This document shows, in pieces, positions 1 to 64,000 of a stretch of DNA of 64,000 nt (position 1 is its first letter; each line of letters starts with the position of its first letter). The position numbers and the translations under genes are program-made. Below the pieces are notes generated by a model. That model was given only the letters and a program-made list of their open reading frames with translations. It was not told the origin of the DNA and ran no database searches. The stretch comes from a filamentous cyanobacterium ESFC-1 (lineage in GTDB: Bacteria; Cyanobacteriota; Cyanobacteriia; Cyanobacteriales; Spirulinaceae): NCBI GenBank assembly GCA_000380225.1, contig KB904821.1:1602830-1666829 (forward strand), in the 5' to 3' direction.

Positions 1-180
1 ATAGCGATATTCCATCGTCGGTTTTGGTTTCGGGCGTTTCCCACCACTCGCAACCTTCGCAGCAATTGACTTGAGACTTTGCATCAATGTCATTAATTCT
101 GCTTTTAATTCCCGCGTCGCTTCCGGGGAAAAATCGAACAAAACAGAACCCTGGTTTAAATTTAATTTGAGTTGTGACAT
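1..180 (-). CDS. hypothetical protein, cut by the left edge
   Basis: Reading the minus strand from the ATG at 178-180 gives 60 open codons that run off the window. The product starts MSQLKLNLNQGSVLFDF and the visible part ends in a basic, proline-rich stretch (GGKRPKPKP). The middle looks like one amphipathic helix. I do not recognise the family. It lies 161 bp downstream of the HetZ-like gene on the same strand. The true length is unknown because the C-terminus is outside the window. Confidence 0.55.
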   Translation of the reverse strand, partial: MSQLKLNLNQGSVLFDFSPEATRELKAELMTLMQSLKSIAAKVASGGKRPKPKPTMEYRY

Positions 181-341
181 TTTCAATAATGAACTGTTAA
201 TAGTTACTAATTTAAACTTGAACCGTCGAGTTGCGCTCTAGACTTGCCTTCCTAACCTTACCGGAAAACCGGAAGTTATAGGCAATCTGAAGCGAGAAAG
301 GGGAAGAAGAATAAAAAGTACACCTTCCTCCCAACTTGTCT

Positions 342-1553
342 CTAAGAATCATGAGTATTGCGGCATTGAGCGGCTAAATTGAGGATATTTGTCCATTGTT
401 TTTGTAACTTTTTGGCAGTTAAATCCAAGGTTTTCGCAATCTCGCGATCGCTTTGTTTGGCTTGCTTGAGTTCGAGGATTTGACACTGTTGATGAGACAA
501 CTGGTCTAAAAACCGATCCCACTGTGCCGAGGTCATTCCCAAGCGTTGATCCAAATCAGCCCCCAACCATTGATGCACCAAACGCCAGTTATCCGAAGCC
601 CGCGCAAACTTCTCAACGTGATATTTAAAGCGTTGTTGCAGATAATCCCGTTCGCGAGAAGTTAAGCCCAAAATTTCATCAATTTCTGAAGCTGTGCAAT
701 CTTTAAGCTTCAAAGTCAGATAATCCGCGCAATCGTTGTGGCCATTGCTTTCGAGATATTCAAACAACGAGTCAATCACGCGAGATCGACGAGTTCCTTC
801 GCAAGGATCGTTGGTTTGAGACACCATTTGCGATCGCACCTGTTGCACCGCATAAGAGCGACTTTGGTTGACCGCATCCTCGCCTTTCGGGTATTCTGCG
901 GCCCGTTCGATATCTACTGCTGTTTCCTTCGGTTGACGACGGGCAAAAGTTTGCGATCGCAACACAATCAACTGCTGACTATAGCCATTCGGTAAGGTAA
1001 TGCGACGTTTCGCGTATTGTTCCGTAAACGCCATATATTCAGCCAACTCAATTTGAGCGCGGGGTTGATAATCCAGGGGTAAGTCATTTTCCTTACGAAA
1101 TATCCGCAACGACTCCACATAGAAATCTTGTAAAAAGTCTTCAATGAGAGTGTAACGACCCGCAAACCCCAACTGGGCGTGGGCTGGTGCAATATGACGA
1201 TACACCATCACACTGAGATTACTGTGTAACTCGCTGCGGCCTCTTTTCGACCCCAGATTATAGTAAGTCAGGCACTTATTAAGGCGATGAAAGCCCAAAT
1301 AAAGCAGATGAGAGCGAATATCGCCAGATTTCTGAATGCGAGTGCTTTTCTCGCAAACTCGCTCCACTTCGCGATTAATACGATAGACAACTGCCTGCAC
1401 CGCTTTCGAGGTAGACCCGATTTTAGCGTACATTTCATCAAGCAGGAGTTGAGTTAAAGAAGCCTGCGACTGCGACATTGCAGAAGGTTTGTCCGGATGA
1501 CGACGAGAAACAGAGGAAGAAGGTTTAAGAGAGTTAGAAGTGTTAACGTTCAT
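342..1553 (-). CDS. HetZ-related protein (cyanobacterial regulator family)
   Basis: A 403-residue soluble protein that I recognise as the HetZ / HetZ-related family, whose members are near 400 residues. Family-type stretches are LIEDFLQDFYVESL, ELAEYMAFTEQYAKRRI, LGLTSRERDYLQQRFKYH and a C-terminal helix-turn-helix-like end (DREIAKTLDLTAKKLQKQW). The last part resembles the DNA-binding end of sigma-like proteins. In Anabaena HetZ acts early in heterocyst differentiation; related proteins also occur in cyanobacteria that make no heterocysts, so presence here does not prove differentiation. The first 25 or so residues are Ser/Pro-rich and probably disordered; an internal Met (MSQSQASL) is an alternative start. 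It could be a paralogue rather than HetZ itself, so no symbol is given. Confidence 0.68.
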   Translation of the reverse strand: MNVNTSNSLKPSSSVSRRHPDKPSAMSQSQASLTQLLLDEMYAKIGSTSKAVQAVVYRINREVERVCEKSTRIQKSGDIRSHLLYLGFHRLNKCLTYYNLGSKRGRSELHSNLSVMVYRHIAPAHAQLGFAGRYTLIEDFLQDFYVESLRIFRKENDLPLDYQPRAQIELAEYMAFTEQYAKRRITLPNGYSQQLIVLRSQTFARRQPKETAVDIERAAEYPKGEDAVNQSRSYAVQQVRSQMVSQTNDPCEGTRRSRVIDSLFEYLESNGHNDCADYLTLKLKDCTASEIDEILGLTSRERDYLQQRFKYHVEKFARASDNWRLVHQWLGADLDQRLGMTSAQWDRFLDQLSHQQCQILELKQAKQSDREIAKTLDLTAKKLQKQWTNILNLAAQCRNTHDS

Positions 1554-1896
1554 GGTAATGCCCTGAGTGAATAGTCGTGTCAGTGGGGTTAGGAAATCTA
1601 GAAGGAGAGTTCTAAACCCCTTGACTTGCTTATGTTTTAAGCTTAGGGTGAACTGTTCTCCCCGTGGGCTGTACCTGTGTCACAAAGGCGATCGCGCTGA
1701 AAATAGACCCTTTTACTCTTTCTGAATAAACTCAGGGATAATCCCCCTCAAACCCTTGATATATATGGCATCAAGGTCGATAACTTTAGGGACAATACAG
1801 CAGTAGGGAGATCGTCCAGTTAGAAAACTGGTAGACGAACAACCTAGAATTGCGAAATCCTTTAGAACAGCCTTGTAGTCAGGGCTTTACAGAACT
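1554..1896. other. 343-bp spacer upstream of the HetZ-like gene, with two hairpins
   Basis: No gene is seen. Two clear stem-loops are present: CCTTGAT/ATCAAGG at 1754-1776 and CCAGTT/AACTGG at 1816-1831 with loop AGAA. They could belong to a long leader of the HetZ-like gene or to the end of an unseen transcript. No promoter could be assigned with confidence. Confidence 0.4.
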
Positions 1897-2559
1897 TCAA
1901 GCCTCAACTTCAGTAGCCAAGGGCAAGTCGGCCACTGCTTCCCATCCAAGACCCTTGCGAGTCACCACAAGTTCCTCAGTGGTCATATCAATGATCGTAG
2001 AAACCCGGATACCTGCATCTCTTTGATCGTCTACAATCAAATCCACAAGCGGCTCTAAGGCATCAAACAGCTTTTGCTTTTCTAAACCTAAAGTGGGTAA
2101 CTCCCCTTCCTCGTCGGGTAAATGTGCAGAAGTAGAAATAATCGGATTGCCTAAAGATGCCAGTAATGCTTGACAGATAGGACGATCCGGAACCCGAACC
2201 CCGACGGTTTTGCGCTTAGGATTCATCACCAACTTGGGAACCAGCTTCGTCGCAGGAAGCAAAAACGTATAAGTCCCCGGAATCAGAGTTTTCATCACAC
2301 GGTAAGCCGTATCCGTCACCAAAGCGTATTCCGAAATATTCGACAGAGACGAACACAAAAACGTCAACGGCTTATCATTAGCCATGCGCTTTAACTGACG
2401 CACCCGTTCAACGGCAGATTTTACATGAAGATTGCAGCCAATCGCGTACACCGTATCCGTCGGATAGAGCATAATTGCCCCGTCTTTGAGCGCGTCGGCA
2501 ATTTGTTCGACTCGTCGCGGTTGGGGGTCAGTGGGATGCAAAATATATCGTTCAGCCAT
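1897..2559 (-). CDS. Sua5/YciO/YrdC/YwlC family protein (YciO-like)
   Basis: A 220-residue protein of the YrdC-fold family. Members either make threonylcarbamoyl-AMP for the tRNA t6A modification (TsaC/Sua5) or belong to the related YciO branch. Family features in order are the nucleotide-binding start (LYPTDTVYAIGCN, about residues 31-43), the KRMANDKPL segment, PGTYTFLLPAT, KRKTVGVRVPD and IISTSAH. The stretch PGTYTFLLPATKLVPK...KRKTVG matches the YciO branch more closely than classical TsaC. The gene is divergent from larC, with a heptamer repeat array in the 165-bp spacer. No strong Shine-Dalgarno sequence precedes the ATG. Whether it supports t6A synthesis is inference. Confidence 0.88.
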   Translation of the reverse strand: MAERYILHPTDPQPRRVEQIADALKDGAIMLYPTDTVYAIGCNLHVKSAVERVRQLKRMANDKPLTFLCSSLSNISEYALVTDTAYRVMKTLIPGTYTFLLPATKLVPKLVMNPKRKTVGVRVPDRPICQALLASLGNPIISTSAHLPDEEGELPTLGLEKQKLFDALEPLVDLIVDDQRDAGIRVSTIIDMTTEELVVTRKGLGWEAVADLPLATEVEA

Positions 2560-2572
2560 GATTAATTTTGTT

Positions 2573-2660
2573 ATTGGTTGTTGGTTATTGGTTGTTGGTT
2601 ATTGGTTGTTTGTTGTTCCCAAAATCCGTCAATTGGTCATTGGTCATTGGTCATTGGTAA
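2573..2660. repeat. heptamer tandem repeat array (TTGGTTA/TTGGTTG, then TTGGTCA)
   Basis: Imperfect 7-bp repeats of TTGGTTR pass into TTGGTCA units between the divergent YciO-like gene and larC. Arrays with the same units recur at about 14646-14777, 36790-36968 and 62293-62370. They belong to the short tandemly repeated repetitive class known from filamentous cyanobacteria. Confidence 0.85.
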
Positions 2661-2724
2661 TTTTCCTCAACAATCCTCCCACAACTTGGGATAATGAGGT
2701 TATGGTTGACCGGATTGAGGTGCG

Positions 2725-3936
2725 ATGACCAAAATTGCTTATCTAGAATGTCCCACCGGAATTTCAGGGGATATGTGCTTGGGGGCTTTAGTTCATGCCG
2801 GAGTCCCCTTAGATTATCTACAGACGCAGTTAGGCAAATTGGGCTTGGCTGACGAGTACCACTTGCATTCAGAAACCGTAAAACGCAACAATCAAGCTGC
2901 GACCAAGGTTCATGTAGATTTACACCATCACCACCACCACGATCATCACCACACCCGCCACCTCCCCGACATTGAAAACCTCATCAAACAAGCGAATTTG
3001 CCCCCGCAAGCGGCTCAATGGAGCTTGGATGTATTCCACCGCCTGGCTGTAGCTGAAGGGGCAGTACACGGCATTTCTCCCCTCAAGGTACACTTTCACG
3101 AAGTTGGCGCAACCGATGCCATTGTGGATATTGTCGGCACTTGTTTGGGTTTAGATTGGTTGCAGATTGACCAGCTTTATTGTTCGGCTTTACCCACGGG
3201 AGGCGGTACAGTGAAGGCGGCTCATGGGGTGTTACCTGTTCCCGTTCCGGCGGTGTTGAAGCTATGGGAAGACCGCCAAGTGCCAACTTATAGTAATGAT
3301 ATCCAAAAAGAGTTGGTTACGCCTACCGGGGCCGCGATCGCGACCACTTTAGCCCTAGATTTTGGCAATCCTCCCGCGATGCAATTGCAAAAAATTGGCC
3401 TGGGTGCAGGGTCAAAAGACTTCCCAATTCCCAATATTTTACGATTATGGTTGGGAAATGCCACAGAAACCCCAATCCAAGACACGATTGCGGTTCTAGA
3501 AACCCAAATCGACGATCTCAGCCCCCAAGCGATTGGTTACACCTTCGAGGCGTTATTTACGGCAGGGGCCCTTGATGTGTTTACCCAAGGGGTTACCATG
3601 AAGAAGTCGCGATCGGGGATTTTAATCACAGTAATTTGTCCGCGCGATCGCATTTCTGCTTGTCAAAACGTCCTTTTCCGGGAAACTACCACCCTCGGCA
3701 TTCGCTACCGTTTACAACCGCGTACCATCCTCAAGCGCGAGTTTCACAACGTCGAGACTCCCTACGGTACAGCCCAAGTCAAAGTCGCGTATCAAGATAC
3801 TCCCCAAGGGCGCGAAATTCTCAACGTACAGCCCGAATATGACGATTGTAGCGCGATCGCGATCGCCCATAACCTCCCCTGGCGCGAAGTCCAACAACTC
3901 GTCCTCCGCACTTGGGAACAGCAAAATCATCATTAA
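2725..3936 (+). CDS. larC: nickel insertion protein LarC (nickel-pincer cofactor chelatase)
   Basis: A 403-residue LarC-family protein (formerly UPF0272). LarC inserts nickel into the pyridinium bisthiocarboxylate mononucleotide to make the nickel-pincer cofactor of lactate racemase-type enzymes. Landmarks are the N-terminal [15 protein letters not shown], the [17 protein letters not shown] motif near residue 125, PLP-like [12 protein letters not shown] near 165, and [10 protein letters not shown] near 200. A histidine-rich stretch near residues 66-79 ([10 protein letters not shown]) is likely to bind metal. The ATG at 2725 is preceded by GAGGTG at good spacing. LarB and LarE are not in the window. 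LarC is widespread in bacteria that lack lactate racemase, so the client enzyme here is unknown. Confidence 0.93.
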
Positions 3937-3947
3937 TTTCCCTACAA

Positions 3948-4076
3948 GTAGGTTGGGTTGAGGTCACGAAACCCAACAAGAACATAGGTTTTCGTTGATG
4001 ATTGTTTATTATTGGTTATTGTCAATTTGTAGACATAGATTGTTTGTTGGGTTTCACTTCGTTCTACCTAACCTAC
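3948..4076. repeat. inverted pair of GTAGGTTGGGTT-type repeats (mini-element)
   Basis: GTAGGTTGGGTTGAGGTCAC at 3948 is mirrored by GTTGGGTTTC...CCTAACCTAC at 4046-4076, giving a 129-bp unit with inverted ends just after larC. Related palindromic copies lie at 14887-14953, 18896-18963, 26284-26313 and 56024-56053. Confidence 0.7.
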
Positions 4077-4082
4077 AGAATT

Positions 4083-5426
4083 TTAAGTATTTGCCAAAGG
4101 ATTATTTGGAGTAATAATCATCACGCTTTGGCCATCATTTCCCTCTACAAACATTAAATAAGTATAGCTACCTTCGTTAACAACTTTATACGTCAAGCCA
4201 TTATCAGAATCGTTTAATGAAATAAATTGAGATTCGGGTAATATCATGTTTGTAGCTTGCTTGATTTGTTCGGCAAAAGCAGAAGGATTATCTACTCCTT
4301 GCTTAGATTTGTAAAAAGCAAAATTATTTGTATCTTGAAATTGATTTGCCCTTGGATGATTAGCAATAATATCCGATCTAACTTTATCTAAATCTGCTGC
4401 GGCAATAATAAAGCTAAATTCCACATCTTCCATCGTTCTGACTTCGGCTTCACTGAGTTGTGCCAAAGTATAGTCATTTTCTTCGAGATATAAAATCGTC
4501 TTGTCGTTTTGGGAAACAAGATGGAGATATTTCGTTTCAGAGGTTTCTGTGTTGGTGACTTGGTAAACTTTGAAATTGCCATCTTCTAGGGTTTCTTCCC
4601 AAGTAAACGGCGTATTTTGTAATTCGCTACCTAATCCAGCAATGACGATCTCGATATTATCGGATGTATTGTAAAGATACGCGGCGGTTTCAAATTCGTT
4701 TCTCAAAACACCCCCAGAACCTTTTTGAGCGTTGGGATAGCGAGGAAATAAGGCGAAAAAGTCATCGGGTTGCGCGGTTGTCCCCGATGTTCCCGAATCT
4801 TGTCCAGTATTGCCTAGACTTCCCAATAAACCACCATCATGCGTTAAACCCCCAGGAGGAGTGATTTCGTTTTCTGGGGTGTTATTGGAAGGAGGAGAAT
4901 TTTCTGGGATGTTGGTGGGACTGGGTGAGGGTGACGGAGACGGTGTGGGTGTATTTTCCGGTTGAGAGATAGGACTGGGTGAGGGTGACGGAGACGGTGT
5001 GGGTGTATTTTCCGGTTGAGGAGTAGGAGTGGGTGTGGGGGTGGGTGATGGTAGGGTTTGCGGTGAAAACGTAATATCCTCGTCAAACTCTGGAGTTGGG
5101 ACGGTGAAAGGGGTATAAGGATTGCTTCGCGGTGGGGTGAAAGGAGGGAGAGGATTGGCTTGGGGAATTGAGGGCTGTGTCGCGGTTTCTTCTTCTGGAG
5201 TGGCTTTTGTATTCCCTTCTGTGTCGCTTTCTGCGTCAGGGGATGCGGCTAACTGAGTGATTTTGATAACTTCTTCTTCGGGAGGGATTTCGGCTTGTTC
5301 GGAGTCGGAAGGAAGCGGTAGCCACAGCAATCCGGCGTGTATGCCCAAAGCAAGGTAAAACCACGGTCTAAATAAGACAGGGCGAACGAATGAGAGGGAT
5401 TTTCGAGACAGGGTGACTAGCTTCAT
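4083..5426 (-). CDS. membrane-anchored protein with proline-rich linker (hypothetical)
   Basis: A 447-residue protein with one hydrophobic segment near residues 18-36 (RPWFYLALGIHAGLLWLPLP), then an acidic stretch and a long Pro/Thr/Ser-rich linker (about residues 90-190). A soluble C-terminal domain of about 220 residues follows. The layout (short cytoplasmic N-terminus, single anchor, extended Pro-rich spacer, periplasmic domain) resembles TonB-type architecture, but I see no recognisable TonB C-terminal motif. The linker contains an 18-residue unit (PENTPTPSPSPSPSPISQ) in tandem. The C-terminal domain has no family I can name. Single gene, convergent with larC. Function unknown. Confidence 0.75.
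   Translation of the reverse strand: MKLVTLSRKSLSFVRPVLFRPWFYLALGIHAGLLWLPLPSDSEQAEIPPEEEVIKITQLAASPDAESDTEGNTKATPEEETATQPSIPQANPLPPFTPPRSNPYTPFTVPTPEFDEDITFSPQTLPSPTPTPTPTPQPENTPTPSPSPSPSPISQPENTPTPSPSPSPSPTNIPENSPPSNNTPENEITPPGGLTHDGGLLGSLGNTGQDSGTSGTTAQPDDFFALFPRYPNAQKGSGGVLRNEFETAAYLYNTSDNIEIVIAGLGSELQNTPFTWEETLEDGNFKVYQVTNTETSETKYLHLVSQNDKTILYLEENDYTLAQLSEAEVRTMEDVEFSFIIAAADLDKVRSDIIANHPRANQFQDTNNFAFYKSKQGVDNPSAFAEQIKQATNMILPESQFISLNDSDNGLTYKVVNEGSYTYLMFVEGNDGQSVMIITPNNPLANT
4920..5019. repeat. 54-bp in-frame tandem duplication in the proline-rich linker
   Basis: The segment beginning ACTGGGTGAGGGTGACGG at 4920 recurs at 4974 with no differences visible over roughly 48 bases. The period is 54 bp, exactly 18 codons, so the linker can lengthen without a frameshift. 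Confidence 0.8.
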
Positions 5427-5555
5427 ATCCGCACACCAAATGGTAACAAAGAAGAATCGAGTTCGATCTTACTTGTATTTATAGGGAGTTGTGGGGAGGT
5501 TATCGCCACTTCTATTTCCGGTATACTCGCGATCGCGCCTTCTAACCGTACAACC

Positions 5556-6212
5556 TCAAGTTACCTTACAAAAAGCCGTCCAATGGCGATCGGAGGACGC
5601 ATAAACCTCAACATTGCTTAACCCGGCTTGGGATAACATTTCTTGGACTTCGGGAATGGTAAACGCCGCAAACAGCGAATCCCGAAACAGTTGGGCTTGA
5701 TGGGGGCTATATTCGGGGCCAATTTCACTCACCAGACCATTCACTTCGGCTTCGCTGTCAGGACGCATTAAGTCCCGCAAGAAAATTCCGCCTTGGGGTC
5801 GCAAAACTCGCTGGATTTCGCGAAAATAGGGCAGAGGATCGGGTAAGTGATGCACGATGCTGTTAGACATCACAAAATCAAAACTATTGTCAGCATAAGG
5901 CAGTGTTTTGGAGTCTACCTTTTCCAGTTTGATTTGCCCGGATAATCCCGCTTGCCTGACGTTGCGCTCGGCCAGGGCTAACATGGAGTCTGCGAGATCG
6001 ACCGCGATAATCTGCCATTGGGGGCGTTGCTGGGCAATGAGGATGGGAATGCGGGCGGTTCCAGTGCCGCTATCGAGGACGGTGGCGGTTTCTGGGGCGA
6101 TCGCGATCGCGTCTTGGGCAAAAGCAGAGTTCACCTCAACGAAGTCCATGGAATCATATTCCTGGGCTTCGGCTTCGGTATCCATGACTTCGGGTTCGGG
6201 GATGCGCTTCAT
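5556..6212 (-). CDS. class I SAM-dependent methyltransferase
   Basis: A 218-residue Rossmann-fold methyltransferase. Motif I is VLDSGTGTARIPI (near residue 45), an altered form of the usual VLDxGCGxG with Ser in place of Cys and Ala at the last Gly. Motif II is IIAVDLADSML, motif III is KVDSKTLPYADNSFDFVMS, and the post-motif is SIVHHLPDP...IQRVLRPQGGIFLRDL. It therefore should bind S-adenosylmethionine and methylate a small molecule or protein, but the substrate cannot be read from the sequence. The gene stands alone, divergent from the acidic lipoprotein gene at 6291. Confidence 0.85.
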   Translation of the reverse strand: MKRIPEPEVMDTEAEAQEYDSMDFVEVNSAFAQDAIAIAPETATVLDSGTGTARIPILIAQQRPQWQIIAVDLADSMLALAERNVRQAGLSGQIKLEKVDSKTLPYADNSFDFVMSNSIVHHLPDPLPYFREIQRVLRPQGGIFLRDLMRPDSEAEVNGLVSEIGPEYSPHQAQLFRDSLFAAFTIPEVQEMLSQAGLSNVEVYASSDRHWTAFCKVT

Positions 6213-6290
6213 ATGATTAAATTGACAATCAACTGTAAGGGGCTTAAGCTATGGGGATATTTTTCTAACAAATATCGTAATGAGCGAAAT

Positions 6291-6557
6291 ATGGCCAAAC
6301 AATTCAAGCTGGTAGAACTCTTTTTTGTGTTGAGCTTAACTGCAATTTTAGGGGCGTGCAACAACCCAGCAACAGAGGGAGATGAAGGTGGCGAAGACAC
6401 AGAAGCGCCAACTGAAGAAGTCGTCCCTGGTGAAGAAGAAGAAGGCGAAGAAGAGGAAGGCGAAGAAGAAGAAGGCGAAGAAGAGGAAGGTGAAGAAGAG
6501 GAAGGCGAAGAAGAAGAAGGCGAAGAAGAGGAAGGTGAAGAAGAAGAAGGCGAGTAA
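6291..6557 (+). CDS. small lipoprotein with GEEEE repeats
   Basis: The ATG at 6291 gives 88 residues: a basic N-terminus (MAKQFK), a hydrophobic core, and the lipobox LGAC with Cys near residue 23. The mature part is almost entirely acidic: a DEGGEDTEAPTEE segment followed by eight perfect GEEEE units and GE at the end. A longer reading frame runs upstream to 6018, but it crosses the divergent methyltransferase gene and lacks a signal, so 6291 is preferred. The predicted mature protein is a polyanionic tail fixed to a membrane by lipid. It might bind cations or basic partners, but this is inference. No homologue comes to mind. Confidence 0.65.
   Translation: MAKQFKLVELFFVLSLTAILGACNNPATEGDEGGEDTEAPTEEVVPGEEEEGEEEEGEEEEGEEEEGEEEEGEEEEGEEEEGEEEEGE
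6429..6554. repeat. 15-bp in-frame tandem repeat encoding GEEEE
   Basis: About eight units of GGCGAAGAAGAGGAA with synonymous GAA/GAG and GGC/GGT changes. The 15-bp period is a multiple of three, so copy-number change keeps the frame. Confidence 0.85.
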
Positions 6558-6647
6558 TCGTCACCAATCTCTGTGGGTGCTTAACTTCATTGATAAATCG
6601 CCTTGGGTGTCGATCGCTTAAAACTCCTCCCTCTCTGTTGGTGCTAA

Positions 6648-7259
6648 CTACTCGCGGGAAAGGCGACGACGTTTTTCCCGTTTTTGGTGATGATACCAGC
6701 GATACCAGGTTTGAGAACTCCGCAAACACAGCCACAGTAATAACATGGCGATTAATCCCCCTTGTTGAGGCGCGTTGAAGGCAAAAAAGACTAAGAAAAT
6801 ACAGAGGATGTCTTCGAGTAAAACAACTCCAAGGGGTAAGTGTCGCCAACGAAAAAACCAACCCACCTGCACTAACTTTAAAACAAACGCCAGCAAGCCG
6901 CCGATGAGTCCCATCAGCCACAAGGGTTCTACTTCCACTTGAGTCAAGGTCGGAGTAGCAATACCGATCAATGCCCCGACAAGAGGACTAAAAGCCAGTT
7001 CAATCAGTTGTAAGACTCTTTGACCGAGTAATTTTTTCGAGCCAAATAATTCAAATAACGACCAACTGGTGAGAATGCCAACGAGAACTTGAGGATGAAT
7101 CAGGGCCAGAATGGGGATATCTTGCCAGAGGCGATCGCCGTGTATTAAGCCAATCACCAATAGGGGTAGGGCGATTCTCATTCCAGCCGCCGCCGAAGCG
7201 GAAAGGGTTGCTAAGAGGCCAACAAACATAAAATCAATTTTCAGAACTAGCTCAAACAC
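6648..7259 (-). CDS. DUF4126 family membrane protein
   Basis: A 203-residue integral membrane protein with about five hydrophobic segments and a strongly basic C-terminal tail (HHQKREKRRRLSRE). The N-terminal part (LATLSASAAAGMRIALPLL) and the FSPLVGALIGIATPT segment match the DUF4126 family, whose function is unknown. The open frame starts with GTG at 7259. An ATG ten codons later (7229) is an equally possible start, because the hydrophobic segment begins there. It lies convergent to the lipoprotein gene, with about 90 bp between them. Confidence 0.8.
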   Translation of the reverse strand: MFELVLKIDFMFVGLLATLSASAAAGMRIALPLLVIGLIHGDRLWQDIPILALIHPQVLVGILTSWSLFELFGSKKLLGQRVLQLIELAFSPLVGALIGIATPTLTQVEVEPLWLMGLIGGLLAFVLKLVQVGWFFRWRHLPLGVVLLEDILCIFLVFFAFNAPQQGGLIAMLLLWLCLRSSQTWYRWYHHQKREKRRRLSRE

Positions 7260-7572
7260 AAGTTCAGATTGTTCAAAAAAAGCGAAGATCGTAAATCAAT
7301 GCTTTCCTTTCATTAGTATAGAAACCTTTGCTGAAAAAAATTAGAGGAAAATCCTAAAATTAGGGAAAGACTCAATTTCCCAATCAAAATTATGACATTG
7401 TTATTGACAATACAACGGGTTTTGGCAAAATCCCAATTATTTTGCACTTGATCTGTATGAGGACAAGCCGAAAAGCCACCAATCTCGCCAAGCTTTTCTC
7501 TCATGCCTAAAATCCCGAACCGCTTGATAAACTGAGTTTGTTGGCGAATATTGAAATAAGGATAGAAACAGA

Positions 7573-8346
7573 ATGGATGTGATTCCGGCGATCGATTTGT
7601 TAGAAGGTCGTTGTGTGCGCTTGTATCAAGGGGACTACGAACAATCGCAAGTTTACGGTGAAAACCCTGTGGAAATGGCGCAACGCTGGCAAGACCAAGG
7701 CGCACCGAGATTGCATTTGGTAGACCTAGATGGCGCAAAACAAGGAAAACCCGTCAACCACGACGCGATCGCGGCCATTGTCCAAGCCTTATCGATTCCG
7801 GTACAAGTTGGGGGAGGTCTAAGAGGTCGCGATCGCATTGCTCAACTGCTCGATCTGGGGGTAGATCGAGCCATTGTGGGAACTCTCGCGGTGGAAAATC
7901 CCGAACTTGTCGGCCAACTCTGCACCGAGTTTCCCCAAAAGATTGTAGTAGGGATTGACGCACGCAACGGCCAAGTGGCCACTCGCGGTTGGCTCGAAGA
8001 ATCGACTCTCGCGGCCACCGAACTTGCTCAAAATATGGCAAAAATAGGAGCCGCAGCGATTATTTACACCGATATTCACCGGGATGGCACTTTGAGCGGG
8101 CCGAATTTGGACGCATTGCGAGAACTTGCCAACGCGATTGATATTCCCGTGATTGCTTCGGGGGGTGTGAGTTCCCTTACTGATATCCTCAGTTTACTCG
8201 CTCTCGAACCCAGAGGCGTAACTGGCGCGATCGTCGGACGAGCCATCTATACCGGGGATTTGGATTTGGCTGAAGCCGTCAAAGCTGTGGGTCAAGGCCG
8301 TTGGCAAGATGTTCCCCCCAATTCCGGCTTTTCTACCTTTGCTTAA
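7573..8346 (+). CDS. hisA: HisA, phosphoribosylformimino-AICAR ribotide isomerase
   Basis: A 257-residue (beta/alpha)8 barrel. HisA converts ProFAR to PRFAR, the fourth step of histidine synthesis in the cytoplasm. The N-terminal [20 protein letters not shown] holds the catalytic Asp8. Phosphate-binding repeats [13 protein letters not shown] (mid-protein) and [10 protein letters not shown] (C-terminal half) are clear, and [14 protein letters not shown] carries the second catalytic Asp. The length is normal for the family. No other his gene is nearby, as is usual in cyanobacteria where the pathway is dispersed. A GGGAGA/TCTCCC hairpin follows the stop codon. Confidence 0.97.
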
Positions 8347-8786
8347 AATCTATTACCCCAGGGAGATTTTTCTCCCTTCTCGATCGATTCAGCTTGCTCA
8401 ATAATATCTGCCCTTAGACTTAACTGTGACTTTGTTTTCGGCAAAAATAAAGGCGATCTCATGCTAATCACTCTAGAAATCTACCCATTTCTTCAGATGC
8501 TAGGAAAATCAAATTAAATACGATTGAAACGGCTTCGACCAAACTATAGAAATATTGATATGCCTTAAATCATTTTTTGCTAGTCATAAAACGGTGAGAA
8601 AACGCTAAAATAAAAATAGTTTTCAGAATTTCCCTCCCCCTCAAAAATACTGACTGTGGGGTTTCGCCACTATTCTCAAAAGTATCTATTTGCTATATAA
8701 CCTTAAAAAATCGCTAAAATTGGTTAATTCTCCCAACCCCGACCCACCCACCACTTAACCCAATCATTGCCACTCACAAGTTAATC
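8347..8786. other. 440-bp spacer; only a weak terminator-like hairpin
   Basis: GGGAGA-TTTT-TCTCCC lies at 8361-8376 just after hisA and is a plausible weak terminator. The remaining AT-rich spacer shows no gene, RNA motif or repeat I can support. The promoter of the HD-domain gene should be here. Confidence 0.45.
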
Positions 8787-9665
8787 ATGTTTCTCGCAAC
8801 CAACCTCTTGATTGACAACCTCATCGAACAACTCACCGATGGCTACCGTCGCACCTACGGCGGTTGGAAATCAGAATACTCTGAAATCATTGCTTGGGCT
8901 GCTGGAATGGCACTCGAAAATATTGCCAACAGCGACGCACTCTATCACAACGTCGAACACACAATTTTTGTTACCTTAGTCGGTCAAGAAATTCTGCGAG
9001 GTCGTCACATCAAAGAGGGCGGTGTAAGTTGTGAAGATTGGCTACACTTCCAAATCTCCCTACTCTGTCACGATATTGGCTATGTTAGGGGCGTATGTCG
9101 AGCCGATCGCCCCGATCGAGGATTATACGCCACAGGCATCGGTAAAGAAACCATCGCCACGCCTCCCGGTTCGAGTGATGCTTGCATGGCTCCCTATCAT
9201 GTCGATCGGGGTAAACTCTTTGTACAAGAGCGTTTTGGCGGTCATAAACTCATTGATGCCGCCGCCCTCAAGCAAAATATCGAATTAACTCGTTTTCCCG
9301 TCCCTAGCGACGAAGACCACCAAGCCACAGGGGATTATCCGGGTTTAGTGCGGGCTGCCGATTTAATCGGACAACTCAGCGATCCGCGCTATTTACAGAA
9401 AATTCCGGCTTTATTCTACGAGTTTGAAGAAATCGGCACGAATAAAATTCTGGGCTATCGCTCTCCGGGGGATTTACGGGCAAAATACCCGAGTTTCTAC
9501 TGGAATGCGGTATATCCTTACATTAGCTCCGGTTTAAAGTATCTCAATCTTACTCAAGCGGGCAAGCAAATTACTGCGAATCTTTACGCGACGGTTTTCC
9601 GAGTCGAGCATGAAGATGAAACGGCGAAGATTTCGACTTCAACGTCGTCGGCTTCAGCAGCATAA
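8787..9665 (+). CDS. HD-domain metalloprotein, Npun_R2479 family
   Basis: A 292-residue protein of a cyanobacterial HD-domain family. Metal-binding residues are visible as H in ALYHNVEHTIFV (near residue 55), the HD pair in LCHDIGYVRGVC (near residue 103), and a later Asp in VRAADLIGQLSD. HD proteins are usually phosphohydrolases acting on nucleotides or cyclic nucleotides, but the substrate of this family is not known to me. The C-terminal 20 residues are Ser/Thr/Ala-rich. The gene is monocistronic in appearance and convergent with the nuclease-like gene, 24 bp apart. Confidence 0.85.
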   Translation: MFLATNLLIDNLIEQLTDGYRRTYGGWKSEYSEIIAWAAGMALENIANSDALYHNVEHTIFVTLVGQEILRGRHIKEGGVSCEDWLHFQISLLCHDIGYVRGVCRADRPDRGLYATGIGKETIATPPGSSDACMAPYHVDRGKLFVQERFGGHKLIDAAALKQNIELTRFPVPSDEDHQATGDYPGLVRAADLIGQLSDPRYLQKIPALFYEFEEIGTNKILGYRSPGDLRAKYPSFYWNAVYPYISSGLKYLNLTQAGKQITANLYATVFRVEHEDETAKISTSTSSASAA

Positions 9666-9688
9666 TTTTGCATAGCTGTAGCTATTTT

Positions 9689-10159
9689 CTACTCTTCAGA
9701 TTTGAGTTCATCACTAATGGCATTTAGTAATGGTATATCAACCACGGCTGACAAAAATTTGTCGGATTGGGTATAAATGTCTTCTAATGTGAGGAGATGA
9801 TATTCAAAAATTCCTTGTTCAATTCTGGGATAACTTTTGAGACGAGGTAAAAAACCTAAATTTCCGCGCTCAATATAACCAACACCAGCCAGCATAATAC
9901 CAATTTGAGGTTCATGCTTTGCTAAACCTGCATAAAACTGATCGGCATATTTTGCCCCCAGAGGATGGTGAGAAAGCTTGCACTGAAAGTAAATTGAACG
10001 ATCTCCGACTTGACCATAACCATCAATTAAATCGTCGCGACCTGCTTTTCCGGGTGTTAATCCCAGTATCTTAGCGTAAGCTTGTCCAGCCCGTTGTTTT
10101 GCCGCAGAATTAGCCCGCGTTTGACTATTAATAATAGCTCTTAGTTGATATCCATCCAT
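9689..10159 (-). CDS. Mrr-like PD-(D/E)XK nuclease candidate
   Basis: A 156-residue protein, last gene of a three-gene unit. GRDDLIDGYGQVGDRSIYFQ followed by CK gives the spacing D-x(n)-QxK of restriction-endonuclease-like folds with Gln replacing Glu. The following ADQFYAGLAKHEPQIGIML resembles the helix and strand after QAK in Mrr-type enzymes. An N-terminal helix (ANSAAKQRAGQAYAKILGL) precedes it. It could act as a small endonuclease or a DNA-binding relative; catalysis is inference. Only 9 bp separate it from the upstream RHH gene, so the two are probably co-transcribed. The DNA is AT-rich and free of HIP1 sites, unlike its neighbours. Confidence 0.5.
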   Translation of the reverse strand: MDGYQLRAIINSQTRANSAAKQRAGQAYAKILGLTPGKAGRDDLIDGYGQVGDRSIYFQCKLSHHPLGAKYADQFYAGLAKHEPQIGIMLAGVGYIERGNLGFLPRLKSYPRIEQGIFEYHLLTLEDIYTQSDKFLSAVVDIPLLNAISDELKSEE

Positions 10160-10168
10160 TCAACTTAA

Positions 10169-10642
10169 TTACCCAACTTTATCAAAATCGATTTCAGCTT
10201 CAATTAGTTGTGAATACAGAATTTTAAAGCCGAGAATAGCAAAATTAGAAGCAGAATCTAGTAAACTTTGCTGCTGCAATTTCTCAAAGACTTTGCCACT
10301 CAATTCAACCGATATATCTTTATAACTCTCGTCTTCTTTAAAGGTAGAATATTCATCTATTTTAGTAATTTCTACTTTTTTATCTTCAATATAAGAAATC
10401 ACATATTGTATAGAAGAAAGTAAAATAGATTCTGTAGATAACCCTAAAAAGCTTCCTAATTTTCTAAGCTCTCCTTGCAGAGACTTTGGGATTTTGAGTA
10501 CTATAGTTGTCTCTTCATTTTCATTTTTATATTCGTGGTTTCTGAGAAAAATTTCATTCGCTCTTTGACTTACACCGTTGTCAACAGACTCTGAAGCCGA
10601 AGATTTTGATAAATTCGTAGATTCTTTATTTTGAGTATTCAT
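10169..10642 (-). CDS. protein with two ribbon-helix-helix-like segments, ParA partner
   Basis: A 157-residue protein with a disordered Ser/Asn-rich N-terminus (about 40 residues). Two segments look like ribbon-helix-helix folds: TTIVLKIPKSLQGELRKLG (a strand with alternating pattern, then two helices) and ISVELSGKVFEKLQQQSLL near the C-terminus. This is the general plan of the small DNA-binding partners of Walker-type partition ATPases (ParG/Omega-like), here apparently duplicated. It lies 3 bp after the ParA gene and 9 bp before the nuclease-like gene. It probably binds a centromere-like or operator site, for which the 13-bp palindrome at 11426 is a candidate. No close family is recognised. 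Confidence 0.5.
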   Translation of the reverse strand: MNTQNKESTNLSKSSASESVDNGVSQRANEIFLRNHEYKNENEETTIVLKIPKSLQGELRKLGSFLGLSTESILLSSIQYVISYIEDKKVEITKIDEYSTFKEDESYKDISVELSGKVFEKLQQQSLLDSASNFAILGFKILYSQLIEAEIDFDKVG

Positions 10643-10645
10643 AAT

Positions 10646-11365
10646 TTATTTTACCTCTGGAATTTGGTCTTGAATTAACTTAATAAAATAATCTTTTGTT
10701 TCTTTAAAATCATCATAACGCCAAATAGGTGTTCTATCTTTTAAAGATTGACGAATTGGACGAGCAAGTTCATCCATTGGCGTGCATAGTTTTATGTTTA
10801 TATCTTTGAACAAAGTAATATCTAGATCGGATTGAATTTCCTCAACAAAAAGCCCTAACGGAGCAATTTTAATGACTGGATTATAGTCAACTCCAGAATC
10901 TCTTTGAAATTTAATGCCCCATTCTAAACCTTCTAAAAATGGGGCAATATCTTCAATAGCATGAGACTGAGATTCAGCAATAGGAACTAGAAAAATATTC
11001 GGAAGAGTATCGCTTAAGAGGGTTAAAGAATCTTCAGGGGGACTATCTGTATCAATCACAACATAATCATAATTTTCATAGTCTTGTTTGATGATGGGTT
11101 TGAAACGAGAGCCTTTAGACTGTGGCGGATTCCACCATAGATCAAGACCATTGACTGGCGTAGTTCGTGTTTGATTATACTTAGGTTTAGAGCCAGTATA
11201 GAACTTCCAAGCATCTGGTCGAGGATCGCAATCTAGTAATAATACTTTTCCAAGTGTTTCTTCTAACAAAATACCTGCAATATGAACAGCCATAGTAGTT
11301 TTTCCGGCTCCGCCTTTAGTGTAGTTACACATAATGACGCGAGTTTTTCGGTCGATTTTCTTCAT
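10646..11365 (-). CDS. ParA family partition ATPase
   Basis: A 239-residue MinD/ParA-type ATPase. The deviant Walker A motif is NYTKGGAGKTTMAVHIAG, with the signature Lys before GG, near residue 16. Switch I is near LLLDCDPRPDAW and Walker B is YDYVVIDTDSPPED. Such ATPases polymerise or coat DNA and move plasmids or protein cargo. The open frame extends upstream to a TTG at 11473, overlapping the end of ribBA, but the ATG at 11365 starts right at the family's N-terminus (MKKIDRKTRVIM) and is preferred. Base composition is much lower in GC than flanking genes and no HIP1 site occurs in the cassette, which suggests acquisition. The nucleoid or plasmid cargo is unknown. Confidence 0.88.
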   Translation of the reverse strand: MKKIDRKTRVIMCNYTKGGAGKTTMAVHIAGILLEETLGKVLLLDCDPRPDAWKFYTGSKPKYNQTRTTPVNGLDLWWNPPQSKGSRFKPIIKQDYENYDYVVIDTDSPPEDSLTLLSDTLPNIFLVPIAESQSHAIEDIAPFLEGLEWGIKFQRDSGVDYNPVIKIAPLGLFVEEIQSDLDITLFKDINIKLCTPMDELARPIRQSLKDRTPIWRYDDFKETKDYFIKLIQDQIPEVK

Positions 11366-11425
11366 TATATCCAGAATTTGTGAAAAGCTGTTTTCCCTTA
11401 GTAATATAATCTCATTATTCCGATT

Positions 11426-11438
11426 TGAGTTCAACTCA
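11426..11438. promoter_or_regulatory. 13-bp palindrome upstream of parA, candidate operator
   Basis: TGAGTTCAACTCA is a perfect 6+1+6 palindrome, 60 bp upstream of the preferred parA start and inside the short gap behind ribBA. Partition cassettes are usually self-regulated by their RHH protein at such sites; the assignment is inference. Confidence 0.35.
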
Positions 11439-11465
11439 ATGTACTGAATTTTAGGGTAGAAACAA

Positions 11466-13133
11466 TTAATCAAAAATGTAGATGGTTTGGGTTTCGAGGC
11501 GATCGCACATCGAGGAGGGTTTTTGGTCGCGGGGGAAAGATTGACGATCGAGTTTGACTTGTAAGCCGGTCATGGGGTCATCTCCTGCGGCCATTAAAAA
11601 TTGGAGACGCTCAATACTCGGCCAAGTTGCGAGATTGTCGAGAATGGGCTTGAGGGCTTCGAGATAGGGATGATTGGGGTCTTTGTACCAATCTGGGGTA
11701 GCGAGATGGGCTTGGTCGAAGCCGAGGTGAATTAGGAGGGAGGGACGCTCAAAAAGGGCGATCGCGACCGGACGAGCTTCTTCTTGGACTAAGAGGTTAC
11801 AAGTTTGGGCAAAATGCCGCAATTTCTCTAATAATTCGTATCGTTGCGTTACCGATTGGATATCTTCTGTCCAGTCAATCGCCACGGTGACAAGATAGGT
11901 TTGCAGGAGTAAGTGGCCGAGTTTTTGAGCTTTGGTGGCGAGGTAGGTAGAATTGTAATCGGTGGCTTCGATCAGCAAGGGGACGCGATCGACAATTTCT
12001 AAGCCGTAACCCTTCAAGCCAGCGATTTTCCGGGGATTATTGGTAATCAGGCGAATTTGTTTTACCCCTAAATCGTTGAGCATTTGTGCGCCCATGCCAT
12101 AATCGCGCAAATCTGCTGGAAAGCCTAAACGCTCGTTGGCTTCGACGGTATCTAAACCTAAATCTTGCAGGGAGTAGGCTTTGAGTTTATTGACTAAACC
12201 AATGCCGCGGCCTTCTTGACGCAAATAGACCACCACCCCTAATTCTGAAGCTTCAATCATTTTCAAGGCGGTTTGCAGTTGCATTCGGCAATCGCAGCGC
12301 AACGAGCCAAGGGCATCTCCGGTCAAGCATTCGGAGTGCATTCGGACTGCGACGGGCCCAGAAGCGAAATCGGCGGGATTTCCTTTGACAATGGCTAAAT
12401 GTTCGGTATTATCGAGGGCGTTGCGATAAGCATAAATCTGAAATTCCCCGAATTGGGTGGGAAATTTACTCACGGTTTCCCGATAGACAAAGCGGTCGTA
12501 TTTGAGGCGATAACTGATAAGATCGGCAATACTAATGAGTTTGAGGTTGCGATCGCGAGCATATTCGACCAGTTGCGGTAATCTGGCCATAGAGCCATCG
12601 GGATTCTGAATTTCGCAGATTACCCCTGCCGGATATAAGCCGGAAAGCCGAGCTAAATCCACTGCGGCTTCGGTATGTCCCGCCCGTTTGAGTACGCCCC
12701 CTGTTTTCGCCCGAATGGGGAAAATATGCCCAGGTCGGCGCAAATCTTCCGAGCGCGAGCCGGGGTTGATGGCGACTTGGATGGTACGAGCGCGGTCTTC
12801 GGCGGAAATGCCTGTGGTGACCCCTAGATGGGGCGCAGCGTCGATACTAACGGTAAAGGCAGTTTGATTGGGGTCAGTGTTTTTCGTGACCATGAGGGGC
12901 AAATCTAGCTGGTCTAGGCGCTCTCCGGTCATGGCCAGACAAATTAACCCCCTGGCTTCGACGGCCATAAAATTAATGGCATCGGGGGTGGCAAATTGCG
13001 CCGCACAGATCAAGTCACCTTCATTTTCGCGGTTTTCGTCATCTACCACGACAATCGGCTTGCCAACTTTGAAGTCTGCTAGGGCTGCGTCAATGGAATT
13101 GAATTGAAAAGAATTGGTGTGAGGCGATCGCAT
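11466..13133 (-). CDS. ribBA: RibBA, DHBP synthase / GTP cyclohydrolase II
   Basis: A 555-residue bifunctional enzyme that supplies both precursors of riboflavin. The N-terminal RibB domain (about 1-205) shows [22 protein letters not shown] and [12 protein letters not shown], and makes dihydroxybutanone phosphate from ribulose-5-phosphate. The RibA domain (about 210-405) has the zinc site [14 protein letters not shown] and the RQEGRGIGL motif, and opens GTP. A C-terminal extension of about 140 residues follows; long RibBA proteins with such tails are usual in cyanobacteria and plants. The ATG at 13133 overlaps a HIP1 site. No FMN riboswitch was seen upstream. The AT-rich ParA cassette follows directly downstream on the same strand. 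Confidence 0.96.
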
Positions 13134-13157
13134 TACGAGGATTTCTGAGTAGAGATT

Positions 13158-13592
13158 TTGACAACTCCTCGCCGTAAACGGTCGAGGATTCTCGTTTCTT
13201 TCAAGTTGCCTCTTAACTAGACTTTGGATCGACAGACACCTAAATATCCTCCCCTTAGTCCCCGTCAGACCGACTCAACGAGCGTTTTGTTTCTTGGTTT
13301 CTAGTCCAAGATACGTCCTGCCCGGACGCAAAAGCGGTGCGACCCCGCGTCGCCGTAAGACGAGCGACCCCGCGCCGCCGTAAGGCGCAAGGGAATGCGC
13401 GAGTAGCAAGGGAACGCGCACCAAGACAGTTTGTTTTCACAACTACACCCTTAAAGTTTTACATCAACAAGGATTGTGCTGAAAACCCCTTACTTTAACT
13501 ATTGAGTTGGTTAGGTTTGTTGTAGTGCGGCCCACATTACTGGTCACTCGCACACCAATATTATAATATAAAGCCGTCCTATAAGGACGGGG
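13158..13592 (-). mobile_element. non-autonomous element with IS200/IS605-type ends (copy 1)
   Basis: Read on the minus strand, this starts with the hairpin CCGTCCTTATAGGACGG (rc of about 13575-13591) and ends with GAATCCTCGACCGTTTACGG and CGAGGAGTTGTCAA (rc of about 13158-13192). The right-end stem is CCTCG(A)CCG-TTTA-CGGCGAGG and the end TCAA is a typical TnpA cleavage end. The roughly 435 bp between has no transposase or TnpB reading frame. It includes a GC-rich stretch (13315-13430) of GCGACCCCGCG-CGCCGTAAGGCG repeats. A second element with the same ends lies at 15868-16041 in the opposite orientation. The exact outer boundaries are uncertain by several bases. Confidence 0.6.
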
Positions 13593-13657
13593 AACCTGAA
13601 ACCCAGAATTTTTGGTAAAAATTCATAACGGTTCGCTTTTGATTGTAACTTGATTCG

Positions 13658-14662
13658 CTAGGAAGCTACGCCTGTACTAAAAACGCGACCGATGACTTCT
13701 TCGATGGGGGGATCGCTGACGCTGAGATCGATCACATCCAGTTGCGCGAGAATATGAGCGACTTGTTGGGTTAAATGCTCTCGTTTGACTAAAAAGCGGA
13801 CTTCCTGCCCGGTTATGGCTTCAATTTCGCCAAATTCCTTTAATTTTTGCTCTGGTAAGGAATGTTCGAGTTCGACTTTTACTTCGCGATAAGGGGCAAA
13901 TCGTTCAAATAAACGGTCTAAACGGCCATCATAAATCAACGAGCCTTGGTAAATCAGCATCACGCGATCGCACAATGCGGTAATATCCGCCATGTAGTGA
14001 CTGGTGAGCAAAATCGTCGCTTGGTAGCGTTGATTGTATTCTCGCAGAAACTCCCGCACTGCCGCTTGAGCATTGACATCTAAACCCAGAGTCGGCTCAT
14101 CGAGAAACAGCACTTCCGGCTGATGCAGCAACGCCGCAAGCAATTCCGCCTTCATCCGTTCCCCCAAGGATAACTTACGGACGGGTTGGGTGAGTTTATC
14201 TTCTAGGTGTAGCATTTCGGTTAACTCCCCTAAACGCTGCTCAAACACGCGATCGCGTATCTTGTAAATCGCCGCATTAATCCGCAGAGAGTCCACCGCA
14301 GGCAAATCCCAGAGTAATTGCTGTTTTTGTCCCATCACCAGGCTCATTTTCTCCAGAAATGCCCCCTGACGGCGAAATGGCACATAACCCGCGATTCGCA
14401 CTTTCCCCCCCGACGGATGCACCAAACCGGTGAGCATTTTGAGTGTCGTTGTTTTGCCTGCACCATTGGGCCCTAAAAAGCCAACAACTTCCCCTTTTTG
14501 TATTTGAAATGATACGTCTTTAACGGCATGAATTTGGCGATATTGGCGGCGGAAAAAATGGTTTAATGTGCCTTTTAATCCGGCTTGTTTGGTTGCAACG
14601 GCATAAGTTTTACTGAGGTTGGCAACGTCGATAATTTTTGTTAGTCCTTGGTCATTGGTCAT
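13658..14662 (-). CDS. ABC transporter ATP-binding protein (ABC-2 export type)
   Basis: A 334-residue ATPase. Walker A is GFLGPNGAGKTTTLKML (near residue 64), the signature is LSLGERMKAELLAALL (LSLGE rather than LSGGQ), Walker B is VLFLDEPTLGLD and the switch His is in LLTSHYM. The N-terminal SKTYAVATKQAGLKGTLNHF and RQIHAVKDVSFQ segments place it in the ABC-2/ viologen-exporter-like ATPases that pair with six-helix permeases. No permease gene is adjacent, so the partner is elsewhere. The start codon and first residues (MTNDQ) fall inside the ATGACCAATGACCAA repeat that borders the gene. The conserved domain begins shortly after, so the exact start is uncertain. Confidence 0.9.
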   Translation of the reverse strand: MTNDQGLTKIIDVANLSKTYAVATKQAGLKGTLNHFFRRQYRQIHAVKDVSFQIQKGEVVGFLGPNGAGKTTTLKMLTGLVHPSGGKVRIAGYVPFRRQGAFLEKMSLVMGQKQQLLWDLPAVDSLRINAAIYKIRDRVFEQRLGELTEMLHLEDKLTQPVRKLSLGERMKAELLAALLHQPEVLFLDEPTLGLDVNAQAAVREFLREYNQRYQATILLTSHYMADITALCDRVMLIYQGSLIYDGRLDRLFERFAPYREVKVELEHSLPEQKLKEFGEIEAITGQEVRFLVKREHLTQQVAHILAQLDVIDLSVSDPPIEEVIGRVFSTGVAS

Positions 14663-14777
14663 TTGTTGTTGGTTGTTGGTTGTTGGTTGTTGGTTGTTGG
14701 TTATTGGTTATTGGTTATTGGTTGTTGGTTATTGGTTGTTGGTTATTGGTTATTGGTTATTGGTTATTGGTTATTGT
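14646..14777. repeat. heptamer tandem repeat array (TTGGTTA/TTGGTTG)
   Basis: About 18 imperfect 7-bp units (TTGGTCA, then TTGGTTG and TTGGTTA) run from the 5' end of the ABC ATPase gene into the spacer. No stop codon occurs in several frames, so long spurious reading frames (LLVIGYWLL type) appear; these are not genes. Confidence 0.9.
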
Positions 14778-14886
14778 AAATCATATCTTGCTTGTAAGGG
14801 CTAGATTTTTTTATCTAATTGGGTGTTTATATCTTGTCTATTTTGGGCGCAGTAACAACATTAATTTTTTTGGGGTTAGAAGTTTG

Positions 14887-14953
14887 GTAGAACGAAGTAA
14901 AACTCACCACAATCTCAATCCTTGTTGGGTTTCGTGACCTCAACCCAACCTAC
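14887..14953. repeat. GTTGGGTTTCG...CAACCCAACCTAC palindromic repeat
   Basis: The right part reads GTTGGGTTTCGTGACCTC then AACCCAACCTAC and folds on itself. The left part (GTAGAACGAAGTAAAACTC) matches the outer half seen at 4046-4076 and 18896. Confidence 0.65.
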
Positions 14954-15093
14954 GCATAAACTGGTTTTTCCTGTCGCATTCGAGGTTTAAATTTTGTCGA
15001 TTGGCGTTTACTAATGGTATTAAATCGTTAGTTATTAGGGTTAATATTGGGCGAGGAGACCTAGCCCCTACAGGGATTTTAAACTTTTTTAAC

Positions 15094-15141
15094 CTTGTTC
15101 CTAAGTTATACCTGGGAACCAAAAAACAAGGCTCTGCCTTG
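15094..15141. repeat. two-hairpin dispersed repeat (copy 1)
   Basis: CTTGTTCC...GGAAC followed by CAAGGCTCTGCCTTG. The second copy at 23196-23244 reads CTCGTTCC...GGGAC and CGAGGCTCCGCCTCG, so paired bases change together. Confidence 0.55.
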
Positions 15142-15225
15142 ATTGAGGCGATCTACCGTTATTAAGAAAAACCCATCTGCGAGTTCACTATACAAATGAC
15201 CAAAGACCAATGACAAAGGACTAAA

Positions 15226-15681
15226 TCATACAGGATTTAATTGTGCCATGCGCCAAGTCACATAAGTGCCAATGGGACTCCAAATTAAATAAGGTAATAA
15301 TAATATAAAAGCCCAAGTGGAAATCGGCCACACCAGCACTGCCAAAATTGCGCCTAAAAGTGTTCCGGTTGCGCCGATAATGGTTCCGACGATGAGACTA
15401 CGAAAAGCACACATAACCGGAGTGTAAGCCATGATTGCGATTTCAACGATGAGATAAAATCCCATATAAAACCAATTTCCAGGTCTAGCTTCCCAGACTA
15501 AATAAGCCGACCAAACGCCACAAATTAAAATGGTTGTCCAAATCACGGGAATAAACTTTTCAAAGGTTAGCCAACGGGGACGACGCTGACGATTAAACCA
15601 TTGTTGATTGGGGGTGAGGGAACTTCCTGCAAAGGCGATAATGAGGGCAATACCGCCGATAATAAGCCAAGAGGGGATCAT
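15226..15681 (-). CDS. tspO: TspO/MBR family protein
   Basis: A 151-residue membrane protein with five predicted helices, the size of bacterial TspO (tryptophan-rich sensory protein). Family features are an aromatic, basic first loop (QQWFNRQRRPRWLTFEKFIPVIWT), WSAYLVWEA in helix 2, and YLIWSPIGTYVTWRMAQLN at the end. TspO proteins bind porphyrins and related tetrapyrroles and affect stress responses; the ligand here is not shown by the sequence. The gene stands alone, followed by repeat-rich spacer. Divergence from the canonical WxPP motif makes a family member more certain than a strict orthologue. Confidence 0.8.
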   Translation of the reverse strand: MIPSWLIIGGIALIIAFAGSSLTPNQQWFNRQRRPRWLTFEKFIPVIWTTILICGVWSAYLVWEARPGNWFYMGFYLIVEIAIMAYTPVMCAFRSLIVGTIIGATGTLLGAILAVLVWPISTWAFILLLPYLIWSPIGTYVTWRMAQLNPV

Positions 15682-16063
15682 ATTTGTTTATTTTCGCGAT
15701 TATGCCTTAATTTTGCTATATTTTCCCCCTGGGTAGGTCTATCGCTCGAAGGAATTTGTCAAGGGTGGGGTAACTTTTTTTTCTGACACCCGTAAGCGTT
15801 GAAACCCCGATCGGCTTGCTAGACTTGGATTAGCCTTATTTTACCCAAAAAAACTGGGTTTAAAGCCTCGCCTTTATAAGGCGACTTTTGTGATAAAATT
15901 GGCAGGTGAGTACCGTCGGGCAGACGGGAAAAATGCTCGCTGAGGGTAAAGGGATCGGGGAAAATATTGGGACTGAGTTCCGTGTTTTCTAGACTCTCCC
16001 GATGAAGCGAGAATCCCCGACCGTTTACGGCGGGGAGTTGTCAACTTTAGGTGATATTAATCC
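15682..16063. other. 382-bp spacer holding IS200/IS605-like element copy 2
   Basis: Apart from the element at 15868-16041 this spacer shows no gene. The promoter of the small membrane protein gene at 16064 must lie within or beside the element, because only 22 bp separate its right end from the start codon. Confidence 0.5.
15868..16041 (+). mobile_element. non-autonomous element with IS200/IS605-type ends (copy 2)
   Basis: The left hairpin CCTCGCCTTTATAAGGCGAC is near 15870-15888. The right end GAATCCCCGACCGTTTACGG then CGGGGAGTTGTCAA lies at 16008-16041. Compared with copy 1 (13158-13592, opposite strand) the outer right-stem pair changes from T-A to C-G on both sides, keeping the stem. Only about 174 bp long; no protein is encoded. 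The GCTCGCTGAGGG segment upstream of the right end also has a counterpart (GCTCGTTGAGTC) in copy 1, as expected for a shared 3' noncoding region of a tnpB-type parent. Confidence 0.6.
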
Positions 16064-16456
16064 ATGATTGAGCGTCGCGACCCCTTGCAAGAAAAGCCTC
16101 TGAAGCGATTACAGATGTATTTGTATTTAATTCCGTGGTTGGGGGTTTTGCCGGCCCTGTGGACGATATATCATAAGGAGGGCGATCGCGAGCAACAAGC
16201 CACCAGTCGTTTAGCGGTGACTCTGGCTTTCGTCTGGCTGATGGGTAACGGCGCACTTTTGACTGGTGCGAGTCAAGCGCCAGAAGTTCTGCAATTTCGT
16301 TTATTATTTGGGGATGCCCTGTTAAGTTCGGGATACGCGATCGCGTGCTTATTTTTGATGCTACGGGTGTGGCGGCAACGATCGTTACATTTGCCGGGAT
16401 TTAGCCCCCTATCTCGCCGGGTTTTTCCCAAATCATCGGAAAAACCGATCCGATAA
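16064..16456 (+). CDS. small membrane protein, hypothetical
   Basis: A 130-residue protein with three likely membrane segments (LYLIPWLGVLPALWTIYH, VTLAFVWLMGNGALLTG and ALLSSGYAIACLFLMLRV) and a basic C-terminal tail. I do not recognise a named family. It is 153 bp upstream of the LCP gene on the same strand, so the two may share expression, and a role at the envelope is conceivable but unproven. Its start codon lies 22 bp downstream of the IS200/IS605-like end. Confidence 0.7.
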   Translation: MIERRDPLQEKPLKRLQMYLYLIPWLGVLPALWTIYHKEGDREQQATSRLAVTLAFVWLMGNGALLTGASQAPEVLQFRLLFGDALLSSGYAIACLFLMLRVWRQRSLHLPGFSPLSRRVFPKSSEKPIR

Positions 16457-16609
16457 ATTACATTATCGGCTTGAAGGTGCTAAATTAGGCGGTGACTGCT
16501 TTAACCGGATTTTCGCCTAAAATGGTGTAAAAGTTGCTAGGAACGCTAAAAGCAAATAAACTTGCTTTCAACGGGCTTTATTGCTTCTAATTTGTGTGTG
16601 AGGAAACCT

Positions 16610-18019
16610 GTGTCCGCTCGAAAAGTTCAGGATCAAAATCGTCGTCAAAAACAACCCCTTTACCCGACTGCCCGCCAAGCACAACGCCAACGCCGACAAA
16701 AGCGACGCTGGGCGCTAATTTGGCTGGGATTGACCGCCGTTGCCATGTTATCGGCTTCTGCGGGCGCATTACTGGCGTTTTCTTTATCTTCTACCCCTCT
16801 ACGACGAGCCAATCTCACCCCCGAAGAAGCGGCAATTTTTGAAGATGATGCGATTTCCACTCAAAACCTGAAGTTACCAGCCCTGACTCGTCCGGTTCAT
16901 ATTTTGGTGATTGGGACGAAGGTGACGATATCTGATTTAAACGAAAAACCGGCTTATGACCCCGGTTATGATGCCTTGGTTAATTCTTTAGACGGTTTAG
17001 CCGATACTTTACTACTGATTCGCTTCGACCCGGCTACCGACCGCCTCACCATGCTTTCTATTCCCCGCGATACCCAGACTTTAGTATCGGGTTACGGCGT
17101 GACCAAAATCAATGCGGCTAACTATCACGGGGGCCCCGCTTTAACGGCTAAAGCGGTGAGTCGCCTCCTCGAAGGGGTACAAATTGACCGTTATGTGCGG
17201 GTGAATGTCCAAGCCATTGAAAAGCTGATTGACGCGATTGGGGGCGTAGAGGTGTATGTTCCCAGAGATATGAAATACACCGACCACAGCCAACATCTTT
17301 ATATCGACCTCAAAGAAGGCCAACAAGTCCTTGATGGGGATAAGGCGTTACAATTTTTGCGCTTTCGCAAAGATCAATATGGGGATATTGGCCGCGTCCA
17401 ACGGCAACAAATCTTGTTACGGGCGATGGTGGAACAAGCTTTAAAACCGAGTACCCTGGTGAGAATCCCGAAAATTTTGAAGGTGATTCAGGAAAACCTC
17501 GATACTAACTTGACCGTGGAGGAATTAGCGGCATTAGCCGGATTTGCGGCTCAAACGGAGCGATCGCAAGTGGAGATGATGCTGTTACCAGGAGAGTTTA
17601 ACGGTACGGGTAAACAAGATATTAGTTACTGGATTCCTCATCCTCGCTCGATTGAATCGATGATGGCCCAACATTTTGACCAGGGCTACAGCGAAGTGGA
17701 ATCGAAGTTACCGGCTTATACCAGTATTGCTATTCAAGATAGCACCGAAGCCCCCTTTGCGGCAGACGATCTTAAACTGGCTTTACAAGAAGCGGGCTAT
17801 CCGAATGTTTACATCGAACGGGATTGGAGTGAACCCTTAGACACTACCCGGATTGTTGCTCAACAGGGCGATCGCATCACTGCCGAAAATGTCCAAATTG
17901 CTTTAGGCTTCGGGGAGGTGCGGGTTGAAAGTACCGGGGTGTTAAGTTCGGATATTACCATCAAACTCGGTCGCGATTGGCTCGAACGTCAGGATACGAT
18001 GAATCCAACGGCGTTTTAG
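16610..18019 (+). CDS. LytR-CpsA-Psr (LCP) family protein
   Basis: About 469 residues. A very basic cytoplasmic N-terminus (RQAQRQRRQKRRW) is followed by one membrane segment (ALIWLGLTAVAMLSASAGAL). The LCP domain has ADTLLLIRFDPATDRLTMLS, IPRDTQ, INAANYHGG, VNVQAIEKLIDAIGGVEV and LQFLRFRKDQYGDIGRVQRQ with the conserved Arg/Asp residues. A LytR_C-like domain closes the protein (residues about 370-460). LCP enzymes move lipid-linked glycopolymers onto the cell wall outside the membrane. The GTG at 16610 is chosen because GAGGA lies five bases upstream; the open frame also begins at a TTG at 16562. Confidence 0.93.
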   Translation: MSARKVQDQNRRQKQPLYPTARQAQRQRRQKRRWALIWLGLTAVAMLSASAGALLAFSLSSTPLRRANLTPEEAAIFEDDAISTQNLKLPALTRPVHILVIGTKVTISDLNEKPAYDPGYDALVNSLDGLADTLLLIRFDPATDRLTMLSIPRDTQTLVSGYGVTKINAANYHGGPALTAKAVSRLLEGVQIDRYVRVNVQAIEKLIDAIGGVEVYVPRDMKYTDHSQHLYIDLKEGQQVLDGDKALQFLRFRKDQYGDIGRVQRQQILLRAMVEQALKPSTLVRIPKILKVIQENLDTNLTVEELAALAGFAAQTERSQVEMMLLPGEFNGTGKQDISYWIPHPRSIESMMAQHFDQGYSEVESKLPAYTSIAIQDSTEAPFAADDLKLALQEAGYPNVYIERDWSEPLDTTRIVAQQGDRITAENVQIALGFGEVRVESTGVLSSDITIKLGRDWLERQDTMNPTAF

Positions 18020-18158
18020 TTGGGTCATTAGTCATTCGTCTTTTGTCCTTGGTTCGTGTACCGGCTTTGAGTGATGCAGTTTAAGTGGGACGAACTAAAA
18101 CCAGAGTAACATTGTAAAGCATGGGTTTAACTTCGCCGATGCTTTAAATAAAAAACGT

Positions 18159-18192
18159 ATACATTTAGAAAACAACAAAATGTTAAATGTAT
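18159..18192. promoter_or_regulatory. inverted repeat over the antitoxin start, candidate autoregulatory operator
   Basis: ATACATTTA at 18159-18167 and TAAATGTAT at 18184-18192 form a perfect 9-bp inverted repeat spanning the ATG of the Phd-type antitoxin. Antitoxins of this type usually repress their own promoter at such sites. Confidence 0.5.
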
Positions 18193-18416
18193 CTATTGAT
18201 GAAATCCAACGCGATCCACTGAAGTATTTGCGTCAAGTTGAAGAAGGAGAAACTTTGATTGTTTTTCATTGCGATCGCCCCATTGCTGAACTTAGACCTG
18301 TTACCCAAACCAAACCGCTACGACCATTAGGTTTGTGTGAAGGTGAGTTTACAGTTCCAGATGATTTTGATGCGCCTTTACCGGAAGATATACTCAGCAA
18401 ATTTGAAGGTCAATGA
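18180..18416 (+). CDS. type II antitoxin, Phd/YefM-like
   Basis: A 78-residue protein. The N-terminal half (VSIDEIQRDPLKYLRQVEEGETLIV then PIAELRPV) is the Phd/YefM DNA-binding fold. The C-terminal tail (GLCEGEFTVPDDFDAPLPED and ILSKFEG) is the usual extended toxin-wrapping part found beside PIN toxins in cyanobacteria. It overlaps the toxin gene by four bases (ATGA), a typical coupled arrangement. An inverted repeat covers its start codon. It should neutralise the PIN ribonuclease encoded next. Confidence 0.92.
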   Translation: MLNVSIDEIQRDPLKYLRQVEEGETLIVFHCDRPIAELRPVTQTKPLRPLGLCEGEFTVPDDFDAPLPEDILSKFEGQ

Positions 18417-18796
18417 GAATTTTACTGGATACACATATTTTTTTGTGGTTCATCAGTAATGACCCTCGACTGCCCCCAAATATGCGAGATATCATTCGTG
18501 ATTCAGATAACGAAGTTTATCTAAGTTCCGTATCCATTTGGGAAGTTATTGTTAAATACCAGTTAGGCAAACTACCACTTCCAGAATCTCCTGAAACCTA
18601 TTTACCTAAGCAACGCGATCGCCATCAAATTGCCAGTCTTGCTCTTGACGAGAGCAGTGTTGTTCAACTAACTAAACTGCCACCATTACATCGCGATCCA
18701 TTTGATAGAATGCTGATTTGCCAAGCATTACAAAACGGTTTGATTATTGCGACAGTAGACGCAGCAGTTCGGGCTTACCCAGTTAGCGTTTTGTAG
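18413..18796 (+). CDS. PIN-domain toxin (VapC-type ribonuclease)
   Basis: A 127-residue PIN protein. Acidic active-site residues are visible as Asp in MRILLDTHIFLWF (residue 6), Glu in SSVSIWEVIVKYQLGKL (near 43), Asp in HRDPFDRMLICQA (near 96) and Asp in IIATVDAAVRAY (near 115). PIN toxins cut tRNA or rRNA when freed from antitoxin. The start overlaps the antitoxin stop. A HIP1 site inside the gene (18618) suggests it is not very recent. Target RNA unknown. Confidence 0.93.
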   Translation: MRILLDTHIFLWFISNDPRLPPNMRDIIRDSDNEVYLSSVSIWEVIVKYQLGKLPLPESPETYLPKQRDRHQIASLALDESSVVQLTKLPPLHRDPFDRMLICQALQNGLIIATVDAAVRAYPVSVL

Positions 18797-18895
18797 TCGT
18801 CTGCGCGATCGCGTCCCTTGATTCCGGTCAGTGTATTATTTCTGTCAGGAGTAATGCTTAAGGCGAATAACGTCTCGGACTAACACAACGGTTGT

Positions 18896-18963
18896 GTAGA
18901 ACGATGTGAAACAAGGGCAAAACCTGCATTAATGTTGGGTTTCGCGACCTCAACCCAACCTAC
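18896..18963. repeat. GTTGGGTTTCG...CAACCCAACCTAC palindromic repeat
   Basis: GTAGAACGATGTGAAAC on the left and GTTGGGTTTCGCGACCTC then AACCCAACCTAC on the right. It is the same family as the copies at 3948-4076 and 14887. Confidence 0.65.
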
Positions 18964-19068
18964 TGTTTACTCAACTGTTGCTCAAACGTGAATTTGGACG
19001 GGGAAACCCCGCCCCTACTGCCCGAAAAATCGCTCTTTCAACCTCTGCAAACAGAGTAATGGCACTAA

Positions 19069-19674
19069 CTAATCTTCTCTAACAGCCATTGATCCTAAAT
19101 ATTTCTGTAAATAAGGAGAAAATACCTCATAAATCAGCGTTAGAGGCTGGCCGCTATGCCAAAACAAGTAATGACGACCCCAAAACGGGCCTTTTTCGTC
19201 AAATGCTTTGGCTAACTCGGCGCTGTGGCCGTAGTATAATCCCTGGATATCGCGATACAATTCTGAGTGCAAACTGGCCAAATTGTCCCAGATGGGTAAC
19301 GAGCGATTTTGGAGATATTCGTCTACATGACGAGCATCCCACCAGGAAGCCGCATAAGCCAAACGCTGACCACTTTTGGTTCGCAGCCACACTTGTCGGC
19401 GCATTCGCGGCGTTGGGACTGCCCGAATCAACTCTGGTGCGCCATCACCGCTTGTACCAATCAAGGACATATCAATTACGTCTACTTCGATTTTCTGGCG
19501 CGTGAGTAGCTTTAAATGGCGGGTGGGGGAACCATCACCGAGGAGGAGAATCTGCCAAGCGGGGGCTAGTTGACGGTGGGGGAGTCCCGCGTGGACGACG
19601 GTTTCATCTCCTTCCCACAAGGAGTCTAGGGCGTGCCAAGGTGCTTTTAAACTGGGGCTGTTGATTGGTGTCAC
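19069..19674 (-). CDS. chorismate lyase (DUF98 family)
   Basis: A 201-residue protein of the DUF98/UbiC-like chorismate lyase family found in cyanobacteria. It should split chorismate into 4-hydroxybenzoate and pyruvate, the first committed step to plastoquinone. Family landmarks are LLLGDGSPTRHLKLLT near residue 45, PTPRMRRQVWLRTKSGQRL with the substrate-binding Arg, and the C-terminal GRHYLFWHSGQPLTLIYEVF. The length is normal. The gene is isolated; the spacer upstream contains repeat family copy A. Assignment rests on pattern recognition of the whole sequence. Confidence 0.87.
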   Translation of the reverse strand: MTPINSPSLKAPWHALDSLWEGDETVVHAGLPHRQLAPAWQILLLGDGSPTRHLKLLTRQKIEVDVIDMSLIGTSGDGAPELIRAVPTPRMRRQVWLRTKSGQRLAYAASWWDARHVDEYLQNRSLPIWDNLASLHSELYRDIQGLYYGHSAELAKAFDEKGPFWGRHYLFWHSGQPLTLIYEVFSPYLQKYLGSMAVRED

Positions 19675-20159
19675 CGTTGCGCTGCTTTACAAAACTTAAT
19701 CTCTGATTTCTATAATATCGTGTTTTCGGGAATGAGAGCGCGATCGCCCCAGATTAAAACCAAGATAATCGTTTGATAGTTTATTTTTAATCAAAATAAT
19801 TCCAACTCTCTTTGAAACTTAAATGACTTTTTCGGGCTAGAATTACTGTATGGCAAAGTGTTGAGCCTTTTTTTAGAGTTTACCCTATAGGCCAAAGTTC
19901 TCGCTCCCTTTGGAGGGGTAGAATTCAACTCCCCCCTTGAGCGGAGAAAAGAGCGCCCCTTCGATGCTGTTAATGGCGTTTAAAGAGGCGGATTCACTCT
20001 GTTTTATTGGGGTTATTTTGGGAATTATTACCCGTCTAATTGATTATTTCTCAGCAAAGTTGAGAAACGGGTTATTGTAGATGCAATGATGATTAAAGAG
20101 AGGTTTTTAAGAGTGGTAATTTACCCCGATTGAGGAAAATTTTTATTCTTATTTTTGCG
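19675..20159. other. 485-bp spacer with copy A of a ~150-bp dispersed repeat
   Basis: No gene is seen. The repeat occupies 19804-19937 on the minus strand. A small hairpin TTCTCA...TGAGAA lies near 20048-20066. The rest is unremarkable. Confidence 0.55.
19804..19937 (-). repeat. ~150-bp dispersed repeat, copy A
   Basis: On the minus strand it reads GGGGGGAGTTGAATTCTACC ... AACTTTGGCCTATAGGG ... AAAAGGCTCAACACT ... TTTCAAAGAGAGTT. The same blocks occur in order at 25704-25866 and 36576-36765 on the plus strand. Confidence 0.7.
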
Positions 20160-20738
20160 TTACCAATCCACAAAATGAAGACGCATACTCCGGTCATCTC
20201 GATTGCGACTAATCGACTCTGTGGCAGCTAATTCAAAGGTAAATGGATGTTTTTTCTCTGGGGATTGTTGTTGCATTAACCAAGTGATTGCAGTAGTATC
20301 AAATCGCGAAACTTGTAAACTACCTTTTGTTTTTAAACCCCTGGCCATAGCTTCAGAACGATTAGGATTGGGTATCATATCCAACCAAAGAGGAGCATTT
20401 GCTCCTGGAGTTAACCAAGCGATGTTGATGGGTTTGGGTAGAAAATCGGCATTACTCGCATCAGTATAATCGATGCCGGGATAATTCCAAGTTGGAGCGC
20501 GATAAGGTTCAGCATTTCCTAATCCTAATTCCGGGAAAACGTGCAAGCAAGGTACTTCTTGGATGGGTTGAATATATAACCAGGGGTTTTCAACGACATT
20601 ACAACGCCAAATCCCTCTGCTATCACTAGGATTAGATAAGTCTTGGTGTAAAGAATTTGTTGGTGATTGGGCGATCGCATTTGCGGTTATGATGCCCAAA
20701 GTGCTGCAAGCAATGGCTATAGCTAAGGTAGGTTTCAT
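20160..20738 (-). CDS. exported hypothetical protein
   Basis: A 192-residue protein with a clear signal peptide (MKPTLAIAIACSTLGIITAN then AIAQ, cleavage after AIA). The mature part is rich in Pro, Asn and Trp, with two Cys (RCNVVENPW and VPCLHVFPELG) that could pair. No family is recognised. It lies 172 bp upstream of mutL's end on the same strand, with nothing to suggest a shared function. Confidence 0.7.
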   Translation of the reverse strand: MKPTLAIAIACSTLGIITANAIAQSPTNSLHQDLSNPSDSRGIWRCNVVENPWLYIQPIQEVPCLHVFPELGLGNAEPYRAPTWNYPGIDYTDASNADFLPKPINIAWLTPGANAPLWLDMIPNPNRSEAMARGLKTKGSLQVSRFDTTAITWLMQQQSPEKKHPFTFELAATESISRNRDDRSMRLHFVDW

Positions 20739-20910
20739 TTCTCCTCTCCCACGATTGACTACCTATAGTTACATTAAGCGGGAATCAGCTTATGCACTAT
20801 TGATTTACTATCTATCGTATGAAAAACTCGCGATCGCGGCACAAAAACTTAACAGGTTGTAGTCAAAAACTACTGAAAGTAACAAAGACTACAGAAATTT
20901 CGCAATCTAT

Positions 20911-22608
20911 CTAAATTCCATGACTTTTGCCAATCACCCAATGACGACGGAAAAAGCGAGAGAGGGCTGATTCTTCCAGGGGGAGGTAAATCGGCCGTCC
21001 GTGGGGACAAGTGCGGGGATTGCGGGTTTGCTGCCATTGATTGAGAAGGGTTTGCATGGCTTCTACATCCAGGGGTGTACCGTTGCGGATGGCACTCCGG
21101 CAGGCGGTTGCGACTTGAGCCGTTTGTAAGTCTCCCCCTAAACTTAATTCGAGGATGGCAGCTTGCAGATCGTCGCGTTTTTTGAGCATTTCGGGAATGG
21201 TCCGAATTGCCCACATTTCATCCCCAAAGGCTTCTACTTCTAAACCCAATCTTTGCAGTTGGGTGAGTTGTTTGGCGGTAAGTTGCGTTACAACTAAAGG
21301 CGGTTCAATGGGGACGAGTTGCCAGGATTCAACTAACTGTTCGTATAAGACTCTTTCGTGAGCGATATGTTGTTCGATCAACCACACACCGTTAGGATGT
21401 TCGGCAACAATATAGGTATTACTGACTTGAGCAACTGCTCGCAGTTCAATTAAGTTTTGAAAGTCATGTTTGGGGCTTTTGTGAATTTTCCGTTGCAAGC
21501 GATAACTGCCGGAAGGTTCGGCAGCTTTAATTAAAGTACTAATTCTGTGGTTATGGGTATTTTCTAAATCAACGGGACTCAGACGTAATGCTTGTTCAAT
21601 GGTTTGATTCACTGTTTCTCGCCAAAAGTTGATTTCATGTAAATAGATTTCCGTTTTGGCTGGATGTCGATTCCAATCAATTTGATGGGGGGGAAGATGG
21701 AAATGGGAAAAAATAATCGGGTAGCGATCGCGGGGCAATGCCCTGGCAAAACTCCCAATCATCGTTTGTTCGAGTTCGCGAATCCGTACAAAGCGACCAT
21801 TTACCGCCACTTTAATCCAATCGGGACGGCGACGATGGCAGCGATCGGGAAGTCCTAAAATTAAGTCCAGTTGGGCTTGAATTTCGTCAGATTGGCTTTC
21901 TTGAGTAATGGGCAGGTCGATTGTTTTTGTTAATGCCTGTAGATCGCTAACTTGGACTTGCTTTAAAATTTGTGGCAGGGTTTCTTGGGCATTAGCCCCC
22001 GGATTTAAACTAAACCAAGGCTTTTCAACCTGATACATTTGCCAGGTAATTTGCGGATGACAAAGGGCAAGTTGATAAATTGTTTCTTGGATACTTTTGA
22101 GTTGCTGATTTTTTGAGGGGAAGCCCTTTCTTCGCACTGGAATACTGCCAAATAAATCCTCTACTAAGACAATGGTTCCCGGTGCGATCGCGGTAACTTC
22201 TTCTTCGATGGGTTCGCCATAGCGATCGTAAGCAACACGCCACCCCGGTTCGTCACTTTCTTTGACTCGGCTGCTAATATCTAAGTTGCTTAATTGGGCT
22301 AAACTATGTAAGGCTTCACCACGAAAACCTAAACTCGTAATTTGCCATAAATCTTCACAACTAGAAATTTTACTGGTGCAGTGTGGCTTGGCACATTCTC
22401 TGAGATTATCTAAGTCCATTCCCTCCCCATTATCTGCAATTTGAATGCACCAGAGTTCTAAATTTATGGTAATTGTAATGCGTGTTGCACCTGCATCAAT
22501 GGCGTTTTCTGCTAACTCCCGAATGGCTGCGGCCACAGAATCAATGACTTCACCTGCGGCAATTAAATCTACAACTTCATTGGGAAGGGGTTGAATTTTG
22601 ATAGACAC
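20911..22608 (-). CDS. mutL: DNA mismatch repair protein MutL
   Basis: A 565-residue MutL. The GHKL ATPase part has motif I RELAENAIDAGAT (near residue 32), motif II IADNGEGMD and motif III TSLGFRGEALHSLAQL. The C-terminal dimerisation/endonuclease part has a variant metal motif EQHIAHERVLYE (canonical DQHAxxExxxxE) and later ACRSAIRNG and CPHGRPIYL, the zinc-site motifs of endonuclease-type MutL. So the nicking site is largely kept, with Asp changed to Glu and Ala to Ile. The linker is short. MutL links MutS mismatch recognition to strand removal; mutS is not in the window. Confidence 0.95.
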   Translation of the reverse strand: MSIKIQPLPNEVVDLIAAGEVIDSVAAAIRELAENAIDAGATRITITINLELWCIQIADNGEGMDLDNLRECAKPHCTSKISSCEDLWQITSLGFRGEALHSLAQLSNLDISSRVKESDEPGWRVAYDRYGEPIEEEVTAIAPGTIVLVEDLFGSIPVRRKGFPSKNQQLKSIQETIYQLALCHPQITWQMYQVEKPWFSLNPGANAQETLPQILKQVQVSDLQALTKTIDLPITQESQSDEIQAQLDLILGLPDRCHRRRPDWIKVAVNGRFVRIRELEQTMIGSFARALPRDRYPIIFSHFHLPPHQIDWNRHPAKTEIYLHEINFWRETVNQTIEQALRLSPVDLENTHNHRISTLIKAAEPSGSYRLQRKIHKSPKHDFQNLIELRAVAQVSNTYIVAEHPNGVWLIEQHIAHERVLYEQLVESWQLVPIEPPLVVTQLTAKQLTQLQRLGLEVEAFGDEMWAIRTIPEMLKKRDDLQAAILELSLGGDLQTAQVATACRSAIRNGTPLDVEAMQTLLNQWQQTRNPRTCPHGRPIYLPLEESALSRFFRRHWVIGKSHGI

Positions 22609-22732
22609 GATAAATGAGTGGTTTTTGCTTGAGCCTTCGGAGTCATTACTATAACATTTTTAAGAACTTGTTAATCAAAAGTAATTTCATTCATTTTATT
22701 GCCGTTACTCTAAGGTAAGTGCAAATTCTCTA

Positions 22733-23128
22733 ATGACAGGAGTGACGGTAAATTGCGAGTTATTTTCGGTTTCCACTAAGAAGCGTCTGCGGAGCGATCG
22801 CAAAGCGTTGATTAATTCTGTTTCGGAGAATGTAGAAAAAGCTTGTCAAGATTTTCGGTCTTGGGTATATCTCAATCTTGCATCAGATCAAACCTTATTG
22901 ATTCCTAGTTTTTGGGCTGACGAATTTTGACACGCTGCTTTGTTCTTTACCGAAGACTGGATGGCATTTAGTAACGATGTAGTCGGGGAGTTTTTACATC
23001 ATTATCCTCTTGAAAACCTATTGCCAGAAGCAGAAATCATCGCCAAACTAGAAGCTGTCAAAGAAGCATCGATTCAACATTTTGGAGAAATCGTACTTGA
23101 AATTAGTGATGTAGTTTGCTGTATGTAG
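22733..23128 (+). pseudogene. small gene split by an in-frame TGA
   Basis: The ATG at 22733 opens 65 codons to a TGA at 22928-22930. The same frame continues immediately (HAALFFTEDWMAFSNDVVGE) for another 65 codons to 23128. The two halves read like one 131-residue soluble protein rich in acidic and aromatic residues (SWVYLNLASD, LLIPSFWADEF). A single base change or an error could explain the stop. Alternatively only the first or second half is translated. I do not recognise the family. A GAAGCGTCTGCGGAGCGATC insertion-like HIP1 segment lies inside the first half. Confidence 0.4.
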
Positions 23129-23850
23129 ATATTATTTTTTTTAAAAACTATCAGTGATTCTATAGTATTTACAAAAGAAATGTAACCACTCTAATCTCGT
23201 TCCTTGGTTCCACCAAGGGACGCACTAAACGAGGCTCCGCCTCGATCTTACAATAGATATACTCTTAAGAAAAACCTGGAGACAAGTTTACTTCTCAAAT
23301 GAAAATACTATAAGCTGTTGATCATTCAAAATTCTGTCTCGATCCAAGCTCACCAAAGGGTTCAGCTCGTAAAATCGGCGGTTTAAATGCGTGACAGCTT
23401 AGAATCAAGGCAGAGTCTCGCATTGACAATCTTCAGTACAACCCAAAAATGAGGTTGGGTGTAAAAAAAGTTTCGCGCGAAAAAAAGCGCTCAAACCCTG
23501 ATTCTCTCGTAAGCCGTCGTCGGCTGTAACAACGAGGATTCGTTGAATTTTGCGGCTTTTTTGAGACAACGGCCTTTTTGTGCTAAAATTCATTAAAATC
23601 CAAAGGAGTGTTACAACTTCATACCATTTTTAAGTACATTTGTATTTAAAAAAATGGTTTCTGCATTACTTTAGCCAGATTCAACTCGAAGAAGATACCT
23701 GCTGGTAGAGTAGTTAGCGCTGGCGTATTTAAAATCCATGCTTCGCGATTTCTGGTATTGAACATTTGTACTGTAACGATACCAGAGCGAAGCACTATAG
23801 ATTGTCTCGATTTAAAAAGAGCGATCGCGAAATCATCCCCGATTGAGGGT
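23129..23850. other. 722-bp spacer with a two-hairpin repeat
   Basis: The repeat at 23196-23244 is the only well-supported item. A further stem (AGCCG...CGGCT) near 23512-23526 sits beside AACGAGGATTCGTTGA and might be a worn mobile-element end. The reading frame at 23405-23593 on the minus strand has no supporting feature. The 3' flank of the kinase gene lies at the right. Confidence 0.45.
23196..23244. repeat. two-hairpin dispersed repeat (copy 2)
   Basis: CTCGTTCCTTGGTTCCACC...GGGAC then CGAGGCTCCGCCTCG. It pairs as in copy 1 at 15094-15141 with compensating base changes. Confidence 0.55.
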
Positions 23851-25677
23851 TTATATAAATCGCCACAACTTCACCGTTTTATCTTGAGAACCTGTAGCCA
23901 AAATTGTATCATCCGCATTCCAAGCGACTGTCTTGACTCCGCCTGCGTGGTCATCCAAACTCTGCAATAAACGACCACTACCGGGATGCCAAAGTTTAAC
24001 AGTTTTGTCGGCACTGCCACTCGCTAATAAATTACCATTTTGATTGAGCGCGATCGCGAATATTTCCCCCTCATGTCCGGTTAAGGTTTGCAGTAAAGTC
24101 TGACTGTGCCATTGCCAAATTTTAATCGTGCGATCGCGACTGGCACTGATTAACAATTGGTCGCTGGGACTAAAAACAATCGAATTAATGGCTTCTGAAT
24201 GAGCCGCAATTTCTTGGAGTTCTTTACCTGTTTCAATCTCCCAAAAGCGAATTGTTCCCCCTGCATCCCCACTAACCAAGATATTGCCATTTTGATTGAA
24301 AGCCAAACATAAAATCGCATCCCTAGAACCTGTAAAAGTTATCTTTTCCTCTCCCGTTTGCCAATCCCAGAGTTTAATATTACCATCAGCACTCCCACTC
24401 GCTAATAATGCACCGTCAGGAGAAATAACCAAGGCTTGAATCCAACCTGAATGTCCGGTTAAATCGCGTATCTTTTGCTGAGTTTCTGTATCCCAAATAC
24501 AGATTTTATAGTCCCAACTACTACTCATTAAAAACTTGTCAAACCAAGCAATTCCTGATACTATGCTATTATGCGCTTTAAGCTGGTTATGGTGGCCTTC
24601 TTGTGCCTGTACGTCCCAAAGTCGGATAACGCGATCGGCTCCAGTCGCCGCTATTATAGTATTATCAGGGGAAAACGCGATCGCCTCGACTGAACTTTTA
24701 TGTCCGGTTAGCGTGCGAAAACAGCGCCAAGCAGGGAAAAGTTGACTTTCTTCGGTTTCGTTACTTGAGGCTGCTGCTGGAGTGGTTGGAGGCTGTATGG
24801 CAATCTGGGTGGGTACGCCTTCCCCTGGATGCAGCGCTTCGTACATGGCGGCTGCTGAGGGAAAGCGATCGCGAGGAGAATCGGCTACGGCTTTATTAAT
24901 AATGGCTCGTAACGACTCGCTTACCTCTCCGGTTAAATAATCCTCCCACGCCCTCAAACCGTCCATACTGGCAAACAAATCAAACGGGTGCATTCCCGTC
25001 AGCAAATGTATGGCAATCAAGCCCAAACTATACAAATCGCTGCTAAACGTCGCCTTGCCGCGCAACTGTTCGGGAGCCGTATAAGCGGCAGAGCCTAACA
25101 TTGTTCCCGTCTTGGCTAATGCCGTTTTTGTCGTTACTTTTGCCGTACTAAAATCCACTAAAAACAGGGGTGCATCCGGTCGAGGAATTGCCGGACGAAT
25201 TAAGTTTTTAGGATTAATATCGCGATGAATTAAATTGTTTTCGTGAATGAAATGCAGAATCGTCAGGGTATTATCAAATAAAGCGCGAATTTCTGATTCT
25301 GTATAAATACCAATATCGATATTATCCCCTTCAATCCATTCTTGGACTAAAGTCGGCATAATATTTTCCGATTCAAAATAAGCCCATAGATCGGGAATTT
25401 GGGGATGTTGGCTCAACGTTTGTAATTTTTGCGCTTCTTGTAAAAAATCACTATTTTGTCCCCGTTGCGTTGTCGCAATTTGTTTAACCGCGCAGCGTTT
25501 CAGTTGTGGGGCTTGGGTATCAATTCCCCTAAAAGTTCGTCCCATTCCCCCTTCGCTTACAGGTTCAATAACACGATAGCGATCGCCCAATAACAAAGGC
25601 GTTCCACAATGAATACAAAATCGCCCTTCCCCGGCCTTTTCGGGTTGAGAGCATCGAGAATTTAAACAATAAGTCAT
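23851..25677 (-). CDS. Ser/Thr protein kinase with zinc ribbon and WD40 repeats
   Basis: A 608-residue multidomain protein. The first 25 residues form a four-Cys ribbon (CLNSRC...FCIHCG). The kinase domain (about 30-285) has VSEGGMGRTF, the VAIK-like CAVKQIA Lys, HRDINPKNLI in the catalytic loop, and DFS in place of DFG. APEQL follows. A low-complexity linker (QPPTTPAAASS) leads to seven or so WD40 repeats (about 325-608) with SGSADGNIKLWDWQTG-type units. Kinases of this layout are common in filamentous cyanobacteria; the propeller likely recruits substrates. The altered DFG does not abolish activity in all relatives. No partner gene is adjacent. Confidence 0.94.
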   Translation of the reverse strand: MTYCLNSRCSQPEKAGEGRFCIHCGTPLLLGDRYRVIEPVSEGGMGRTFRGIDTQAPQLKRCAVKQIATTQRGQNSDFLQEAQKLQTLSQHPQIPDLWAYFESENIMPTLVQEWIEGDNIDIGIYTESEIRALFDNTLTILHFIHENNLIHRDINPKNLIRPAIPRPDAPLFLVDFSTAKVTTKTALAKTGTMLGSAAYTAPEQLRGKATFSSDLYSLGLIAIHLLTGMHPFDLFASMDGLRAWEDYLTGEVSESLRAIINKAVADSPRDRFPSAAAMYEALHPGEGVPTQIAIQPPTTPAAASSNETEESQLFPAWRCFRTLTGHKSSVEAIAFSPDNTIIAATGADRVIRLWDVQAQEGHHNQLKAHNSIVSGIAWFDKFLMSSSWDYKICIWDTETQQKIRDLTGHSGWIQALVISPDGALLASGSADGNIKLWDWQTGEEKITFTGSRDAILCLAFNQNGNILVSGDAGGTIRFWEIETGKELQEIAAHSEAINSIVFSPSDQLLISASRDRTIKIWQWHSQTLLQTLTGHEGEIFAIALNQNGNLLASGSADKTVKLWHPGSGRLLQSLDDHAGGVKTVAWNADDTILATGSQDKTVKLWRFI

Positions 25678-25703
25678 TTCAGTAATCAGTTATCAGCAAT
25701 TAA

Positions 25704-25866
25704 GGGGCTCCTCGGCAATCGGCAGTCGGGGGGGAGTTGAACTTTACTCCAGAAAGGGAGTCAGAAACTTTGGCCTAGATGGCAGACTCTGGAAAAGGCT
25801 CAACGCTAAAATATATCTGGGTTCGGTTCCTCAAAAAGCGAATTTAAGTTTCGCGCGAGTGTCATC
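25704..25866 (+). repeat. ~150-bp dispersed repeat, copy B
   Basis: GGGGCTCCTCGGCAATCGGC ... GGGGGGAGTTGAACTTTACTC ... CAGAAAGGGAGTCAGAAACT ... GCAGACTCTGGAAAAGGCTC. It matches copy C at 36576-36765 almost block for block. Confidence 0.75.
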
Positions 25867-26121
25867 AGTTATCAGTTTTTTGGGCAGTAGGCGGTAGTTT
25901 TACGGGGTATTGGTTATTAATTCTTGCCAAAATCTCTTAATTATTAATTTTATGTTATCCGTAGGGGCTGGGTTTCCCTGCCCAATTTGACATTAATATT
26001 TTATCAATTGGGGGAGCGATAACAGTTATAGTATTTCCAAATCAGAATTAACGCTACCAACCGCCCACAGATTAAAAATCTGGGGCTAATGTAACAAAGT
26101 CTGTCTTCGCAGACTCAAAGA

Positions 26122-26247
26122 TATAGCAACCGCCAAAGCGGTTAAGACACCCTATCCATCCTCAGAAAATCAGCCCTTCTCCCGTGGGAGAGGGGTTGGG
26201 GTGAGGGCAAACCATAAAACGTCCTAACCGCTTTGCTTGCTGCTATA
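26122..26247. mobile_element. 126-bp mini-element with terminal inverted repeats (copy 1)
   Basis: The left end is TATAGCAACCGCCAAAGCGG then TTAAGAC. The right end is GTCCTAACCGCTTTGCTTGC then TGCTATA. They are imperfect inverted repeats of about 27 bp. The inside holds CCGTGGGAGAGGGGTTGGGG. A second copy is at 34810-34936. TA at both ends suggests an IS630-type parent; this is inference. Confidence 0.7.
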
Positions 26248-26283
26248 AAAACACCGAAATTAATCGGAATGACCATAACTCCT

Positions 26284-26313
26284 GGTTGGGTTTCGTCACC
26301 TCAACTCAACCTA
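26284..26313. repeat. GTTGGGTTTCG palindromic repeat, short copy
   Basis: GGTTGGGTTTCGTCACCTCA then ACTCAACCTAC. It is a shortened member of the family at 3948, 14887 and 18896. Confidence 0.6.
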
Positions 26314-26365
26314 CGCGAAAAACCAAAGAAAAGCCCGAAATTAAAATCCGGGCTAACCAGGTACT

Positions 26366-26465
26366 TGATATCAAATCTGAAAAAACAACCAATATTTGAG
26401 AACCCCAGTTTCTAGATTGAAATTTTAGCTTGACTGTGTAAGCAGGTCAAAAACCGGGGTTTTAA
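26366..26465. repeat. AACCCCGG-flanked element, core orientation 1
   Basis: The flank TATCAAATCTGAAAAAACAA leads to AACCCCAGTTTCT, a 36-base core (GATTGAAATTTTAGCTTGAC...) and AAACCGGGGTTT. At 53676-53775 the flanks are in the same orientation but the core is reversed. Confidence 0.6.
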
Positions 26466-26617
26466 AGCGTCACCAACTCAACGGATTTGTGATGAGCTTT
26501 CGATCTTCAGGTTGGGGAAAACACCCCCCATTCTCAGAGAAGACCAAACAACAAACAACCAATAACAAACAACCAAGAACTAATCAATTATCGAGAAAAC
26601 GCTCCCGTAATGAGTAA

Positions 26618-28648
26618 CTAAGCCTCACTGCTGTACATAGATAAAACGCGAGTGGTGAGCTTTTCAGGTACTTCTTGAAGATGGTCATATTCCCACTTAA
26701 AGAAACCCACACCCAGAGTAAGCGATCGCAACTCAATAATAAAATTGTGCATTTCCGCTTGGGGCAGATACGCCGTAATCTTATCCCAATTCTGCCAGCC
26801 CGCGATCGCTTCGTAACCCAAAATTTGCCCCCGTCGTCCCGTTACCAACTGCAACACCTTTGAGGTAAACTCATTAGGAGCAGATACCTGTACCGACAAA
26901 ATCGGCTCTAACAGGGTCGGTTCGCAGTTTTGCATCCCATCAGTCATCGCCATGCGGGCCGCTTGTTTAAAGGCTTGTTCTGAGCTATCTACAGAATGAT
27001 ACGACCCATTGGTGAGGGTCACATCCACATCCACCACCGGGAAACCCAACGGCCCCTGACTCAGATATTCTCGCACCCCCATTTCCACACCGGGAATGTA
27101 TTGTTTGGGTACAGCCCCCCCGACAATGGTTTCATGGAACTCAAAACCCTGGCCGCGGGGTTGGGGTTTAATATCGAGATACACATCCCCAAACGCCCCA
27201 TGACCGCCGCTTTGGTGCTTGTAGCGTCCGTGGGAAACCGTAGACTTGCGGATGGTTTCTTTGTAGGGAATACGGGGTAAATGGGTGGTCATCGGCAGGT
27301 TATACTTGCGATTGAGACGGTCGAGGGCCACTTGTAGATGAATTTCCCCTTGGCCCCACAAAATTACCTCGCGGGTATCCCCGTGTTGTTCCCATTTCAG
27401 CGAGGGGTCTTCTTCGAGAAGTTTAGTCAAAGCACTGCTAAGTTTTACTTCATCTTTGCGTCGTTCGGGAACAATGGCTTTGGCATAAACCGGGTCAAGT
27501 TCCTCGGCTTTGGGCAATTCTACCCCACTTTCGCCACTGGTGAGGGTATCCCCGGTGTTAATATCTTCTAGACGGCTAATGGCGACAATTTCCCCGACTC
27601 CTGCTTTTTGAATCGGTTGCTGTTGCTGACCAAATAAGCGATATAAATTCCCGGTACGGAGACTGTTTAGGGTTATGCCTTCGTTGAGTTCTCCTTGCCA
27701 GACTCGCACTAAGGACAGTTTACCGCCTTGGGGAGTGTAATAGGTTTTCAAAACCTGAGTAACGGTTTCCCCTGCTACATCGGTCAGGCCGCGACGTTCG
27801 GCGGTTACTTCAGGGGCAGGGGTTTCGGCAATAAGAGCATCGAGAAGCGGTCGCACGCCATAATCTTGTTCGGCAATGCCAAAGAAGACGGGAACGATTA
27901 AATCGGCGCTTAAATCTTGTTTGAGGTCGCGCAGGATTTCTTCTTTGGGAGGATTGATGTCTTCGAGGAGTTCTTCGAGTAAATGGTCGTCAAATTCTGA
28001 GAGGGTTTCGAGCATTTCATCCCGAGCTGCGGTTTCTTCGGCTTGGAGGGCTTCAGGAAGATGAACCGGGTCAGCCGGACTGTCGGGATGATAGTGATAG
28101 GCTTGTTCGGTAATTAGGTCAATATAACCAACTAATTTATCACTTTGACGAATGGGATATTGTTGCGGCACTAAAGGACGGCTAGAGACATCTTTTAGGG
28201 CGTGAAGTACGTCCATGAATTTGTCTTTTAACCGATCCATTTTGTTAACAAAAACGAGATGGGGAATTTCCCAATCGTCGAGGAATTTGAACAAAGGCGC
28301 AAGGGTTAAAACGCGACTAACTACGGGTTCGCAAACGACAATGGCAGCCCCCGCACCAATCAGAGCATTATAGGTTTCTTGAGCAAATTCAATTGAGCCG
28401 GGACAATCAAGAAAGGTGAGGTTGTAGTCTTGATATTCGCCACTGGCTACAGAAACTTCGACGCTCATAGAGCGCGATCGCGCTTCGGGAACGCTATCAC
28501 CTACTGTATTATTTTCTTTAATACTACCTTTACGATCGATGGCATTCGTAACGGCTAATAAACTTTCAAGTAAGCTGGTTTTACCACTAGAGTAGGGGCC
28601 GACAATGGCAATATTGCGAGTCCCTTTGTTGTCTTTTTGATTCATCAT
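26618..28648 (-). CDS. elongation factor G-like translational GTPase
   Basis: About 676 residues of an EF-G paralogue. G1 is IVGPYSSGKTSLLESLLA, G3 is LDCPGSIEF, and G4 is VFVNKMDRLKD. Domains II to V follow, with GGHGAFGDVYLDIKPQ and DVDVTLTNGSYHSVDSSEQA typical of EF-G. The G3 motif has DCPGS in place of DTPGH, so the catalytic His is replaced by Ser, a feature of non-canonical EF-G-like proteins. It is therefore probably an accessory factor, not the main elongation factor. The open frame begins with TTG at 28657; the ATG-ATG pair at 28648/28645 behind GGGGG is preferred. Confidence 0.9.
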   Translation of the reverse strand: MMNQKDNKGTRNIAIVGPYSSGKTSLLESLLAVTNAIDRKGSIKENNTVGDSVPEARSRSMSVEVSVASGEYQDYNLTFLDCPGSIEFAQETYNALIGAGAAIVVCEPVVSRVLTLAPLFKFLDDWEIPHLVFVNKMDRLKDKFMDVLHALKDVSSRPLVPQQYPIRQSDKLVGYIDLITEQAYHYHPDSPADPVHLPEALQAEETAARDEMLETLSEFDDHLLEELLEDINPPKEEILRDLKQDLSADLIVPVFFGIAEQDYGVRPLLDALIAETPAPEVTAERRGLTDVAGETVTQVLKTYYTPQGGKLSLVRVWQGELNEGITLNSLRTGNLYRLFGQQQQPIQKAGVGEIVAISRLEDINTGDTLTSGESGVELPKAEELDPVYAKAIVPERRKDEVKLSSALTKLLEEDPSLKWEQHGDTREVILWGQGEIHLQVALDRLNRKYNLPMTTHLPRIPYKETIRKSTVSHGRYKHQSGGHGAFGDVYLDIKPQPRGQGFEFHETIVGGAVPKQYIPGVEMGVREYLSQGPLGFPVVDVDVTLTNGSYHSVDSSEQAFKQAARMAMTDGMQNCEPTLLEPILSVQVSAPNEFTSKVLQLVTGRRGQILGYEAIAGWQNWDKITAYLPQAEMHNFIIELRSLTLGVGFFKWEYDHLQEVPEKLTTRVLSMYSSEA

Positions 28649-28878
28649 TACCCCCAAATTTGACTTTGGTGTGATTTACTTCGATGTCTTCCCCAATAGC
28701 CTGGGCGATCGCAACTTTCATTTTCCAGGTAGCGCTGTCCCGATAAGGTCGATTGGGGTTCGTCTTTTTTGAGCGTAGCTTGAATCTGGGAGCAATTGAC
28801 CCACTTTGTAATTACTTGTAAGGCAAGCTTCCGGAAAAATGAAGTAAAGTAAACAAAAATGAATTGATTTTAATTTTA

Positions 28879-29802
28879 ATGAAACTCTTTAACAAAATTA
28901 AATTCAAAACCGCAAAAACGATTTTATCCCTATCCTTACTCTGGTTAATCGGTGGGTTTTGGGGAGAAGTCAGCAATAGCAAAACCCCCGCGATCGCGCA
29001 AACTCTCCCCACCCTCACCCCAACTACACCCACCGCGATCGCCCACCTCAACGAAGGGTTAACCTTGATCCAACAAGGTCAAATCGAGAACGCGATCGCG
29101 CAATTTCGTCAAGCCGTCCAAGTCGATCCCAGTCTTGCACCCGCCCACTATAACCTCGGCCTTGCCCTGCGTCAACAAGGACAAATTGAACCCGCCCAAA
29201 CCGCCTTTTATCAAGCCATCGAAGCCGATCCCGAATTTGCCCTGGCTTATACAAATTTAGGGGCTGCGTTATTTGAAACCAACAACCTCACCGCCGCCCG
29301 TCAATACCTCGAATACGCCCTCAACCTCGACCCCAACTCCGGCATTACCCACTATAACCTCGGTTTAGTTTTAGTCGATCTTGGGGAAACCGACAACGCG
29401 ATCGCCCACTTTCAGCAAGCCCTCAACCTCAGCCCCAACGCCCCCGAATCCGCTTATCACCTCGGCGCAATCTACCTCAACCGCAACAACCCTACTGTTG
29501 CCCAACGCTATTTCCAACAAGCCATCCGCATCAATCCCCGCTACCCCGAAGCCCAATATCAACTCGGTATCCTTTACTTCAACCAAGGCAACTTAGACAA
29601 AGCCCTGAATGCGTTTCGGCAATCGGCTGAAGCCAATCCTAATTATGCCAATGCTTATTTTGGGGCAGGAATTGTTTTTAAGGATCAACAACGCTTCCCC
29701 GAAGCCACCCGCGTCCTTCAGTTTGCGATAGATTTGTATGAAGCGGAAAATAACTGGGAATGGGCAAATCAGGCGAGGGATTTGTTAAACCAAATGAATT
29801 AA
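28879..29802 (+). CDS. exported TPR-repeat protein
   Basis: About 307 residues. A basic N-terminus and hydrophobic core end in PAIAQ, a plausible signal-peptidase site near residue 42. Then seven or so tetratricopeptide repeats of 34 residues fill the protein (for example LAPAHYNLGLALRQQGQIEP and YPEAQYQLGILYFNQGNLDK). Such solenoids hold protein partners; the location is periplasmic or outer-membrane by inference. The ATG at 28879 is chosen over a TTG at 28864. The coding strand is HIP1-rich. Monocistronic. Confidence 0.88.
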   Translation: MKLFNKIKFKTAKTILSLSLLWLIGGFWGEVSNSKTPAIAQTLPTLTPTTPTAIAHLNEGLTLIQQGQIENAIAQFRQAVQVDPSLAPAHYNLGLALRQQGQIEPAQTAFYQAIEADPEFALAYTNLGAALFETNNLTAARQYLEYALNLDPNSGITHYNLGLVLVDLGETDNAIAHFQQALNLSPNAPESAYHLGAIYLNRNNPTVAQRYFQQAIRINPRYPEAQYQLGILYFNQGNLDKALNAFRQSAEANPNYANAYFGAGIVFKDQQRFPEATRVLQFAIDLYEAENNWEWANQARDLLNQMN

Positions 29803-30171
29803 GCAAAGCATCACGCACTGCTCATTCTCGGTTAGAAATTCGGGCAAAAATTCTTTGGGCAAAACTTAAAAATTAGACGCTCAAAACCCGGCCAATACTT
29901 GATAGTTGGGATCGGTGAGAGGTTGGGGGAAAAGATTTTAATTCTTAGCACAAAAAACCTAGTTTGTAAATCCGCAAAAACCTAGTCTAAATCAGCGATC
30001 CCCCCGTCAAAAACTCAGCCTTAAGGTAGATTCGCGATGGAGATTCGTTCCCAAAAATCTGAGAGAGATTAATCACAATTTCTTATACTTTCTTAGGGGG
30101 TTGCAATTGCTAAGATAATTAAGCTAAAACGTCAGATAACCTTGTATCGAATTCAGGAGTGAATCGAGTTC
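29803..30171. other. 369-bp spacer, nothing supported
   Basis: Two near repeats of AAAAACCTAGT (about 29950-29990) are the only pattern noticed. No gene, RNA motif or strong hairpin was found. Confidence 0.4.
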
Positions 30172-30945
30172 GTGTTTGAGCAAGACCCTCACCATTTACA
30201 AAAACATCTGGCCAATCTACCTATTTCTAGGCAGAACAGTCAGCTTCGGCTAAATCACTCCCGATGGGTGATGCTAGGTTTCTATTTGAGTTTATCTAGT
30301 CTGAGTAGCTGTGCGTTTTCATCGTCTGCATCTCAATCTTTACCCCCGATGGCGGCAAAAAGTCCACATCATGCCATCGCGAGTCCTGTTGTTGCTCCAC
30401 CGCGCTTGCAATGGAGCGATTTAATTGGGGTTTGTGAAGGTCAAGCGGCGATCGCGGCTTCACCGTATCAACCCGAAGTTCATCCAACCGAACGTCATCT
30501 GGCTTTTGTCCATCGTGATGTGAGTTACGGTGAAAACTACGATTTGTACGACTCCCACTTGTTTACCCGCACTTGGCAGCCCAGACAACCGGAAAAAGCG
30601 CAGTTGGTGGTTTGTATTAGCGAAAATAAACGATTTGAGCAGATTGAATCTTGTTCATACAACGAAGGTCGCCATACCCTCCATCGTTATCGCAACGCCG
30701 TTACCGTCGAGTTACGGGAAGCGAATACGGGTCAAACCCTTGAAACCACCGAGTTTAAAAGTGACGCACTGCGCTGTCCAGAAGATAAACCCATCGGTGA
30801 TGAATCCGAATGGGATTGGTTTGGTCAACTCCCAGATAACGAGCTTTACACTTGGTTGAAGCCCTATTTAACCTCGACGACTGCCGAAAGTCACCCCAGA
30901 CGCGATTCCCGCCCGCCCATTGTCCATTCAGTCTCAGTACAATAA
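30172..30945 (+). CDS. putative lipoprotein, hypothetical
   Basis: The GTG at 30172 opens 257 residues. After about 40 hydrophilic residues a hydrophobic stretch (WVMLGFYLSLSSLSSC) ends in a lipobox-like LSSC, so it may be a lipoprotein with an unusually long n-region; a start at the internal Met would be shorter. The soluble part holds four further Cys (GVCEGQ, VVCISE, ESCSYNE, ALRCPED) and many Asp/Glu/Trp. I do not recognise a family. It is convergent with the mutase gene, two bases apart. Confidence 0.6.
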   Translation: MFEQDPHHLQKHLANLPISRQNSQLRLNHSRWVMLGFYLSLSSLSSCAFSSSASQSLPPMAAKSPHHAIASPVVAPPRLQWSDLIGVCEGQAAIAASPYQPEVHPTERHLAFVHRDVSYGENYDLYDSHLFTRTWQPRQPEKAQLVVCISENKRFEQIESCSYNEGRHTLHRYRNAVTVELREANTGQTLETTEFKSDALRCPEDKPIGDESEWDWFGQLPDNELYTWLKPYLTSTTAESHPRRDSRPPIVHSVSVQ

Positions 30946-30947
30946 AC

Positions 30948-32279
30948 CTACAAAGCCCCGGCAGCAGTCCGGTCTAGAATGCTGCCTAAATGACTGGTAA
31001 TGTTAATGGCTTGTAACACGGGATAACCGTCTGCTCCTTGGGGATAATCAATCACACTCACTGCGCCGTTACCTTGCTTGATGTTCCAGAAATTTTCAGG
31101 TTGTAAGCCCAACAAGTAACAAAGCAGTGCTTTGTTGATAGCATCGTGAGCCACCACTAAACCGACTTGGGGGGTAGCGCTGGTGGTTGCTTGAGCGACC
31201 AAAGCATCCCAAGCCGCGATCGCGCGATCCCAAACCTGTTGTAAATTCTCCCCTTCAGGCATTTGCACAGTTTCCGGTTGAGCTTTCCACTGGGCCAACA
31301 ACCCCGGAAAAGCGGCTTCGATTTCCTGTTCGAGTTTGCCTTCCCATAAGCCGTGACCGATTTCTGCCAACTGCGGCTCGACAGACAAGGGAACATCCGC
31401 ATGGGATTGGATAATGATTTCTGCGGTCTCTTTGGGGCGCAGCATGGGGCTACTAACGGCAAAATCGAGGTGGACATCGGCCAGGAAGTCGGCGGCTTTC
31501 TGAGCCTGTTTTCTGCCGTTGTCGTTGAGGGGAATATCGCGAGAGCCTTGAAAGCGAGATTCGCGATTCCAATCGGTTTCACCGTGACGCACCAAAAGTA
31601 AGCGCAGTTGGGTTTGAGGGGGGCGCGGGGGCGGCAGTTTGACCCCTGTATGGGCAGTTTGATTCAGGGATTCGATTTGCACCGCATCCCCCCAACCGCC
31701 GCTAAAGTTGAGAATATTAATACAGCAGTTGGATTGTTGGATGGTGTGGTAGCGATCGCAACTCATCCCCACCGCACTCAGAATTAAACAGCGATTAATG
31801 CCATTGTGCGCCACAATCATCACAGTTTGATCCGAATGCCGGGCTAAAAGTTCTTGCCAAAAAGCTTGAGCTTGTTCGTATAAAGACAAGACCGGGTAAT
31901 GTTTGCGCCCATCAGCCAGGGTCATATAAAATTCGTGGGGGCGAGTTTTCCAGCAGCGATAATCTTCGGCAAACTCCTCAGCCACCGCTTTTTTGTGCAG
32001 CTTTTCCCATAAGGGTAGATCGATTTCCATCAGGCGATCGCTGGCTTGCATCGGCACATCGGCGCAATGTTCGTGAATAATCGCAGCAGTTTGAGTCGCC
32101 CGTTGTAGAGGACTGTGGTAAATCATATCCACCGGGACAGCGGCCAGGGTTGCACCCACAGTTTGGGCATCTTGGCGACCTTTTTCGGTTAATACAGATT
32201 CATCGCAGCGGCCTTGAATCAAACTTTGAGCGTTATAAGTGCTTTGTCCGTGACGAACAATAATGACGCGAGTAGTCAA
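30948..32279 (-). CDS. two-domain histidine phosphatase (phosphoglycerate mutase family)
   Basis: A 443-residue protein with two tandem histidine-phosphatase domains. Domain 1 begins IIVRHGQSTYN and domain 2 begins LLLVRHGETDWNRESRFQGS near residue 228. Each has the second catalytic His (MIVAHNGINRCL and LVVAHDAINKALL). Members remove phosphate from sugars or small molecules, or act as cofactor-dependent mutases; the substrate is not fixed by sequence. The start is TTG at 32279, decided by a perfect AGGAGGA at 32288-32294 eight bases upstream. A group II intron sits about 15 bp before that Shine-Dalgarno, so the leader is interrupted. Confidence 0.88.
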   Translation of the reverse strand: MTTRVIIVRHGQSTYNAQSLIQGRCDESVLTEKGRQDAQTVGATLAAVPVDMIYHSPLQRATQTAAIIHEHCADVPMQASDRLMEIDLPLWEKLHKKAVAEEFAEDYRCWKTRPHEFYMTLADGRKHYPVLSLYEQAQAFWQELLARHSDQTVMIVAHNGINRCLILSAVGMSCDRYHTIQQSNCCINILNFSGGWGDAVQIESLNQTAHTGVKLPPPRPPQTQLRLLLVRHGETDWNRESRFQGSRDIPLNDNGRKQAQKAADFLADVHLDFAVSSPMLRPKETAEIIIQSHADVPLSVEPQLAEIGHGLWEGKLEQEIEAAFPGLLAQWKAQPETVQMPEGENLQQVWDRAIAAWDALVAQATTSATPQVGLVVAHDAINKALLCYLLGLQPENFWNIKQGNGAVSVIDYPQGADGYPVLQAINITSHLGSILDRTAAGAL

Positions 32280-32287
32280 GCTGTCAA

Positions 32288-32294
32288 TCCTCCT
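32288..32294 (-). promoter_or_regulatory. Shine-Dalgarno AGGAGGA fixing a TTG start
   Basis: AGGAGGA on the minus strand, eight bases before the TTG of the double mutase gene. It is the downstream exon side of the group II intron. Confidence 0.8.
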
Positions 32295-32350
32295 AATGGG
32301 GCAAAATTATTAGGGGTCGAGAGAGAGGTCACCCTCTCCCCCTCCCATTC

Positions 32351-32385
32351 AGAACCGTACATGATAGTTTCCCATCATACGGCTC
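32351..32385 (-). ncRNA. group II intron domain V
   Basis: Minus-strand GAGCCGTATGATGGGAAACT followed by ATCATGTACGGTTCT. It has the AGC catalytic triad, a GAAA loop and the paired 3' strand, as in active group II introns. Confidence 0.9.
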
Positions 32386-32394
32386 CTGGTCAAA

Positions 32395-34155
32395 TTAACC
32401 CTTGTCATGGGTACAGTCAACCCGGTTTAGACTTCCGTCATGCCGGGTTTTAGAATCGTGACAGTGACGATGTAAGGCTTGAAGGTTTTTGTAATTGTCC
32501 TTTCCGCCCCTAGATTGAGGTAAAATATGGTCAGCCTCAATCAGGTCATTACTTGTGAAAGTTAATCCACAGTAAGTACATCGTCCTTTTTGACGTTTGA
32601 TGAGCTTGGTTACTCGGTTTGAGATTCCGGTGTACCCGTTACTCATCCGTTTACTCCAGTATGTCCAGTCGCCGTCATGGGGTGATTTCTCACCTTTGAC
32701 TTTGATGTGTCTTTTGATGGGGGTTTCGGCGTGTTTTGTTAGTCGTAACCCATCTTTGGTTTGAAACGTCCAATTACCATTAACTCCAAATCCATAATAG
32801 TTTTTGAGTTTGTCGTAGGACGCTTTACCACATCGTGAGACTGTCCATGCCCTTAAAGCACCCCATATTAAGTAGTCCAGTTTGGAGAAGGTGGATTTAC
32901 TTACTACTTTGGAGTAGTAGTTCGACCACCCTCTTATGACTGGGTTGAGTTGCTTAATCAAAGCACTCTGTGGTGCAGTGCGATGAGTCTTGATGACGGT
33001 TTTGCACTTGTCATAGTGACTCTTGATTGCCTTTTGTGATGGCTTGATGTTCAATTGGTAGGGTTTTTTTCCTCCGGCTTGTCCGGCGTTGACTCCCTTG
33101 TGAATGCTCACAGGGTAATGTCGGATATTGAAGCCGAGGAAGTCGAAACCCGGTTTTTCCTCATTCCATTTGGACAAGGTGTTACATAACCGTGTCTTTT
33201 CAGGTTTGAGGGTTAAACCAACTGGTTCTAGCCATTCTTTAATTAGGTATTGAGCTTCTAGTACGACTTCAGGGTTATTAGCTAACACTACAAAGTCGTC
33301 AGCGTATCGGATGATTTTCGGGCGATATTTTTGTATTTGTTTTCCATCAACCCTAATACTTCGTGGGAAATGGTCAACAACCGAATTTATCATTCCGTGT
33401 AAGGCGATGTTAGCTAGGAGTGGACTGATGACCCCGCCTTGGGGGGTTCCTGCTTCTGTTGCCTCAAATACGCCATTGTCCAAAACTCCGGCTTTGAGCC
33501 ATTGTTTGATACTCCGTTTGTACACAGAGGGACAATCTAGTTTAGACAGGAGGTAGTCATGGTTAATTTGGTCGAAACATTTGGCAATATCTGCATCTAG
33601 AACGTATTGGGGTTTTTTCAATGCTTTATTAAAGATGGCATTAATGGCATCGTGAGCTGAACGTCCGGGTCGAAACCCGTAAGATTCAGCTTCAAATTGC
33701 GCTTCCCAGTAGGGTTCTAGACCCAATTTAACCAAGGCTTGCAAGGCTCTGTCGTATAGGGTAGGGATACCTAGAGGGCGTTTTTCATCCCGTCCTGGTT
33801 TAGGAATCCATACCCGGCGTAAGCTTTTGGCTTTTTGCCGTTGCTTCAGTTTGTCAGTTAGGTGTAACCGTTCTCTGGGGGTTAGGTTTTTGATTCCGTC
33901 TACCCCTGCGGTCTTCTGCCCTTGGTTGTCCTGACTTACTTTGCGTACTGCTAGGAGTCTTGCGTAGTAGGACTTGTTGAGTAAACGTTGGAGTCGTCGC
34001 GCTTTCGCTTTCTGTCCCGATTTGACGGCTTGATAGATTGATTTTTGCAACTTGAACACTTTGCGTTGGATTTTACCCCAAGGCAGTGTGTTCCATGCGT
34101 TGTTCGTAGTCTGAGGTTGGGGTTGAAACCCTTTCCCTTCTCTCGCTATCGCCAT
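32395..34155 (-). CDS. ltrA: group II intron reverse transcriptase/maturase with HNH endonuclease
   Basis: A 586-residue multifunctional protein encoded in intron domain IV. The N-terminal NTD (TLPWGKIQRKVFKLQKSIYQ) and the RT domain show PKPGRDEKRPLGIPTLYDR, YGFRPGRSAHDAI, AGTPQGGVISPLLANI and the catalytic IRYADDFVVL. The maturase X domain follows (INPVIRGWSNYYSKVV-type NPVIRGWSNYY). The C-terminal HNH endonuclease has CTYCG, ADHILPQSRGGKDNY and HRHCHDSKT. It should splice the intron and reinsert it by target-primed reverse transcription. All motifs are intact and no frameshift is visible. Confidence 0.97.
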   Translation of the reverse strand: MAIAREGKGFQPQPQTTNNAWNTLPWGKIQRKVFKLQKSIYQAVKSGQKAKARRLQRLLNKSYYARLLAVRKVSQDNQGQKTAGVDGIKNLTPRERLHLTDKLKQRQKAKSLRRVWIPKPGRDEKRPLGIPTLYDRALQALVKLGLEPYWEAQFEAESYGFRPGRSAHDAINAIFNKALKKPQYVLDADIAKCFDQINHDYLLSKLDCPSVYKRSIKQWLKAGVLDNGVFEATEAGTPQGGVISPLLANIALHGMINSVVDHFPRSIRVDGKQIQKYRPKIIRYADDFVVLANNPEVVLEAQYLIKEWLEPVGLTLKPEKTRLCNTLSKWNEEKPGFDFLGFNIRHYPVSIHKGVNAGQAGGKKPYQLNIKPSQKAIKSHYDKCKTVIKTHRTAPQSALIKQLNPVIRGWSNYYSKVVSKSTFSKLDYLIWGALRAWTVSRCGKASYDKLKNYYGFGVNGNWTFQTKDGLRLTKHAETPIKRHIKVKGEKSPHDGDWTYWSKRMSNGYTGISNRVTKLIKRQKGRCTYCGLTFTSNDLIEADHILPQSRGGKDNYKNLQALHRHCHDSKTRHDGSLNRVDCTHDKG

Positions 34156-34806
34156 ATCTATTGCTAGTTATCACTCATATCTTTTAATCAGACCGGAGTA
34201 CGTCGGCTTATCCATATCCATTACGGATAGGCGTTGGCTTCTTACTCCATCTCGCCCCCATAGCCCTTGCGCTTAGACTTATCACTGATCAGGTCTTCGA
34301 CCATTATCCTGATAGTAGCTATGGGGTTACTTCGTTCCGTTACAAAGGGTATTCCTGATTTAGGTTCATCCTATCCTCGGTGGTACTTCTGAGAGTCGGT
34401 GTAGGTAGCTAGGAAATCCTCCTACCTTTCCCATTGTTCTTTTGAACGCAGCCTATCAACTGAGTTTGGCTACTAAATAGTTTCCGAGGTTCAAGACAGA
34501 TGTTTAGCCGTAGCTTAACCTTGTCAGACTGTCCGTGGTCACGGTTTTGAGGGTCAGTTCCCTCTCAGTGCCTTGCCAAGCCCGCTTTAATCCTAGGATT
34601 GTCAGTTCTAAAATTAGGGCTGCCGTTAGACGTTGGGCTTCGGGTTTTATCCCGTTGACTCTGCCCATCCCTTACCTCAAGGCTTTCGCCTCTTGGGACT
34701 TTGTAACAGTTGTCAGGAGGTTTTAACTCCTGCTAGGCTTACGTTTCGGGTATTTCAACCCTAACTTTTGCCTAAACGAATCGCACTTCCTAAGCTATTT
34801 TGGCAT

Positions 34807-34816
34807 ATTTATAGCA
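34807..34816 (-). promoter_or_regulatory. candidate extended -10 box reading toward the intron and mutase gene
   Basis: TGCTATAAAT on the minus strand formed by the mini-element end, about 20 bp upstream of the intron 5' end. The position suits transcription of the intron-mutase unit; it is a sequence match only. Confidence 0.3.
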
Positions 34817-34936
34817 ACCGCCTGAGCAGTTAGGACAATAAATCTCTGCCTAAAAAATAAGCCCCTCTCCCGTGGGAGGAGGGGTTGGGGTGAGGGCAAG
34901 CCCCACTACGTCCTAACAGTTTTGCTTCCTGCTATA
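34810..34936. mobile_element. 127-bp mini-element with terminal inverted repeats (copy 2)
   Basis: TATAGCAACCGCCTGAGCAG then TTAGGAC on the left and GTCCTAACAGTTTTGCTTCC then TGCTATA on the right. The inside (CCCGTGGGAGGAGGGGTTGG) matches copy 1 at 26122-26247. It fills most of the divergent spacer between the intron and the NmrA-like gene, so it probably carries or displaces their promoters. Confidence 0.7.
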
Positions 34937-34960
34937 GATTTGATGCCATAGGTTTTAGAT

Positions 34961-35800
34961 ATGACTTCTGCGATTTTGGTTGTTGGTGCGAGTGGTAATG
35001 TTGGCCGAGAGGTCTGTGCGTTTTTAGAGGTGGCAGGAGTGGCTTATCTCAAAACCACACGCCATCACAATCAAGTTGCTTCAGACACCCGATTTTTAGA
35101 TTTTTATGCCCCTGAGAGTTTTGCCGCAGCATTCAAGGGTATTCAAACTCTATTTTTCGTTAGACCCCCAGCCATTAGCCAAGTCGAACGCTATATCCAG
35201 CCTTTTCTAGCCACAGCCGGGGAAAGCGGGGTTGAACAAGTTATTTTCTTATCGGTGATTGGTGTTGAAAATTTGCCTTTTATTCCCCATGCCAAGATTG
35301 AAAATTTAATTATAGAAATGGGATTTCGCTACTCTTTTTTGAGGGCGAGTTTCTTTATGCAAAATTTCTCAAGCCAACATCGAGCCGAAATCCAACAAGA
35401 TAATCGCATTTATATTCCGGCAGGAAAAGCTCGGGTTAGCTTTATTGATGTTCAAGATATTGGTGCAGTGGCGGCGCGATTATTAAGGGATTTCCCCGCA
35501 GAAAATACCCAATTGGACTTGACTGGCCCTGAGTCTTTAAATTTTCAAGAAATTGCCAAGATATTTACCGAGATACTCGGTAGAAGAATTGATTATGTTA
35601 GCCCGAATTGGATTTCCTTTTTTCTGTATCGTCAGCAGTTGGGGGATGCTGTGGCTCAGATTTTGGTCATGATTATGCTTTATACCATTACGCGATTTGG
35701 TAATGCCGAGACAGTGAGCTTTGAAGTGGAAAAAATAGGCGATCGCGCCCCTCGGAATTTTCGGGATTATGTAGAGCAAAATCAAGAACTTTGGCGCTAA
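34961..35800 (+). CDS. NmrA-like NAD(P)-binding SDR family protein
   Basis: A 279-residue atypical short-chain dehydrogenase. The dinucleotide motif is ILVVGASGNVGREVCAFL at the N-terminus. VEQVIFLSVIGVENLPFIPH and LRASFFMQNFSSQ match the NmrA/azoreductase-like branch, in which the Tyr of classical SDRs is often missing. Members are quinone or NADPH-sensing reductases. Substrate unknown. The promoter is probably within or at the edge of the mini-element 25 bp upstream. A strong bidirectional hairpin follows the stop. Confidence 0.88.
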   Translation: MTSAILVVGASGNVGREVCAFLEVAGVAYLKTTRHHNQVASDTRFLDFYAPESFAAAFKGIQTLFFVRPPAISQVERYIQPFLATAGESGVEQVIFLSVIGVENLPFIPHAKIENLIIEMGFRYSFLRASFFMQNFSSQHRAEIQQDNRIYIPAGKARVSFIDVQDIGAVAARLLRDFPAENTQLDLTGPESLNFQEIAKIFTEILGRRIDYVSPNWISFFLYRQQLGDAVAQILVMIMLYTITRFGNAETVSFEVEKIGDRAPRNFRDYVEQNQELWR

Positions 35801-35801
35801 A

Positions 35802-35832
35802 AAACCCCGATTTTACAACAAAACCGGGGTTT
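35802..35832. terminator. bidirectional AAACCCCG hairpin
   Basis: AAACCCCG at 35802-35809 pairs with CGGGGTTT at 35825-35832 between two convergent genes, with A/T runs on the outer sides. Confidence 0.7.
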
Positions 35833-35840
35833 GAGCGCAA

Positions 35841-36485
35841 CTATTCAGGCAGAACATCTTTAAGGGCCGATCGCGCCGCGAGATGATTACGGGTTGAGGT
35901 TAAAATCTCCGATTCCCGTTGCAATCTTTCTACCGTATCTTGCATTTCCAGCAGGCTTTGTTGTTCGCTGGCCACGCCGTAGAGGTTACTGGCGACCCAG
36001 TAGGAAAGTTCGGTGGGAAGGCTGGGTAAATCGTCGGGAAGTTCGATGCGTTGGTCTGTGAGCTTGGCCGACAGGTGAACCACATCTTCGAGAAGTTGCT
36101 TGACTTCGCTACCCAGGGGTCGTAAATCGTCGGCGGTGGGTTTGTCTTCGATCCACTCGACGAGGCCGACGCGATAGGGTTTTTCCCGCACCGTATCCAG
36201 CACCCGAAACCGTTGTTGGCCAAGGGTTAATACTTTCATGCGGTCATCGGGAAGGCGCTGGTAGTGAATGACCTCCGCACAACAACCCACCGGGGCCACT
36301 TCCCGTTGCGTGGGGTCAAACATCAAAACCCCAAAGCGGCGATCGCTTTCAAGGATGGTGTTCATCAGAATGCGATAGCGAAATTCAAAGATATGCAACG
36401 GCAGAGGACGACCGGGAAATAATACAACATCGGGTAAGGGAAATAAGGGCAATTCTCTGACAGCGAGGGAGGGTAAAGAAGCCAT
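35841..36485 (-). CDS. LON peptidase substrate-binding domain protein
   Basis: About 214 residues with the Lon N-terminal (PUA-like) domain but no ATPase or protease part. Landmarks are RELPLFPLPDVVLFPGRPLP, LHIFEFRYRIL, FGVLMFDP and GLVEWIEDKP. Such stand-alone proteins are usual in cyanobacteria and plastids; their role is unclear. The C-terminal half is helical. The open frame runs upstream to 36566, but the added residues are not conserved and the ATG at 36485 (MASLPSLAVREL) fits the family start. Convergent with the NmrA-like gene. Confidence 0.88.
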   Translation of the reverse strand: MASLPSLAVRELPLFPLPDVVLFPGRPLPLHIFEFRYRILMNTILESDRRFGVLMFDPTQREVAPVGCCAEVIHYQRLPDDRMKVLTLGQQRFRVLDTVREKPYRVGLVEWIEDKPTADDLRPLGSEVKQLLEDVVHLSAKLTDQRIELPDDLPSLPTELSYWVASNLYGVASEQQSLLEMQDTVERLQRESEILTSTRNHLAARSALKDVLPE

Positions 36486-36575
36486 TATGCTTGAGTCTCT
36501 AGGCAAGGTCTTTCTGTTCTTACTGTAACGAATTCTGACAAAATCAGGGGGGGAAATTTCAGTCATCAGCCTCTA

Positions 36576-36765
36576 AGGGGCTCCTCGGCAATCGGCAATC
36601 GGCAGTCGGGGGGGAGTGGGGATTTTGCCCCAGAAAGTGAGTCAGAAACTTCTTGCTAGAGGGCAGACTCTAGAAAAGGCTCAACACTAGACTATACTAG
36701 GGTTTCAGCGTCAAAAAGTAAAATTAACGTTTCAAAGAGAGTCATCAGTTATCAGTTATCAGTTT
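36576..36765 (+). repeat. ~150-bp dispersed repeat, copy C
   Basis: GGGGCTCCTCGGCAATCGGC ... CAGAAAGTGAGTCAGAAACT ... GGCAGACTCTAGAAAAGGCT ... TTTCAAAGAGAGTCATCAGT. It is the longest of the three copies, with ATCAGTTATCAGTT at its right end as in copy B. Confidence 0.75.
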
Positions 36766-36789
36766 TGGGGAGGAGTGGGGAGAAATTAC

Positions 36790-36968
36790 CAATGACCAAT
36801 GACCAATGACTAATGACCAATGACCAATGACCAATGACCAATGACCAATGACTAATGACTAATGACCAATGACCAATGACCAATGACCAATGACCAATGA
36901 CTAATGACCAATGACCAATGACCAATGACCAATGACCAATGACCAATGACTAATGACCAACAACAAAG
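36790..36968. repeat. heptamer tandem repeat array (ATGACCA/CTAATGA)
   Basis: About 25 units of 7 bp (ACCAATG with ACTAATG variants), the longest array of the class in this window. It lies 130 bp upstream of argZ. Confidence 0.9.
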
Positions 36969-37097
36969 GACTGATACAATAAAAAGTTGCCTTTGCCAAA
37001 AAAATAAGCCGCCGTAATGGTGAATTGAAGCAGGCGGCTCAAAGGCTAGAGTCAAGTTTAGGGTTGTAACCCTGGCGTATTTACTAATTTTTCTATT

Positions 37098-39212
37098 ATG
37101 TCCGAATCGATTCGTTTCCTCATGTGTCCTCCCGACCACTATGATGTGGATTATGTGATTAATCCGTGGATGGAAGGGAATATTCACAAATCTTCTCGCG
37201 ATCGCGCCGTAGAACAGTGGCAAAAACTGTATTACACTCTCAAAGACCACGCGATCGTAGAATTGGTCGAACCCGCTAAGGGTTGGCCAGATATGGTCTT
37301 TACGGCCAATGCGGGCTTACTCCTAGATAAAACCGTGGTATTGAGTCGCTTCATGCACCCAGAACGTCAAGGAGAAGAACCCCATTTCAAAGCTTGGTTT
37401 GAGCAACAAGGCTACACGGTTCACGAACTCCCCCAAGATTTGCCCTTTGAAGGGGCAGGTGACGCACTGCTTGACCGGGAAGGCCGTTGGTTGTGGGCGG
37501 GTTATGGCTTCCGTTCGGAACTGGATTCTCATCCTTATATTGCCAAATGGCTTGATATTGAAGTTTTATCGTTGCGTTTAATCGATAATCGCTTTTATCA
37601 CCTCGATACTTGCTTCTGTCCCCTCAGTGGCGGTTATTTACTGTATTATCCGGGGGCGTTTGATGCTTACTCGAATCATCTGATCGAAGGTCGCGTCCCG
37701 GCACATAAACGGATCGCGATCGCCGAAGCCGATGCGGTTAATTTCGCTTGTAATTCGGTGAATATTAACTCGGTGGTGGTGATGAACAAAGCCAGCAAAG
37801 ACCTGAAGCAGCGCATGACTGAGGTGGGCTTCCAAGTGATTGAAACCCCCCTCACCGAATTTCTCAAAGCAGGTGGGGCGGCTAAATGCTTGACCCTACG
37901 CACCACTGAACCCGTCCTCGAAGATGTCCACGCCAACGAACCCATCGAAAGCCGTACCATTCGGATGCAAGGTCACTTGCTCGATGCGGGGATTATGAAT
38001 CGCGCCCTCGATTTAGTGGTGGACAATGGCGGCAGTTTCAAGGTGTTGAACTTCGACCTGGGAACAGAACGTCAAAGTACCTCTTGCGCGGATGTGAAGG
38101 TGTCTGCCCCCTCCCATGAGGTGATGGAAGACATTATGAGTCAGTTGATTGACTTAGGGGCTGTAGACCGTCCCCAGGACGAGCGAGACGCGCTGTTAGA
38201 GGCGGTGATCCAAGGGGGAGTCGCCCCGGATGATTTCTATGTCACGACCATCTATCCGACGGAGGTGCGGATTGATGGGGAGTGGGTGCGCGTCCAGAAA
38301 CAACGGATGGATGGCGCGATCGCGATTACCCGAACCGGAGATAATATTATCGCTCAGTGTAAGCTGTTGCGGGATTTAGAAGTCGCAGAAGAAGTGGTGG
38401 TGGGGGTCGAGGGGATTCGCACCGTCCGCAAACAAGATTCTCGCGAAAAACGCAACAAGTCCCAAGAGTTTAGCTTTATGGGAGCCGGGGTTTCGAGCGA
38501 GCGCCGGGTAGAGTTAGTGGTTGAGCAAATTGCCTGGGAGTTGCGCCAAATTCGCGATCGCGGCGGTAAAGTTGCTGTAACCGCAGGCCCCGTGGTGATT
38601 CACACTGGGGGCAGTTCTCATTTGTCTTGGTTGATTCGCGAGGGCTATGTCCAAGCCTTACTCGGTGGGAACGCGATCGCGGTTCACGACATCGAACAAT
38701 CCCTCATGGGAACGTCTCTCGGTGTGGATATGAGCAAAGGGGTTCCCGTCCAAGGGGGCCATCGTCATCACCTCAAAGTGATCAACGCCATTCGCCGTCA
38801 CGGTAACATTGCCAAAGCGGTTGAAGCGGGTATTCTTACCAAAGGCGTAATGTACGAATGCGTCCAGCAAAACGTTCCTTTCTGTTTAGCGGGTTCGATT
38901 CGCGATGACGGCCCCTTACCCGATACCAAAATGGACTTAATCGACGCTCAAACTGAGTATTCTCGCCTCATTGAAGGCACAGACATGATTTTGATGCTGT
39001 CTACTATGCTGCATTCGATTGGGGTGGGTAATATGACCCCGGCTGGCGTAAAAATGGTTTGTGTTGATATTAACCCGGCGGTAGTGACGAAACTGAGCGA
39101 TCGCGGCTCGGTTGAGTCTGTGGGTGTTGTAACCGATGTGGGCTTATTCTTGAGCTTACTGGTACGACAACTCGAAAAACTCACCAGTCCGATTGGCGTA
39201 ACAACGATTTAA
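37098..39212 (+). CDS. argZ: arginine dihydrolase / ornithine cyclodeaminase ArgZ (AgrE)
   Basis: A 704-residue bifunctional enzyme of the cyanobacterial ornithine-ammonia cycle. The N-terminal amidinotransferase-fold part (about 1-285) hydrolyses arginine to ornithine, CO2 and two NH3. It shows PWMEGNIHKSSRDRAVEQW, GWPDMVFTANAGLLLD, the HLDTCFCPL His and GGAAKCLTLRT with the catalytic Cys. The C-terminal TIGR00300-type part (about 285-704) is the ornithine cyclodeaminase-like domain giving proline; it holds AGPVVIHTGGSSHLSWLI and YVQALLGGNAIAVHDIE. This enzyme lets cells use arginine and cyanophycin nitrogen. A perfect bidirectional hairpin follows. Confidence 0.95.
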   Translation: MSESIRFLMCPPDHYDVDYVINPWMEGNIHKSSRDRAVEQWQKLYYTLKDHAIVELVEPAKGWPDMVFTANAGLLLDKTVVLSRFMHPERQGEEPHFKAWFEQQGYTVHELPQDLPFEGAGDALLDREGRWLWAGYGFRSELDSHPYIAKWLDIEVLSLRLIDNRFYHLDTCFCPLSGGYLLYYPGAFDAYSNHLIEGRVPAHKRIAIAEADAVNFACNSVNINSVVVMNKASKDLKQRMTEVGFQVIETPLTEFLKAGGAAKCLTLRTTEPVLEDVHANEPIESRTIRMQGHLLDAGIMNRALDLVVDNGGSFKVLNFDLGTERQSTSCADVKVSAPSHEVMEDIMSQLIDLGAVDRPQDERDALLEAVIQGGVAPDDFYVTTIYPTEVRIDGEWVRVQKQRMDGAIAITRTGDNIIAQCKLLRDLEVAEEVVVGVEGIRTVRKQDSREKRNKSQEFSFMGAGVSSERRVELVVEQIAWELRQIRDRGGKVAVTAGPVVIHTGGSSHLSWLIREGYVQALLGGNAIAVHDIEQSLMGTSLGVDMSKGVPVQGGHRHHLKVINAIRRHGNIAKAVEAGILTKGVMYECVQQNVPFCLAGSIRDDGPLPDTKMDLIDAQTEYSRLIEGTDMILMLSTMLHSIGVGNMTPAGVKMVCVDINPAVVTKLSDRGSVESVGVVTDVGLFLSLLVRQLEKLTSPIGVTTI

Positions 39213-39223
39213 TTTCTGAACTC

Positions 39224-39256
39224 AAAACCCCGGTTTATACCAACAACCGGGGTTTT
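39224..39256. terminator. bidirectional AAAACCCCGGTT hairpin
   Basis: AAAACCCCGGTT at 39224-39235 and AACCGGGGTTTT at 39245-39256 form a perfect 12-bp stem between the convergent argZ and kaiC genes. Confidence 0.8.
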
Positions 39257-39268
39257 AAAACACTTGGT

Positions 39269-40831
39269 TCATTCCTCTTTGGTTTTATCTTTCACGCCGC
39301 GAACAATACGAGACAACTCGGATTTTTCATCCACAGAAATGCGTGTGGGGGAACCGCTAATAATCCGTTCGTAGTTGCGAAACGAATCTCTAATCATCGG
39401 GCCTTCGGGGCTAATGTGATATTCGCGAATGCCTTTATCGTGCCAAGAACCGCGCATTTTAAAGACGTTAATGGCGCGAGACATTTCGCCGCGAATTTCT
39501 ACATATTGCAGCATCAAAATGGTATCGGTAATGGTAGAAATATGGGATTCTGTAATGGAGTTTGACCCCATAAATTGGTCGGTGGTGTTGGTAAAAAAGC
39601 CGGTGATTTCTTCTTGTTTGGCGTATCCGGTTACCCCAATCACAAACTGACGAAAGGCATTATTGGTAACTCCTCTGGCTAAAGCGGAAAGGGAATCAAT
39701 GGCAATGCGAGCAGGTTTAAATTCTTCAATTTCGGATTTAATAATTTGCAAGTGGTCTTCTAATCCTGCCGATTCAGGATAGGAACAAATGACTTTTAAT
39801 AAGCCTTTTTGCTCCATTTGCTCAAAGTTCACCCCCCAAGAATTGGCATTACGGGACAGTTGAGCGCGGGATTCTTCGTAAGCGAATAAAATGGCTCTTT
39901 CCCCTTGTTTACACCCTTCTTTGAGGAAGTTACTGACTAACAAGGTTTTTCCGGTTCCGGTAGCACCTGTAGCTAAAATAATCGAGTCTTTAAAGAAGCC
40001 ACCCCCACACATTTCATCAAGGGTTTTAACGCCAGAAGAAATGCGAACATTGGAGGATTTTTGGGTAAGGCGCATCGCTCCCAAGGGAAAGATATTAATA
40101 CCGTCGTTGGTAATGGTAAACGGGTACTCGCCTTTCATGTGGGTTGTGCCGCGCAGTTTTAAGATTTCGATGGTTCTGCGCCGTCGTTCGCCGTCAAGGG
40201 CGTTACGGAGGATAATAACGTTATCTGAGACAAATTCTTCGACTCCATAACGGGCAACGGGGCCGTATTCTTCGACGCGCTCGGTGGTCATTACGGAGGT
40301 AACGCCAATTTGTTTGAGACGAGCCACTAAACGGAAGATTTCACGACGGACAACGGAGGCTCCTTCGTATTGTTGAAAAATGGCGGTAACAGAGTCAATG
40401 GAAACGCGCTTGGCTTTATATTTACGAATGGCATATTGGATGCGTTCTATTAGGGCTGATAAGTCAAAATTTCCGACGACTTCTTGACCTTCGGGGTCGG
40501 GAGATGCGTCTAAGATAAAGAGTTTGCCTTCGTCAATTAAGTTTTGTAAGTCCCAGCCAAAACTATAGGCATTAGTAATAATATCTTGGGGAGATTCTTC
40601 AAAGGTGACGAAAATACCCGGATCGCCAAAATCGTGAATGCCGTTATAAAGAAATTGAACGGCAAGGAGGGTTTTTCCGGTTCCTGAAGTGCCACTGGCT
40701 AGAGTGGTGCGACCAATGGGCATTCCCCCGTGGCTAATTTCATCAAACCCTTCGATCAGCGTCCGAACTTTGCGGACTCCTTTCATAGAAAGTTCGGTGG
40801 TTGGCGATTCTGATTGATTGGTTTGACTCAT
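39269..40831 (-). CDS. kaiC: circadian clock protein KaiC
   Basis: A 520-residue double-RecA protein, the central clock ATPase, autokinase and autophosphatase. The CI Walker A is GTSGTGKT (residues 47-54) with the catalytic Glu pair in TFEESPQD. The CII Walker A is GATGTGKT. The phosphorylation pair Ser-Thr is in ITESHISTITDT (near 432-433), and the following LQYVEIRGEMSRAINVFKMR is nearly invariant. It forms a hexamer that cycles phosphorylation over 24 h under KaiA and KaiB. It is the third gene of kaiABC, 50 bp after kaiB. The length matches the family (519 in Synechococcus). Confidence 0.99.
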   Translation of the reverse strand: MSQTNQSESPTTELSMKGVRKVRTLIEGFDEISHGGMPIGRTTLASGTSGTGKTLLAVQFLYNGIHDFGDPGIFVTFEESPQDIITNAYSFGWDLQNLIDEGKLFILDASPDPEGQEVVGNFDLSALIERIQYAIRKYKAKRVSIDSVTAIFQQYEGASVVRREIFRLVARLKQIGVTSVMTTERVEEYGPVARYGVEEFVSDNVIILRNALDGERRRRTIEILKLRGTTHMKGEYPFTITNDGINIFPLGAMRLTQKSSNVRISSGVKTLDEMCGGGFFKDSIILATGATGTGKTLLVSNFLKEGCKQGERAILFAYEESRAQLSRNANSWGVNFEQMEQKGLLKVICSYPESAGLEDHLQIIKSEIEEFKPARIAIDSLSALARGVTNNAFRQFVIGVTGYAKQEEITGFFTNTTDQFMGSNSITESHISTITDTILMLQYVEIRGEMSRAINVFKMRGSWHDKGIREYHISPEGPMIRDSFRNYERIISGSPTRISVDEKSELSRIVRGVKDKTKEE

Positions 40832-40881
40832 GGAAGTTTTATTAAAACGGAATTTAAATATTGAATTCGCAACATATTATA

Positions 40882-41184
40882 TTACATTTCTTCTATTTCT
40901 TCATAGAGTAGGTCTAAACCAATTAAAACTTTTTCGCGATCGGATAAATCGCCAATAATTTTACGAACGGGGGGAGGTAATACTTTGGATAAAGTTGGTG
41001 TTGCTAATATTTTGTCTTCTTCGGCGAGTTGAGGGTTTTTGAGAACGTCAATAACTTTGAGGGCATAGACTCCTTGAAATTCTTGTTCGAGGATATCTTT
41101 GAGAGTTTTTAAGGCTCTGGCCGAGTTGGGGGTGTTCCCCGCCACATAAAGCTTTAAAACGTAAGTTTTCCGGGACGCACTCAT
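40882..41184 (-). CDS. kaiB: circadian clock protein KaiB
   Basis: A 100-residue fold-switching clock protein. The core ([20 protein letters not shown] and [20 protein letters not shown]) is almost identical to known KaiB. KaiB binds phosphorylated KaiC, sequesters KaiA and so drives dephosphorylation. The frame also opens at a TTG at 41199, but GGAG nine bases before the ATG at 41184 and the family start MSASRKTY decide for 41184. The tail is acidic (LYEEIEEM). It lies 52 bp after kaiA. Confidence 0.98.
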
Positions 41185-41236
41185 TAATGTTTGCTCCAAT
41201 CAGCGAATCTAAAAGAGGGTAAAGAAGATAGTTCGA

Positions 41237-42145
41237 TCAAGGGGAATATCTGTCGAGGAGTAGGTCTTCTCTGGGGATTGAGCGACGATACATTTCGCAT
41301 AAGTGGGCAATAATATCAATTAGGGCTAAACGATAATCGAGTAATATTTCTTCACTGCGCCCTTCGAGTTTGAGTTGTTGTGAAAAATCATCAATCAGTT
41401 CCATGTGAATTTCTAATATTTGGGAAACAGAAATATCAGCGAAAAAAGCGCGGTTTACAAATTGATCGATTAAAGGATTGATGTTTTCGTTTTCGGCGAA
41501 GTAACTGAGAATGATGTCTCGGTATTCTTGGCTGAGGTTGTCAAAAAGTTTTTGTTGGTCTTGGCGGGATAAATGGCGAAAGAAGTCTTGGGGATTTCTT
41601 TTGTAGTAAACCCCCAGATAACCGAGACGTTCTTTGAGTTTTTCAGAAAGGCGGCGTTGTTGCAGTAATAAGAAATTCGTGTTGTGGGGTTCTTGGTGGG
41701 GATGGGAGGAGTTATTGGTTGGGGGAACCAGTTGGAGAAATTGGGAAATTGCCAGTTCAATGGCTAAAGAGAGTTTTTCGAGGCGATCGCGTTTTTGCCG
41801 GACTTCCCCCGCATGATAATAAAATGATTCGGTAGTATTGTTCGGGGTGTCCTCTTCCGGTTCTAAAATGACGACAGGCAGCAGCAAGCCATCTTGACGA
41901 AGTTCGGCCAAGATTTTGATGAAAGAGGGTTGGGTTTCCAACACTAAACAATCAATTTGCTGTTTTTCTTTAGTAATGATGGTGGCAAGTTCAGCCGGGG
42001 AGGAAATGAGAGTTGTGCTGTAGTTTTGGAGTTCAGTTTGTAGCGTTTCGGCCAAAGATGCTGTTTCAACCCCAACACAGAGGACGAGTTGAGATGTAAA
42101 CGTATTTTGAGAAGCCGGGTCGAGATTGAGGGGATAATCGGACAT
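41237..42145 (-). CDS. kaiA: circadian clock protein KaiA
   Basis: A 302-residue full-length KaiA, first gene of the operon. The N-terminal pseudo-receiver (about 18-140: LVLCVGVETASLAETLQTEL and CLVLETQPSFIKILAELRQD) lacks a phosphorylatable Asp. After a linker rich in Asn/Pro/His comes the C-terminal four-helix KaiC-activating domain (about 165-300: RLGYLGVYYKRNPQDFFRHL and LIDDFSQQLKLEGRSEEILL). It promotes KaiC phosphorylation by holding its A-loops. Full length argues against the shortened KaiA of some filamentous forms. Upstream lies a divergent hybrid kinase. Confidence 0.98.
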   Translation of the reverse strand: MSDYPLNLDPASQNTFTSQLVLCVGVETASLAETLQTELQNYSTTLISSPAELATIITKEKQQIDCLVLETQPSFIKILAELRQDGLLLPVVILEPEEDTPNNTTESFYYHAGEVRQKRDRLEKLSLAIELAISQFLQLVPPTNNSSHPHQEPHNTNFLLLQQRRLSEKLKERLGYLGVYYKRNPQDFFRHLSRQDQQKLFDNLSQEYRDIILSYFAENENINPLIDQFVNRAFFADISVSQILEIHMELIDDFSQQLKLEGRSEEILLDYRLALIDIIAHLCEMYRRSIPREDLLLDRYSP

Positions 42146-42521
42146 TCACCATGTAGGACCAGATCGAACTATCTATTTTTTTCTTTAAATCTTGAGCAAT
42201 ATCTATCGATCCAAGCTTACCATTTATCTGGAGTGTTGGTGTAAGAATACCGATCGCGAGGGCCAACGAGAAGTTCAGCCGAAAGGGTTTGAGGGCTTGC
42301 GGTTCATACCAGAATCGTGCTTGAGTTTGAAGTTTTCGTTGTGATGAAACCCTCCCTTGGAAAAGCTTGGGGATGTCAATAATTGTAAGCTGGCGATCGC
42401 GCCGGATGACTACAGAAGCAATAATAAAGTCGAAAGGAGTCACAATCACAAAGTCTGTTCTGTCGCCTTGATTCCCGGACTCGGGAGAGTTAATGCGATC
42501 GCCTCAATTCATCGCTCGTTC
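42146..42521. other. 376-bp divergent spacer between kaiA and the hybrid kinase
   Basis: Both promoters should lie here. No repeat of the window's families is present, in contrast to most other spacers. The reading frame of the kinase stays open back to 42357, but without a family match. I could not assign -10/-35 boxes with confidence. Confidence 0.4.
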
Positions 42522-45467
42522 ATGCTGTCGCTTGGTTTTGCCATGTTTCATTCAACTTTGGCGCTTCAAAAATTTCTGAAAGTTGTTCCGGTTTGCGAAC
42601 CGACGACTTCCCTAAAGGCGTTACAAGACATTTTAGAGTCGGGGTGCGACGATACCATTGCCCTATTAAACAATGAGGGCGCACCCGTGGGCCTCATTAC
42701 ACTCCAAAAATTACACCATTACCTTCCCTGTCGGATCAGGGCTAATGTGGGCGCAAGGGGCAATCAAGCTGAACCAATGTCTTGTTCTGTCGCAGAATTG
42801 ACTCAGACCTACCCCAAACTAATGGAGCCTGTCGCGATTTTACCCAGTCAGATGAGGCTTGAGGATTTTTATCCCTATTTACAAACTGCCGAATGGGGCG
42901 ATCGCTTGGAACGGTCTTGTGCTTTAGTCGATGAGTCGGGCAAGTTTCTGGGTTTGTTGGATGGTTGGCAATTGCTGAAGGTACTAGCCCAGGTTGGAGA
43001 TTCTACAGGGGAAACAAAAAACTCTGTTCAAAATAGTAGCGCTTTGTTGGCATTTATCGACAAATTTCCGATTCCGTTGATGCTGCAAACGGCGGATGGG
43101 GAAACACAGCTTCAAAATGTGGCTTGGCGCACTCAGGTTGGTCGTCATTTGAACCGGGACAAGGAAGCGGAAATGACTCCAGCAATTAAAGAAAATGAGG
43201 ATTTTGTGAATGCGTGGTGTAATCTGAGTAGCGATCGCGACCTAGAGCGACCGTCCCCAACAACCACGACCGAATCGGCGTTGGCGGCGGTGTTAGCAAG
43301 GGGTCAAAACCAGGGGACGGAAACAACGGAAGTCGCGTCGGTGAATACGGTGTGGCAGTTTATTAAGTTCCCGTTTGATTGGTTGAGCGATCGCGACTGG
43401 AGTTTGGATGCTCAAGACATTCTGGAATTTCAAACTCCCCTGTGGTTGATTTTAGCCACGGATATCACCGAACAACGGCAACTGTGTAAGGAATTGGCGG
43501 CCAAAAATGCCGATCTCGTCCAGTTAAACCGCCTCAAGGACGAATTCCTCGCTTGTATCAGCCACGAACTCAAAACCCCCCTCACGGCGGTTTTGGGGTT
43601 GTCGAGTCTGCTCAAAGACCGCAAACTCGGCGAACTGACTCAACGGCAATCCCGTTATGCCCAGTTAATTTACCAAAGCGGGCGACAGTTGATGACGGTG
43701 GTGAACGATATTCTCGATTTGACTCGGATTGAAGCGGGGCAGTTAAAGCTGAGTTTAGCTCCGGTTAAATTAAAAGAAGTGTGCGATCGCGCCATCGAGC
43801 AAACCCTGGCGCAACTTTCAGCCAAAGAAGAAGAAGATGCCTTGCCCCCCATCAACTTTTCGTTGGAAATTGAACCGGGTTTAGAAGAAATTGTGGCCGA
43901 TGAACTGCGTTTGCGCCAAATGCTGATTCATCTGTTGGACAATGCGATTAAGTTCACCCCGTCTAATGGCAATATCGGTTTAAAAGTCAGTCGGTGGCAA
44001 GGCTGGATTGATTTTACGGTTTGGGATACAGGTATCGGCATTCCTGAAGCGTCGCAACACTTGATTTTCCAGAAGTTTCAACAACTCGAAAGCCCCCTGA
44101 CTCGCCAGCACGAAGGAACGGGATTGGGGTTGGTTTTAACCCAACGCTTGGCTTGCGCTCATGGGGGGGATATTTCCTTTATTTCTAAAGTGGGTCAGGG
44201 AAGTCAGTTTACATTACTTTTGCCGCCCAATCCCCACGCCAAACAAGGGGCGGATGGAGGCAGTTTGAAGCAAAATGGCAATCAATTGGTGATGATTGTC
44301 GAATCGACTCCCCTTTATATTGAAAAGCTCAACGAACAGTTGCGATCGCTCGGTTATCGGGTGGCGATCGCGCGATCGGGAACCGAAGCCCTGGAAAAAG
44401 CCAGACAGTTACAGCCTGGGGCGATTTTAATTAATCCTTTATTGCCTTTGTTGTCGGGATGGGATGTGCTGACGTTGCTCAAAAGCGATCGCAGAACCCA
44501 AGAGATTCCCACCTTTGTGATGGCAACCGCCGCAGAACGGGCGTTAAGCCAACAAAACCGCGCGGATGGCTTTTTGACCCTACCGGTGGAGAAGTCGGCG
44601 TTACAGGAGAGTTTATACCGCTTGGGGCAAACAATCGAACGGCGCGATCGCGGCTTGACGATTTTGCGACTCAACCCGGACGGGGAACACGCGAACGAAA
44701 AAGCTTCGGTACTTTTGGCGGAGTTTGATGTTGCTTTGAGTACCCAGTCGAGTCATCTCAATTACCGCTTATTGGCGACAGATGACCTCGAACAAGCGGA
44801 AATCTTAGCGCGGGTGTGGAAACCCCAGGTTTTGCTGTTAGATGGCGTGAAAGTAGAAGACCCGTTGGTATATGTGCGATCGCTGAGTCAACAAACCAGT
44901 TTGGCGAATCTGCCCCTTGTAACCCTAGATGCCAAAACTACGGCGGCCGCCAACCAGGTAAGCGGTTTGTCGGTTTTTCCTTGTTTGATTCAGGTGGATA
45001 AACAAAGTATTGCGGCGTTGTTGCAGGTGATCCAAATTGCGGCGGGCATTAGCAATCAACCCCAGGTTACGATTGTCGGGGAAATTCTAGAGACTGACGC
45101 GATCGCAGAATCGATGTTTAGCCATACTTTGTTAAATTATTTGCAAAAAGCGGGTCTCAAAAGTAGTATTTCAACTTCTTGGGGCGAAGTTTATCAAAAT
45201 ATCCAACAACAACACGTTGATGTTTTGGTTTTAGAAGTTAAATCAGAAGCGGGCGATCGCCAATCTTTGTTACGCGGTTTACGAAAAATTGCTCAGTTTC
45301 CCGTCAAACCACCGATTATTGTGATCGATCGCCGTTACCCCGATGACCAGGGGGTTGACCCTGAATTGGAGATTTTGTTGCAAGATGTGGCGACGAAAGT
45401 TGTCAATCATGGCGATTATGGTTGCGCTGAGATTTTGATTGATATTCATCAAGTTTTACCCCAGTAA
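42522..45467 (+). CDS. hybrid sensor histidine kinase with CBS-like input and three receiver-like domains
   Basis: About 981 residues from the ATG at 42522 (42543 also possible). The N-terminus looks like paired CBS-type modules (VVPVCEPTTSLKALQDILES and IALLNNEGAPVGLITLQKL). A PAS-like region ends in ILATDITEQRQL. The HisKA helix has FLACISHELKTPLTAVLGLS (His codon at 43563) and the ATPase has LLDNAIKFTP, VWDTGIGIPE and GTGLGLVLTQ. Then three receiver-like domains follow. The first has Asn where Asp is expected (AILINPLLPLLSGWDVL), the second keeps LLLDG, and the third has LVLEVK. The gene is divergent from kaiA, so a clock link is tempting but unproven. Confidence 0.88.
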   Translation: MLSLGFAMFHSTLALQKFLKVVPVCEPTTSLKALQDILESGCDDTIALLNNEGAPVGLITLQKLHHYLPCRIRANVGARGNQAEPMSCSVAELTQTYPKLMEPVAILPSQMRLEDFYPYLQTAEWGDRLERSCALVDESGKFLGLLDGWQLLKVLAQVGDSTGETKNSVQNSSALLAFIDKFPIPLMLQTADGETQLQNVAWRTQVGRHLNRDKEAEMTPAIKENEDFVNAWCNLSSDRDLERPSPTTTTESALAAVLARGQNQGTETTEVASVNTVWQFIKFPFDWLSDRDWSLDAQDILEFQTPLWLILATDITEQRQLCKELAAKNADLVQLNRLKDEFLACISHELKTPLTAVLGLSSLLKDRKLGELTQRQSRYAQLIYQSGRQLMTVVNDILDLTRIEAGQLKLSLAPVKLKEVCDRAIEQTLAQLSAKEEEDALPPINFSLEIEPGLEEIVADELRLRQMLIHLLDNAIKFTPSNGNIGLKVSRWQGWIDFTVWDTGIGIPEASQHLIFQKFQQLESPLTRQHEGTGLGLVLTQRLACAHGGDISFISKVGQGSQFTLLLPPNPHAKQGADGGSLKQNGNQLVMIVESTPLYIEKLNEQLRSLGYRVAIARSGTEALEKARQLQPGAILINPLLPLLSGWDVLTLLKSDRRTQEIPTFVMATAAERALSQQNRADGFLTLPVEKSALQESLYRLGQTIERRDRGLTILRLNPDGEHANEKASVLLAEFDVALSTQSSHLNYRLLATDDLEQAEILARVWKPQVLLLDGVKVEDPLVYVRSLSQQTSLANLPLVTLDAKTTAAANQVSGLSVFPCLIQVDKQSIAALLQVIQIAAGISNQPQVTIVGEILETDAIAESMFSHTLLNYLQKAGLKSSISTSWGEVYQNIQQQHVDVLVLEVKSEAGDRQSLLRGLRKIAQFPVKPPIIVIDRRYPDDQGVDPELEILLQDVATKVVNHGDYGCAEILIDIHQVLPQ

Positions 45468-45468
45468 G

Positions 45469-45630
45469 CAATTAACAATTAATAATTAACAATGAACAAT
45501 GTACAATTAATAATTATTAATTAACAATTAACAACGAAGAATTTGCAATTAATGGTGATGGGTGGGATTTGAGCTTAATTGATAACCAGCAACCAATGAC
45601 CAATGACCAATGACCAATGACCAATAACGC
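45469..45630. repeat. mixed 7-bp tandem repeats (AATTAAC/AATTAAT, then ATGACCA)
   Basis: AATTAAC, AATTAAT, AATGAAC and AATGTAC units run from 45469 to about 45540. ACCAATG units lie at 45592-45630. Both classes keep a 7-bp period. Confidence 0.8.
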
Positions 45631-45673
45631 CGATAATAGTTTTTTGCATCAATGGGCGATCGCCGTTTTAATT

Positions 45674-46015
45674 TTATTGCTGATAGGAGGCCGCGCAAGA
45701 ATTGGCAATTCGGGTTAATTTCGGAGGTGTATCTCCCCCTTCGTTGAGTTGTAGCCCCAATTCGATAAACTCTTGGAGGGAATAGTTAACTTGTAATTCC
45801 TCTAGCATACAACTGCAAAACGGTTGCATGGCTGCTCCTTCGTTTCCGAGGCAAATGGACATCCACTGTTGTTGGACAAACTCTGGAAAGGGTGTACCGC
45901 GATCGCTATTCAAAGATTCGAGATCGGGCATTTGTTGGGCGATCGCAGCAGTCGGAACCACACTAACCAGGAAGCCCAGACTGATTGACCAAAGATGACG
46001 AGGAGAAAATTTCAT
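45674..46015 (-). CDS. small exported protein, hypothetical
   Basis: A 113-residue protein with a signal peptide (LWSISLGFLVSVVPTAAIAQ, cleavage after AIA). The mature part of about 85 residues has four Cys (SICLGNE, FCSCML, ANSCAAS), which could form two disulfides or bind a metal. No family is recognised. It lies convergent to the hybrid kinase and 126 bp downstream of the second histidine kinase on the same strand. Confidence 0.72.
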   Translation of the reverse strand: MKFSPRHLWSISLGFLVSVVPTAAIAQQMPDLESLNSDRGTPFPEFVQQQWMSICLGNEGAAMQPFCSCMLEELQVNYSLQEFIELGLQLNEGGDTPPKLTRIANSCAASYQQ

Positions 46016-46141
46016 AAGGATTCAGTGAATGGAACATTTTTAGATAGTGTAACCCGAATTTTTGGGTCTGGCCTCAGTGAATGATCGCAACCATCTTAGT
46101 TTCTGCGGCAAAAATGCTAATTTTAAGCTCAGATTACTTGT

Positions 46142-47473
46142 TTAAGTAACGGGAATGACGATGGTAAAAGTTGTTCCTTCGTTAACTCGCGATCGCAATT
46201 GAAGTTCGCCGTTGTGTTTTTTGGTAATAATTTGATGACTAATAGAAAGTCCTAATCCCGTGCCTTTGCCAATGGGTTTGGTGGTAAAAAAGTCTTCAAA
46301 GATTTTTGTTTGCAACTCGGGCTGAATCCCTAAGCCGTTATCTACGATCGCAATTTTTATACCCCCATCTGATGCGTAATCTTCTAAATATTGAGTGGTT
46401 ATCTCAAGCCGGGGTTGATAATTTTTGTCTTGGGTTTCTTTTCTTTCTTGAACCGCATCAATGGCATTGGCTAACAGATTCATAATAACTTGACTCATTA
46501 ACCCAGCATAACAATTCACTGGGGGAAGTTCTTGATAATTTTTCTGAACTTCAATCCCATGCTTAATACGGTTACTTAGAATTAGTAAGGTGCTTTCTAA
46601 ACAATCGTGAATGTCAATACTATGGCGTTTCTTATCGTCAACTCGCGAAAAGTTACGCAAGCTGGTTACAATTTGGGTCATGCGTTCTGCACTCACTTTC
46701 ATGCTTTCGAGCAAAAGGGGTGCGTCTTCGAGGACAAAATCAAGTTCGATGCTTTCTTCAATATCTTGGATATTGGCTGTTTTTTCCGGGAATTCTATTT
46801 GATAGGCTTCGAGCAGTTCGATGAGATTTTCATAATATTCTCTCAAAAAATCAACGTTCCCTCGTAGGGATGTAACGGGGTTACGAATTTCGTGAGCAAC
46901 CCCCGCCATTGTACGCCCTAAACTCGCCATTTTTTCGGTTTGTACTTGATGAGCATGAGTTTTTTCATCTAGTAATTTGGCAGTGAGTTCGTGAATTTTA
47001 GATTGTGCTGTTAACAGTTGGTGTACGTCGAGCAAGCGGTGTTGATTGGGGCTAGTTTCAACAATAATTGGGTCGTATAAAGAACTAAAAGGACGCTGTA
47101 GTGATTGTTTACTGGCTTCCAAAATCGAAGTATCAGAAGAAAAGACTAAAGCCGCCGTTTTAGTGAACTGATAAAGCCTTTTTAGAGGACGTTTATAAAA
47201 TAGTTCAATGCTGTAAGGACGGCTTATATATTCCCAAAATCGCCGTCGTGAAATTATCCCATAAAATTTGCCTCGATCCATTAAAATTACACCGGGTAAG
47301 GTCGGATTTTGCTCAAATTCATGGGCTACTTCAATGCCCAAACTGGCAATTTCAACCTGAAAGTTATAGAGAAATAAATCTTTGAGGGTGGATTCTAGGG
47401 TTAAGTTGTCTAAATGCGAAATTGGTAATGGCGTTTTGGCAGTAGGATTACTTTGTAGGTTAACCATGAGCAT
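46142..47473 (-). CDS. sensor histidine kinase
   Basis: A 443-residue kinase without membrane segments. The N-terminal 165 residues look CBS-like (GVILMDRGKFYGIISRRRFW, a motif seen in SST-type signalling CBS modules). A coiled coil precedes the HisKA helix with the phospho-His in MAGVAHEIRNPVTSLRGNVD. The ATPase domain shows MNLLANAIDAV (N box), IVDNGLGI (G1) and GKGTGLGLSI (G2). It is thus a cytoplasmic orphan kinase; no response regulator is next to it. The start MLMVNLQ leaves two possible Met codons. A 336-bp spacer lies upstream. Confidence 0.92.
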   Translation of the reverse strand: MLMVNLQSNPTAKTPLPISHLDNLTLESTLKDLFLYNFQVEIASLGIEVAHEFEQNPTLPGVILMDRGKFYGIISRRRFWEYISRPYSIELFYKRPLKRLYQFTKTAALVFSSDTSILEASKQSLQRPFSSLYDPIIVETSPNQHRLLDVHQLLTAQSKIHELTAKLLDEKTHAHQVQTEKMASLGRTMAGVAHEIRNPVTSLRGNVDFLREYYENLIELLEAYQIEFPEKTANIQDIEESIELDFVLEDAPLLLESMKVSAERMTQIVTSLRNFSRVDDKKRHSIDIHDCLESTLLILSNRIKHGIEVQKNYQELPPVNCYAGLMSQVIMNLLANAIDAVQERKETQDKNYQPRLEITTQYLEDYASDGGIKIAIVDNGLGIQPELQTKIFEDFFTTKPIGKGTGLGLSISHQIITKKHNGELQLRSRVNEGTTFTIVIPVT

Positions 47474-47809
47474 TACGAGGATGCACGTCGAGGGTTTGCT
47501 TAAAAAAACTGTCGGGAGATAGAGTCGGAATTTCTAGGTCTAGAATAGCAAGTTTTTGGCTAATTTTAGGTTTTTATAAAATTAAGTTTTACTTGTTTTT
47601 CTTAACCTGTTATTAACTTTATTTTTAAGAAAGGTTAAAAATAAGATGGAGTGTTTATATTTATTTTATACCCAATCATCCAGCCTGTTAAAATTATCTG
47701 AAAAAAGAATAAAAAATATGTTCTACGTTTTTATTTATGTTATAAGTTTAGACCAAAAAGGACTTCTTTTCAGAAGCCCTAAAAGTTGATAGAGGTAAGC
47801 CACGATTCG
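47474..47809. other. 336-bp AT-rich spacer
   Basis: It contains the terminator of the GIY-YIG gene (47755-47779 lies just downstream of that gene on the minus strand) and the promoter region of the histidine kinase. Runs of T/A such as TTATTAACTTTATTTTTAAG are frequent. Nothing else was recognised. Confidence 0.45.
47755..47779 (-). terminator. intrinsic terminator of the GIY-YIG gene
   Basis: On the minus strand GGGCTTCT-GAAA-AGAAGTCC is followed by TTTTT. A classic stem-loop and U-run, 30 bp after the stop at 47810. Confidence 0.75.
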
Positions 47810-48349
47810 CTATTTAAGGTCTAATAATCCTTGTTCTTTGAGTTTAGGATTAAAACGAATTTCTAAGGTAACTCCCCGTTGTTTCAGTTGTTCTAAAATT
47901 TCGGCTTCGTAGCGACGAGCCACTTGTTTTAACAGTTTGATTTTACCGGGTTCGTCGCTTTGTGCGTAGGTTTGTCGATCGCGATCGCTCATCCTAACTT
48001 TAGCATCAATCGGATCGAGCCAAAGGGCGCGATCGCGATCGTTTCCTGGAGGAGTGATTTGATTTTCAGCAATCCAAGCCCCTTGAATCTCTTGTAGAAG
48101 GGTGCGACTTGGCTGGGAAACGGTGTAAGTTTTCAGCCAGTAACATTGTTCCGGTTGACGGATTAAATGTTGTTTCAAACTGGCGTAGATATTGCGGGAA
48201 TAGTAAACGAATTGTAAGGCGCGATCGCGATCGAAAATGGCATACACGCCAATTTTACCGTCTAAGTTTTGAGGCATTTCGCCATCTTGATTCAAATAGG
48301 GCGTAAAGGCGAGATCGGCTAAAGTGGGATAATCAATTTGAGTAGGCAT
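47810..48349 (-). CDS. GIY-YIG nuclease family protein
   Basis: A 179-residue protein of a cyanobacterial GIY-YIG family. The two core strands are GVYAIFDRDRALQFVYYSRN, with GVY and VYYS standing for GIY and YIG. LYASLKQHL-type helix (NIYASLKQHLIRQ) and WLKTYTVSQPSRTLLQEIQG with the Glu region follow. The C-terminal half is charged and helical. GIY-YIG enzymes nick DNA, but with the changed motif and no clear Arg/Glu pair at the usual spacing activity is uncertain. It forms a possible unit with the small gene at 48372. Confidence 0.78.
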   Translation of the reverse strand: MPTQIDYPTLADLAFTPYLNQDGEMPQNLDGKIGVYAIFDRDRALQFVYYSRNIYASLKQHLIRQPEQCYWLKTYTVSQPSRTLLQEIQGAWIAENQITPPGNDRDRALWLDPIDAKVRMSDRDRQTYAQSDEPGKIKLLKQVARRYEAEILEQLKQRGVTLEIRFNPKLKEQGLLDLK

Positions 48350-48371
48350 TACTAATCTAATTCCATGAAAG

Positions 48372-48767
48372 TTAGGCAGAAGTCAAAGGGTGCAAGCGAT
48401 AAACTGCACACAAACGACTCGGTTTAAAAATTTTGGCTTCAAACATAAACGGTGGCGGCACATTAACGATTGCATAATCTGGGTTATCGTGATAAGTTTC
48501 AAAGGCTTTTGGCATTCCTTTGGGAGTATTTATACTGTAGGGAACAGGCTGAAATAATAATTCGGTAAACTCTAATTTACAAGCCGGAAAATGGGACTGG
48601 ATTTGTTGTAAAAATTTCTCGCTATGCAACAAAGAAAATAAACAGTTTTGGGCAACAGGATCGAGGCTAAAATCACTGTCAAACTGTTCAATTATTTTAA
48701 GGTTCATCGTGAGAATTGGAAAATCTTGAGGACATTTGACCATCCTACCGGAACTTGAGTAAAACAT
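48372..48767 (-). CDS. hypothetical protein
   Basis: Up to 131 residues. The open frame starts at 48767 but the better-looking start may be the Met at residue 21 (MNLKIIEQFDSDFSLD, ATG at 48707). The protein is soluble, with IFKPSRLCAVYRLHPL near the C-terminus and a PVPYSINTPKGMPKAF segment. No family is recognised. It is 22 bp upstream of the GIY-YIG gene, same strand, so co-transcription is likely. Confidence 0.6.
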   Translation of the reverse strand: MFYSSSGRMVKCPQDFPILTMNLKIIEQFDSDFSLDPVAQNCLFSLLHSEKFLQQIQSHFPACKLEFTELLFQPVPYSINTPKGMPKAFETYHDNPDYAIVNVPPPFMFEAKIFKPSRLCAVYRLHPLTSA

Positions 48768-48925
48768 CCTCTTTCTTTAAGGTTATTTATAATATTATTT
48801 AATATTTTTTTTAGAAGCGAGCCGTTAAAGCAGGGCATTTAATCGCTATGATGGTAATTACTTACAGATATATTGACTAACGTTAAGAATATCAATTCTA
48901 TTGAATCAATCCTAGGAGAGTATTA

Positions 48926-49300
48926 ATGCCGAGTTTAGAGCTATCGCCGTTATTTGAATTTTCCCGTCAGAACTGCGTTGCGATTTGTGCTTTTCTGGTT
49001 CCGGCAAACCTGGGAATGACGATTCAAACCTTGTTGTTGGGTTTCTTTGGCCGTCCTCAGTGGCAGCTTCGAGCTTCTGTGGGGATAGGGGCTGTTTTCG
49101 GGATGACGATGATCTTGCACGTTGCGACTTGGTTTGCGATTGGCGTGGTAACTCCGATTACCTTTATTTTGATTGGTTTAGCCAGCTTATGTTTAACGGT
49201 TAATGGACTAACTCTGGCATTTTCTCGTTATTATCGGCATTATTTTTCTCTGTGGGTGATGCAGTTTCGTCACACAGTGTATCAAGCTCTCCACGGCTAA
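48926..49300 (+). CDS. small membrane protein, hypothetical
   Basis: A 124-residue protein with three hydrophobic segments (NCVAICAFLVPANLGMTIQT, SVGIGAVFGMTMILHVATWF and TFILIGLASLCLTVNGLTLA) and a Tyr/His-rich end (RYYRHYFSLW). GGAG precedes the ATG by about nine bases. I do not recognise a family. It is convergent with a frameshifted small gene, and their ends may overlap by about 100 bp. Confidence 0.72.
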   Translation: MPSLELSPLFEFSRQNCVAICAFLVPANLGMTIQTLLLGFFGRPQWQLRASVGIGAVFGMTMILHVATWFAIGVVTPITFILIGLASLCLTVNGLTLAFSRYYRHYFSLWVMQFRHTVYQALHG

Positions 49301-49468
49301 AACGACTACCGCGTTGCCGATCCATAACTAATTTGGGATAGCCGCGATCTAAGGGGTCGAACAGTTGTTGACTCGGCGCTTCAGAAGATTGTGCGTTGGC
49401 TGGGATAGAACGGTTAGCGCCATCGAGAGAGTTAAAAATCCAGTAACCCAAGGAATAAGCTTTTTCAT
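49200..49468 (-). pseudogene. small exported protein gene with an apparent frameshift
   Basis: The ATG at 49468 directly follows the TGA of the upstream gene and starts a clear signal peptide (MKKLIPWVTGFLTLSMALTV). That frame stops at 49349 after 39 codons. A second frame, open over 49451-49200, carries the expected cleavage site and mature part (PANAQSSEAPSQQLFDPLDR and SRFSRGELD). Joining the two frames near 49395-49425 gives a normal exported protein, so a one-base indel or sequencing error is likely. The last 30 codons overlap the convergent membrane gene. Confidence 0.5.
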
Positions 49469-49660
49469 TCAGATTACCGTCAGAGTCCCTTGGCGAATAG
49501 CATCGTACATTTGATCTAATAAATACCGTTCGCGATCGCCCAAAATCATTTCACTGGCCGCGATCGCCCGCAACAATTGACGGTCTAAGTCCGAAATACG
49601 CTTAAATGCCCAAATTTGATGAATAATTTGTTCGAGGGTGAGAGGATTAGACCATTCCAT
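49469..49660 (-). CDS. small helical protein, hypothetical
   Basis: A 63-residue protein (MEWSNPLTLEQIIHQIWAFK ... ERYLLDQMYDAIRQG). It looks all-helical and soluble. Its stop TGA is followed at once by the ATG of the exported-protein gene, which implies translational coupling. No family name is known to me, though the sequence has the look of a conserved cyanobacterial small protein. Confidence 0.62.
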   Translation of the reverse strand: MEWSNPLTLEQIIHQIWAFKRISDLDRQLLRAIAASEMILGDRERYLLDQMYDAIRQGTLTVI

Positions 49661-49945
49661 TGCTGTTTTTCGCGGGATTTCAGTTCAAGTTATATTCTTA
49701 CTATCAGCGAAAAATCCTGTTCTCACCGCGATCGCATCCCCTCATGCCAACCGATCTTCATCAAACCGCCAGGGTGATAGTATCGCTGCGATTTAGGCGA
49801 TCTCACGGCGCTGGCCTCGGTGACTTGTGTCACGGATTGGGGAGGAAGGGAGTGGGGGAAGAAATGACCAATGACCAATGACAAAAAACAAAAATATCCC
49901 CAAAAACGCTAGTCTCAAGAGGTGCGAAAATCATACAATCAGGGC

Positions 49946-52360
49946 ATGATCTTTAACATTCCCCGTCCCCAAATTCCTGCTTGTACATGGCAGCGTCCCA
50001 TCGGCCTCGGATGGGACAATCCCTATACCGTTCGTTACGCCAGCAATCTCGATGATGGCCCTTGGCATGGAATGCCCTTGGGTGGGTTAGGTGCAGGTTG
50101 TATTGGGCGATCGCCCCGTGGTGATTTTAACCTCTGGCATCTCGACGGTGGCGAACATATTTTCCGCAGTTTGCCCGCTTGTCAATTTAGCATTTTCGAG
50201 CAAACCGCCTCCGGAGAAGCCAAAGCTTATGCCATGAGTACCCAATCCCCCCCAGATGGCAGTTTATCCCGTTGGCAGTGGTATCCAGAGAATAAAGGCA
50301 CTTATCACGCCCTGTATCCCCGCAGTTGGTACGAATACGAGGGTGTATTTGAAAGTGAGTTGATTTGCGAGCAGTTTTCCCCGGTTTGGGCCAATTGTTA
50401 CCAAGAATCGAGTTACCCCGTGGCGGTGTTTGAGTGGACGGTACACAATCCCACCGATGAACCCCTCACCCTTAGTATTATGCTGACTTGGCAAAATACG
50501 ATTGGCTGGTTCACCAATGCTATTAAATCCCCAGAAATCACCGTGAGAGACGACGGTAGCCCGGAATACGAATATCAACCGAAATGGGGAGACAGTACGG
50601 GGAATTTTAACCAATGGATTAAAGATTTTCACCGGGTTGGTTGTTTGTTTGACCGCATTCGTCCCCATGACGATATTCGGGAAGGGGAAGGACAAATGGC
50701 GATCGCGAGTATCACCAATCCTGCCCTCGAAGCCTTTTATTTAGGGCGTTGGAACCCCAATAGTGATGGCGGTGATGTCTGGGATTATTTCGCCGGAAAT
50801 GGGTCTTTGCCGGATCGTGAAGACGAAACCCCCGCCGCCCCAGGGGAACAACTGGCCGCCGCGATCGCGATTCGTTTTACCGTTAGACCCGGTAGAACCC
50901 GCAAAATCCCTTTTATTCTGGGTTGGGATTTTCCCATCACGGAATTTGCCCCCAAAGTTAACTATTTTCGCCGCCATACGGACTTTTTCGGTCGGACTGG
51001 GAAGAATGCTTGGACGGTGGTGCGAACTGCCCTCAAACATAGCGATATTTGGCAAGAAAAAATCCAAGCTTGGCAAAATCCGATTTTGCAACGGGAAGAT
51101 TTGCCGAATTGGTTTAAAATGGCGCTATTTAACGAGCTTTACTTGCTTTCTCAAGGAGGGACGCTCTGGACAGCGGCCACAGAAACCGATCCGGTGGGTC
51201 AGTTTGGCATCCTTGAATGCTTTGATTATCGCTGGTATGAAAGCCTGGATGTGCGCTTATACGGCTCTTTTGCCCTGATGATGCTGTTTCCCCGGCTTGA
51301 TAAAGCGGTGTTAGAAGCCTTTGCCAGGGCGATTCCCAGCCATGACGATACGCCGCGCATTATCGGCTACAACCAAGCCAAGGCGATTCGTAAAGCCCCT
51401 GGTGCAACTCCCCACGATCTCGGCGCACCGAATGAGCATCCTTGGGAGAAAACCAACTACACCAGTTATCAAGATTGCAATCAGTGGAAGGATTTGGCTA
51501 GTGATTTTGTCTTGCAGGTGTATCGGGATTTTGTACTTACAGGGTCAACGGATACGGAGTTTTTGTGGGAATGTTGGCACGCAATCCCAATTTCGTTGGA
51601 TTATCTCAAAGGTTTTGACCTGGATAATGACGGTATCCCGGAAAATTCAGGCGCACCGGATCAGACGTTTGATGATTGGCAATTACGGGGGATTAGTGCT
51701 TATTGTGGCGGGTTGTGGATTGCTGCATTAGAGGCCGCGATCGCGATCGCCCGTGTCCTGATTGACAATCCCCCGGCTAATCCTAACCTTACCCCAGAAA
51801 ACTATCCGGGGGTTTTAGAGGACGCGATCGCCACCTACCAAACCTGGCTACAACAAGCCCGCCCCTTGTATCAAAAAACCCTCTGGAATGGTCAATACTA
51901 CCGCCTCGACAGCGAAAGCGGCTCGGATGTAGTGATGGCAGACCAACTCTGCGGTCAATTCTACGCCCAGTTATTGGGGCTTCAGGACGTAATTCCCCCG
52001 GAAAATGCCGAAACTGCCCTCAATACGATTTATGAGTCCTGTTTCCTTAAATTCCACGCTGGTCAATTCGGCATTGCTAACGGCGTTATGCCCGATGGTT
52101 CCCCGGAAAAGCCCGACGCAACCCACCCCTTGGAAGTGTGGACGGGGATTAATTTCGGTTTGGCGGCTTTCTTTTTACTGCAAAACCGCCGGGATGAGGC
52201 TTTCCGCTTTACCGAAGCGGTGGTACAGCAAGTCTACGAGAATGGCTTGCAATTCCGCACCCCCGAAGCGATTACGGCGGTTGGTACGTTTAGGGCGGGT
52301 CATTATCTCCGGGCTTTGGCAATCTGGGGCATTTACGGCGTATTGACTGACTTTGATTGA
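49946..52360 (+). CDS. GH116 family glycoside hydrolase (glucosylceramidase-like)
   Basis: About 804 residues. The N-terminal beta-sandwich domain (MPLGGLGAGCIGRSPRGDF and NLWHLDGGEH) and the C-terminal (alpha/alpha)6 barrel match GH116, the family of human GBA2 and bacterial beta-glucosidases. The nucleophile Glu is expected in FGILECFDYRWYESLDVRLY and the acid/base Asp in NSGAPDQTFDDWQLRGISAY followed by CGGLW. It should hydrolyse beta-glucosides, perhaps glucolipids; no signal peptide is seen, so it acts in the cytoplasm. The open frame starts with GTG at 49922; the ATG at 49946 after AGGGC is preferred. A hairpin follows the stop. Confidence 0.9.
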   Translation: MIFNIPRPQIPACTWQRPIGLGWDNPYTVRYASNLDDGPWHGMPLGGLGAGCIGRSPRGDFNLWHLDGGEHIFRSLPACQFSIFEQTASGEAKAYAMSTQSPPDGSLSRWQWYPENKGTYHALYPRSWYEYEGVFESELICEQFSPVWANCYQESSYPVAVFEWTVHNPTDEPLTLSIMLTWQNTIGWFTNAIKSPEITVRDDGSPEYEYQPKWGDSTGNFNQWIKDFHRVGCLFDRIRPHDDIREGEGQMAIASITNPALEAFYLGRWNPNSDGGDVWDYFAGNGSLPDREDETPAAPGEQLAAAIAIRFTVRPGRTRKIPFILGWDFPITEFAPKVNYFRRHTDFFGRTGKNAWTVVRTALKHSDIWQEKIQAWQNPILQREDLPNWFKMALFNELYLLSQGGTLWTAATETDPVGQFGILECFDYRWYESLDVRLYGSFALMMLFPRLDKAVLEAFARAIPSHDDTPRIIGYNQAKAIRKAPGATPHDLGAPNEHPWEKTNYTSYQDCNQWKDLASDFVLQVYRDFVLTGSTDTEFLWECWHAIPISLDYLKGFDLDNDGIPENSGAPDQTFDDWQLRGISAYCGGLWIAALEAAIAIARVLIDNPPANPNLTPENYPGVLEDAIATYQTWLQQARPLYQKTLWNGQYYRLDSESGSDVVMADQLCGQFYAQLLGLQDVIPPENAETALNTIYESCFLKFHAGQFGIANGVMPDGSPEKPDATHPLEVWTGINFGLAAFFLLQNRRDEAFRFTEAVVQQVYENGLQFRTPEAITAVGTFRAGHYLRALAIWGIYGVLTDFD

Positions 52361-52368
52361 TTTTGATG

Positions 52369-52393
52369 CCCTGGTTTTTCTCGAAAATCGGGG
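52369..52393. terminator. hairpin between convergent genes
   Basis: CCCTGGTTTT and AAAATCGGGG pair with two G-T wobbles and a five-base loop, followed by TTTTG on the plus strand. Confidence 0.55.
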
Positions 52394-52411
52394 TTTTGTT
52401 CTCAGTATTTT

Positions 52412-53044
52412 CTAGGAATTAGCGAAATTATCAAAGAGAAATTGATAAGCTGCGTTCATGTAATAACTAAACCAACTGGTAATCCCTAAGAGTTTAGCGC
52501 CGTCTTCGAGTAGCGATTTCCATTCTCCTAATCCTAATAGCCAGGGTTTGAGAATGGTATCGGCAGCGATAGAAGCCGCTAAAAGAACAGCCGCTATGAC
52601 AATTAATCTATATTGAGTTTGTAAAATAATGCGTCGAAACCAGAAGAAATAGAACGAGACGGCGATCGCGATTAGCATTAACGTTGTGTCTTGTGGAATA
52701 CCCATATATGTAGGCGCTAATTTTTCGTGAAATAAGAAAAAATCATCAATTAATAAATAGGTAGATAAACAAGCCGAAACAAAAAAGAAATTAATTATTT
52801 TATAATTGCGGGTTGGTGTTAAAGCACCAGCAATAAAAAAGCAAATTGTCGCTGTCCCACACCATAAAAGTACACCAATATTTGAGAGTAAGCCGGACAA
52901 TGGGTGAATATTAGCAATGGCAGAAGTATCTCCCATAAATTGGTAAATTGGCACTTGGAATAAGACTTTAGCAAGTCCAACTGCCACAATTAATAAAATT
53001 GAAGGAATAAATATAATAAGTTGCCAATACTTTTTCAATATCAT
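52412..53044 (-). CDS. multi-pass membrane protein, hypothetical
   Basis: A 210-residue protein with six or so hydrophobic helices. Charged residues sit at helix ends in a conserved-looking way: LLIDDFFLFHEKLAP and LLEDGAKLLGITSWFSYY. The Asp/His/Glu pattern could be a metal or catalytic site in the membrane, but no family can be named with confidence. It is convergent with the GH116 gene, and a shared lipid pathway cannot be shown. Confidence 0.68.
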   Translation of the reverse strand: MILKKYWQLIIFIPSILLIVAVGLAKVLFQVPIYQFMGDTSAIANIHPLSGLLSNIGVLLWCGTATICFFIAGALTPTRNYKIINFFFVSACLSTYLLIDDFFLFHEKLAPTYMGIPQDTTLMLIAIAVSFYFFWFRRIILQTQYRLIVIAAVLLAASIAADTILKPWLLGLGEWKSLLEDGAKLLGITSWFSYYMNAAYQFLFDNFANS

Positions 53045-53322
53045 TGATTAAACATTTCTTCTTGAAGAATTTTGAGGAGATATTGATCGCTCAACTTCAA
53101 TTTTTTCTCCTGAGTTTTTGAGTCACTCCAAAAGAGATTGCGCGATCGCAATGTCGGGCAATGAGACATTTAAACTTTAAATTTAATCAAAGTTTAACAC
53201 AGATTTCCTTTTGGTTAACAGGCGGTTGCAAAAATAAATATAATCTTAACGCGATCTAAATCGAGAATTTGCAATGATAAGATGCCAGCAAAGTTACTTA
53301 AGTTAAAGAGGAAACATAACCG

Positions 53323-53670
53323 ATGACAGAGCCTTTTCTTGGTGAAATTCGCGCTTTTGGATTTGACTTCACCCCCAGAGGTTGGGCGGCTTGTGATGGT
53401 CAACTTTTACAGATTATGCAATATCAAGCTTTGTATTCTTTGATTGGTACAAAGTACGGTGGAGATGGGCGCACAACATTTGGGTTACCGGATTTGCGGG
53501 GTTGCGCTCCGATACATCAGGGTCAAGGGCCAGGATTATCCTTCAGGCCATTAGGTGCACGCCGTAATTTTAAAGAGGATTCACGCAATCCGGGAGATAC
53601 AAATGTTGCGGGTCTGTTAACTGTAAATTACTGTATTGCCCTCTCCGGCGTATTTCCATCACGCAACTAA
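53323..53670 (+). CDS. phage tail-collar (MdpB-type) protein, internally shortened
   Basis: A 115-residue protein. The first 75 residues (EPFLGEIRAFGFDFTPRGWA, LLQIMQYQALYSLIGTKYGG and FGLPDLRGCAPIHQGQGPGL) are a standard tail-collar domain, and the last residues (TVNYCIALSGVFPSRN) are the standard C-terminus. Full-length relatives have about 175 residues, so roughly 60 residues between LGA and TVN are missing and replaced by RRNFKEDSRNPGDTNVAGLL. The frame is kept. RBS AGAGGAAA precedes the ATG. Relatives often occur in sets of three; only one is present here. Confidence 0.82.
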   Translation: MTEPFLGEIRAFGFDFTPRGWAACDGQLLQIMQYQALYSLIGTKYGGDGRTTFGLPDLRGCAPIHQGQGPGLSFRPLGARRNFKEDSRNPGDTNVAGLLTVNYCIALSGVFPSRN

Positions 53671-54134
53671 TTAATATCAAATCCGCAAAAACAACCCTTG
53701 TTTTAGAATCCCGGTTTCTTACTGGCTTACGCAGTCAAGTTAAAATTTCAAGCTAGAAACCGGGGTTCTTAATCCCCACTAATTAAATGAATTTAATATT
53801 AATTTGACCAAAGAGGACTACTACTTGAAATTTAGATTGTCGAGTATTTGAGTAGTATCAACGGTTTAAGTTTTGGGAATTGAGCCATCAAGCAATTAAG
53901 TCTTGAAAATTGGCAAGGAATAACCCCTAAAAAGTTGAAAATTTAGACCAAGTTTTTGGGTTTTAAAGAGAAACAACCAATAAGAAATCTAAAACTTGCT
54001 GTGCGATCGCGCTGTTTTTTGTGTACAGTGTACATGGGCAAGGGTTAAATCAAACCTTCCCTGCATTCAACCTCATTGTCTGGTCTGGCGAGAGGAAATT
54101 GAACCCCCCAATCTCGAACAACCCACGCAAGCTT
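53671..54134. other. 464-bp spacer with an AACCCCGG-flanked element
   Basis: The element lies at 53676-53775. The rest is AT-rich, with a HIP1 site near 54003. A reading frame running into the GntR gene from 54021 has no family match upstream of 54135. Confidence 0.5.
53676..53775. repeat. AACCCCGG-flanked element, core orientation 2
   Basis: TATCAAATCCGCAAAAACAA, then ATCCCGGTTTCT, a core (GGCTTACGCAGTCAAGTTAA...) and AGAAACCGGGGTT. The core is the reverse complement of that at 26366-26465 while the outer flank keeps its orientation. Confidence 0.6.
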
Positions 54135-54836
54135 ATGATGCTATCGTCCAAAGCTATTCAGCGCCGCAAATCCCTCCATCAACAAACTTATGATGTGCTG
54201 AAGAATAACATTTTAGCCGGACAGATTACCCCCGGTTCGCGCTTAGTCGAAACCCAACTGGCTGAACAGTTGCAAGTCAGTCGTACCCCGATTCGCGAGG
54301 CCATTCGTCAACTTCAGCGCGAGGAGTTGATTGAAGCCGACGAAAACGGCTGGTTGCGCGTTGCGAGTCTTTCGATTACCGAAGCCCGGCATTTGTACGA
54401 CTGTCGCATTGCTTTAGAAACCCTTGCGGTGACAGAGGCTTGCGTCCATACGACCCCCGCAAAGTTGCAAGAATTAAATCGCTGCATTGCTGAAGCCCAG
54501 AAATGGTTACCCGAAGATATTTCCCCCGAACAAAGTTTAAAACTATTAGAAATTGATTATCAATTCCACCTCGCGATCGCGCAAATTAGTGGTAATTCTT
54601 GTTTAGTCTCGCTGTTAGAGCAAGTTTTTGACAAAATGGCGTTATTGCGTACCAAAACGACCCGGAACAATCCCAGAGTGTTAGAGATTGGCTCAGAACA
54701 CAAAACCATATATGATGCGATCGCGACTGGAAAACCCGACATCGCGATCGCCGCTATCCAAAGCCATCTCAACGCGAGTAAAAAGCGGGTAATCCGCGAA
54801 CTCGAAGCGTTAACCTCTGTGGCAAACTATGAATAA
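54135..54836 (+). CDS. GntR family regulator (FadR/FCD type)
   Basis: About 233 residues. The winged helix (VLKNNILAGQITPGSRLVET then QLAEQLQVSRTPIREAIRQL) is typical GntR. The FCD effector domain has LYDCRIALETLAVTEACVH and DYQFHLAIAQISGNSCLVSL, with the Asp/His residues that bind metal or acids, and EHKTIYDAIATGK. The long upstream frame (from 54021) is not conserved; MMLSSKAIQRRKSL at 54135 is the likely start. Its last 8 bases overlap puuE, so the two form an operon. It probably regulates purine or allantoin use; the ligand is unknown. Confidence 0.9.
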   Translation: MMLSSKAIQRRKSLHQQTYDVLKNNILAGQITPGSRLVETQLAEQLQVSRTPIREAIRQLQREELIEADENGWLRVASLSITEARHLYDCRIALETLAVTEACVHTTPAKLQELNRCIAEAQKWLPEDISPEQSLKLLEIDYQFHLAIAQISGNSCLVSLLEQVFDKMALLRTKTTRNNPRVLEIGSEHKTIYDAIATGKPDIAIAAIQSHLNASKKRVIRELEALTSVANYE

Positions 54837-55740
54837 CCACCCTACTCGCGATCTCGTTGGCTACGGCGCAAACCCTCCCCATCCCCAATGGCCGAATAAT
54901 GCTCGGATTGCGGTGCAATTCGTCATCAACTACGAAGAAGGGGGCGAAAACTGCCCGTTATATGGCGACACTCACGCCGAAGCCTTTTTATCCGAAGTTG
55001 TTGGCGCAAAACCGATTGCTGGAGTCCGCCATATTAGCGTCGAATCGATTTATGAATATGGCAGTCGGGCAGGGTTTTGGCGTTTGAAACGCTTGTTTAC
55101 CCAACGAGGTATCCCCGTGACCGTTTATGGCGTTGCGATGGCATTACAGCGCAATCCGGAAGCCGTTTCTGCCATGTTAGAAGCGGACTGGGAAATCGCT
55201 AGTCACGGCTATCGCTGGATTGATTATACGTTTTTCCCGCCGAGTACGGAAAAAGAACACCTCGAAACCGCGATCGCCCTCCACACCGAAGCCACCGGAA
55301 GCCGTCCTCTCGGTTGGTACACGGGCAGAAATAGCGCCCAAACTCGCCAACTGGTGGTCGAAGAAGGGGGTTTTCTCTACGATGCGGATAGTTACGCCGA
55401 CGATCTACCCTATTGGGATTACAGTTGCGATCGCCCCCATCTCGTCATTCCCTACACCCTGGATAACAACGATATGCGCTTTCTGGTTGCCCAAGGCTTC
55501 AACAGTGGCGATCAGTTTTTTACCTATCTCAAAGATGCCTTTGATGTGCTTTATGAAGAAGGGGAAACCGCGCCAAAAATGATGAGCGTGGGTTTACATT
55601 GTCGCATATCCGGGCGACCCGGAAGGGCTGCGGCGTTAGCCCGTTTTCTCGATTATGTCCAAAGTCGCGATCGCGTGTGGCTGTGTCGTCGCATTGATAT
55701 CGCCCGTCATTGGCATCAACATCATCCACCTGATAATTAA
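54829..55740 (+). CDS. puuE: allantoinase PuuE (polysaccharide-deacetylase fold)
   Basis: A 303-residue protein of the metal-independent allantoinase branch of the polysaccharide deacetylase superfamily. It opens the ring of allantoin to allantoate in purine breakdown. Landmarks are RDLVGYGANPPHPQWPNNAR, VQFVINYEEGGENCPLYGD, EIASHGYRWIDYT and GWYTGRNSAQTRQL. YDADSYADDLPYW and LHCRISGRPGRAAAL close the active site. The start overlaps the GntR stop by eight bases. Other allantoin genes are not adjacent, so the next steps are elsewhere. Confidence 0.93.
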   Translation: MNNHPTRDLVGYGANPPHPQWPNNARIAVQFVINYEEGGENCPLYGDTHAEAFLSEVVGAKPIAGVRHISVESIYEYGSRAGFWRLKRLFTQRGIPVTVYGVAMALQRNPEAVSAMLEADWEIASHGYRWIDYTFFPPSTEKEHLETAIALHTEATGSRPLGWYTGRNSAQTRQLVVEEGGFLYDADSYADDLPYWDYSCDRPHLVIPYTLDNNDMRFLVAQGFNSGDQFFTYLKDAFDVLYEEGETAPKMMSVGLHCRISGRPGRAAALARFLDYVQSRDRVWLCRRIDIARHWHQHHPPDN

Positions 55741-55945
55741 CAATTTACAATGTATAATTAATAATTAACAATTTACAATGTATAATTTACAATTTACAAT
55801 GTATAATTAATAATTAACAATTTACAATGTATAATTTACAATTAACAATTTACAATTAACAATTTACAATGTATGATTTACAATTTACAATGTATGATTT
55901 ACAATTAATAATTTACAATGTATGATTTACAATTAATAATTGTTG
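55741..55945. repeat. AT-rich 7-bp tandem repeats (AATTTAC, AATGTAT, AATTAAT, AATTAAC)
   Basis: About 29 units, each starting AAT and each 7 bp, directly after the puuE stop codon. The related spacer at 57445-57575 has the inverse units. Confidence 0.88.
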
Positions 55946-56023
55946 AATCATTAACTTATAGCACCTCTACCAAATAAACAAATTATCAAATCTAGAAACC
56001 CTTATTTTTCAAAGGATACGGCA

Positions 56024-56053
56024 GTAGGTTGGGTTGAAGTAACAAAACCTAAC
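56024..56053. repeat. GTAGGTTGGGTT palindromic repeat, diverged copy
   Basis: GTAGGTTGGGTTGAAGTAAC then AAAACCTAAC, followed by AACCAATAACAAACAACCAA heptamer-like sequence. Confidence 0.55.
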
Positions 56054-56076
56054 AACCAATAACAAACAACCAACAA

Positions 56077-57048
56077 CTATTTATTATGAATAGCAAACTT
56101 CGATAACTCCTCGATATTTTCGGAGCGATCGGACGCGGTCAAAGAATCAAACGCCCTGGGGACAAATACGGTTAACGCTTTCGGGACGCACAACACCTCG
56201 ATCGGCGTTTTTCCCACTAACTCGCCATCAATCACCACTTTTTGGGGGGGATCGGTGGTAATTTTAACCCAAGGTGAGCGAAAATAGCCGATATCTGGGC
56301 GAGTATTCGCTTCTGCGTCTTTTAGAGCCGTTTTGAATAGATAAAATGATGCTACTAACGCCGAAGCCCGATTTTTAGGGGCGATTAAGGTTATATCAAG
56401 TAAGCCGTCATCCCAGACAATATTGGCCGGGCCTTGGGCTAAAACTGAGAATGTGGGGGCAGCATTCGCGATCGCGACCGCAGACGCTTCTCCGGTAATG
56501 GCGCGATTGTCGGTTTCGATTTCAAACTCAAAACTATCTAAAGTCAGCCAATTTTGGAGTCCTGCCGCAAAATACGCCAAAACTCCTAATTTATTTTTTA
56601 ACCCCCGATCCGCTTTTTCCACCATTTTCGCCCCAAATCCAATACTGGCGAATAAGGTCATGTAATTATCGTTGCAGCAACCTAAATCAATTTGGCGGGT
56701 ACGTCCCCCTGTAATGACTTCACAAGCCTCAGCAATGTCTTGGGGAAGGCGGAGGGCTTGTACAAAGGCGTTGGCGGTTCCTCTGGGAATAAGTCCAAGC
56801 GGAATTTTAGTTTTCGCTAAGGCAGTAACCACGGCGGAAATTGTCCCATCTCCCCCCGCAACGATCGCGCATTCGACGTTTTGGGCTTTGGCTTGACGGG
56901 CTAATTGGGCTGCATCTTTTTCGGGAGTAGTTTGAGCAATTTCGAGTTCAAATTCTGGCTCTAAATGTTGTTTAATAATGGCTAAGTCTTCATCGGGGTC
57001 GCCTTGACCCGCAACGGGATTAAAAATTAAAAAAGCAGAACGAGACAT
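56077..57048 (-). CDS. YegS/BmrU-type lipid kinase
   Basis: A 323-residue diacylglycerol-kinase-fold protein. The nucleotide motif is VAGGDGTISAVVTALA (GGDGT), preceded by FLIFNPVAGQG. LIPRGTANAFVQALRLP, IDLGCCND and ASIGFGAKMVEKAD are typical. DDGLLDITLIAP and VVIDGELVGKTPIEVLC complete the second domain. It should phosphorylate a lipid such as diacylglycerol or a sphingoid base at the membrane. A phospholipase-D-like gene lies upstream on the same strand, 526 bp away, so a shared phospholipid role is possible but not operonic. Confidence 0.93.
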   Translation of the reverse strand: MSRSAFLIFNPVAGQGDPDEDLAIIKQHLEPEFELEIAQTTPEKDAAQLARQAKAQNVECAIVAGGDGTISAVVTALAKTKIPLGLIPRGTANAFVQALRLPQDIAEACEVITGGRTRQIDLGCCNDNYMTLFASIGFGAKMVEKADRGLKNKLGVLAYFAAGLQNWLTLDSFEFEIETDNRAITGEASAVAIANAAPTFSVLAQGPANIVWDDGLLDITLIAPKNRASALVASFYLFKTALKDAEANTRPDIGYFRSPWVKITTDPPQKVVIDGELVGKTPIEVLCVPKALTVFVPRAFDSLTASDRSENIEELSKFAIHNK

Positions 57049-57574
57049 AATTTCAGTTATCGGTTATTAGCTATCAGTCATCAGTTTTTATGATTCACAA
57101 TTTATAGTTATTTCAATTTGTTTTTTATATATCTTTAAAATTTAAAAGCGATAATAAAAACATAGAAAGAAAAGCCAAAATAAACCTCTATCTTAGGGAA
57201 TATAATGTTCTAATTGCAAAGGTAAACTCGCATCTTAGTTTGTTTTGAAATAATATTTCTACCCTAAAATCAAGTCAGAGCTTCATTTTTACATTTCTTT
57301 TATTTTAGGAAACCAACAACGAGATTATAGCATTTATAGTGAATTCAAATAAGAATGAGACGAAGAGCCGCCTCAAATCGCAAAAAGTCAAAGAGCGAGT
57401 ATTTTAATTGAAACTGAAACAACTATACCTCGGATTTCTCAATACTATATATTATTTAATTATTAATTGTACATTATTAATTATACATTATTAATTATAC
57501 ATTATTAATTGTACATTATTAATTGTACATTGTTAATTATACATTATTAATTATACATTGTTAATTGTACATTA
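57049..57574. other. 526-bp spacer with an AT-rich tandem array
   Basis: The array lies at 57445-57574. The remaining part is AT-rich with no gene. The lipid kinase promoter should be in the left part. Confidence 0.5.
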
Positions 57575-57575
57575 T
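57445..57575. repeat. 14-bp tandem repeats (ATTATTAATTGTAC), twice seven
   Basis: Units ATTATTAATTGTAC and ATTATTAATTATAC follow each other up to the stop codon of the phospholipase-D-like gene. On the other strand they read as AATTAAT/AATGTAC heptamers like the array at 55741. Confidence 0.85.
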
Positions 57576-58867
57576 TATAGTTGCCAATAGAATAACAACC
57601 AAAACATCCCCACTAAACGCTCTTTAAAATTGCGTTTTTTCCAGTCTTTATAATAAACCCGGTCGCTTTTGCGTAACGCTCGTAAAAAGTAATCTTCAAA
57701 GCGTTCTACCACCGGAATTTCATCGGTAGCAATATTCAACTCGTCATTTTGGAAAAAACTGCGGGGGTCAAAATTTGCACTGCCAAAACTCACCCAAGCA
57801 TTATCCACTAACAGCATTTTGGCGTGCATCATGCTCGGTTGATATTCGTAAATGGCTACATCCCCTTCTAACAACAGACGATAACGCTCGCGGGAGGTGC
57901 AACGCACATAAGGTTTATCGGAGTGGGGGCCCATGGTTAAAACGCGCACATCGATTCCTTGTTGGCGCATTTCGATTAAAATTTCGCGGGTTCCGGGGTC
58001 GGGGAGAAAATAAGGGCTGGCAATCCAGACGCGATCGCGAGCGGCCCGAATTGCTGATTGATACAAAGCCCGAATCGACGAATCCCGCATCGAGGGGTCT
58101 TCTCCGGCGGCAATTAACACCGTTGGATCGCAGCTTTCATGGGGTTCTAGGGAATCTCGGCTTAAATCTACCAAACCGCCCGCATCGAGCCAATGCTGAA
58201 AAAAGATGCCTTTGAGCCGCATCACCACCGATCCTTTGATGCAGATTTCATAATCGAGCCAAGGCTCAGTATCGCCAAATTCTTCGGCCCCGTCCCAATA
58301 ATCGGAAATGCCGGCCCCACCAATAAAAGCGGAATGACCGTCGATTACCATTAACTTGCGGTGATTGCGGCGCAGATGGTCGAGGGGGTCTTTCCAGCTA
58401 AACTTGTTAAATTGTGTCACCAGTACCCCCCCTTCGTGTAATCGTTGCCAATAAGCATCAGAAAGGTCTTTTGAGCCGTGATGATCGGCAATGACTTGTA
58501 CAATGACCCCGGCTTGGGCTTGCTTGATTAAGGCATCAGCAAAGGCATCAGCGCGATCGCCTGGGGTCATAAAATAGGTTTCAAATTGAATCGATTTTTG
58601 AGCCGTCGCGATCGCTTCTAATCGAGCTTGATTAATCGCTTCTGACCCTTCCCAAAAATCCGTGACGCTGCCATGGGTAATGAAGGCATCGGATAAACTG
58701 GCCAGGGTTAATTCAAAATTAGGGGCATCCGTAGGTGGCAGATTTTTCAGGTGGTAGCGATGATAGCGACGGAAAAAGCCCTGAAAATAAAGAATACCTA
58801 AGATGAACAACGCTCCTAAGAGCAGAAGTCCACCGAGAGTCAACCAGATCAAAGCCCAATTCATCAA
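57575..58867 (-). CDS. phospholipase D-like protein (cardiolipin synthase type)
   Basis: A 430-residue protein with one N-terminal membrane helix (IWLTLGGLLLLGALFILGIL). The two HKD motifs are HLRRNHRKLMVIDGHSAFIG (mid-protein) and SMMHAKMLLVDNAWVSFGSA followed by NFDPRS. This pair defines phospholipase D/cardiolipin synthase enzymes, which join two phosphatidylglycerols or act on other phosphodiesters. The family ClsB-like proteins have about 410-430 residues, as here. The C-terminus is basic and ends with a hydrophobic stretch (MFWLLFYWQL). The stop codon is embedded in the tandem repeat. Confidence 0.92.
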   Translation of the reverse strand: MMNWALIWLTLGGLLLLGALFILGILYFQGFFRRYHRYHLKNLPPTDAPNFELTLASLSDAFITHGSVTDFWEGSEAINQARLEAIATAQKSIQFETYFMTPGDRADAFADALIKQAQAGVIVQVIADHHGSKDLSDAYWQRLHEGGVLVTQFNKFSWKDPLDHLRRNHRKLMVIDGHSAFIGGAGISDYWDGAEEFGDTEPWLDYEICIKGSVVMRLKGIFFQHWLDAGGLVDLSRDSLEPHESCDPTVLIAAGEDPSMRDSSIRALYQSAIRAARDRVWIASPYFLPDPGTREILIEMRQQGIDVRVLTMGPHSDKPYVRCTSRERYRLLLEGDVAIYEYQPSMMHAKMLLVDNAWVSFGSANFDPRSFFQNDELNIATDEIPVVERFEDYFLRALRKSDRVYYKDWKKRNFKERLVGMFWLLFYWQL

Positions 58868-59241
58868 CGCCTCTTATTTTTGGATAATGTTCCTTTGGTT
58901 TAGCACGCGGCGCTTTAAATAGGATACTTGAAAAACTTTAAATTCTCGCTTTTCTGGGTATTCTGGGTCACTGTATCGGCTACCTGGCCAGGGCGATCGC
59001 CTTAAGCCCAAAGTTCCTTGAGCTATGTTAATTTTTAGGGTCGAGACGGCATGACGAGTCAAGTTTTACCCGTGCTAATAGTAATACGTTGTTTCTAGGT
59101 TAATTCGAGGTCTGGATTATTGCTTCTTTCTACAGAAAGAGTCTGCATTCTATTTTTGGGGATCGCTTCAGAGCAACAAATGGGATGAATGGTCGTAGTT
59201 TGGCTATTCATCCCATTCCCTCGCGATCGCGTCTTATCGTT
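58868..59241. other. 374-bp spacer with a strong hairpin
   Basis: AATGGGATGAAT/ATTCATCCCATT (59179-59217) is a perfect 12-bp inverted repeat. Nothing else is supported. The open frame at 58874-59062 has no family features. Confidence 0.5.
59179..59217. terminator. 12-bp inverted repeat downstream of the symporter gene
   Basis: AATGGGATGAAT at 59179-59190 pairs with ATTCATCCCATT at 59206-59217, 25 bp after the symporter stop. No clear U-run on the minus side, so Rho-independent action is uncertain. Confidence 0.5.
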
Positions 59242-60711
59242 TTACATTTCTTTGACCAAAGCAGGGTTGTGTTTATAAGTCATGCGAGACACCACCACAA
59301 ACACAATTAACCCCAGTAAAGGACAAATCAGCGTCGGAAAGCCGTCAAAATCTGCGGTGAAAATATTATTGGGAATATAAAGCAGGGTGTTATCCATGCC
59401 GAAAGTCGTCGGGATTAAGGCAAACGCGGTTAAACGGGTCACTGTTCCGGTAATAATACAAGCGATCGCGCCTTCGCGAGTAGCTTTCGGCCAATACAAT
59501 CCCCCGGCTAAGGGAACTAACAACCCTGCAAAACCGAGATCGAAAGCCAACACTAATAAAATCCCCGTTTGCGGGACGAGGACGGCAAAAATAACCCCCA
59601 AAGTGGTCATCACCGCCGCCATAATGCGGGTAATGAGAAGGAGGCGATCGCCCCCGGCATTATGGTCATCGTGGCGAATACCGATAATATTGTGGGCAAT
59701 GACCGACGATGTACCTAAAATCGCCCCGTCTGCGGTGGAAAGAGAAGCCGAGAGAATCGCCACAATCACCAGCAATCCCAAAGCCGGGGGAACAACTCCC
59801 CGCAGTAAAGCGAAAAACAACTGACCATCTGCGGCAACTCCGGCAGTTTCTAAAATGGTCGGTGTAGACAAAGCCAGAATCGAGAAAGGCACACCGATCA
59901 ACACCGTCCCTGCCGAACCAATAAAACAAGCCCTTTGTGCGGTTTCTGGGCTTTCGGCAGCGAAGACCCGCGCCATAAAGTCAATGGCGACAATATCTCC
60001 TAAACCGAGGGCTAACAAACTCCCCCAATTAATCGCCGCCCCTGCCGCCGGGTCAGTGAGTTGTTCAAACGCCAACGGCCCCATACCTTCAGGAATGGTA
60101 AAGCCGTAGTTAAACGCAATATAACCCATTAAACACAACGTCCCCAGAAACGCGATCGCGACTTGAATTGCATCGGTATAAGCCACCGCAAATAAACCCC
60201 CACTGGCGGTGTACATCAACACCACAATGGCAATCATCATCACCCCGGCAAGATAGGTTGTACCGAGGAAAGCTTCAAACAAAAAGCCCCCAGCGACTAA
60301 GTTTCCCGCCAGGAGAAAGGCAAAGCTTAATACCATAATCACTGAAGCCAGCCTTTCGGTAATCGGGCCGTACTTCACCCGATAAAAATCTGGTAAGGTA
60401 ATCAAACCCATGCGATTCATCGGTTTGGCAAAAAATAATGCCGTCATAAACAAGCACATTGCCAAGCCCAACGGTAAAGCCGCCCCTGCCCAAAAGCCAA
60501 ATTGAACTACCAATTCCGAGTTGCCCAAAGTGGCGTTAGAATCAACTGATTGGGCCATCAAGGTCGCCGCAGCTAAGGGTAATACCAAACCGCGGCCTGC
60601 GACTAGATAATTGACGCTATCGCCTTTAATCTGTTTGGCCGCCCAAATGCCAACCCCCAAGGTGGCAAATAGGAAGAGAATAATCCCCCAAAAATATATG
60701 GTATCAATCAT
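59242..60711 (-). CDS. sodium:solute symporter (SSS family) under guanidine-I riboswitch
   Basis: A 489-residue transporter with about 13 membrane helices. SSS features are NYLVAGRGLVLPLAAATLMA (TM1-2), GLITLPDFYRVKYGPITERL, VLMYTASGGLFAVAYTDAIQ and LSASLSTADGAILGTSSVIA with the sodium-site Ser-Thr. The family brings in sugars, amino acids, urea, carboxylates and other organic solutes with Na+. A guanidine-I aptamer sits in its leader, so the cargo may be guanidinium or a compound that rises with it. No other gene follows in the transcript before the terminator-like repeat. Substrate assignment is inference. Confidence 0.92.
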   Translation of the reverse strand: MIDTIYFWGIILFLFATLGVGIWAAKQIKGDSVNYLVAGRGLVLPLAAATLMAQSVDSNATLGNSELVVQFGFWAGAALPLGLAMCLFMTALFFAKPMNRMGLITLPDFYRVKYGPITERLASVIMVLSFAFLLAGNLVAGGFLFEAFLGTTYLAGVMMIAIVVLMYTASGGLFAVAYTDAIQVAIAFLGTLCLMGYIAFNYGFTIPEGMGPLAFEQLTDPAAGAAINWGSLLALGLGDIVAIDFMARVFAAESPETAQRACFIGSAGTVLIGVPFSILALSTPTILETAGVAADGQLFFALLRGVVPPALGLLVIVAILSASLSTADGAILGTSSVIAHNIIGIRHDDHNAGGDRLLLITRIMAAVMTTLGVIFAVLVPQTGILLVLAFDLGFAGLLVPLAGGLYWPKATREGAIACIITGTVTRLTAFALIPTTFGMDNTLLYIPNNIFTADFDGFPTLICPLLGLIVFVVVSRMTYKHNPALVKEM

Positions 60712-60779
60712 CGCGATCGCTCCTTTGATTGGTGTTCTCTGTTGAATGGGTCAGACTGCTTTTTGGGAATACAATTAAG

Positions 60780-60830
60780 AAAGCCCAAGGAGCAGACGAC
60801 TGTTACCATCGCCTGAATCTCCCGGGCTTT
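60780..60830 (-). terminator. expression-platform terminator of the guanidine-I riboswitch
   Basis: On the minus strand AAAGCCCGGGAG (60830 to 60819) can pair with CTCCTTGGGCTTT (60792 to 60780). It uses the 3' part of the aptamer, so ligand binding would prevent it. The following U-run is weak (CTTAATT). Confidence 0.7.
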
Positions 60831-60912
60831 TATCCCGCCGTGGAACTACTGTTGTAGTAGCCTGCTTCTCTCGGACCTGCCATTTAAATTTGTCTTTAAA
60901 TCGGAACCCTAG
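60815..60912 (-). promoter_or_regulatory. guanidine-I riboswitch (ykkC class I)
   Basis: The minus strand reads CTAGGGTTCCGA (60912 to 60901), a variable stem, GGTCCGAGAG, a second variable stem (CTACTACAACAGTAG), and then ACGGCGGGATAAAAGCCCGG then GAGATTC. These are the invariant blocks of the guanidine-I aptamer. It is about 100 bp upstream of the symporter start. Guanidine binding usually turns expression on. Confidence 0.96.
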
Positions 60913-61126
60913 AAGCTTTTATTAAAATCATTGAATAGTTGTTATTTAACAAGGTTTAGAATTTTAAACAGTAATGAAAATTACAAAAACTTTCCTAATT
61001 TGAGAAATATTTGTTATCATTCCTTGACATCAGGAATCGTTGCTGTAGCCCACTCGCAGCCAGAAGTATCATTTTCCTTCGTCGTTAGCAATAAATAGTT
61101 TACTCGCTTTTCTCACATAATTTTCG

Positions 61127-62293
61127 ATGATTCAACAATTTATAAACTTAAGACAAAATAACATCTTTCGCTGGTTTAACTTAACCTTAAGTAGCTTACT
61201 AATACTCAGTTTAACCGCTTGTAGTCGCCCGACTCAAGTATTAGCCCAAGACCGAATGTTTCTCGACTTAACTGTTGAGTTTATCGACGAATATCAAATC
61301 CCCAAAACCAAATTTGCTCAAACCCCCGTCGGCGGCTTATCTGCCATCACCTACGACCGCAACACGGGCAATTTTTACATCCTTTCCGATGACCGTTCTC
61401 AAAATGCGCCAGCCCGCTTTTATACCTTTGCCCTAAAAATTCAACCAGAGGGTTTTCAAGCCGTCGAAATTCAAGATGTCACTTTCCTGAAAAACGCCAA
61501 TAACGAGTCATTTCCCCCCGGCAGTCTCGACCCCGAAGGCCTCGCCCTTTCCCCCCGCAACACCCTTTTTCTGTCCAGTGAGGGCATCCCTAGCCAAGAA
61601 ATCAACCCCTTTATTGCAGAATTTGACCTCGAAACCGGGCAACAAGTCAAAAATCTGCGTATTCCCCAACGTTATCTCCTCAACACCCCCGAAGAACAAG
61701 AAAACGTCCCCCGTGGCGTTCAAGAAAACCTCGGCTTTGAAGCCCTCACCTTGGGGATTGTCAGCGTCGCCCCCCAAGACCCCTTTCGTCTCTTTGTCGC
61801 CCCCGAAGGGGCATTAATTCAAGAACAAGACGCAGAAAACCGCCTGCGCTTACTGCATTACCTCATCAACCCCATCGGCCCCCCAGTCCTGCTTTCAGAA
61901 AACCTCTATCTGCTTGATTCTGCCCCAGAAGGCACCATTAGCAACGGTTTGACCGAATTAATCGCCCTCGACCGCGAAGGCTTCTTATTAAGCCTAGAAC
62001 GCACCTTTGGCCTCGCAGGGGCAGGGGCCAAACTCTTTCAAATCGCCACCGGAGACGCAACCGATACCCTCCAGTATCCCCTCCTCAACGGCGACATCAG
62101 CGACATAAAACCCCTCCGCAAAAAGCTTTTACTCGATTTGCGCGATCTCGGTATTCCCCTCGATAACCTTGAAGGAATGACCCTCGGCCCCAGACTACCT
62201 GATGGTAGTTCTACCCTACTCTTGATCAGCGATGATAATTTTAGTGACAACCAAGTGACGCAACTGCTGTTATTTAAGCTGATTGAGAACTAA
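61127..62293 (+). CDS. phytase-like esterase lipoprotein (PF13449 type)
   Basis: A 388-residue protein. The N-terminal signal ends in the lipobox LTAC (LLILSLTACSRP), so it should be lipid-anchored. The body is a beta-propeller of the esterase-like phytase family: PVGGLSAITYDRNTGNFYIL, SDDRSQNAPARFYTF, GSLDPEGLALSPRNTLFLSS and LEGMTLGPRLPDGSSTLLLI followed by SDDNF. The repeated S/DDN metal ligands suit a phosphatase or esterase acting outside the cytoplasm, probably to obtain phosphate. It is divergent from the symporter. A heptamer repeat begins at its stop codon. Confidence 0.88.
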   Translation: MIQQFINLRQNNIFRWFNLTLSSLLILSLTACSRPTQVLAQDRMFLDLTVEFIDEYQIPKTKFAQTPVGGLSAITYDRNTGNFYILSDDRSQNAPARFYTFALKIQPEGFQAVEIQDVTFLKNANNESFPPGSLDPEGLALSPRNTLFLSSEGIPSQEINPFIAEFDLETGQQVKNLRIPQRYLLNTPEEQENVPRGVQENLGFEALTLGIVSVAPQDPFRLFVAPEGALIQEQDAENRLRLLHYLINPIGPPVLLSENLYLLDSAPEGTISNGLTELIALDREGFLLSLERTFGLAGAGAKLFQIATGDATDTLQYPLLNGDISDIKPLRKKLLLDLRDLGIPLDNLEGMTLGPRLPDGSSTLLLISDDNFSDNQVTQLLLFKLIEN

Positions 62294-62370
62294 TGGTTGT
62301 TGGTTGTTGGTTGTTGGTTGTTGGTTATTGGTTATTGGTTGTTGGTTATTGGTTATTGGTTATTGGTATA
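62293..62370. repeat. heptamer tandem repeat array (TTGGTTG/TTGGTTA)
   Basis: About 11 units between the phytase-like gene and cpcT. The open frame through it (MRTNGCWLLVVGCW type) is not coding; the cpcT start is downstream. Confidence 0.85.
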
Positions 62371-62432
62371 AACTAAAATTGACTCATTTTAAAGTTGTTA
62401 ATTGTACATTTAACAAATCACAAAAGTTAAAA

Positions 62433-63029
62433 ATGTCTCACGCCACCGATATTAGAACATTGGCCCAATGGATGGCCGCAGATTTTAGCAATCAAGCTCA
62501 AGCCTTTGAAAACCCGCCCTTTTTCGCTCATATTCGTGTTTGTATGCGACCTCTACCCCTAGATGTTCTCGATGGGGTTAGTTTTTTAGTTGAACAAGCC
62601 TATGATTATGCGCTGAATTTTCCCTATCGTTTGCGGGCTTTGAAACTCATTCCAGTTAATGGCCACATTGAAATTGAAAACTACATTGTCAAAAACGATA
62701 AAGACTTTTACGGGGCAACTCGCGACCTCCAACGTTTGCATCAAGTCAAAGCCGAAAATTTAGAAAAATTATGCGGCTGCAATATGGTTGTGGAGTGGAC
62801 AGGACTGAGTTTTAAAGGACAAGTAGAAGCCGGAAAAAACTGTCGCGTGGTTCGCAAAGGTAAAGAAACTTACCTTGATAGTACCTTTGAAATTGACAGC
62901 GAAAAGTTTATTAGTCTCGATCGCGGTCGCGATTTGGATACCGATGAACACCTCTGGGGGTCAATTGCCGGGCCTTTTTATTTTGTGCGTTGGGCGAATT
63001 TTGCTGATGAGGTGAAAATCCCAGTTTAA
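62433..63029 (+). CDS. cpcT: phycobilin chromophore lyase CpcT/CpeT
   Basis: A 198-residue T-type lyase. It attaches phycocyanobilin or phycoerythrobilin to the Cys near position 153/155 of beta phycocyanin or phycoerythrin. Family blocks are TLAQWMAADFSNQAQAFENP, PFFAHIRVCMRPLP, YRLRALKLIP and GCNMVVEWTG, then GSIAGPFYFVRWANF at the end. The ATG at 62433 after AAAAGTTAAAA gives a normal length; the longer frame from 62283 is the heptamer array. No phycobiliprotein gene is in the window. CpcT versus CpeT cannot be told from sequence alone. Confidence 0.93.
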   Translation: MSHATDIRTLAQWMAADFSNQAQAFENPPFFAHIRVCMRPLPLDVLDGVSFLVEQAYDYALNFPYRLRALKLIPVNGHIEIENYIVKNDKDFYGATRDLQRLHQVKAENLEKLCGCNMVVEWTGLSFKGQVEAGKNCRVVRKGKETYLDSTFEIDSEKFISLDRGRDLDTDEHLWGSIAGPFYFVRWANFADEVKIPV

Positions 63030-63051
63030 GCTTTTATTACCCTGTCAAAAA

Positions 63052-63083
63052 AAGCAAAGGCGGACAAAAGTCTACCTTTGCTT
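63052..63083. terminator. bidirectional hairpin between cpcT and bcp
   Basis: AAGCAAAGG at 63052-63060 pairs with CCTTTGCTT at 63075-63083, with A-run before and AAAAT after, between convergent genes. Confidence 0.7.
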
Positions 63084-63105
63084 AAAATCTTGCTAAACTT
63101 GATAA

Positions 63106-63540
63106 TTAACCCATCATTGCCAAGATATCTTGAGCATGAGAATCGGTTTTCACCGCAGCATCGACATGGGAAATCATACCCTTGTCATCAATAATGTAGG
63201 TGACGCGCTTGGAATAACCGCCTCCCTCAACATCATACGCCTTGGTGATTGCACCATCTTTGTCCGCAAGAAGCGTAAACGGTAAGCCGTATTTTTCTTT
63301 AAACTGTTTGTGGGAGGTTTCGTCATCCATGCTGACCCCCAAAACGACCATATCTTTTGCTTGATACTGCTCGTAGTTGTCCCGGAAGCTTTGGGCTTCT
63401 TTGGTACAACCGGGGGTGTCATCCTTGGGATAGAAATATAAAACAACAACTTTGCCAGCAAAATCTTTTAACGAAACCGTGTTTCCTTGGTCGTCAGTGG
63501 TTGTGAAATTGGGCGCTTGAATTCCTGAAGTTAAAGCCAT
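63106..63540 (-). CDS. bcp: thioredoxin-dependent peroxiredoxin Bcp/PrxQ
   Basis: A 144-residue peroxiredoxin of the Bcp/PrxQ class. The peroxidatic Cys is in YFYPKDDTPGCTKEAQSFRD (near residue 44). The resolving Cys five residues on, found in most PrxQ, is replaced here (CTKEAQ, no second Cys), so it should use an external thiol, as one-Cys members do. ATSHKQFKEKYGLPFTLLAD-type sequence (SHKQFKEKYGLPFTLLAD) is typical. It reduces hydrogen and lipid peroxides. The protein is cytosolic. Convergent with cpcT. Confidence 0.95.
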   Translation of the reverse strand: MALTSGIQAPNFTTTDDQGNTVSLKDFAGKVVVLYFYPKDDTPGCTKEAQSFRDNYEQYQAKDMVVLGVSMDDETSHKQFKEKYGLPFTLLADKDGAITKAYDVEGGGYSKRVTYIIDDKGMISHVDAAVKTDSHAQDILAMMG

Positions 63541-63642
63541 TGTTCTAAAAAACTGTATTGATTAACGTCAAATCTGCGGTCTGTCTTCAGAAATTTTACA
63601 ATATTTTACAAACACCATAATTTTATTTTGTCTCAAACCACA

Positions 63643-64000
63643 ATGACCCCGGCTCAAACTTCCGAACTCAACTCCGTTGCCTATTCCGATCGCGCCATTA
63701 CCCGCGCCAATCGCGCTCTGAGGTGTCTTCCCTTTCGTTTACCCCTTTTTGCCACCATGCGGGATACCAGTGTCTCCCTCGCCGCGATCGCGGGGTCTGA
63801 GGGCATTCAAAATCAATATACCGAACGCTCCCTCCCCGAACTTTTAGCCGAAAACGATTTAACCTGGCTGATTCAAGTGGGAGTGTTGCGTCGAGAAGTA
63901 GACGGCCAGGGTATTACCGATAGTTTCCGCCTGACTCCCCTCGGTCGTCAATGCGTCGCTCAAGCTGTTGCGAATGGGGGTGTTTTTCCCCCTGCGACTT
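63643..64000 (+). CDS. Npun_F0494-like cyanobacterial protein, cut by the right edge
   Basis: The ATG at 63643 opens 119 codons to the window end. The start MTPAQTSELNSVAYSDRAIT, then RANRALRCLPFRLPLF and SFRLTPLGRQCVAQAV with LTWLIQVGVLRREVDGQGIT, resemble the Npun_F0494 family as I recall it. That family is conserved in cyanobacteria and of unknown function. A winged-helix-like end (VLRREVDGQG) is suggested by pattern. The C-terminal part is outside the window. Divergent from bcp, 102 bp apart. Confidence 0.6.
   Translation, partial: MTPAQTSELNSVAYSDRAITRANRALRCLPFRLPLFATMRDTSVSLAAIAGSEGIQNQYTERSLPELLAENDLTWLIQVGVLRREVDGQGITDSFRLTPLGRQCVAQAVANGGVFPPAT

Follow-up and report, generated by a model that had tools for sequence, protein, structure and literature searches.

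That guanidine can serve as a nitrogen source has been discovered only recently. In the portions of the literature available here, the guanidine importers named are ABC transporters and an APC permease (PMC12186494, PMC11410670), while guanidine efflux transporters are the products of many genes controlled by guanidine riboswitches (PMC12186494). The available parts of other reports describe gdmH loci with nickel chaperones or an ABC importer (PMC10119275, PMC8390497, PMC8400943, PMC12930504). The sll1077-1082 operon of Synechocystis comprises a Guanidine-I riboswitch, gdmH-ghaA-ghaB, and the ABC importer Sll1080-1082. The locus described here has the same aptamer class, its relatives carry the same enzyme and chaperone genes, and the importer is the last element in both arrangements; however, the importer here belongs to the SSS family rather than the ABC type, and it stands alone behind the aptamer. 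The Guanidine-I, APC permease, and guanidinase locus of Nitrospira inopinata similarly places a secondary-active importer directly behind the aptamer, but that importer belongs to the APC superfamily and is predicted to be a proton symporter, in contrast to the SSS protein here. The accessible text on Nitrospira inopinata places no nickel chaperone genes near its riboswitch (PMC11410670).

Here we analyze a 64,000-nucleotide stretch (referred to here as the window) of the 5.6 Mb genome of the filamentous cyanobacterium ESFC-1 (GCA_000380225.1, contig KB904821.1, positions 1,602,830-1,666,829 of the forward strand). Our data suggest that the SSS symporter encoded there is likely a guanidinium importer that replaces or supplements the ABC type in many cyanobacteria, and that a related module is present in haloarchaea. 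No SSS guanidine transporter is named in the literature searched, which was covered in part; this holds for the available parts of PMC12186494, PMC11410670, PMC10119275, PMC8390497, PMC8400943, PMC12930504, PMC10094980, PMC2211319, PMC4077062, PMC11399263, and PMC6031431.

A Guanidine-I riboswitch precedes an SSS-family symporter gene

We found one match to the Guanidine-I family (RF00442) in the genome, at 60817..60923 on the minus strand of the window. It scores 86.3 bits (gathering score 63, E 4.9e-14; cmscan with Rfam 15 on the window), spans model positions 1-107 of 107, and its conserved blocks agree with the consensus line of the RF00442 alignment. The initial annotation, made from the letters alone, had proposed a guanidine-I riboswitch at 60780-60912, and the covariance search upholds this assignment. 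The three sequence blocks that it quoted occur letter-for-letter on the minus strand (60912-60902, 60877-60868, and 60841-60822). Its interval overlaps the aptamer, but it was given without a strand, misses 11 bases at the 5' end, and takes in the 3' arm of the terminator described below.

Relatives of Guanidine-I, subtypes 2a and 2b, bind ppGpp and PRPP and are set apart by an extra P0 helix, according to the accessible part of the source (PMC6031431). The ends of the window aptamer (5' AAUAAAA and 3' GGGAGAU) have no complementarity apparent by eye and would form no extra P0 helix, as in ykkC subtype 1. Its gene context is that of guanidine metabolism, since orthologous symporters lie within gdmH-ghaA-ghaB clusters. 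By its sequence, the riboswitch is an ordinary member of Guanidine-I that would be expected to bind guanidine. The importance of the locus is the target of the riboswitch, not the riboswitch itself.

The target gene (59242..60711, minus strand) begins 105 nt beyond the aptamer, and AGGAG at 60720..60724 on the same strand, read from the sequence, is a probable ribosome-binding site. The gene encodes a 489-amino-acid Na+/solute symporter of the SSS family, as first annotated, with a score of 105.7 bits against PF00474 (gathering score 22.8); this match and the genomic context underlie its proposed role as a guanidinium importer. Approximately 3.5 kb from the symporter gene, a GntR/FCD regulator gene overlaps a gene for the allantoinase PuuE (54021-55740, plus strand; TIGR03212, 529.9 bits, over the cut-off), together forming a purine/ureide nitrogen module. 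We set aside a link between this module and the symporter, for which proximity alone speaks. The window also matches a domain of group II introns (RF00029, 60.3 bits) at 32309-32387 on the minus strand.

A terminator overlaps the aptamer and an NtcA-type site lies upstream

We found that a Rho-independent terminator (60777..60831, minus strand) overlaps the 3' strand of the aptamer, an arrangement that would make it the expression platform of an ON switch. The segment AAAAGCCCGGGAG (60831-60819) holds the 3' strand of aptamer helix P3 and can pair with CTCC-TTGGGCTTT ending at 60780, in agreement with the earlier claim that a terminator competes with the aptamer 3' end. The 62-nt terminator segment folds at -27.7 kcal/mol, and its U-run is short (TTTCTT, i.e., UUUCUU, to 60777) and followed by A/U-rich sequence. 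A simple terminator scan with a loop limit of 3-8 bases did not report this terminator on the minus strand. A stem of 12 pairs is shared by the 16 leaders that were aligned (of 32); 4 of 192 pair cells are broken, and two pairs have changes on both sides.

The motif GTAN8TAC, which we take to be the NtcA-type consensus, is matched exactly by GTAATTTTCATTAC (60971..60984, minus strand), a predicted nitrogen-control element 48 nt upstream of the aptamer. Since the motif occurs at chance level across the window (7 found versus 6.8 expected), this single site proves little and the evidence is its conservation. We found an NtcA-type site within 250 nt upstream of 26 of the 31 other symporter-linked aptamers, cluster heads included, while letter shuffles gave a mean of 2.2 and a maximum of 8; with the window counted, 27 of 32 leaders have such a site. 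A generic promoter scan found nothing over chance. Together, the terminator and the NtcA-type site predict an AND gate that would require both nitrogen shortage and the presence of guanidine. Such a gate fits the ammonium repression of the Synechocystis gdmH operon, as described in the available part of that report (PMC10094980).

Guanidine degradation genes are dispersed in the ESFC-1 genome

The initial annotation had noted that no guanidine hydrolase gene is adjacent to the symporter gene. This is true of the window, but the genome encodes one approximately 740 kb away (C1:919394-920551). The encoded GdmH scores 795 bits against the solved Synechocystis GdmH (7esr/7oi1) and is 82-93% identical to the gdmH places among the matches listed. 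Its translation contains HFDRHVDT and GTGWPEPGG, and the W of GTGW is Trp305 by counting along the alignment. Adjacent ghaA (HypA-type) and ghaB (HypB-type) genes lie at approximately C1:863.7-864.7 kb; the ghaB match contains one TAA, but the open reading frame is intact, ruling out a pseudogene. Urease is also encoded, and the gdmH, ghaAB, and urease genes are dispersed, away from the symporter gene. We found no Sll1080-like ABC protein in this genome at E ≤ 1e-60.

A permissive scan of 521 nt before the dispersed gdmH found no hidden aptamer, the one RF00442 match of the genome being elsewhere, and the 400 nt upstream of gdmH and of ghaA contain no NtcA-type site. With a single aptamer in the genome, the guanidine switch is confined to the transport step. 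Short tandem-like GGTTGTT/GGTTATT repeats lie in the window between phytase-like and cpeT-like genes (62294-62370, plus strand), and similar text is found upstream of the dispersed gdmH (L035, approximately 7100-7180).

Symporter orthologues and gdmH across cyanobacteria

We searched 388 genomes of the same class, of which 206 contain RF00442 matches and 44 contain the symporter (E ≤ 1e-80). At E ≤ 1e-60, the GdmH of ESFC-1 matched in 162 genomes and an ABC binding protein in 178. The latter query is the SsuA-family binding protein of the gdmH-ghaA-ghaB-ABC cluster of L118, and it is called Sll1080-like because of its place in that cluster; the search extends to homologues of approximately 50% identity (i.e., putative guanidine importers). 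To call aptamers, we repeated the RF00442 search at higher sensitivity in the other 43 symporter genomes and applied cmscan to doubtful loci; the gene order of clusters was determined by tblastn on fetched flanks.

The aptamer is retained by orthologous symporters in two arrangements. Twenty-six of the 44 orthologues, the window included, lie directly behind a same-strand aptamer with gaps of up to approximately 340 nt, and six others (G378, G233, G193, G198, G024, and G159) end an aptamer-gdmH-ghaA-ghaB cluster, with all six aptamers over the threshold. Among the 26 direct aptamers, 24 are over the threshold while that of G359 reaches 35.1 bits and that of G236 29.1 bits, with none at gathering score on cmscan; these two may be decaying or altered in ligand specificity. 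The symporter loci with these weak aptamers, L096 (G359) and L098 (G236), retain an NtcA-type site together with a stem resembling a terminator. Two aptamers rose on rescanning, from 43.8 to 76.9 bits in G233 and from 45.9 to 70.5 bits for the second aptamer of G250, the low first scores being apparently due to long insertions.

The remaining orthologues do not keep the aptamer. In G008 the symporter ends a gdmH-ghaA-ghaB cluster without an aptamer (1/44), and 11 of the 44 have no aptamer nearby (G133, G032, G113, G195, G222, G229, G152, G372, G235, G386, and G169), with broken or truncated symporter copies in G386 and G169. With cmscan, we found no RF00442 match at gathering score in the flanks of L067, L068, L073, L075, L076, L077, L079, L080, L088, L090, L106, and L107. 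The 450 nt upstream of ten of the twelve aptamer-less loci contain no aptamer block matches; among these ten, an NtcA-type site is present at L067 and L088.

Neighboring genes in the seven gdmH-ghaA-ghaB-symporter clusters are spaced 65-455 nt apart; the exception is G198, in which gdmH and ghaA lie approximately 1.6 kb apart with two further reading frames on the same strand between them. The genes of these clusters are presumably co-transcribed. The symporter and gdmH are divergent in G374, G223, and G250. Four loci, L086 (G223), L078 (G374), L094 (G250), and L105 (G321), contain Guanidine-I aptamers placed back to back on the two strands; one serves the symporter while its counterpart faces away (toward gdmH in three), possibly through a duplication of the switch. 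Overall, the position of the symporter in its clusters corresponds to that of the ABC importer in other gdmH clusters. Three further loci, L113, L114, and L117 (G161, G115, and G267), combine Guanidine-I with an ABC importer and have no gdmH in the stretch or among the genome matches; these genomes may use another degradation route.

We found gdmH in 40 of the 44 symporter genomes compared with 122 of the 344 that lack the symporter (Fisher p 7e-13), and the 162 gdmH genomes comprise 19 with the symporter only, 107 with the ABC protein only, 21 with both, and 15 with neither (p 8.7e-6), although the genomes are phylogenetically related and these Fisher values overstate their independence. Our data indicate that gdmH genomes tend to carry either the symporter or the Sll1080-type ABC protein rather than both. 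No gdmH match was obtained in four symporter genomes, namely G188 and G344, which are 87% and 86% complete, and G321 and G347, which consist of 590 and 1050 contigs. Guanidinium uptake had been proposed for the symporter from the window alone, and the comparison across 388 cyanobacterial genomes supports this proposal through the aptamer, the gdmH clusters, and co-occurrence with gdmH.

Related symporter loci in haloarchaea

A peptide-pattern scan of one genome per named species (84,980 species) gave 76 loci, of which 54 are cyanobacterial or cyanobacterium-like (several from genomes already among the 388), 16 are haloarchaeal with 54-60% identity, and 6 are distant. Nineteen of the 54 contain gdmH within the fetched stretch, and 8 of the 12 named loci that were scanned contain RF00442, each time ahead of gdmH in a gdmH-ghaAB-symporter order. 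One record, L147, is labelled as a Chloroflexaceae MAG (SM1_2_4) and carries a cyanobacterium-like gdmH-ghaAB-symporter locus in which the gdmH and ghaA matches are each split into two frames; the contig is possibly mis-binned.

All 16 haloarchaeal loci (L172, L174-L176, L178-L186, L188, L191, and L193) contain a ureohydrolase and an AbrB/PhoU-type regulator within approximately 4 kb of the symporter. Urease alpha lies inside 5 of these stretches and UrtA/UrtB inside 6 (named by NCBIfam in L172 and by similarity in the remaining loci), NikR and CbiM genes are next door in L172, and urease is encoded in all 14 of the 16 genomes that were searched. No RF00442 match was found in the 11 haloarchaeal loci scanned. 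We met no description of a symporter-ureohydrolase-AbrB/PhoU nitrogen module in the literature searched, which was available in part and was searched unspecifically for haloarchaea. In the symporter tree, the haloarchaeal proteins group with those of G152 and G372 (98/97), and the sample name of G372 is akin to those of two haloarchaeal MAGs (L175 and L184). These data suggest transfer of the symporter between cyanobacteria and haloarchaea in brine; since the tree is rooted for drawing only, a direction toward haloarchaea would have to be inferred.

The haloarchaeal ureohydrolase of L172 has GdmH as its best solved match, with 200.8 bits versus 160.8 bits for guanidinobutyrase. However, Glu replaces the active-site Trp305 in 16 of 16 loci and the sequence reads HFDCHADT where GdmH has HFDRHVDT, so the substrate of the haloarchaeal enzyme may be another guanidino compound. 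It could be reasoned from this enzyme, which may act on a larger substrate, and from the diversity of substrates among SSS proteins, that the transported solute is a larger guanidino compound or a precursor (e.g., agmatine, guanidinobutyrate, or guanylurea) that yields guanidine inside the cell. We regard this as unlikely, given that the cyanobacterial partner is GdmH by sequence, with Trp at 42 of 42 GTGxPEPGG places in non-haloarchaeal loci (some loci represent the same genome twice) and HFDRHVDT also in 39, and that the symporter takes the place of the ABC importer. Furthermore, GdmH-type enzymes are guanidine-specific according to the accessible parts of two reports (PMC11410670, PMC12186494), which favors guanidinium itself as the likely substrate.

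Symporter protein and candidate substrates

The symporter is a divergent member of its family, scoring 110.4 bits against TIGR00813 (sss superfamily) where the cut-off is 184. Eight NCBIfam models match it, each below its cut-off, so that no family model assigns a substrate. AlphaFold2, run with an alignment of 39 orthologues, gave a best model of five with pLDDT 80.9 and pTM 0.82 (pLDDT 63.6-72.7 for the other four), and the best 40 Foldseek rows for this model are all SSS-family structures. The closest solved fold is human CHT1 (SLC5A7; TM 0.80, E 4.8e-16, 24% identity), followed by SGLTs, NIS, and SiaT, and CHT1 is also the closest solved structure by sequence (79.2 bits). Like the proposed importer, CHT1 is an SSS protein with an organic cation as its substrate.

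We found that Asp57 and Asp244 are present in 48 of 48 rows (40 cyanobacterial rows and 8 haloarchaeal rows drawn from the 16 loci) and absent from three distant SSS proteins and from CHT1, which has Gly and Ala at these positions. The same 48 rows all have Ser325/Thr326, the presumed Na2 site, where CHT1 has Ser and Ser; we take the Ser/Thr of the Na2 site to lie on the eighth core helix of SSS proteins. Asp57 presumably matches an essential Asp of PutP, and it may for this reason serve Na+ rather than the substrate.

Urea is the other candidate substrate that the pathway suggests, since guanidine hydrolysis produces it and the symporter could import urea or recapture leaked urea as a guanidine-induced part of the pathway. 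Plant DUR3 is an SSS transporter for urea, likewise a small nitrogenous substrate, and DUR3 structures are found among the Foldseek matches. However, they are weaker than CHT1 in fold (TM approximately 0.65, rank 34, 16-19% identity), and CHT1 but not DUR3 is among the sequence matches. The urea ABC transporter components UrtA/UrtB near the symporter in 6 of the 16 haloarchaeal loci would make a urea-importing symporter redundant, and two conserved acidic residues would suit a cation better than neutral urea. Urea import is therefore improbable in our judgment. That the symporter is a detoxifying guanidine exporter, as are many products of guanidine-riboswitch genes, is highly improbable given that SSS proteins are known as Na+-driven uptake systems, that none of the 48 rows departs from Ser325/Thr326 at the presumed Na2 site, and that the NtcA-type sites point to nitrogen scavenging.

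Proposed mechanism and implications

We consider it very likely, on sequence and comparative grounds, that the gene encodes a Na+-coupled guanidinium importer and is gated by guanidine, probably with activation by NtcA. When nitrogen is limiting, NtcA would initiate transcription through the site 48 nt upstream of the aptamer, as the presence and conservation of this site suggest. As long as guanidine is absent, the emerging transcript would fold the terminator and use up the aptamer 3' strand, while with guanidine the aptamer would keep this strand and allow read-through into the symporter gene, such that guanidine would promote its own uptake. Imported guanidinium would then be converted to urea and ammonium by the Ni-dependent GdmH, loaded by GhaA/GhaB, and the urea would pass to urease.

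In the symporter tree (51 rows), the window protein falls in a set of five (99/90) with three cluster-borne symporters and one aptamer-less symporter, and a set of six (97/87) adds that of G378; it stands apart from the other direct-aptamer proteins. This placement among mostly cluster-borne symporters suggests that its ancestor stood in an aptamer-gdmH-ghaA-ghaB-symporter cluster. The layout of the window would be what is left of such a cluster, its enzyme genes having been lost or moved while the transporter stayed under the switch.

A broader reading, to which we give somewhat less than even weight, is that these symporters form a third, Na+-driven family of guanidinium importers, after the ABC and APC types, that extends over two domains of life. 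Such a family may have arisen beside gdmH in cyanobacteria under the riboswitch and NtcA, and may have passed to halophilic archaea, where, in urease-containing genomes and with no riboswitch, its gene would neighbor those of a GdmH-like ureohydrolase and a PhoU-type regulator. In such proteins, Asp57 and Asp244 might clasp guanidinium.

A Na+-coupled importer would explain how cyanobacteria with gdmH and without the Sll1080-type ABC protein could use guanidine. Guanidinium import would also give a testable substrate to an unassigned clade of the SSS family, and the haloarchaeal loci point to the use of guanidine or guanidino compounds by hypersaline archaea. The ESFC-1 genome provides a clean test case, with the symporter gene as the sole gene behind a Guanidine-I switch.
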